Source: a virus
Length of the DNA stretch: 22,552 nucleotides
Direction: 5' to 3' (one strand)
Virus record (IMG/VR): IMGVR_UViG_3300010430_003213
Location: 1-22,552 of that record
In this document: one piece after another, positions 1 to 22,552 of the stretch
Layout of the letters: each line of letters begins with the position of its first letter
Position numbering within the stretch: position 1 is the first letter of the stretch
The notes under the pieces: generated by a model
What the model saw: only the letters and a program-made list of their open reading frames with translations
Databases searched by the model: none
Told to the model about the DNA's origin: nothing
Position numbers and translations under genes: made by a program

Positions 1-246
1 ATACGTCCCTGAACCAACGATACTCTCGGTGAGGTCTCCGCTGGTTTGCTCGCAGTCCCAGTGATAGCTAGCCGTCGAGTTAGGGTCCAAGCTCCCCGCC
101 CCCTGACTCTTACTAAACGTCGCAGGCGTCCAGTCGATGGTGTGTAGAAGAGTAGCCCCAGCCTCTGGATACTCCGTCCTCTCAGAGTGGGTACCCGTAT
201 CCAACCCTGCAGTCCCAGGGATATACAATCCTGTCTTAACGGCCAT
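1..246 (-). CDS. Partial virion-appendage-type protein (3' end beyond window)
   Basis: An ATG at 244-246 opens a frame that stays open for 82 codons to the window edge, so the C-terminus is missing. The start is preceded by an AGGA that overlaps the upstream stop codon, with six bases between it and the ATG. The visible part is rich in Gly, Thr and Ser and has no membrane segment, as expected for a beta-structured virion or tail-appendage protein. Its place at the end of the tail and ejection gene run fits an accessory fibre or lectin-like protein, but no family is recognised. That role is inferred from position and composition only. Confidence 0.6.
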   Translation of the reverse strand, partial: MAVKTGLYIPGTAGLDTGTHSERTEYPEAGATLLHTIDWTPATFSKSQGAGSLDPNSTASYHWDCEQTSGDLTESIVGSGTY

Positions 247-254
247 GACTTATC

Positions 255-647
255 CTAGGAGTGAGTCTTCTTGATACTCCAGTAGACCTGAATAGTGCCA
301 CTACCAGCACTCCGGGTAAACTTAAATCTGACCAGGGCTGACCCCAAGTTACCAACATTCACCAGCTGCTTCACGGGGGTATCTGTAGCCGCCACTGCCG
401 TGATGGTTACATCCGAAGAGGTGACCCAATCGGTATCTGTAGCAGTATCTGGGTTACGAATACAAGTCTCTTGCATCTCCCCCGTGGCTGCTAGATCATC
501 CCCGGTTGATTGCCAATCCAACTGGAAGGCAAAGACGGAGCCATTAGGGACGCAAAGGGGTTCGGTATACTGTGACGTATCCGTAGCATCCAGGGTTAGT
601 GCCCCAGAATTACCTCCGGGGAATGGGTATGGGTGACCTGTAGGCAT
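255..647 (-). CDS. Small beta-rich virion protein, function unknown
   Basis: This 130-residue protein starts at an ATG forming a TAATG overlap with the stop of the upstream ejection-type gene, so it is probably translationally coupled to it. It has no signal peptide or membrane segment. The C-terminal third (about residues 88-128) alternates hydrophobic and polar residues and contains a GSALVRFKFTRSAGSGTIQVYW stretch split by a Gly-rich turn. Small beta-sandwich domains of phage structural proteins commonly look like this. A minor tail or capsid appendage protein is likely from composition and location, with no specific family assigned. Confidence 0.6.
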   Translation of the reverse strand: MPTGHPYPFPGGNSGALTLDATDTSQYTEPLCVPNGSVFAFQLDWQSTGDDLAATGEMQETCIRNPDTATDTDWVTSSDVTITAVAATDTPVKQLVNVGNLGSALVRFKFTRSAGSGTIQVYWSIKKTHS

Positions 648-2845
648 TATCGATTCTCCAATTTTTGTGCGTTAGTGGGTTCATTTAGTCCAGTACTAGG
701 TGCTTCTGGAGTAGGACCTGCCTGGACTGCTGCAGCCGCCTGCTCATCTAAAACTCTAAAGTGCTCTTGTAATTGTGGCATAATCGTAAGGGTGGGATCT
801 GTTGGGACATCGAATAGGAGGCCTAAATTGATCCTTTGGGCATAGGACATATTCTCCAACCGCTTGGGATCCTCTAGCAACCTTCTTTGCATCTCTGCGA
901 AATGGGCAGGGGATAGTCTCTTAAGAACTTCAGCCGCCTCTGGGGTCAACCGATTGGCCATGGCCTTCTCCACAATCCCAGCTGGGTCCATGACCGCCTC
1001 TGCATACCTGGTCCATTTAGCTACATCCTGGGGGTTAGGTAACCACCGATCTCCTGTGATACTATGCATGGAGCCTGGATTCTGTGGTAGCTTCTCTGCT
1101 AAGAACTGCATCTTCTTAAGCATGGCATCCCTGGTCAATGCCCCCAACTCTGGGTTCAAGGCTGAGATACCAGAGGTGGCATCGGTAGCCCTCTTGAGCA
1201 TCTTGTTAGGGTCCCCATTCAAACTTTGCAGGACCTTCATCTGGGCCAGGAACTTCCTCGCATCACCCTTAGCCGCCTTCACGGTCTCCTTCTCCTGATC
1301 ATTCATAACCCCGGATAGGGCCTCATGAGCAGTGAGGGGGACACTAACCTTGCGGGCGTATGGGGAGCCTTTAGCCACGGCCCTACCAATCCGACCCTGA
1401 CTAGTTAGTTGGGTTTTGATAATCTTGGAGATATCCCCATCTAAAACTTTTGCAGCCACCTTCCGCCCAGCTACGGAACCAGCCCGGGCAGCTCCAAAGG
1501 CAAACCCCATGGGTAGGCGAGATTTGCGTGCAGCCTTGAGGACACTACCAGAGACTTGCCCAGCAGCCCCAGCCTCAAACATCTGCCGAAGGATACCCTT
1601 ACCCCCACGGGCCTTAATCGTAGTATTCCCAATCAGGAATGCCTGTAGGATAGCAGAGCCGGTATCGCCTAAGACAGCCTCCTCTGGAAGTAGAGCCAAT
1701 GCCCCTTCCATCCCCGCAAACTCCATCAGAGCCCTAGGGGCATCTGCCTTAGCCATGACCCCAGGCTTCCCCACCATCTCATCTACCCGAGACTTGAGGT
1801 TATCAATGAATCCAGTCTGAGACACCAGGTACTTTTCAGGGTTACCTTGCCCCTTGACGAAGGAGAGGACACTCTGATCGTAATCATCCAGGGCCTTAGC
1901 CACACTCACAACCTTCTTTATATCCCCGGAGTCGATCACCTTGAGGATATCATCAACCTTGGGTGTGGTAGTCCCTAAAGACTTAGCCAGGGTACTACGG
2001 GTGCTATTGATAGCCGCAGCCGCTTCGGAGTCAATCCCGGCCACCCTAACCTTAGAAGCGATATCATCTGCTAACCCTAGGTGTGCATCCGTGGCAGCTC
2101 TCAGATTCTTGCCCGTGTCTGAGGCTTCATCGAAGATACCCTTGAACTTCTGAACCTGCTTAGCTTGCCTACGAGCAGCTAGGGCCCCTATACCACCACC
2201 AACAGCCCCTGCTCCAGCTCCAAATAGAGCCCCTGCAGCCCCTGAAAGGATGACAGAGGAGATGGCCTCCCCTGTGAGTGGCTTGTCTGTAAGGGATAGG
2301 TTCGTAACCTCCTGTGCAGCGTTGAAGAGGCCACCCTCGACCGCCCCTGCAGCTATATTGGAGCCTAGGATACCACCCTTACCAGCGGTGGCAATCCCTG
2401 TACCCTTACGGATGATGGCGCCACCAACCCCTGTCCCATACTTAGAGCCGGCTTGAATAGCCTTGGACAGGTTAGTACCTTGGGCAAACCCCTTACCTGC
2501 AGTGGCCAGCCCTGAACCTGAGAGGAGACCTAAACCCAACCCTACGAAGGAGCCAGCCGCCCTAGAGCCAGAGTGCACCTCTGCCCGGAGACCAGCCTCA
2601 TCACTTAGGACACCGGAGGCCCCTGGAAGTAGCATATCCAGAGCCCCTTCCCCAGCGGCTCTAATCTTCTCAGCAGTGCCCTTAACCTTCTCCCGCTTCT
2701 CAGCAGCGACAGCCCGAGTCTTCCGACCCTGATAGTCTTCAACGGTTGCACCCCTGCCTACCCAGAAGTCTACATCCTCTTTATCTACGGAGAAGGCTCT
2801 CCCACCCGTATCTCTGAGGACTACTTTATCCCCCTTGGGCGGCAT
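647..2845 (-). CDS. Candidate DNA-ejection / internal virion protein (732 aa)
   Basis: This long protein follows the 718-residue coiled-coil gene through a TAATG junction. About residues 1-70 are polar and charged. Two Gly/Ala-rich hydrophobic stretches follow, around residues 97-118 and 195-224, both compatible with membrane insertion. The motif ATAGKG occurs twice (about 113-118 and 152-157). The remainder is alanine-rich and helical with many Lys/Arg pairs. Short-tailed phages carry large internal proteins that enter the envelope at infection and form a DNA conduit, and composition and gene order fit that class. I see no lytic transglycosylase or peptidase motif. The ejection role is inference; that this is a real coding region is secure. 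Confidence 0.65.
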   Translation of the reverse strand: MPPKGDKVVLRDTGGRAFSVDKEDVDFWVGRGATVEDYQGRKTRAVAAEKREKVKGTAEKIRAAGEGALDMLLPGASGVLSDEAGLRAEVHSGSRAAGSFVGLGLGLLSGSGLATAGKGFAQGTNLSKAIQAGSKYGTGVGGAIIRKGTGIATAGKGGILGSNIAAGAVEGGLFNAAQEVTNLSLTDKPLTGEAISSVILSGAAGALFGAGAGAVGGGIGALAARRQAKQVQKFKGIFDEASDTGKNLRAATDAHLGLADDIASKVRVAGIDSEAAAAINSTRSTLAKSLGTTTPKVDDILKVIDSGDIKKVVSVAKALDDYDQSVLSFVKGQGNPEKYLVSQTGFIDNLKSRVDEMVGKPGVMAKADAPRALMEFAGMEGALALLPEEAVLGDTGSAILQAFLIGNTTIKARGGKGILRQMFEAGAAGQVSGSVLKAARKSRLPMGFAFGAARAGSVAGRKVAAKVLDGDISKIIKTQLTSQGRIGRAVAKGSPYARKVSVPLTAHEALSGVMNDQEKETVKAAKGDARKFLAQMKVLQSLNGDPNKMLKRATDATSGISALNPELGALTRDAMLKKMQFLAEKLPQNPGSMHSITGDRWLPNPQDVAKWTRYAEAVMDPAGIVEKAMANRLTPEAAEVLKRLSPAHFAEMQRRLLEDPKRLENMSYAQRINLGLLFDVPTDPTLTIMPQLQEHFRVLDEQAAAAVQAGPTPEAPSTGLNEPTNAQKLENR

Positions 2846-5001
2846 TAAAGTTCAGGTCCACCTATTACAATACTAGCTGGCTGTTCTAGAGACTTCTCGG
2901 ACTTCTTACCTTTCATGATGTCCTCCTCCCACTTGATCAGTTTGGTCCGCAACTGCGCGGCCTTACGTGGATTCTCTTTGCCAATCTCATCAATAAGTTT
3001 ATCAGCCTTAGCTCGGATCTCCCCAGCTGTGCCACCACTTGGGCGACCCTTCTTAGGCCTAGAGGCGAAATCTACAGAGGAGGTGTCGGTCTTCAGCATA
3101 TCATCTACGAGGTCCAGCTTCGCCTTATGCGTCTCTGGCTCCTCCTGAAGCATAGCACCTACAGCCCCACCCTCAGGATCCTCTGGATTGCCCACATCTC
3201 GGAGGACAAAGTAGCTACGAACCTTTTGCAACTCCTCAGGGGTAACCTCAATAGAATCCTGTGAATCATTCGACTGTTGCTCCCCTAGGAAGTGTACAGC
3301 GTTACTTAGCCGTTCAACCAGGTTGGGACCACCTCGGACGATACCTTGCCTGTCTAGGCCATATTCTGATTTGAGGATCTCCATCTCCTGCTCGGTGAAG
3401 TTAGCACCACTTTGGGTAATAACACGACCAATGTTTAGAGCCGCACCTCTAAGTTGCTCCTTGAGGGCCTCGGCTTCATGCTTAGCCCTACCTGGGAGGA
3501 GGAGAACCCTATCTACCCGCTTTTGTAGCCTAGCCAAATCGGTCAAGTGCCCAACCAATTCCTTACGAGCCCTACTCCTAGCTAGGTATTTGGTCTTATC
3601 CCCAGAGGTTTGGTCTGGTCTCCAAGGTAGGTTACCCTTCTTATCCCCACCGATAACTCGGAAGACATCCTGGGATGCATAGCTACCCTTGACAGGGGTT
3701 TTACCTTTGCCACCACCACCACTCCCTTTGCGAGCCATGGCTTTCATCGTGGCTAGGTCAATCTTCTTTCCCGTGTAGTAGTTCTTCAGGAACCTCTCAG
3801 CAATGTCATACTTCATCGCCTTCAGGTCTGATATGGTCTTCAGATACGCAGCCTGTAACTCCTGGTCAACCCCGGGCATCTCTGCCTTCATCTTGGCAAT
3901 GGCCCCGGAGATCTTATTCATCATGTTCTTCTCTAGGACAGCCTGCTTCAGGGGTAGCAGTTTGGCATCCCTCTCAGCGTCCCCGGTCAGAGCACCTCTT
4001 TGTTTAAACAACTTGTTAAGGTTGGCTTCCTGTGCAGCCAAGTCTGTACGGATAGCATTCTGTAGAGTTTGGACGACTGGATTAGCCCCACCAACCCCTT
4101 GTCCAGAGGTCATTTGCAACACCCTGAATAGGCCAGCACCAAAGCCAATGAAGGCCTTACCCATGGTCCCCTTATCTTCCCAGGCTAGCCCCGGGTCAAT
4201 CTGCCCATTCTCAATCTGTGCATCTAGGGAGAAGATCTTAGCAACCCTCTCCTGTGATCGTTTTTGAACCTCGTCATAAAGGCCTGAGACCATCTCTGCA
4301 TGCTCGTCTCTAAGCCCCTCTTCGGTAGCAAAGAAGCGACCCTCTGCCTCTGCCTTTTCCTTAGCCCCTTGTAGGTCCAACTCTGCAGCCGCAAACCGGG
4401 GACCAACAATGTCATTCCAAGCGGCCTCTGTACTAGCTGCAAACAGTTCTGCATCCTCTGGAGATACACCATTAGCTACCATGGTAGCCTGGAACTGCTC
4501 AATCTCTCGTTGCTTAGCCTGAACCCTTTGGATATCCTGTGCTTCTTGGGCAGCTGCCTGTCTAGCAAGTTCTGCCTTCGGTCCATCCTCTGGAATCTCT
4601 GGCCCTGCTATATGAGGGGCATCCTGTAGCAAGGCTGCCTCTGCCTTGGGTCCATCTTGTGGGACCATTTCTGCTTTTGGTCCATCTGGAAGTACCACTC
4701 CCGGATAATCAGCATTTAGCAAATTCCCTTGAGCGTCGGGGATAAACTGAGCCTCTTCGAATTGAGGTTCAGATGCTCTTCGCCTAGGTCGTTTCTGTGG
4801 CTTAACCGCCTCTACAGCCCCTAGGACCGCACCTTTAACAGCCTCACCTACCTGGCCAAGTTTCTCCTGGCCCTGAGCGGCTAGTTGCTGTCGTTCCGCC
4901 TCCTCTTGTTCTGCTCGAACCCTGTCCTCCTCCGCAAGGACAGCCTCGTTTATGTCTACAACGTTGCCGTGCCTGTCGTATATGTAACCGTCACCAGCCA
5001 T
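2845..5001 (-). CDS. Large coiled-coil internal virion / ejection protein (718 aa)
   Basis: The start and stop codons overlap those of both neighbours by one base (TAATG). The N-terminal region is a Glu/Gln-rich helix (about 20-50), followed by a basic cluster (about 68-75) and a proline-rich linker holding three copies of DGPKAE at about residues 106-111, 116-121 and 139-144. Residues 150-410 are strongly helical and rich in Ala, Glu, Lys and Gln, probably coiled coil. A glycine-rich hinge (about 424-434) leads into a second charged helical region and a short hydrophobic C-terminus. It has no recognisable enzyme motif. Together with its neighbours it resembles an ejectosome component of a short-tailed phage; the role is inferred from size, composition and context. 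Confidence 0.65.
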   Translation of the reverse strand: MAGDGYIYDRHGNVVDINEAVLAEEDRVRAEQEEAERQQLAAQGQEKLGQVGEAVKGAVLGAVEAVKPQKRPRRRASEPQFEEAQFIPDAQGNLLNADYPGVVLPDGPKAEMVPQDGPKAEAALLQDAPHIAGPEIPEDGPKAELARQAAAQEAQDIQRVQAKQREIEQFQATMVANGVSPEDAELFAASTEAAWNDIVGPRFAAAELDLQGAKEKAEAEGRFFATEEGLRDEHAEMVSGLYDEVQKRSQERVAKIFSLDAQIENGQIDPGLAWEDKGTMGKAFIGFGAGLFRVLQMTSGQGVGGANPVVQTLQNAIRTDLAAQEANLNKLFKQRGALTGDAERDAKLLPLKQAVLEKNMMNKISGAIAKMKAEMPGVDQELQAAYLKTISDLKAMKYDIAERFLKNYYTGKKIDLATMKAMARKGSGGGGKGKTPVKGSYASQDVFRVIGGDKKGNLPWRPDQTSGDKTKYLARSRARKELVGHLTDLARLQKRVDRVLLLPGRAKHEAEALKEQLRGAALNIGRVITQSGANFTEQEMEILKSEYGLDRQGIVRGGPNLVERLSNAVHFLGEQQSNDSQDSIEVTPEELQKVRSYFVLRDVGNPEDPEGGAVGAMLQEEPETHKAKLDLVDDMLKTDTSSVDFASRPKKGRPSGGTAGEIRAKADKLIDEIGKENPRKAAQLRTKLIKWEEDIMKGKKSEKSLEQPASIVIGGPEL

Positions 5002-5618
5002 TATAGAAGTACCCCTCCCTCATCCCAGAGAACCTGAGGTTTCTTCAACTCCGAACTAAGGTCGTCAAAGCCACCCTCTGTCTGTGGATCTCCTAGAAGT
5101 TCAGATTCAAACGCAAACGAATTCTCCAACTGCTCCAGTAGGGACTCGTGATGTATATTACTTACCCCCTTTTGCCGTTGCTCCTCGAAGCCCCTAATGG
5201 TCTTCAAATCCCTCTCAAATGATGCTGCCTTCTCTGGCATCTGAGACTTCAACTCAACCCCTCGTAGGCTAGCCCTATCCGTATCCTCAGGGGTTAACCT
5301 AAACTTTGAGCTAGGGCCTGGATCCCTATGAACCTCTCCAAGGCGGGACTCCTGAGGTACGAACGAATCCTCTACACCAATGTTTGGAGGTGTGTTAGGG
5401 GAGGGTAGCTCGAACTCCTGAGGCAATTCTACACCTAGGAGGTTACGCACAAACTCCCGCTTGGCTTCCTCCTCTTGAAACTGCTTTGCTCTCATATCCC
5501 GTGCAAGGTACTCTGGCTCTGATACACCGTCAAGGAAGGCACCTACCGTGGATGGATCCCCCGTGGCAAAGAGACGATGCAACTCCCCTGGCTTGGGTAT
5601 TCCTTTTTCATCTGGCAT
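5001..5618 (-). CDS. Hypothetical virion protein between ejection genes (205 aa)
   Basis: This 205-residue, strongly charged protein is rich in Glu, Pro and Leu and has no hydrophobic segment. The start codon lies two bases after the upstream TAG, and an AGG in that stop context may serve as the ribosome site. The end overlaps the next start by one base (TAATG). The sequence is polar and probably partly disordered with helical pieces (about 125-165). No family is recognised. Its position between the Gln-rich 267-residue protein and the coiled-coil 718-residue protein suggests an internal virion component or a chaperone for one. Confidence 0.6.
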   Translation of the reverse strand: MPDEKGIPKPGELHRLFATGDPSTVGAFLDGVSEPEYLARDMRAKQFQEEEAKREFVRNLLGVELPQEFELPSPNTPPNIGVEDSFVPQESRLGEVHRDPGPSSKFRLTPEDTDRASLRGVELKSQMPEKAASFERDLKTIRGFEEQRQKGVSNIHHESLLEQLENSFAFESELLGDPQTEGGFDDLSSELKKPQVLWDEGGVLL

Positions 5619-5620
5619 GC

Positions 5621-6424
5621 CTACCTCCAGCTTCTTTCCCAGGATGCGTCGGGTAGACCGGAGTCACCGCCACCACTGTAGGGGTCAAAGCCACCACCAC
5701 CTCGACTCCTAGAGGCACCAGCGAACATCTCAGCCCCACCTAGGAGACCAGCTCCAAGTAACTCAGCCCCACCAGGAGCCTGTTTCATCCCAGCTAAAGA
5801 GCCACGGCCACTCATCTGAGCACCCATGAATGCCTGTCGGCCACCTTGTTGCATCTGTCGGAACAGCTGCTGCTGCCGTAGAGCCTCTAGTTGCCCCCTC
5901 TGAGATAGCGCCCTCTCTTGACCCAGGGCCTGTCCTAACTGACCCCTAGCTGCCAACTGTGCCTGCAACCCACCCATAGCGGCTGCCTGTCCACCCTGAC
6001 CAGAGATTTGACCCATCTGTGTGGCGGCTGTCCGAGCGGCTAAAGGATTCCCCCGTTGACCAGCCATCATAGCTAATTGGTTCTGAATCCCAGATTGAGT
6101 CTGCTGCCCAACCTGGCGTCTAACTAGTTCTTGACCTGGACCATTACCTGCAACGTCTGAACGAAGGCCGGCAATATACTGCTGCATCTCTGGCCGATAG
6201 TTAGCTACACCCCTACCACCCAATTGTTGGGATAGGAGTTGCCGCTGCCTTGTATCCGACTGCAACCCGGGGGCTAAGAAGTCGGAGGGGTCCATCCCAG
6301 CAAGGAACTCCTGGTATCTACCTTGAGCTTCTTTCTGTCGTTTAGCTGATGAGCCTGGGAGTAGACCCATACCACCAGAGGCTAAACCCATCCCTGCGCC
6401 TAAAGCTAGCATACCTAAAGCCAT
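5621..6424 (-). CDS. Gln/Gly-rich candidate ejection protein (267 aa)
   Basis: The N-terminus (about residues 1-25) is a hydrophobic Met/Gly/Leu segment without charges, which could act as a membrane-active helix. It is followed by a long region (about 60-215) very rich in Gln, Gly, Ala and Arg, with repeated QLxAR/GQL-like steps, and a Gly/Ser-rich tail. P22-type phages make a small ejected protein with a hydrophobic N-terminal part ahead of the larger ejection proteins, and this gene is the first of the run. The start overlaps the stop of the 1020-residue nozzle-like gene as TAATG. Assignment rests on composition and gene order, not a recognised motif. Confidence 0.6.
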   Translation of the reverse strand: MALGMLALGAGMGLASGGMGLLPGSSAKRQKEAQGRYQEFLAGMDPSDFLAPGLQSDTRQRQLLSQQLGGRGVANYRPEMQQYIAGLRSDVAGNGPGQELVRRQVGQQTQSGIQNQLAMMAGQRGNPLAARTAATQMGQISGQGGQAAAMGGLQAQLAARGQLGQALGQERALSQRGQLEALRQQQLFRQMQQGGRQAFMGAQMSGRGSLAGMKQAPGGAELLGAGLLGGAEMFAGASRSRGGGGFDPYSGGGDSGLPDASWERSWR

Positions 6425-9400
6425 TATACCAATTTACTCCCTGGCAACTTGAAGGTGTCACCATACCCAGCGGCCTCAACAGCCAACCCTGTAAGTTCAA
6501 AAGAAGCCCCTGGACTAGACCCGGGTGGTACTTCCCTAATTAGAAATTTAACTGATTGAATCCTCTGATCTCTGAGGATATGTCCTACCTGATAAACCTG
6601 ATCTGGCTTAGTAGCATCATTAATACCTAAGGCTCCACCCCCACCTAAGGTAGCATTACCACCTAGGGTGCCCTGGTCTAAAGCTGTGGAGACATCCCAC
6701 GTAGAAGTGTAGGCTTTATACGAGCGATAATTGAAGGAGATATCCACATCGATATTATGGTCACTACTATAATTACCTAGGAGAGATGCCCTGCGGATAT
6801 GCCACCTAGTTTGCAAGCCAGAGGGACGAATCCAAGGTGTCTCGATCTCAAGAGAGTAACTCTGACCAGCATCCTGGTACCCAGAGTCCCCCTTGTACAC
6901 GTAGATACCATCCCCCCTGAGGTAATAGTAGGTGTCGTCGATAACCGTTGCCGCCAACCCTGCATGTGAGGTGAAGGTGGTCCAGAAGCCATCATCATAA
7001 TCAAAGGCTAGAGTCCTGGCCCCATTCACGAGGAAGATAACTAGGGTATCATCTGGGAGGATAGTGGCATCCTCCACTGATAGGCTGTTATACGTCTCTA
7101 CGGGGGCACCAATGTAATTGACTGCCTCTCCCCGGTTAAGCCAATAGATACCCTTGTCACTCTGGAACATAACCCCCTGAGGGACCCGAACGATGGAGCG
7201 ACGGTTCTTACATCCTGTATCGGTACTAACCAAACGAGGCTGAGAGTAGGCGCCTACACCTAGGTTGTTAGGGCCGGTACCAGAGACCATAAAAACCCTG
7301 TCCCGTTTGAACACAACCAACTTGTTATCTAGGGTGGCTAGGCCTGTAATGTCTCCCCCATCTGGTGGGACCTGGACATACAACCCCTCATTGAACCCTA
7401 CCTGATCGTATTCAGACCCGGGCCTCTTAGAAAAGTAGACCCTAAGCGGCTCTTGGGAGGGGACGTAGAAGATACGGTCGTCGTATGAGAGGATTGACAG
7501 ACACCCCTCTGCGGCTACATTCCCCAATTCCCCAGAGGAGAGGTAGAGGACTTCGCCACTCTTCAAATCAGCCTCGGCTGTAGAGTCTACAATGGAAGCA
7601 GATCCGCTAGTGACATCACTGCCCGGATAAGAAGATATCCTGTAAGCAATGGCAGTACTATCATTATGAGTCCTGTATAAACTCGCTCGAACATCACCCC
7701 TCCTCGTAGCCGGGATCTGCGGCACTGTGATAGTCACATTGTCCGTACCTGGATCCGTAAAGTTTGTGCAGGTTAGGGGCACGGCTGTACTTTGCAACCT
7801 CTTGCCATTGACATCCGTCTGCTCATAGACAACATAGTAGAGGAGGGTTAGGGACCCTGCACCACCATCTGTTCTATTGATCGTGAACGGCTGATTATCT
7901 ACATCGTAGTCTAGGGTAGCCCCACTCTGCGTGAGACCGGAGGAGGAAACGGCTATCTCTGGATAGAACCAGAACCCCGCCTCATACACACTGGCCCCAT
8001 CATACTGCCACATGGAGGAACCACCAATGAAGAGGCTATCCTGCATCTCCACGGAGTCGATCTTGAGGTTACTACTAGTATCCAACCGGAGCAACTCTAC
8101 ATTGTCCTGCGTAAATGAATCTGACTGATCTTCAGCCACATCCACCCTCTGCTTAACCCCCACAGGGAGGGTTAGGACCGTCCCATCTAAGTGCAGATGA
8201 GGGAGGGGCTCAGACACAACGGAGGAGGCTAGACCCCTCTTGTAGACCCCAACCACCTCGAAGGAGCTATTCACGAGGAGGTAGGAACTCTGGAGGGTAC
8301 TACTATAGTGACAAAGGAAGACCCAATTCTGTGTATCCGTCCCACCTAGGGTCTCGTAATGCATCAGCTTGGATGCCAGGGCCAAATTTGTAAACCGGGA
8401 GACTGGGGTTAAAGTGCCATTGTAGGCCCCACCCACGGAGTAGATGGTACCAGAGACTTCGTAGATTACGTCCACATTCCCGGAGGTAACCTTACGGGGT
8501 TTGATACTCCCCTTCTCTGCTACGACACTATCTACTTGTCTAGACTGGGAATCGAAACCATCAGCATCGAACCAAATCAACTGTGTGGTGCCGTTACTAT
8601 CCCCAAATAGGAGCCAAACGTAGGTGGTGTTACCTGCGTACCCCTCTTCGTAGTCATACCCAGAGGAGAGCATGGTGCTAACATTGCCAGAACTCATATC
8701 CCCAGGTGTGGCTGTAATAGGGGACCTAGTTATGGGGCTAGTGTCCCCGGCCTCATCCGTGAAGAAGACCCTGACACCATCATTAGTATTCTCTTTGTAG
8801 GTGACAGCGACCATATGTACAGAGCTTCTTTGGATCCGAGCCACTGTCCACAAATAGTCTGTATGAAAATCCCCTAGGCCATAGTCAATCCTATTCCCAT
8901 CCAAATTGCCTTGGTTGAAATAGAAGCAGGAGATATCCTGTGTACTGGTATCCCTAAAGAAGACGCAGACTCCAGCCCTAGTTGGGAGAATCTGAACCTC
9001 CGTAGCCACGGCTGAGAGGAGGGCAGGCGCAGCTAAGATAGAACCATTAGCATCCTTGACCACAACGTACAAATTGGCCGTCTCCAACCATGCTGTCACA
9101 TAGATGGTGCCATCGGTTGCATGTACAGGCGTACTCTGTGTGGGCGAACGAGAGGCTACAGGGTCATCCGTAACGGACCAAGCTGGGAGGTCATCCTTAT
9201 CCACCCAATAATCCAGACTGGAAGAGTAGGAGTGCAGGTTGCCATCCCCAAATGCTACTAGTTCATCCCCCAATTTGGTCAAATGAGTTTTGCCAGAAAG
9301 GGCAGTCTCATCCAGATCCCTATGGTTAACTTGGGTATATCCAGTCCGTTTGGCAATTGTACCAGTCTTGGTATAGATGCCATTTTTTATGTCTAAGAGG

Positions 9401-9486
9401 GAGGGCATGGATACCGTCTTCTCATCAGACTTTGTGTCCAGTCCACCGGCGAAGGGGAACTCGACTATTTGTGGATTAACTGGCAT
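6424..9486 (-). CDS. Tail nozzle-like (gp10 / tail tubular B type) protein, 1020 aa
   Basis: The N-terminus carries the pattern of phage tail nozzle or stabilisation proteins: FAGGLDTKSDEKTV near residues 12-25, then a leucine-rich step, and a GTIAKRTGY turn around 43-51. The remainder is almost all beta, with repeated Gly/Asp turns and aromatic strands (such as the IYVTAW and GIYWL segments), suggesting a beta-propeller-like body. It has no membrane segment or enzymatic motif. At 1020 residues it is much longer than P22 gp10 (about 470), so extra domains may carry host-binding functions. It sits between the fibre-like gene and the first ejection-type gene, as expected for a tail tube tip. 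Alternative: a generic large tail or receptor-binding protein. Confidence 0.6.
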   Translation of the reverse strand: MPVNPQIVEFPFAGGLDTKSDEKTVSMPSLLDIKNGIYTKTGTIAKRTGYTQVNHRDLDETALSGKTHLTKLGDELVAFGDGNLHSYSSSLDYWVDKDDLPAWSVTDDPVASRSPTQSTPVHATDGTIYVTAWLETANLYVVVKDANGSILAAPALLSAVATEVQILPTRAGVCVFFRDTSTQDISCFYFNQGNLDGNRIDYGLGDFHTDYLWTVARIQRSSVHMVAVTYKENTNDGVRVFFTDEAGDTSPITRSPITATPGDMSSGNVSTMLSSGYDYEEGYAGNTTYVWLLFGDSNGTTQLIWFDADGFDSQSRQVDSVVAEKGSIKPRKVTSGNVDVIYEVSGTIYSVGGAYNGTLTPVSRFTNLALASKLMHYETLGGTDTQNWVFLCHYSSTLQSSYLLVNSSFEVVGVYKRGLASSVVSEPLPHLHLDGTVLTLPVGVKQRVDVAEDQSDSFTQDNVELLRLDTSSNLKIDSVEMQDSLFIGGSSMWQYDGASVYEAGFWFYPEIAVSSSGLTQSGATLDYDVDNQPFTINRTDGGAGSLTLLYYVVYEQTDVNGKRLQSTAVPLTCTNFTDPGTDNVTITVPQIPATRRGDVRASLYRTHNDSTAIAYRISSYPGSDVTSGSASIVDSTAEADLKSGEVLYLSSGELGNVAAEGCLSILSYDDRIFYVPSQEPLRVYFSKRPGSEYDQVGFNEGLYVQVPPDGGDITGLATLDNKLVVFKRDRVFMVSGTGPNNLGVGAYSQPRLVSTDTGCKNRRSIVRVPQGVMFQSDKGIYWLNRGEAVNYIGAPVETYNSLSVEDATILPDDTLVIFLVNGARTLAFDYDDGFWTTFTSHAGLAATVIDDTYYYLRGDGIYVYKGDSGYQDAGQSYSLEIETPWIRPSGLQTRWHIRRASLLGNYSSDHNIDVDISFNYRSYKAYTSTWDVSTALDQGTLGGNATLGGGGALGINDATKPDQVYQVGHILRDQRIQSVKFLIREVPPGSSPGASFELTGLAVEAAGYGDTFKLPGSKLV

Positions 9487-10538
9487 TACTCTCTAGCTAG
9501 GGTCATTTCAAGAGCAGTCACTGTGTAGGCCCCCGTACTACTCTTGGTAGCGGACATCTTCACGTAGTAGGTTTCATGTTCAACCACTGTATGATCCGAC
9601 CCATTAAAGTTCTGCCAGGTACCTCCCGTACTAGCCCTGGTCCAACCAGATACTGTGGAGAGGGTGCCGTCCGTCCCTGCAGATTGCAACTCATAGGTCC
9701 AGCTGTCACTGTCGGCATTGGAGGAGACATAGACCTCTACCGTCTTAATGACATCCCCAGTCTTCAAACCTGTGAGGGGGACTAGGAGGCTGTGAGCGCC
9801 CGAGGCTGTACTAGACCACTGGTGATTGGCCGCCTGGGTCCAGGTACCATTCGTATTATTCTCCCCAGCTACCATAGGTACCATGACATTGTAACTATCA
9901 TGGAGGAAGTTAGAGAAGGGTGTGGAGGCGTCATTGACAGCTAGGTTACCACTGGCATCCAATGTGACAAAGGTCTCCGCTGCTGGTAGTGCCGCTGGGA
10001 GGGTTACAGTGTAATCACTACTCATCCCCTGAGCTGTGAAGGTAACCGCATGGGAGCTACCATCCCTGAATTCAATCCCGGAGGTGACTACATTAGCGTA
10101 ATCATCAGCCCCGGAACCGCTTTTCATTCGGTATTCAGTGCCAGCACTATTCCAGTTAATTTCCACGCCACCACTACCGTAACCGGCGCCAGTAACAGAA
10201 CCCGTAGCAGCAACATTAAGAGCCCCTGCATTGGTAATCTGAACCTCTTGCCCCGAGTCGTTCTGGTAGTATAATTCGTCAGTGGCTCCATCATTCTTCG
10301 TATACAGTCGTTCGTTTCCAGGAGAACTAACCTGTGTGATAAACTCTATGGTTGCAACATTCTCTGCCGCCTGACTATTAAAGTCCAGGGTGGCATCCAT
10401 GTCAATCTCACTAGGGGTAACCTTCGTCTCCGCAATAGCGACTAGGGCTGTAACAATGGTAAGGAGGTCGGTAGTCCCCCCGGTTTCACTATCCCCTACG
10501 GAAGGGACCGTCGTTGCTATATTATCGCCTCTAGCCAT
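9486..10538 (-). CDS. Tail-fibre-like protein (350 aa)
   Basis: About residues 45-200 have short repeated beta steps with Asn, Gly and Ser turns, including DMDATLDFNSQAAENVATIEF-type pattern around 46-66, which is typical of trimeric phage fibre shafts. The C-terminal part (about 215-350) looks like a globular beta-sandwich rich in Thr, Ser and Trp, such as might bind a receptor. An AGAGAG-type purine run lies about eight bases upstream of the ATG. The stop overlaps the nozzle-like start as TAATG. It is probably a tail fibre or head-fibre component; the exact position in the virion is unknown. Confidence 0.6.
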   Translation of the reverse strand: MARGDNIATTVPSVGDSETGGTTDLLTIVTALVAIAETKVTPSEIDMDATLDFNSQAAENVATIEFITQVSSPGNERLYTKNDGATDELYYQNDSGQEVQITNAGALNVAATGSVTGAGYGSGGVEINWNSAGTEYRMKSGSGADDYANVVTSGIEFRDGSSHAVTFTAQGMSSDYTVTLPAALPAAETFVTLDASGNLAVNDASTPFSNFLHDSYNVMVPMVAGENNTNGTWTQAANHQWSSTASGAHSLLVPLTGLKTGDVIKTVEVYVSSNADSDSWTYELQSAGTDGTLSTVSGWTRASTGGTWQNFNGSDHTVVEHETYYVKMSATKSSTGAYTVTALEMTLARE

Positions 10539-10554
10539 CAGTTACTCTCTTCGC

Positions 10555-10854
10555 TTAAAAAACCCAGAAATCTGCAGTACAAACAGCACTAGCAGTAAGT
10601 TTAAGGTAACGATCAGTATGGGATCGACCATGTATTGTCGCTGCAGCAGAGAGGCCAACAGGGATACAACCCCGAGGCTTCCTGCCAAGCTTATGAGGAA
10701 TGCTTTCTTCAGATGTCCCCGCGAAGGTATGAGTCACGAGTTCCCCAGAAACGACAGCAGCATCGCCAAGGAGATTGAGGCGGTCAAGCAAAAGCCGCAG
10801 AGACCTATTAAGTGTTTCGTCTTCATTATGGGGTATCTCTAGTTTAGCGGCCAT
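10555..10854 (-). CDS. Small virion protein with C-terminal HGLG-like beta domain (99 aa)
   Basis: The frame is open to 10947, but the better start is the ATG at 10852-10854, which overlaps the end of the adaptor gene by 11 bases; the upstream extension would be encoded entirely inside the adaptor gene. The resulting 99-residue protein has a short helical N-terminus, then a region with a GTSEESIPHKLGRKPRG core and a final SAVCTADFWVF strand. This layout resembles the small beta domain (His-x-Leu-Gly-x-x-Pro) seen at the end of many phage structural proteins. It may be a fibre attachment or a small appendage protein. Family recall is approximate. Confidence 0.6.
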   Translation of the reverse strand: MAAKLEIPHNEDETLNRSLRLLLDRLNLLGDAAVVSGELVTHTFAGTSEESIPHKLGRKPRGCIPVGLSAAATIHGRSHTDRYLKLTASAVCTADFWVF

Positions 10855-11566
10855 TGTAATAGAAATCTGGGTACCAGCCGTACCTCTTATCTGCCGAATC
10901 TGTGAAGGAGCCCACACCCTGAACATTGTGGACAACGTAGGTAGCATTCAAATCTCTAGCCTCCACCTCATCCTCAATCTGCCGTTCCCACTTCTCCCTC
11001 TCCATAATCAGAGGGGTGGCATCTAGATTATCCCTATGATAAATCTTGACAGCAACATCCAACACAATAAATTCGTGCCAACCAAGACCATCATCCAGAA
11101 CATCTGTATCGGCTGAAAAGGTAAGGAAAGGGACGTATACGTGCTTGTACGTACCAGAGGAAGGGTTCGGATACAATTCGATCCTTTTATCGGTGAGATC
11201 GTTACCTGTGGCCTCACCCAATTCGAAGACCCTGTAGCGAGAGGCGTGCGTCCCCGTAAGTGCGACCTTGAGTGCCCTTTCAATGTCATCCATATGCCTC
11301 AGTCGAGAGGTACCTTCCCCCTCAACGTACCAAACGCCCACCGTGGCCAGGTAATCTGTTGGGAGGGCGTAGTCTGTGGCTCCAGTGATGGTGAAATCCT
11401 GAATCCTTTGAGTCTTTACCAGACCCTTCTTCAGGAAGATCCCCTGCAACCGCTTTAGGCTATCATTGATATATTGATTAAGCATAGCATCGGTGTGTCG
11501 GACATCATCATTGATAATATCCGCCCGTTGCCGTACCATGTCTCTTATAGTAGATCGTGTAGCCAT
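10844..11566 (-). CDS. Head-tail adaptor (P22 gp4 / tail accessory factor-like)
   Basis: This 240-residue protein begins with a helical segment (about 5-45) and then contains DYALPTDYLATVGVWYV at about 65-81, the hallmark of head-to-tail adaptors, where a D-Y-x-L-P-x-D-Y/F step follows the N-terminal helices. The middle is beta-rich (about 95-165), and a long helix follows (about 165-205). Such proteins bind the portal dodecamer after packaging and form the platform for the nozzle. Its place downstream of coat and upstream of fibre and nozzle genes agrees. The region just upstream of the ATG is taken up by a GC-rich hairpin rather than a clear Shine-Dalgarno sequence. Confidence 0.7.
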   Translation of the reverse strand: MATRSTIRDMVRQRADIINDDVRHTDAMLNQYINDSLKRLQGIFLKKGLVKTQRIQDFTITGATDYALPTDYLATVGVWYVEGEGTSRLRHMDDIERALKVALTGTHASRYRVFELGEATGNDLTDKRIELYPNPSSGTYKHVYVPFLTFSADTDVLDDGLGWHEFIVLDVAVKIYHRDNLDATPLIMEREKWERQIEDEVEARDLNATYVVHNVQGVGSFTDSADKRYGWYPDFYYNGR

Positions 11567-11577
11567 ATAAAATAGTA

Positions 11578-11599
11578 GCCCCCAGTTAAGGCCGGGGGC
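11578..11599 (-). terminator. GC-rich hairpin, candidate attenuator upstream of adaptor gene
   Basis: The arms GCCCCC (11578-11583) and GGGGGC (11594-11599) are perfect reverse complements with a 10-base loop. Read in the leftward direction, the second arm is followed within a few bases by a short TTTT run, as in a weak intrinsic terminator, and then by the adaptor ATG. It probably lowers readthrough from the decoration-type genes, but must leak because the rest of the operon lies beyond it. Confidence 0.5.
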
Positions 11600-11605
11600 C
11601 AGTGC

Positions 11606-11809
11606 CTATTTTAGCAATCTGACCAATTCCTTGAGGGCGTCCAACCGCTGCACTGCAGATAGGTCGGGATTTTCAAACGCCGCCATGAATATCATTGCAT
11701 CTTCTTGTTCCGGCCCCACATCGTTGGGGCTAGTCATCTTCTCTGACTTATCTGGTTCAGGCACTGAGTCCTGTACCATCCTAGCCAATAGTCCTACTTT
11801 TTCAGCCAT
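11606..11809 (-). CDS. Hypothetical small protein (67 aa)
   Basis: The ATG lies two bases after the TAA of the decoration-type gene, so the pair is probably coupled. The product is an acidic, polar N-terminal half and a helical C-terminal half ending in a Leu-rich, Lys-containing stretch (ALKELVRLLK). No family is recognised. Small helical proteins in this position in phage genomes can be capsid-associated or completion proteins, but nothing in the sequence decides this. The terminator-like hairpin lies just after its stop. Confidence 0.5.
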   Translation of the reverse strand: MAEKVGLLARMVQDSVPEPDKSEKMTSPNDVGPEQEDAMIFMAAFENPDLSAVQRLDALKELVRLLK

Positions 11810-11811
11810 GA

Positions 11812-12492
11812 TTAGCTCGTATGCGTAACGGAGAGGCTGGTGCGTCGTTGAAACACAGCAGTGAAGTTAACCCGGGGGCCATCTCCATCCGTTAGAGCAC
11901 TAATACCAGTACCTGCTGTTGGTATGAGAAGGTAATCGCACGTTGAGAACGAATCACCAGCCGCAAACGTCAGCGTTGGAACACCAGCAGCATACGTCAC
12001 AGTACATGCTGAAGCCCCAGGGGTACCAGACTGAAGCACCGAAGTGATCAGCGTAGTATCGCCTAGGATAGGCCCTACAATGTAGCCAGCCTCCGCAGCT
12101 GTATGTGCATTGGTAGTTACGGTCTCACCAGTACGGTAAGCCGCAGCATCAATAGCAGAGTTACCTGCAATACTCCTAGTAAAGATCTCTAGGACACCTG
12201 TACTCGCATTATACGTACCTACCTGTGCGTCTAGAACATCTAGGGTATTTGCCGTATCACCTTGTACGGAGACCTGACAGGCCACCATCATAGGGTAGGG
12301 GTTACCGAAGGTGAGGTCAAAGACACCAACACCTGTACGATTGACACCAAAGCCATTACCTCGTACATTGGTTACAGCACTAGTACCGTTAGTCTCGAAA
12401 GAACCACGGACCACAACAAGCCCAGTCTCAGAGTTCATTTGACTCTCAGCTGGGTACAATTTTTTGCCAAATACGGCAGGGATATTAGCCAT
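11812..12492 (-). CDS. Candidate capsid decoration / head protein (226 aa)
   Basis: This gene follows the coat gene after a 69-base gap. It has a good ribosome site (AAGGA, eight bases before the ATG). The product is Gly-, Thr- and Ala-rich with strand-like segments throughout and has few charged residues, no signal peptide and no membrane span. This fits a beta-structured head decoration or fibre protein made in large copy. Its position directly after the coat gene, separated by a strong hairpin, is the usual place for decoration proteins. The specific family is not recognised; a tail or head-vertex protein is the alternative. Confidence 0.55.
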   Translation of the reverse strand: MANIPAVFGKKLYPAESQMNSETGLVVVRGSFETNGTSAVTNVRGNGFGVNRTGVGVFDLTFGNPYPMMVACQVSVQGDTANTLDVLDAQVGTYNASTGVLEIFTRSIAGNSAIDAAAYRTGETVTTNAHTAAEAGYIVGPILGDTTLITSVLQSGTPGASACTVTYAAGVPTLTFAAGDSFSTCDYLLIPTAGTGISALTDGDGPRVNFTAVFQRRTSLSVTHTS

Positions 12493-12518
12493 TTTCTGAA
12501 TCCTTTATTAGAAACGGA

Positions 12519-12544
12519 ACCTGGGGGCGGCTAAACCCCCAGGT
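12519..12544 (-). terminator. Strong hairpin between coat and decoration-type genes
   Basis: The arms ACCTGGGGG (12519-12527) and CCCCCAGGT (12536-12544) form a perfect nine-base stem with an eight-base loop. In the leftward transcript it lies right after the coat gene stop and before the AAGGA ribosome site of the next gene. It lacks a proper U-run, so it is more likely an attenuator, an RNA-stability element protecting coat mRNA, or a processing site than a full terminator. Confidence 0.55.
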
Positions 12545-12561
12545 CAGATTACTATAGCGTA

Positions 12562-13800
12562 CTAGCTGATGCTAATAACACCGTTGTTCTTAGGTTCCCG
12601 ACAAGCGAGGTCAACCCACATACGGACTCGGACTTCGATACCATCCGCAGCACTAAGACGGGCAGACCGGAGTCCATCAGTCGTAGTAATGTGGGGAACC
12701 GGGTCCATGTGATGGAGGGTCCAACAATCCCGCTTCATAAGGTAACCCTTATCATCGGGGCAGAAGGCTCCAGCCATGACAGTCTTAACACCGTCCGGGG
12801 AGGCGTACTTGATGCTGGGCATACCAAACGGGGTAGCCGAGGCATCCTGTCTAATAGCACGAGCGCCAAGCTCTTGCTCCAGTCGATGCCAATTGGTATG
12901 ACTCAACCAGATGGTGTCATAGTTAGCACCCAACCGACGCATTTTAGCCGCGCACTTCTTAAGAGTCTCTTCGATACTACCGAGGTAGGATTGGCGGAAA
13001 CCCTGCAGTCGCTGCACGTCATTGGGACGATCCGAGGAACCCTTGAAGGTACCGGACGTCTCTGCCGTCTCTGGAATCCAACCTGCAACACCAATAACAA
13101 CACTACCATCATCATCTGCGCCAGTGGCGTCATCTGCACGGTAGAGCAATTCGGTATCTGCAAAGCCGGTATCATCGGTAACCGTAAGGGTACCAGCGTC
13201 CAGATCTACACCCGTGACATCAGTGACCTGGCCATTAGCCGCATCAGTGATGAACATACCAACGTGGAAGTTAGCCACATCGTCTGCATTCGCAAGGTTG
13301 ATAACGTTACCAGAGGGGGTGCCAGAGACAGTCCCCAATTTGCCATCACCATCTCGCCAGAGGTGCTTCTCAAGTTCCAACGAGATGCTCTTGACGATAT
13401 CCTCAATCTCAGCTTCCTTCACATCGTAGAAGGCGCCATTACGGTCCCGAGCTGCCCGGATACTCTCGTCATCCAGGGCCAACACACCGAAGTATGCATT
13501 ACGTTTCAGCTCAAACCGGGTAACTCGACCACGACCAGCTGCAGCACTGTTAGACAGGGACTGAGCCATCGCGAAGGAGGAACCGATTGATTGGGGCATC
13601 CCATACTTGACTGGGATGAAGTAGTAGGCCCCGGTAGATCCAGCGGTGTCACCACCAACTAGGTCGTCCTTCTTGGGGAGCCATTTGAATAGGTCACGAT
13701 CCATCTCAGCCAATTGGTTGAGTCGGATCTGTGGAAAGAGTTCTTTATACGCCTTTGAGAGGTTAGCAATACTAACTGGAGGCGTGGTTGCCATTGCCAT
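12562..13800 (-). CDS. Major capsid protein, HK97-fold type (412 aa)
   Basis: The protein assembles the icosahedral head. It has a polar N-terminal arm, an extended segment (about 70-105) with a FELKRNAYFGVLALDDESI core (about 96-114), and a long helix (about 124-150), like the E-loop and spine-helix region of HK97-fold coats. A beta-rich insertion around residues 160-238 probably forms a surface domain. The C-terminal part ends in a beta strand, and the length of 412 is usual for such coats. The ATG at 13798-13800 has an AAGGA ribosome site nine bases upstream; the second ATG two codons later is a possible alternative. It lies directly after the scaffold gene, supporting the assignment. Confidence 0.8.
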   Translation of the reverse strand: MAMATTPPVSIANLSKAYKELFPQIRLNQLAEMDRDLFKWLPKKDDLVGGDTAGSTGAYYFIPVKYGMPQSIGSSFAMAQSLSNSAAAGRGRVTRFELKRNAYFGVLALDDESIRAARDRNGAFYDVKEAEIEDIVKSISLELEKHLWRDGDGKLGTVSGTPSGNVINLANADDVANFHVGMFITDAANGQVTDVTGVDLDAGTLTVTDDTGFADTELLYRADDATGADDDGSVVIGVAGWIPETAETSGTFKGSSDRPNDVQRLQGFRQSYLGSIEETLKKCAAKMRRLGANYDTIWLSHTNWHRLEQELGARAIRQDASATPFGMPSIKYASPDGVKTVMAGAFCPDDKGYLMKRDCWTLHHMDPVPHITTTDGLRSARLSAADGIEVRVRMWVDLACREPKNNGVISIS

Positions 13801-13818
13801 GAGATATTATCCTTTGTA

Positions 13819-14892
13819 TTATTCGGTGCCCCCCTCGGACATCGCTTTGAAGAACTTGGCCCTGGAGGCAGCTTTAATCTCCTCATAGGACATATCCTTC
13901 ATCGACTTCTCCTGGGGAACATTAGATGAAAGTGAATTTGATAGTGTCTTATTCGCCTTCTTCTTACCATCTGGCTTTGGCGATTGTGCCGGCGTTGCTT
14001 CCTGTGCCGGATTCATTTTTCCCAGAAGTTTCTCGTACCGGGTGTTAACCTCGGCCAGGCACTGCTCTGGGGACAGTGGCGCCCCTCGACCCTGTTGCTC
14101 CTCCGCATAGGCTTGTGCGACGGCAAACATATCAGCAGCCACATCGGCTTCTGAATACGCATCCACCACCCTAGCCACTGCCGGAAAGGCTTCTGTGTCA
14201 AAGGTCTTTGTGGCCTCTAGCATACTCTCTTGGTAAGCCACAATTGCTTCATGCATACCCTCATTCCCCTGGGTATCTTGGGGTGGCTTCTCCCTAGCCG
14301 ACTTTAATTCTGCAATCTCCTGCCTAAGCTCTTGCAGTTCTTTCTGCCCCTTGTAGTCGTCAGGGGCCAAGTCTCCAAGGCTCTCGTAATAAGCAGCCTT
14401 GGCAATATCGATTAATTCTTCTTGTGAGATACCAGCAGCTTTAAGGAACTGGATTGGGTTGCTCTTAGCCTGGTGTTGGGCCTTCTGGTAGAGTTTGAGC
14501 TGATCCTCATACTCCTTTTTCGTGGTTTCAAAAGAGTCCTTATCTTCTCGGAGCTTTCTCTCCCTGTCGAGGAGTCGCTTGAGGACTTTTGATTCCGGCT
14601 CTTGGATAGTATCGGTAGCCCCTGCTTGCTCAGGTTCTGCTGCCTCAACTTCCGCTTCTGCTGTCTCTTCTTCCGCGCTCTCTTCCGTACCTTCAGATTC
14701 GCTGGTCTGGGTTTCAACCGCTGCCTCGCCTTCGTCTGCATACCACTCTGGATGCTCTGCCTTCCTTTGGGCTACTAGATCATCTAAGGCGGTACTTACA
14801 TCGATCTTCTCAGAAGGGGCGTCGGATTCACGAACTACCTCGGTTACGTTAGCGTTTGCGTGTACGATTTCAGCTTGCACTCTATCTGACAT
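13819..14892 (-). CDS. Scaffolding protein (357 aa)
   Basis: This protein guides procapsid assembly and is then released or degraded. The visible features fit a scaffold: a highly acidic, low-complexity segment (about 55-97), a heptad-rich charged coiled coil (about 98-150 and 180-205), an Ala/Glu-rich helical middle, and a basic C-terminal stretch (about 308-320) followed by a short amphipathic helix (about 335-355) that in other scaffolds binds the coat. There is no protease motif. The gene lies immediately upstream of the coat gene, and the start overlaps the end of the sulfotransferase-like gene by 11 bases. Confidence 0.75.
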   Translation of the reverse strand: MSDRVQAEIVHANANVTEVVRESDAPSEKIDVSTALDDLVAQRKAEHPEWYADEGEAAVETQTSESEGTEESAEEETAEAEVEAAEPEQAGATDTIQEPESKVLKRLLDRERKLREDKDSFETTKKEYEDQLKLYQKAQHQAKSNPIQFLKAAGISQEELIDIAKAAYYESLGDLAPDDYKGQKELQELRQEIAELKSAREKPPQDTQGNEGMHEAIVAYQESMLEATKTFDTEAFPAVARVVDAYSEADVAADMFAVAQAYAEEQQGRGAPLSPEQCLAEVNTRYEKLLGKMNPAQEATPAQSPKPDGKKKANKTLSNSLSSNVPQEKSMKDMSYEEIKAASRAKFFKAMSEGGTE

Positions 14893-15541
14893 TGTCTTTC
14901 TTTCCGTCCAAATGGATCACTGCCCCATGCGAACTGGCGCTAAATGGGGTAAAACCTAATCTCTTGGCCAAGGGGCCATCTGTCTCCCATACAAGGTCGA
15001 TCATCTCCTGGGAGTATTTCTCCTTGTACTTCCTATCATTCTGAGAGACATTGAGGGGTGGAAACTTGCGAGGGTCTGCCTTGAACTTTAACAACTCCTG
15101 TACCCCCTCGTACATCTGAGCCGTGTCTATAAACACCCTAGTCTGGGGCTGGTAGAAGATCTCGAACCAATGGGAGTAGAGGCCGCCCTCAAATTCCTTC
15201 CACAACCGTTCGTCTGATCTGACAGAGATGAGGGTGTAGCCTTCATCCTTAATGGCCTTCTTAGACATCCCTTCTATAAAGGACTTGAAGGTACCACCAT
15301 AGCGGCGAATGGCGTCCCTACCTTGTACAGACCGATGGGCATGATTAAATAAGCTAACATACCAAGTCCAGGGGTCTCTGATGGTTCCAAAGAACTCGTG
15401 GTGCCCAGGGTGGAGTTTCTCCATCTTGGCGGCTGTTCTATGCCCGAATGAGTCCCGTACACTATTCTTCTGTAGGAAGTCTCGTAACCAGGTTCCCCCG
15501 GTCTTGGGCATATGGATCTGAGTCAGCCTCTTTTTAGCCAC
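14882..15541 (-). CDS. Sulfotransferase-like P-loop protein (219 aa)
   Basis: The protein has the two PAPS-binding motifs of the sulfotransferase superfamily. The 5'-phosphosulfate loop is HMPKTGGTW at residues 10-18, with Lys13. The 3'-phosphate site is IRDPWTWYVSLF at 54-65, with Arg55 and Ser63. Known members transfer sulfate from PAPS to sugars, lipids or proteins. The start is a GTG overlapping the portal stop by eight bases; the first ATG, at codon 11, would remove part of the loop. A GAGG lies about 10 bases upstream of the GTG. An enzyme in the middle of the portal-scaffold-coat cluster is unusual. The substrate is unknown; sulfation of virion proteins or host surface glycans is speculation. 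It could also be an inactive homologue. Confidence 0.75.
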   Translation of the reverse strand: MAKKRLTQIHMPKTGGTWLRDFLQKNSVRDSFGHRTAAKMEKLHPGHHEFFGTIRDPWTWYVSLFNHAHRSVQGRDAIRRYGGTFKSFIEGMSKKAIKDEGYTLISVRSDERLWKEFEGGLYSHWFEIFYQPQTRVFIDTAQMYEGVQELLKFKADPRKFPPLNVSQNDRKYKEKYSQEMIDLVWETDGPLAKRLGFTPFSASSHGAVIHLDGKKDNVR

Positions 15542-17450
15542 CCGTACCAGCCCTCTCTACAGGGATTCCCTGAGCCGAAGTAGCGACGGCACTTTGGAGA
15601 TTCCCCTCTGGGCCAATATTCTGTGGATCAAAGTTACCCTGGGCAGCAGCTGCCATCATTGCCTGCTCCTCTAGTAGTCGTTGCTGCTCATTGGCCTGGG
15701 CCGTGGCTGCATCAACAATCCCTTGTGCGAGGGCAATCCAATCCCGGTAGTTCTGTAGGATTTCTTCTGGGGCCTTCTGCTCCACCCGGCGAAGGTAGGT
15801 AAGGTGGATGAATGGGATACCCGCGTTCAAGTCTTGAAGGGGATCTGGTTGCGGGAATTCGCCCCTATCCAGGAGGTCTGCCGTCTTCTTGATATTATCC
15901 ATACCAATACTACCTAGGGCCTGGACCTCCTCCAAATCTGGATGTCCCAGGTTAGACTTATACTGGTTCGTATCGATTAGGCCCCTAAAGGCTAGGGAGT
16001 CCAACTCATCCATACGGGCAGCTGGGGACATGTTGAGAACACTGGAAGCCTCAATCTGGAGAACGTATTGCCGATTCTCTACTAGGTCCTGAACTTCACT
16101 CCAGGCGATGTCATCTATGAGGCGGCGGTTATGGAAACGAACCGTCCTGTCCGTCCCCCCTTTGTATAGCTCTGACGCCAATTCCATGAAATGTTCTGCC
16201 ACTTCGAGGAAAAAAGCCTCATACCGCTGCGCTTGAAGGGAGAAGCGTTGGTTTTCAATAGTGTTAAATTCACGGAGGGCCTTGGAAGAGTCCAACCTGG
16301 CCTGGGAGGGTAGTTTAGCCTGGGCCGATAACTGGGATATGCCCGCATATTCAAAAGCGGACGACCGAATCCTCTCCCTCTCTGCATAAATCTCCGGTGA
16401 GATCCCTGGCCAATTCATAGCCTCAGGGGTTTTGCCTCTGTAGTGAATCACCCTAGCAATCTGGTTATCCAGTTGCGTCTTAACGATACGAGAAGATCCG
16501 TCAACAAAAATACGAGGAACACACATCAAATCCTGTGCTAGTCGGATTTTGTGATTCAACTCATTCATCCGAATTTGGAAGGGGGCAATCTCCTCTACAA
16601 GGGGTTTGCCATAAAATCCTGTAGGTAGGTTTTCCCAACGGAAGAAGACGAATGGAAATCTGTCTCTGGTATAGTTCTCATCTACGAGGGTGGCACCGTC
16701 AATGACAATGGAATGCCGTCCGGGGGAACCATCCTTGGGTAGTTTCCACGCCTCGATGACAACCACATTATCTGCCGATGGGGTTCTGTAGGAGGTGTAG
16801 TAGAACTGACCAGAGGATTGGGCCTTCTGGATATCATCAAATCGATCTGGGTAGGCCCATTGCAGGGCTACTCTAGGGACCAGCTTACGTTGGTACATCT
16901 GGAAGGGCTTCTGCCCACTCTGTACCTCTCTCTGATCCACGATGATCTCATCCGGCATCACCCTCTCTGTATGGATCTCATCCCCATCTGAGAAGACCTT
17001 AAGAGCACCGATGGGTGCCCAGCAGGCATCGTTAAATACCTTCTGTCCCTTTTCCCAGATGTTCTGGTGCTGGAACTCCCCATACATGTACCTGTCTAGT
17101 TGCTTCCCCAACCTTTCGACAGAGAAGGAGGCATCCTTGACCACGGGGGTGGGTTTAGGCTTGTTCTTGCTAATTAGAGCTGATACAGTATTAACAACGG
17201 AGGCCACCAAATTCTCGGCTGTATTGCTGATAGGGCGGTACTGAACCTGCCTCTCCGTGTGGGAGCCCCAATCCAACCCAGGCAACTCCCTATTACAGTA
17301 CAAAGCTGCATTGATGAAGGTCTGCTTATGGATGGCGTATTGGTTCTCCTCAATACTTCTTACGGTATCGAAGAGGGTATCATGTACCTTCGAGGCTGCC
17401 GGATCATCCGGTTCACCCTCCCACCAGAATGTATTCAGCCGAATTGGCAT
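15534..17450 (-). CDS. Portal protein (P22-type, 638 aa)
   Basis: The portal is a dodecameric ring through which DNA is packaged and ejected. The 638-residue length falls in the podovirus range (P22 portal is about 725). The centre contains long helical segments, including a run with APFQIRMNELNHKIRLAQ (about 285-302), and a later helix-rich region (about 385-425) with the SSKALREFNT pattern common in portals. The C-terminus (about 570-620) is Gln/Ala-rich and helical, as in portals with a barrel. The order large terminase, portal, scaffold, coat supports it. The ATG overlaps the upstream stop as TAATG, so it is probably translated by coupling. Confidence 0.8.
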   Translation of the reverse strand: MPIRLNTFWWEGEPDDPAASKVHDTLFDTVRSIEENQYAIHKQTFINAALYCNRELPGLDWGSHTERQVQYRPISNTAENLVASVVNTVSALISKNKPKPTPVVKDASFSVERLGKQLDRYMYGEFQHQNIWEKGQKVFNDACWAPIGALKVFSDGDEIHTERVMPDEIIVDQREVQSGQKPFQMYQRKLVPRVALQWAYPDRFDDIQKAQSSGQFYYTSYRTPSADNVVVIEAWKLPKDGSPGRHSIVIDGATLVDENYTRDRFPFVFFRWENLPTGFYGKPLVEEIAPFQIRMNELNHKIRLAQDLMCVPRIFVDGSSRIVKTQLDNQIARVIHYRGKTPEAMNWPGISPEIYAERERIRSSAFEYAGISQLSAQAKLPSQARLDSSKALREFNTIENQRFSLQAQRYEAFFLEVAEHFMELASELYKGGTDRTVRFHNRRLIDDIAWSEVQDLVENRQYVLQIEASSVLNMSPAARMDELDSLAFRGLIDTNQYKSNLGHPDLEEVQALGSIGMDNIKKTADLLDRGEFPQPDPLQDLNAGIPFIHLTYLRRVEQKAPEEILQNYRDWIALAQGIVDAATAQANEQQRLLEEQAMMAAAAQGNFDPQNIGPEGNLQSAVATSAQGIPVERAGTGG

Positions 17451-17668
17451 TATTTCTGCTCAGGAAAGCTGGGGCTAAACCCTAGATGGGCAAACTGCAT
17501 ATCCATCTCTTCCACTCCCCGACGTTCCACTTCTGGGTTAATCTCTGGCTCAGCCTCGACTGGGGCCTGCTTATCTAGAACCAGTTCGTATTGCTCACAC
17601 TTAAAGGCTGCCACGCCATTCCGACGAAGCATCTTAAGCATCTTTTCTACATGTACTGGATCTACCAT
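17450..17668 (-). CDS. Hypothetical small protein upstream of portal (72 aa)
   Basis: A 72-residue frame that overlaps the end of the M15 peptidase gene by seven bases and ends in a TAATG overlap with the portal start, so all three are probably coupled. The N-terminal half carries a short basic helix (about 5-20), followed by a Glu/Pro-rich linker and a C-terminal tail. No family is recognised. Small conserved frames in front of portal genes are common in podoviruses, but their roles are mostly unknown. Confidence 0.55.
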   Translation of the reverse strand: MVDPVHVEKMLKMLRRNGVAAFKCEQYELVLDKQAPVEAEPEINPEVERRGVEEMDMQFAHLGFSPSFPEQK

Positions 17669-18093
17669 CTAGCCCTATACCCTCTGTTATCGTAATGCAC
17701 AAAATTCTTATAAAGGCCCAAGCCACCCTCTTCCATCACGCCTAGCCGAATCAGCCCTTCGATGATGACCTTGACTAGGGGCGGCTCTACACCTTGGACC
17801 ATGAGGTCTACGGCAAATGCGTCTTTGTCGTAAAGGTGGTAGGAGCCATCAACCCCACCAACAGCCTTATTATACTCAGGGGTACGGTAGGCGCTGGTAA
17901 TAAAGACTGTGGAGCCTAGGAACTCTCGTAGGGGCTGCAGATTCTTCTCCGTGAATGCCTCAAGCCCCTCTACCTTCTCTTCAGGGACGGGGGTACCATC
18001 CCGGCAATCAAACTCATACAAATAGAAATTCTTTGATAGTTGCGGCCTCTCTTGATTCGTAGCCGGCATCTCTTTTGCTCTTACATCAGCCAT
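17662..18093 (-). CDS. M15A-type D-Ala-D-Ala carboxypeptidase-like lysin (143 aa)
   Basis: Zinc peptidases of family M15A cleave peptidoglycan cross-links or stem peptides and serve as phage endolysins. Here the N-terminal core (about 18-60) carries the LSKNF...DGTPVPEE pattern. TSAYRTPEYNKAVGG lies at 66-80, followed by SYHLYDKDAFAVDL at 84-97 with the zinc-ligand candidates His86 and Asp96, and FVHYDNRGYRARW at 131-143 with His133. The His-to-Asp spacing is about three residues longer than in the usual SxHxxGxAxD motif. The start at 18093 was chosen because a GGAGG lies 10 bases upstream; the longer frame from 18129 adds residues inside the terminase gene. No signal peptide is present and no holin gene is adjacent. 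Confidence 0.75.
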   Translation of the reverse strand: MADVRAKEMPATNQERPQLSKNFYLYEFDCRDGTPVPEEKVEGLEAFTEKNLQPLREFLGSTVFITSAYRTPEYNKAVGGVDGSYHLYDKDAFAVDLMVQGVEPPLVKVIIEGLIRLGVMEEGGLGLYKNFVHYDNRGYRARW

Positions 18094-19730
18094 TCTGATC
18101 CATCCTCCGCGATAAGTACATTCGTCCACTCCTCTTCATACTGGTCATTCTGCTGTTTAGCCTTGTATCTTTCACAGGCCTCTTTATACTGGGCATCGTC
18201 CCAACTTTGATAAAACTCGTGTGTCTCTGGCTCCGGTGGTACCACCTTGGTCCTAGAGAAATGATGTAGAGAGAACCGCCAGGTATAGAGGAGGGCATCA
18301 CAGAGGTGGTTATCCATCCTCTTATCTTCCTTCAGCTTGTTCCGGCGAATGGCTGTTTTCTTGTCCATCCCCTTTAGATCCCACTGGAGGTGCATCATCT
18401 CATCGTACATGTCGGAATTGGCCAAAAGCTTCACTTTGCCGTCGTAGAGGTCCGAATTGAGCAATTCTATGTGATCGAACTTCTCAGTCTTCTCTGCAGC
18501 CTGGATAAAGAAGCCATATTGCTGATTCAGCGTCTCTATGACCATTTTCGCCAGATTTCCGGTATCTGCGACCATTTCTTCGATTTGGCCGTTAAATTTG
18601 TCCTGAACCCTCTGAATTAGCGCCGCTATCTGCGGAACGATCATATGTGGGCTCTTAAAGTCGTAAACTTGGTACAGAGTGTCTAAATAGGGCGAATAGG
18701 CGACTACAATGAGGGCAAAGTCGTCATTGAACCCCATATCCATCCCCATGATGTACCGCCAGTCCATATCCTTTGGCAAACCATGCTGATTGTACTTCTC
18801 CCCCTCTAATCTAGTCCAAACAGCCCTACAGGCAGAGGGGCCGCCATCATTCGAAACCAATTGGTTGAGGGCGTAGACCATCGTGTCCCCCATGGAGACC
18901 CACTTGCCCAGGGCCTCCCGCATCCAGGTGGGGTTGTCGTCGGACCACTTCTTCCTAGCCTTATCCTCTAAGAAGTTCTCCCAGATGTGCGGACAGAAGG
19001 TGTTTTCTTGAACCGTCCATGTGTGCCGGGACCACCTATGCATCTTCTTCGGATGATCGGTCCAGAACTTCTCTGGGCGGTTAAAACTGCGGGTAATTAG
19101 GTCGCCATCCTCATCCCGAAGGTTCGGACACGTTGCCTCATAGAATGGACCATCCAGGACGGACCCAGGAGTACCAATGATGCAGATAGAGCCATTAGTA
19201 TCGTTAGTAGCAGCTCTAAGGATGTCATCAATAAGTTCTTCAAAGATATGTACCTGAAATGACTTGCACTCATCGATTAGGACCAGCTGGTAGGCCCCTC
19301 CTCGGAGTTTTTCTATGTCTTTCCCCGTTTCGGCACCATTTAAGAAGATTTTGGAGCCATTTGGAAGGGCTATGGTGTTATCTGCCCTCTTATACTCCAG
19401 ATTTAGGGCGTATTTACGGCTAAATTCCGCAAATGGGTCCCAATACAGCCGTTTTGCCGACCGGAGGGTTAGAGTGATGATGGGGACGACACATCCAGGG
19501 TTTTGTAGGGCGGCTATGAGGGCGTAACTGATCGCAGTATGGGTCTTACCCGCACGGCGGGGGGTTAGCAGCGACTTTCGTCTATCTGGATCGGTTACAA
19601 ATAGCTGCTGTTCTTCAAAAAGATCAGCTAGAATAGCTTTCCAGGCGGATTCGTCCCTTTCTGCTTGGACTTTGGCGCTTTTGTTGCTGGTTCTTTGCTT
19701 TTGGAAGAGGATGTCTGTGGTGTCTGACAT
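18081..19730 (-). CDS. Large terminase subunit (packaging ATPase and nuclease)
   Basis: This motor protein cuts and packages concatemeric phage DNA into the procapsid. The N-terminal ATPase has a Walker A, PRRAGKT at residues 57-63, a Walker B, LVLIDE at 149-154 (Asp153, Glu154), and a coupling motif CIIGTPG at 183-189. The C-terminal nuclease has the three acidic positions expected of an RNase-H-like fold: Asp331 in MGMDMGF, Asp389 in VADTGN and Asp478 in HLCDALLY. The 549-residue length is typical. The ATG at 19730 is the only ATG before Walker A, but it has no clear ribosome site and lies 103 bases inside the preceding gene, so coupling is likely. Confidence 0.92.
   Translation of the reverse strand: MSDTTDILFQKQRTSNKSAKVQAERDESAWKAILADLFEEQQLFVTDPDRRKSLLTPRRAGKTHTAISYALIAALQNPGCVVPIITLTLRSAKRLYWDPFAEFSRKYALNLEYKRADNTIALPNGSKIFLNGAETGKDIEKLRGGAYQLVLIDECKSFQVHIFEELIDDILRAATNDTNGSICIIGTPGSVLDGPFYEATCPNLRDEDGDLITRSFNRPEKFWTDHPKKMHRWSRHTWTVQENTFCPHIWENFLEDKARKKWSDDNPTWMREALGKWVSMGDTMVYALNQLVSNDGGPSACRAVWTRLEGEKYNQHGLPKDMDWRYIMGMDMGFNDDFALIVVAYSPYLDTLYQVYDFKSPHMIVPQIAALIQRVQDKFNGQIEEMVADTGNLAKMVIETLNQQYGFFIQAAEKTEKFDHIELLNSDLYDGKVKLLANSDMYDEMMHLQWDLKGMDKKTAIRRNKLKEDKRMDNHLCDALLYTWRFSLHHFSRTKVVPPEPETHEFYQSWDDAQYKEACERYKAKQQNDQYEEEWTNVLIAEDGSEWLM
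18104..18108 (-). promoter_or_regulatory. Ribosome binding site deciding the lysin start
   Basis: A GGAGG on the minus strand ends 10 bases before the ATG at 18093. It is a better start context than the in-frame upstream codon at 18129, which lies inside the terminase gene. Confidence 0.6.
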
Positions 19731-19930
19731 GGGATAAGCTTGACTACATGCTCCAGTGGGACCCAGGTATCCTCTTTCGTATCATCTTGGATGACCAGGA
19801 ACCTGTATTCATTAATGTACATGGAGACATTCGGGTAAATCTTCTCATTTACCAGCCGAACCAAACCCCTAGATGCGCCAAAATCAACATCTGAGCTAAA
19901 CCTTGCTTCTTTTACCGGGACTTTCTGCAT
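19628..19930 (-). CDS. Hypothetical small beta-barrel-like protein (100 aa), overlaps large terminase
   Basis: The ATG has a GGAG seven bases upstream. Residues 1-65 form a compact strand-rich domain with an INEYRFLVIQDD step and a TWVPLEHVVKLIP C-terminal turn, like a small SH3/KOW-type barrel; the family is not recognised. The last 30 residues are a Lys/Ser/Pro-rich basic tail encoded in a different frame from the first codons of the large terminase, across a 103-base overlap. It starts inside the acetyltransferase gene (35-base overlap). Its position next to the terminase genes suggests a packaging or nucleic-acid-binding accessory role, which is inference. Confidence 0.55.
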   Translation of the reverse strand: MQKVPVKEARFSSDVDFGASRGLVRLVNEKIYPNVSMYINEYRFLVIQDDTKEDTWVPLEHVVKLIPCQTPQTSSSKSKEPATKAPKSKQKGTNPPGKLF

Positions 19931-20375
19931 AAATGGGCTCCAAATTCCTTCGTCGTGCTATAGCTGGGCAGTGGGAACCATTCCGAAACTGCCGACAATC
20001 TGGTGTTCTAAACGTATAGAGGAAGGACGTGCCCTCAGGGATCCCTGCAGCCTCCATAAGGGACGGAAAGAACCCAAGCCCCCTGAGTACAGGTTTTACA
20101 TAAACGTAGTGTAGAACGGGAACAGCGGCCTCCTCGAAAGCGATGAACCCTACCAGGGACCCCTCGGCCTCTCCTACGAGAACCGTCATGCCCCTATCTA
20201 GTAGCTGTTTTATTCCTTCGTCGAAAACCGCTGTAAATAAATTATTTGGGATGATCCCTGCAAATGGACTTCTTTTCCATCCGTTGGACCATGCATGTAA
20301 GATAAAGCTACGCTCCCCCTGATTTGGGGACAGATTCGCTTCCCTTACCTTTAGTATATTGTTGATCTTTGTCAT
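19896..20375 (-). CDS. GNAT-like N-acetyltransferase (159 aa)
   Basis: GNAT enzymes transfer acetyl from acetyl-CoA to amines. Here the core strand TVLVGEAEGSLVGFIAF (about 64-80) leads to a second strand, HYVYVK, and the acetyl-CoA-binding loop region PVLRGLGFF (about 95-103), which matches the R-G-x-G part of motif A, although the residues after it are bulky. A start at the ATG at 20375 was preferred over the upstream TTG because an AGGA lies six bases before it. The gene overlaps the candidate small terminase by 68 bases. The substrate is unknown. GNAT-like genes near phage packaging genes occur in other podoviruses as I recall, so this may be a conserved accessory. Confidence 0.6.
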   Translation of the reverse strand: MTKINNILKVREANLSPNQGERSFILHAWSNGWKRSPFAGIIPNNLFTAVFDEGIKQLLDRGMTVLVGEAEGSLVGFIAFEEAAVPVLHYVYVKPVLRGLGFFPSLMEAAGIPEGTSFLYTFRTPDCRQFRNGSHCPAIARRRNLEPIYAESPGKRSKV

Positions 20376-20751
20376 ACTCAATCCTGCGGAAGCCCCTCAG
20401 GAGATCGTACCACTGGTTCCTACCTAGGTTATTAGCCCACTCTAGGAATGCGTCAATCTTCTCCTCGATGGACATCATCTCTGCCATCTGCTTCTGTGAG
20501 GCTTGAATCTTGAGGTACATCTGCCCCAAGGAATTGGCCGCTTTGACCAGATCCTCCCCCTGCTTGGCTAATCGGGGGTCAAACTGATGTACGGAGCCAT
20601 CATCCGGCAATTCGTACATCTTAGCCTCATGCCTCGTGAGGTGCTCATTTAGCACCCTAAGTGACTTCTTGAGGACCGTCTCGATCTTAGGAGTGGCCCT
20701 GGCCTTATCCTTACGATTCGGCTTCTTCGTACCTATCTTCATCCTGCTCAT
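20308..20751 (-). CDS. Candidate small terminase subunit (147 aa)
   Basis: This is the first gene of the leftward operon. The N-terminal 30 residues are very basic (Lys/Arg-rich), a possible DNA-binding segment. About 62-105 form a continuous charged helix with coiled-coil potential, and the C-terminus is polar with a Gly/Ser/Lys tail. Small terminases bind the packaging start site, oligomerise through a helical core and contact the large subunit. Position, size and composition fit, but there is no clear helix-turn-helix, so the call is by context. A second ATG three codons in is possible; neither start has a strong ribosome site. Confidence 0.5.
   Translation of the reverse strand: MSRMKIGTKKPNRKDKARATPKIETVLKKSLRVLNEHLTRHEAKMYELPDDGSVHQFDPRLAKQGEDLVKAANSLGQMYLKIQASQKQMAEMMSIEEKIDAFLEWANNLGRNQWYDLLRGFRRIEYDKDQQYTKGKGSESVPKSGGA
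20382..20385 (-). promoter_or_regulatory. Ribosome binding site deciding the GNAT-like start
   Basis: An AGGA on the minus strand lies six bases before the ATG at 20375, which favours that ATG over the TTG at 20381. Confidence 0.5.
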
Positions 20752-20784
20752 ACAACTATCACCAAAATCCTACTTCGTTCGTCC

Positions 20785-20877
20785 GTCTTTGCCCTTCAAA
20801 AACACTAAAGACATCTGAGTAAATCGAAGATTTATGAATGGGGTCGAAGTAAGACCTTTAGGTCGCTTCGATGCCCC
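20785..20877 (-). promoter_or_regulatory. Structured 5' leader of the late operon
   Basis: The predicted transcript from the consensus promoter folds into a hairpin at 20840-20877. Outer arms GGGG/CCCC enclose TCGAAG/CTTCGA, then an inner GACC/GGTC stem closed by a four-base loop, about 14 base pairs in all. A second pair, GTCTTT (20807-20812 on the minus strand) with AAAGAC (20785-20790), lies between it and the first gene. The leader could regulate translation of the first gene, protect the mRNA end, or act in antitermination; none of these is shown. Confidence 0.5.
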
Positions 20878-20925
20878 TACTGAATCACTACATTGTTTGT
20901 CCAACACTGTAATTGGTACACTACT

Positions 20926-20954
20926 ATTATAACAAGAACTACAACCTTTGTCAA
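20926..20954 (-). promoter_or_regulatory. Perfect sigma70 promoter for the leftward late operon
   Basis: On the minus strand TTGACA (20954-20949) is followed by a 17-base spacer and TATAAT (20931-20926), matching the bacterial housekeeping consensus at all 12 positions. The expected start near 20919 is about 168 bases before the candidate small terminase gene. The phage therefore probably uses host RNA polymerase for its structural operon. Confidence 0.8.
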
Positions 20955-21010
20955 CACTTATTTTCAACTATTCCATAACTCCATAGTATTATTACTAAAA
21001 CCACACTCTT

Positions 21011-21057
21011 AAATTGGCCCACAAATGTATGTCGTGCACCTACATCCTCGCCAATTT
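21011..21057. repeat. Nested inverted repeat with GTGCAC centre
   Basis: Outer arms AAATTGGC (21011-21018) and GCCAATTT (21050-21057) enclose ATGTA (21025-21029) and TACAT (21041-21045), around a GTGCAC palindrome (21034-21039). It lies just upstream of the leftward promoter and could be an operator, a cruciform or a hairpin in a rightward transcript. Confidence 0.55.
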
Positions 21058-21163
21058 GAACCCCCAAGTAGGGCGGGCGGGTGGCAATCATCAATATCTA
21101 TATAGGGACAAAACCTCCTTACTTATTCACAAGTAATGGCCAAATGTCCCCCTAAGGCTCGGC

Positions 21164-21178
21164 TGAATGATACATTCA
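21164..21178. repeat. Short perfect inverted repeat
   Basis: TGAATG (21164-21169) and CATTCA (21173-21178) are separated by ATA. The size fits a small dimeric regulator site, but no regulator is known here. Confidence 0.35.
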
Positions 21179-21280
21179 CCTCGCAGCACAACCACAAACC
21201 ACTCCCAACCCCTTCGGACGGCTAACGAAACAAAGGTCTCATTTGCCGTTAAATGTCACTTCTCTACCATATCCGCCCCC

Positions 21281-21300
21281 TATTTTTCAAAAAAATTTTT
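21281..21300. other. A/T tract, candidate unwinding or bent-DNA element
   Basis: Twenty bases with only one C, made of a T-run followed by an A-run and another T-run. It stands out from the surrounding sequence and sits about 70 bases before the phased repeats. Such tracts bend DNA or open easily at origins. Confidence 0.45.
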
Positions 21301-21368
21301 AGCATAAACACAGTATAGCGGCAAGATCCATGCCAACAAAAGGGGAAACATTACCTATACTTACAGCC

Positions 21369-21476
21369 CCTATGCAACCATCATGCCACCGCTAAGTACC
21401 TGTAATCACGTCCTATGCAATCCATGTGCCACCCCCAGCTATGACATCTGTGTCACCTCAGCATGTCGTTTGCCAC
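21369..21476. repeat. TGCCAC repeats at 43-44 bp spacing, two within 22-bp direct repeats
   Basis: Imperfect direct repeats at 21369-21390 and 21412-21433 share CCTATGCAA and a terminal TGCCACC, with 17 of 22 positions identical. TGCCAC starts at 21384, 21427 and 21471, so the sites are about four helical turns apart on the same face. The spacing suggests sites for one protein, as in an iteron origin or operator. Confidence 0.55.
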
Positions 21477-21555
21477 ATTGTCACTTGACACCAGTGTTAT
21501 CAGCTACTTAGCCAATGTCAAGTTAATTCTTTCGTGTCAGATTTGACACATGTCA
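21442..21555. promoter_or_regulatory. Array of TGACA/TGTCA half-sites
   Basis: Eight TGACA or TGTCA pentamers start at 21442, 21451, 21479, 21486, 21516, 21535, 21544 and 21551. Several form inverted pairs, for example GTGTCA-4-TGACAC and TTGACA-2-TGTCAA. This is far more than expected by chance in 114 bases and suggests cooperative binding by a dimeric protein. Confidence 0.6.
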
Positions 21556-21982
21556 AGTGCATAATTTGCGGGGCGGTCTAAATACTCGAAATCACTCACC
21601 TATAATACCCCCAGTAATATCAACAACTTGCAAAGTCAAGAGAAAAGTGATGGGACGCTCAACCTGGGGGCTACAGACCACACAAAATAATCACGAAAGA
21701 ATGTCGATTCCCCTTGCCATCCCCCTACCGCTGTGGCATTCTAATCATGGGTCGAACGAGACCCCCCGAGATTGACAACCGAATAGAGCAGTAGCGGCCT
21801 TGCCCGGGGTATGTGCAGAGATGCCTCACCAGTCACGGGGATAACAGGGACCGAGATACAAGTATTGTGGTGGTGCCACCAATCAGAGCACCATAGGGCT
21901 AGGGCAACTATTAACCGCCGTGACATAGGGTCGCAAACTAGCACCTACAAACAACCACAAACAGAAAGAAAGAGAAATCAAC

Positions 21983-22432
21983 ATGTTCGACGTAATTAAA
22001 TCAGCTCGTACCCGTAACACTGTCAAATCGGATGGATTGCTAGACTTGAAGAAATTCATCAGCAGCATTGCCCGGGGCGACCGTACTTGCATCTACGTGA
22101 CCGAGAACGGCAACGTATACGATGGCACCTCCACCTACTTCGACCGCGAAGGAGAGGAGACTGTAGCAGCTGCAGCACTGGAAGAGGATGGACAGCTTCG
22201 AGAGGGTTATACCTCAGTCGCTAATGTCCTCGCCTACGTCCCTGAATTGCCTGAGGCAGTGTCCCGAGGCGACCGTAAGGGGCAAATGCCCACCTGGAAA
22301 GAGATTGTCCAACGGCTTAACAGCCACACCGGGGCACACCCTGGCAAACTGAGTACCGACACCAGCCTACTGGTTCGGTTCCAAGAAGGGGCTAATCGGC
22401 TCAAGACGGCCAAAATCACAGCAAAACAATAG
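21983..22432 (+). CDS. Unknown protein, first gene of rightward unit (149 aa)
   Basis: This is the only clear plus-strand gene. It starts with ATG after a purine-rich AGAAAGAAAGAG stretch about eight bases upstream, which serves as a weak ribosome site. The product is soluble, with a charged N-terminal helix (about 15-32), a strand-rich segment with ICIYVTENGNVY-like pattern (about 36-50), an acidic middle and a basic Lys-rich C-terminus (about 138-149). No family is recognised. The divergent position opposite the late operon suggests an early or middle gene, possibly for host takeover or DNA metabolism, but nothing in the sequence proves this. Confidence 0.65.
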   Translation: MFDVIKSARTRNTVKSDGLLDLKKFISSIARGDRTCIYVTENGNVYDGTSTYFDREGEETVAAAALEEDGQLREGYTSVANVLAYVPELPEAVSRGDRKGQMPTWKEIVQRLNSHTGAHPGKLSTDTSLLVRFQEGANRLKTAKITAKQ

Positions 22433-22446
22433 CTAATCTAGCCTGG

Positions 22447-22466
22447 ACCACCATTAACTTGGTGGT
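22447..22466 (+). terminator. Weak hairpin after the rightward gene
   Basis: ACCACC (22447-22452) and GGTGGT (22461-22466) pair across an eight-base loop 15 bases after the stop. The second arm can also pair with the following ACCAC. There is no U-run, so termination would be inefficient. Confidence 0.3.
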
Positions 22467-22529
22467 ATCACCACAGTGCTTGTATCATTCAATGGTTGCA
22501 TACTGTCACCAGAAAGAGATGGTGCTGAT

Positions 22530-22552
22530 ATGACACTTACGCAAGAATTCGA
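22530..22552 (+). CDS. Possible start of the next rightward gene (cut by window end)
   Basis: An ATG at 22530-22532 opens a frame to the window end (seven full codons). An AGAAAGAG purine run like that before the 21983 gene lies about 11 bases upstream. Too short to judge the product. Confidence 0.3.

Follow-up and report, generated by a model that had tools for sequence, protein, structure and literature searches.

We analysed a viral DNA stretch of 22,552 bases (IMG/VR virus record IMGVR_UViG_3300010430_003213; hereafter the window), in which a sulfotransferase-like gene is embedded among virion genes. All genes named here lie on the minus strand. The terminase large subunit gene (18081-19730; phrog_2, E=2.4e-30) is followed by the portal, or head-tail connector, gene (15534-17450; PF12236, E=4.9e-6; phrog_332, E=4.4e-13), the sulfotransferase gene of 219 aa (14882-15541; PHROG 3347, profile and fold evidence below), a putative scaffold gene (13819-14892) and the major capsid protein (MCP) gene (12562-13800; NF033394, E=2.2e-13, below the cut-off). 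The scaffold gene was assigned because it precedes the major capsid gene, and its product had no match in protein family searches. The window also carries an M15 peptidase/endolysin gene between terminase and portal (17662-18129) and a GNAT acetyltransferase gene upstream of the terminase (19896-20381). Both are kept in the related phage L002 (63-75% identical), unlike the sulfotransferase gene.

The sulfotransferase reading frame is intact, running from a GTG at 15541 to a stop codon at 14882-14884. As the first-pass annotation had reported, it overlaps both neighbours; the overlap is 8 bp with the portal gene (15534-15541) and 11 bp with the putative scaffold gene (14882-14892). A scan for sigma-70-type signals found no match for a minus-strand promoter or terminator between 14882 and 17450; the gene thus lacks, within that scan, the promoter and terminator of its own that would mark a moron. 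Co-transcription with the virion genes is likely, judging from this arrangement, and it is because of the two-sided overlaps and the absent signals that late expression, also claimed earlier, is a fair conclusion and one that we uphold. A frameshift fusion of portal and sulfotransferase was considered and rejected, since the overlap, inspected by eye, contains no canonical slippery site. The gene has a GC content of 0.498, and its GC and codon fit fall inside the range of its neighbours; among the genes compared its GC1 is lowest and its GC3 second highest. Composition is therefore not decisive as a sign of recently acquired foreign DNA. The predicted protein is basic (pI 9.7), and no hydrophobic segment was found in it.

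Several searches bear on the identity of the product. With the single window sequence, PHROG 3347 was the only significant family match (E=6.9e-6, residues 4-186). Pfam, NCBIfam and PDB gave no significant match, which makes it a divergent member of the family, and no close relative turned up in phages, viral contigs or genomes. The window protein does not reach the curated cut-off of Pfam Sulfotransfer_2 (PF03567) and has no match to it, whereas 12 of 24 aligned relatives match that family at E<=0.01; PHROG 3347 is also matched by 16 of the 24. These relatives come from a DNA motif scan of viral contigs for H-x-PKTGGTW, which returned 48 loci, nearly all coding for small sulfotransferase-like proteins; alignment A5 comprises 24 proteins gathered via the PKTGGTW motif. 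A leave-one-out profile built from the 23 other phage sulfotransferases, with the window protein excluded, recovered the window reading frame at E=6.6e-24 (78 bits), against 2.5 bits for the next best window reading frame and 8.6 bits for the best of 2000 shuffles. Searched against PDB, the family profile reached SULT4A1 (E=8.2e-5) and heparan sulfate 6-O-sulfotransferase 5T03 (E=1.8e-4).

The AlphaFold model (pLDDT 80.5, pTM 0.83) resembles P-loop sulfotransferases and not another fold. All 50 matches listed in the PDB fold search are sulfotransferases or sulfotransferase entries. Their scores are modest: the best probability is 0.96, and none of the matches listed has an E below 0.001. The search of BFVD returned viral sulfotransferases with E down to 5.9e-5 and TM up to 0.60. 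Features of the PAPS-dependent sulfotransferase superfamily that are present here are a phosphosulfate loop with lysine, an R-x7-S site and, in the predicted model, a P-loop sulfotransferase fold. PHROG 3347, the leave-one-out profile, the PDB profile matches and the fold searches agree with the sulfotransferase identity first proposed. We regard sulfotransferase ancestry and fold as almost certain, and activity as an enzyme as probable.

The predicted 5'-phosphosulfate-binding loop PKTGGTW, with Lys13, occupies residues 12-18 (codons 15488-15508), and the predicted 3'-phosphate-binding site RDPWTWYVS places Arg55 and Ser63 in an R-x7-S arrangement (15353-15379), both as the first-pass annotation gave them. 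The residues invariant in A5 are H10, P12-W18, H34, R55, P57 and S63. Conservation of the loop in A5 follows from construction, because the set was gathered by that motif, but that of R55, P57 and S63 does not. Lysine occupies the Lys13 position in 27 of the 28 homologues from viruses and in 44 of the 60 bacterial rows, and the Arg55 and Ser63 positions hold arginine and serine in every one of the 28 viral homologues and in each bacterial one without a gap there; all three are kept among the homologues rather than lost. His34 (codon 15440-15442) aligns through the profile with the KSH-motif histidine of SULT4A1 but is offset in a second alignment, A8, so it is only the probable catalytic base. 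At Ala141 (codon 15119-15121), nearly all homologues carry the glutamate of an (R/K)-x-E-N motif (26/28 viral and 56 bacterial rows), and the window protein diverges from PHROG 3347 in lacking this near-invariant residue. The glutamate is a conserved family position that is not known to have a defining catalytic role. Because the branch mates described below (L106, L105, L110, L107 and L132) also have D-x-A there, Ala141 looks like a feature of the branch and not a mark of decay.

Comparison with L002 (IMGVR_UViG_3300010392_000413), whose head and tail genes are syntenic with those of the window, indicates that the gene is accessory. Identities are 88% for the portal, 74% for the terminase large subunit (TerL), 73-78% for the MCP and 53% for the scaffold homologue. 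In L002 the portal gene ends at 8905 and the scaffold gene starts at 8934, directly adjacent and without a sulfotransferase gene, and family profiles found none elsewhere in that record. Portal and scaffold genes are undamaged in the two phages alike, so an entire gene was cleanly gained or lost at this junction; presence in one phage and absence at the same junction in the other is the pattern of a moron. The description of the locus as the most conserved part of the virion operon therefore holds for the neighbours but not for the sulfotransferase gene. The suggestion that portal-scaffold intervals of related phages be surveyed led, in the window's own lineage, to two genomes, of which the nearest relative lacks the gene: among relatives sought by portal, MCP and terminase, only L002 was close. 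In the distant HTVC204P and DSL-LC06, this interval holds small hypothetical genes or spacers only. A phage whose portal is 88% identical does without the gene, so sulfation is dispensable for such virions.

In the phylogenetic tree, the window protein groups with six head-operon proteins and five further viral proteins (12 rows, SH-aLRT 99%). This phage-only branch has no bacterial member; the order inside it is poorly supported and the window branch is long. A first tree, with long branches, had placed the window beside L035, and the support was not strong; the tree was rebuilt with more members, and L035 and L106 are the same contig. The six head-operon proteins belong to syntenic phages (L105/L131, L110/L130, L106, L109/L133, L132 and L135) of a second lineage unrelated to the window phage. 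Their gene order is TerL, putative portal, putative scaffold, putative MCP, more head genes and tape measure, with TerL and tape measure named by PHROG and the others by order and size. The sulfotransferase gene lies within the head operon in all six. In L135 it directly follows the scaffold-like gene with a 4 bp overlap (3581-4240), and in the others it is placed after capsid and head genes. TerL identity to L105 within the lineage drops to 27-34%, which argues that the association with the head operon is old. Among L105, L110 and L106, the sulfotransferase gene is under purifying selection at a rough estimate, with dN/dS of about 0.24-0.45, similar to the scaffold gene; these values, from a simple Nei-Gojobori calculation with pS near 0.6, are themselves rough. 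Among the five other branch members, L138 and L143 lie near a tail-fibre-like gene, and L150 adjoins a virion-lysin-like gene. The exact junction differs between phages, and so the gene is not bound to a single partner.

Other arrangements were seen outside this branch. In L038, a sulfotransferase of a different branch (529-1080) shares 11 bp with the start of TerL and is thus the second, independent example of such a gene within a packaging operon. A tandem pair of sulfotransferase-like reading frames lies on a single viral contig in L051 (2679-4690). In L026 (4744-8745) and L032, the phage sulfotransferase gene is part of a glycan cassette that also encodes a reversibly-glycosylated-polypeptide-like protein, a pair of GT2-like proteins and a sugar epimerase. 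Phage DSL-LC06 (OR003941; L103, 326-4474) has glycosyltransferases, a sialyltransferase and a KpsC-like gene annotated upstream of its terminase.

Phage sulfotransferases as such are already known; what is new here is the membership of a phage-only branch and its unusual recurrent location among virion genes. Virus-encoded sulfotransferases have been described as auxiliary metabolic genes in OM43 phages, where they belong to Sulfotransfer_3 (PMC10580990), and in glacier viruses (PMC8290583). The accessible parts of these accounts mention no placement in a virion operon, and one of them calls the function of phage sulfotransferases unclear (PMC10580990). Full-text searches of open-licence papers, also in connection with superinfection exclusion, listed none that, judged by title and abstract, deals with such a placement. 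Three further phage sulfotransferases, used as tblastn queries against cultured phages, gave no match. The window model has a structural match in gp5.1 of Roseobacter phage SIO1 (family profile E=1.6e-12). Tail-fibre and head-tail adaptor genes are close to gp5.1, its loop differs (PKTATIA, against PKTGGTW), and the record does not label it a sulfotransferase. This divergent sulfotransferase (NC_002519, 4688-5254; L104) is present in all Siovirus records found. Among enzymes of solved structure, 5T03, heparan sulfate 6-O-sulfotransferase 3 (chain 5T03_B, fold probability 0.96), and the cytosolic SULTs share the K-T-G-G-T loop and the R-D-P..S site with the window protein; they differ in being eukaryotic and in having extra domains and other acceptors, and identity over the fold alignment is about 13%, with Foldseek E-values above 0.001. 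The 3-O-sulfation of galactose attached to PHROG 3347 is a sugar specificity taken from the name in the family description.

We propose that the gene encodes a soluble, basic, PAPS-dependent P-loop sulfotransferase, which would be produced between portal and scaffold by coupled translation of the late virion transcript. The Lys13 loop would contact the 5'-phosphosulfate and Arg55 and Ser63 the 3'-phosphate, with a histidine, probably His34, acting as base. The sulfate donor would be host PAPS, as the family matches, which cover part of the reading frames of a record that may be a fragment, include no PAPS-synthesis gene. Because the protein has no hydrophobic segment, it would act in the cytoplasm, on an acceptor found there during particle assembly. 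Most plausibly this acceptor would be exposed on the virion surface, either as a capsid, decoration, tail or fibre protein or as a glycan that such a protein carries, and its sulfation could alter particle charge or adsorption. The acceptor is the weakly indicated part, whereas late expression, enzyme activity and use of host PAPS are better grounded. We place the whole proposal, acceptor included, at a probability of roughly 0.4, and a virion-linked acceptor taken by itself at not quite an even chance. For the branch as a whole, marked by its RDPW motif, a dedicated virion-modification enzyme kept in the head or tail operons of unrelated tailed phages, giving particles sulfated on capsid, decoration or fibre proteins or their glycans, seems to us somewhat unlikely.

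The chief alternative to a virion-linked acceptor is that the same enzyme sulfates a host surface glycan, for instance a precursor of LPS, capsule or exopolysaccharide that still faces the cytoplasm. Late sulfation would then hide the receptor, so that progeny avoid debris or other phages are blocked. The sulfotransferases of L026 and L028 (weakly L027) adjoin GT2 glycosyltransferases and a sugar epimerase, PHROG 3347 carries the name galactose-3-O-sulfotransferase, the predicted fold is similar to that of heparan sulfate 6-O-sulfotransferase, LpsS sulfates bacterial LPS (PMC12445080), and presence in one phage and absence in another suits an accessory, host-dependent gene. However, Pfam and PHROG searches revealed no glycosyltransferase in the window, and the closest relatives are retained amid virion genes and not in glycan cassettes. 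Superinfection exclusion generally depends on early expression, and the late timing suits it poorly. We consider this reading possible but tentative. A virion protein or its glycan is slightly ahead because the enzyme is soluble, is probably made with the particle and belongs to a branch found among virion genes; glycan acceptors of some kind are hinted at by the glycosyltransferases beside other phage sulfotransferases.

The remaining explanations question the enzyme or its relation to the particle. A catalytically altered or inactive fold, retained for a binding role, perhaps in assembly or as a PAP binder, would fit Ala141 at the near-invariant glutamate, shared as D-x-A with branch mates, the uncertain placement of His34 and the long window branch; full retention of Lys13, Arg55 and Ser63 makes it improbable. 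Still less probable is an incidental operon position, the gene being a passenger or a metabolic accessory for sulfating a small molecule or for detoxifying some compound of the host. The gene is missing from L002, the junction occupied differs from phage to phage, and sulfotransferases are classed as auxiliary metabolic genes in earlier accounts (PMC8290583, PMC10580990), but it has been kept long-term among the virion genes of the second lineage, where TerL identity falls to about 30%, and the neighbours examined include no sulfur-metabolism genes. A kinase, NTPase or other P-loop protein, suggested only by a weak Pfam match to AAA_14 (E=0.074), is largely refuted by the leave-one-out profile, the R-x7-S site and the sulfotransferase fold matches, and we hold it very improbable.

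The recurrence of branch members among virion genes makes an old question testable, namely what phage sulfotransferases sulfate, and it offers a cheap test in the form of sulfate in phage particles. SIO1, which is in culture, would allow the question to be addressed. If particle sulfate were found, sulfation would join glycosylation as a modification of phage virions, and many phage sulfotransferases now labelled 'sulfur metabolism' would have to be relabelled.

Follow-up and report, generated by a model that had tools for sequence, protein, structure and literature searches.

An Array of TGACA/TGTCA Pentamers in the Control Region of a Phage Genome Fragment: A Proposed Iteron Cluster of a Replication Origin

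Gene Organization of the Window

The DNA analysed here, referred to as the window, is the complete record IMGVR_UViG_3300010430_003213 (G000) of 22,552 bases, which is classed as linear and is probably a fragment of the genome of an uncultured tailed phage. The structural genes are encoded leftward, with TerL at 18081-19730, the portal protein at 15534-17450 and the MCP at 12562-13800. A sulfotransferase-like gene (phrog_3347), located at 14882-15541 on the minus strand between the genes of the portal protein and the next structural protein, is absent from the corresponding place in the related genome described below. The first leftward gene, located at 20308-20751, codes for a protein of 147 amino acids and sits where a small terminase gene would be expected, with the array about 690 bp upstream of it; its product was not matched to any of the known terminase families. 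In the rightward direction, the first gene codes for a protein of 149 amino acids, for which no relative was found in viral contigs and for which the structural model was poor (pLDDT 41).

The features of the control region between the two gene blocks are compiled in Table 1. The leftward promoter, which drives the structural genes, is of the host type, although the genes themselves appear to be late genes; a phage RNA polymerase was not seen in the fragments of either the window or its relative. Besides this promoter (20954-20926), a consensus scan of positions 20700-22100 revealed no further promoter-like or terminator-like sites. The AT-rich block has an AT content of 70-75%, with 75% in its core at 21282-21321, and is located about 130-170 bp to the left of the array. 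The second conserved direct repeat, TATCAnCnACTT, is present in two copies in the window, one inside the array (21498) and one to the right of it at 21617-21629.

Table 1: Features of the control region and its flanks in the window. L005 is a locus of the related genome G001.
Feature	Position	Strand	Basis or counterpart in G001
Leftward late promoter, TTGACA-17-TATAAT, 12/12 sigma-70	20926-20954	-	Consensus scan; also in G001 at L005 1148-1120 (-)
Conserved AT-rich block, possible melting element	21269-21314		77% identity to L005; function proposed
22-nt repeat CCTATGCAACCATCATGCCACC, two copies 43 bp apart (starts 21369, 21412)	21369-21433	+	One similar copy in G001
Proposed iteron cluster, a TGACA/TGTCA array of 8 pentamers with 4 close inverted pairs	21442-21555		Counts; same density in G001
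Proposed iteron unit 1, TGACATCTGTGTCA, perfect TGACA-N4-TGTCA	21442-21455		Aligned to TGACATCAATGTCA at L005 1569
Inverted pair TGTCA-N2-TGACA, right arm common with unit 2	21479-21490		Sequence
Proposed iteron unit 2, TGACACCAGTGTTA, one mismatch	21486-21499		Aligned to TGACATCAATGTCA at L005 1611
TATCAGCTACTTAGCCA, copy of second conserved direct repeat	21498-21514	+	Sequence comparison; ATATCAACCACTTAG in four copies in G001
Right-end palindrome GTGTCAGATTTGACAC	21534-21549		Similar to GTGTCAAATATGCCAC at L005 1670-1685; weak BLAST match, reverse orientation
Inverted pair TGACA-N2-TGTCA, overlaps right-end palindrome	21544-21555		Sequence
First rightward gene, 149 aa, no family match	21983-22432	+	Unrelated to the gene at that place in G001

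The TGACA/TGTCA Array

An earlier reading of this DNA, made from the sequence only, had reported eight TGACA or TGTCA pentamers within 114 bases, several of them as close inverted pairs with spacings of 7-9 bases. All eight were confirmed, starting at 21442 (+), 21451 (-), 21479 (-), 21486 (+), 21516 (-), 21535 (-), 21544 (+) and 21551 (-), and four close inverted pairs can be distinguished, whose starts are offset by 9, 7, 9 and 7 bases. The placement of the array between the leftward late promoter and the rightward open reading frame was also correct. The array is non-coding, with all six frames interrupted by stops.

The pentamer itself is not enriched throughout the window, where 51 copies were counted versus 44.2 expected; the chance value of about 0.2 per 114 bp given in the sequence-only reading therefore holds. 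Outside the array, the maximum is three pentamers per 114 bp, so that no comparable density exists elsewhere in the 22.5 kb. Dinucleotide shuffling of the 1,231-bp control region, repeated 2,000 times, gave no more than four pentamers in the densest 114 bp, and 300 shuffles of the window gave at most five. When all pentamers were ranked by their clustering in the control region, TGACA was far ahead with eight, followed by a runner-up with five.

Two canonical units of the form TGACA-N4-TGTCA are present in the array, one perfect and one with a single mismatch, separated by 44 bp (2 x 22), and the remaining pairs differ in orientation or spacing.

The Array in a Related Genome

Relatives of the window were sought by scans with TerL, the portal protein and the MCP. 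The only one found which contains the control region is IMGVR_UViG_3300010392_000413 (G001; loci L002, L005 and L006), a virus contig of 32,838 bases with identities to the window of 74% for TerL and 88% for the portal protein. In L135, a locus with an MCP of 54% identity, the array was absent from the stretch examined. For the portal protein, no relative was found in genome contigs or named phages, and a blastn search with the right third of the window matched no named phage.

The control regions of the window and G001 are colinear in several blocks, with the late promoter, the first palindrome and the AT-rich block among them. A non-coding block, GTAGGGCGGGCGGGTGGC...ATATAGGGAC, located at 21068-21109 in the window, is also common to both. 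The array was found to be kept in G001 at the same place and with the same density, with eight pentamers in 114 bases from L005 1569 onward. Neither of the two outcomes named in the sequence-only reading as a refutation, an equal density elsewhere or a loss of the array between relatives, was thus observed in the available sequence. Here, the units occur in the order TGACATCAATGTCA, CGACATCCATGTCA, TGACATCAATGTCA and TGACAGCAATGTCA, three being perfect TGACA-N4-TGTCA palindromes and one near-perfect, with centre spacings of 22, 20 and 45 bp. The window units at 21442 and 21486 are aligned to units one and three of G001, and with at most one mismatch allowed, the four units in G001 and the two in the window are the only ones in both control regions. 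For the shared units, 19 of 20 arm positions are identical between the two genomes, versus 4 of 8 in the N4 spacers and 39 of 86 (45%) for all other positions of the array, a contrast which is supportive and not conclusive, because it derives from a single sequence pair and the alignment favours matches. The comparison of the two sequences argues that the conserved unit of the array is the 14-bp TGACA-N4-TGTCA, a putative dimer site, which describes the array better than the lone pentamer.

In G001, five perfect DnaA boxes (TTATCCACA) were identified on one strand, three to the left and two to the right of the array, versus 0.014 expected; this number was reached in none of 500 shuffles. DnaA-like boxes in the window are at chance level, with one TTATTCACA. 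Of these two features, it is thus the array which is conserved, and the DnaA boxes are particular to G001. The four ATATCAACCACTTAG copies in G001 are located at L005 1439, 1549, 1732 and 2015, and a DnaA box follows 5 bp after the end of one of them.

The early genes of G001 include those for an exonuclease, an SSB and a DnaB-like helicase, which makes replication through a loaded helicase plausible. A further reading frame in the early region, L005 9236-9967 (+), was strongly matched to the uncharacterised family DUF7873 (E 4e-92). The first early genes of the window (149 amino acids) and of G001 (270 amino acids) are without a family and unrelated to each other.

The Palindromic Unit in Other Genomes

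For the identification of the unit in other viruses, IMG/VR was scanned for two TGACA-N4-TGTCA units within 30 bases. Such tandem units were found in at least 120 loci (L014-L133), versus 10 loci in the entire IMG/VR for CAGTA-N4-TACTG, a control palindrome of the same base composition. When the open reading frames near the arrays were clustered, the most frequent neighbour proved to be a protein encoded by a gene which itself contains the array. All 10 examples checked were matched to Pfam HTH_36 and to PHROG families annotated as "replication initiation protein" or "replication initiation O-like". Among the matches listed, 63-64 of 120 loci have their array within a winged-helix (HTH_36 or O-like) reading frame, compared to 0 of 10 for the control palindrome, the count varying slightly with the cut-off of the initiator HMM. 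This HMM was built from 24 of the array-bearing proteins and thus seeded by the loci under study, so that the independent check is provided by the matches to Pfam and PHROG.

Inside the initiator genes, the spacing of neighbouring units peaks at 22, 23 and 24 bp (69 of 113 among the matches listed). A preference for multiples of three was not observed, so that the spacing reflects DNA geometry and not coding. In several IMG/VR loci, a DnaB-like helicase gene is located within a few hundred bases of the array, and among the IMG/VR matches listed 16 DnaA boxes were found at a distance of up to 200 bp from the unit arrays, versus 2.1 expected. In Vibrio phage D72, looser units resembling GTGAnnnnnTGTCAC are present within the gene deposited as "replication initiation O-like". 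In ten named phage records (L265-L274) containing relatives of one array-bearing initiator, some of them matched over only part of the protein, no unit with at most one mismatch was found, and therefore only some members of this initiator family use TGACA-N4-TGTCA.

The tandem unit also occurs in bacterial genome contigs, in at least 117 loci (L138-L254). Among the 117 listed, 20 arrays lie in an initiator frame and 96, the majority, in loci without an initiator match, so that the palindrome is probably bound by further DNA-binding proteins as well. Two neighbouring TGACA-N4-TGTCA palindromes are therefore suggestive of an origin and not diagnostic for it. A distinct class is formed by pairs of CTGTGACATGCATGTCACAG, which are 37-38 bp apart and located outside of initiator genes in L017, L044, L081, L112, L113 and L129; they possibly represent a different regulator or a terminator-like element.

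Possible Roles of the Array

The array is probably the iteron cluster of a phage replication origin, located in non-coding DNA and detached from the initiator gene. The sequence-only reading had proposed either an operator or an origin, and of these two the origin has become the better supported, by the DnaA boxes of G001 and by the arrays in O-like initiator genes of other phages, while the operator has been weakened.

As an operator, the array would be bound by a dimeric transcription regulator of the phage or the host, which switches between the leftward late and the rightward early units. The location in a divergent intergenic region is in agreement with such a function, as are the paired palindromes, whose arrays are typical of cooperative repressors, and the many bacterial arrays without an initiator match, which suggest that other regulators use the palindrome. 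Nevertheless, this role is considered unlikely. The strong leftward late promoter is located about 490 bp away, and a consensus scan of the sigma-70 class found no promoter overlapping or abutting the array. Just to the right of it, a -10-like TATAAT without a -35 element is present at 21601, as would be expected at an activated promoter, but this element is not kept in G001, where the array is. In addition, the two genomes have different genes in the first rightward position, and DnaA boxes flank the array of G001. Both roles could coexist, and an initiator may autoregulate its own expression.

A packaging-recognition site (cos or pac) for the small terminase subunit appears very improbable. 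It would fit the proximity to the gene in the small-terminase position, phased repeats like those bound by some small terminases, and three IMG/VR arrays found near TerL genes (L021, L080 and L133). However, the latter are few among the 57 non-initiator arrays listed, the 147-amino-acid protein is unmatched to a known terminase family, and the DnaA boxes beside the G001 array would have no role in packaging.

That the pentamers are parts of tandem or cryptic promoters was considered since four of the eight lie within TTGACA, the sigma-70 -35 consensus (at 21485 and 21543 on the plus strand, and as the complement at 21516 and 21551). For none of the four was a -10 element with at least 4 of 6 matches found at a spacing of 16-18 bp, and the conserved units in G001 contain TGACATC instead of TTGACA, which makes this explanation highly implausible. 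Clustering by chance or composition, in favour of which only the shortness of the pentamer can be named, has a negligible probability, because eight pentamers were not approached in any of the shuffles and both density and units are the same in G001.

Proposed Mechanism of Origin Function

For the array as an iteron cluster, we infer the origin function, the nature of the binding protein and the location of the melting site from the features described above. A dimeric initiator, probably encoded by the phage and resembling lambda O-like proteins in having a winged-helix domain, would bind to the TGACA-N4-TGTCA dimer sites. On sites spaced by about 22 bp, corresponding to two helical turns, it would build a nucleoprotein complex, which would melt a nearby AT-rich stretch where the phage DnaB-type helicase would then be loaded. 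In G001, host DnaA would probably assist via the five DnaA boxes. The origin would be placed between the late and early gene blocks, apart from any initiator gene.

A match to HTH_36 or phrog_270 was not found in the window or in G001, which end 120 bases past the first early gene and inside the helicase gene, respectively. No initiator frame runs over the array region of G001 either, as is the case for the window with its stops in six frames. One candidate, a protein of 148 amino acids encoded upstream of DnaB in G001, was considered as an O-like C-terminal domain and rejected, since it was unmatched by an HMM of initiator C-termini; its structural model was poor (pLDDT 59). A sign switch of the GC skew at this region of G001 was likewise discarded as evidence for an origin, because gene direction switches there too and the third codon positions show no clear trend.

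To our knowledge, replication origins have been mapped for hardly any uncultured phages. In dozens of phage loci, O-like initiator genes are marked by a palindrome repeated every 22-24 bp or so, which provides a searchable origin signature, and in the window and G001 the signature is also intergenic, where gene-based annotation would miss the origin. We tentatively propose that TGACA-N4-TGTCA might be in wide use as an iteron code of winged-helix phage initiators, one that has so far gone unrecognised; in the lineage of the window and G001 it would form a free-standing non-coding origin uncoupled from the initiator gene and, in one member, joined with host DnaA boxes. A blunt string search of an incomplete literature collection did not find this unit named for a phage. 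If the iteron code is real, sequence alone could suffice to find the replication origins of phages in uncultured viral genomes.

Comparison to Known Origins

The lambda origin consists of the iterons ITN1-4 and an adjoining AT-rich stretch (PMC3349717), and in lambdoid Stx phages the iterons are located within the gene of the dimeric O protein (PMC7466680). The array resembles these origins in its dimer-type palindromic sites about two helical turns apart and in the AT-rich stretch nearby. The dimeric phage initiator of the lambda and Stx systems is proposed here by analogy, and the helicase to be loaded may have its counterpart in the DnaB-like helicase of G001. The sites themselves are different, since the lambda iterons are of the ATCCCTCAAAACGAGGGA type (primers of PMC7466680) and lie inside the O gene, while here TGACA-N4-TGTCA units are found in non-coding DNA and an O-like gene was not observed. 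A spacing of about 20-24 bp between several palindromic iterons, which is a trait of the lambda O type, is present in G001 (22/20/45 bp) and partly in the window, where two units are 44 bp apart and the rest is irregular.

A similarity also exists to the HTH_36 and O-like genes (phrog_270, phrog_391, phrog_678) of the IMG/VR phages, which contain the same 14-bp unit at a spacing of 22-24 bp, in some cases with a neighbouring DnaA box, and with a DnaB-type helicase gene nearby. In these loci the units are inside the initiator gene, which is the arrangement of the lambda origin, whereas in the window and G001 they are in a divergent intergenic region, the window units being only partly canonical.

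In plasmids, iterons are direct repeats bound by Rep monomers. In contrast, the units in the window and G001 are inverted repeats, and no Rep gene was seen. Iteron plasmid origins combine iterons, DnaA boxes and an AT-rich melting element, and the helical phasing of the iterons matters (PMC4980987). G001 shares with RK2 oriV, F, P1 and pSC101 the presence of iterons, DnaA boxes and an AT-rich block. Taken together, the array is best regarded, with reasonable likelihood, as a lambda-like iteron array with TGACA-N4-TGTCA as its unit, a variant placed in non-coding DNA away from the initiator gene.
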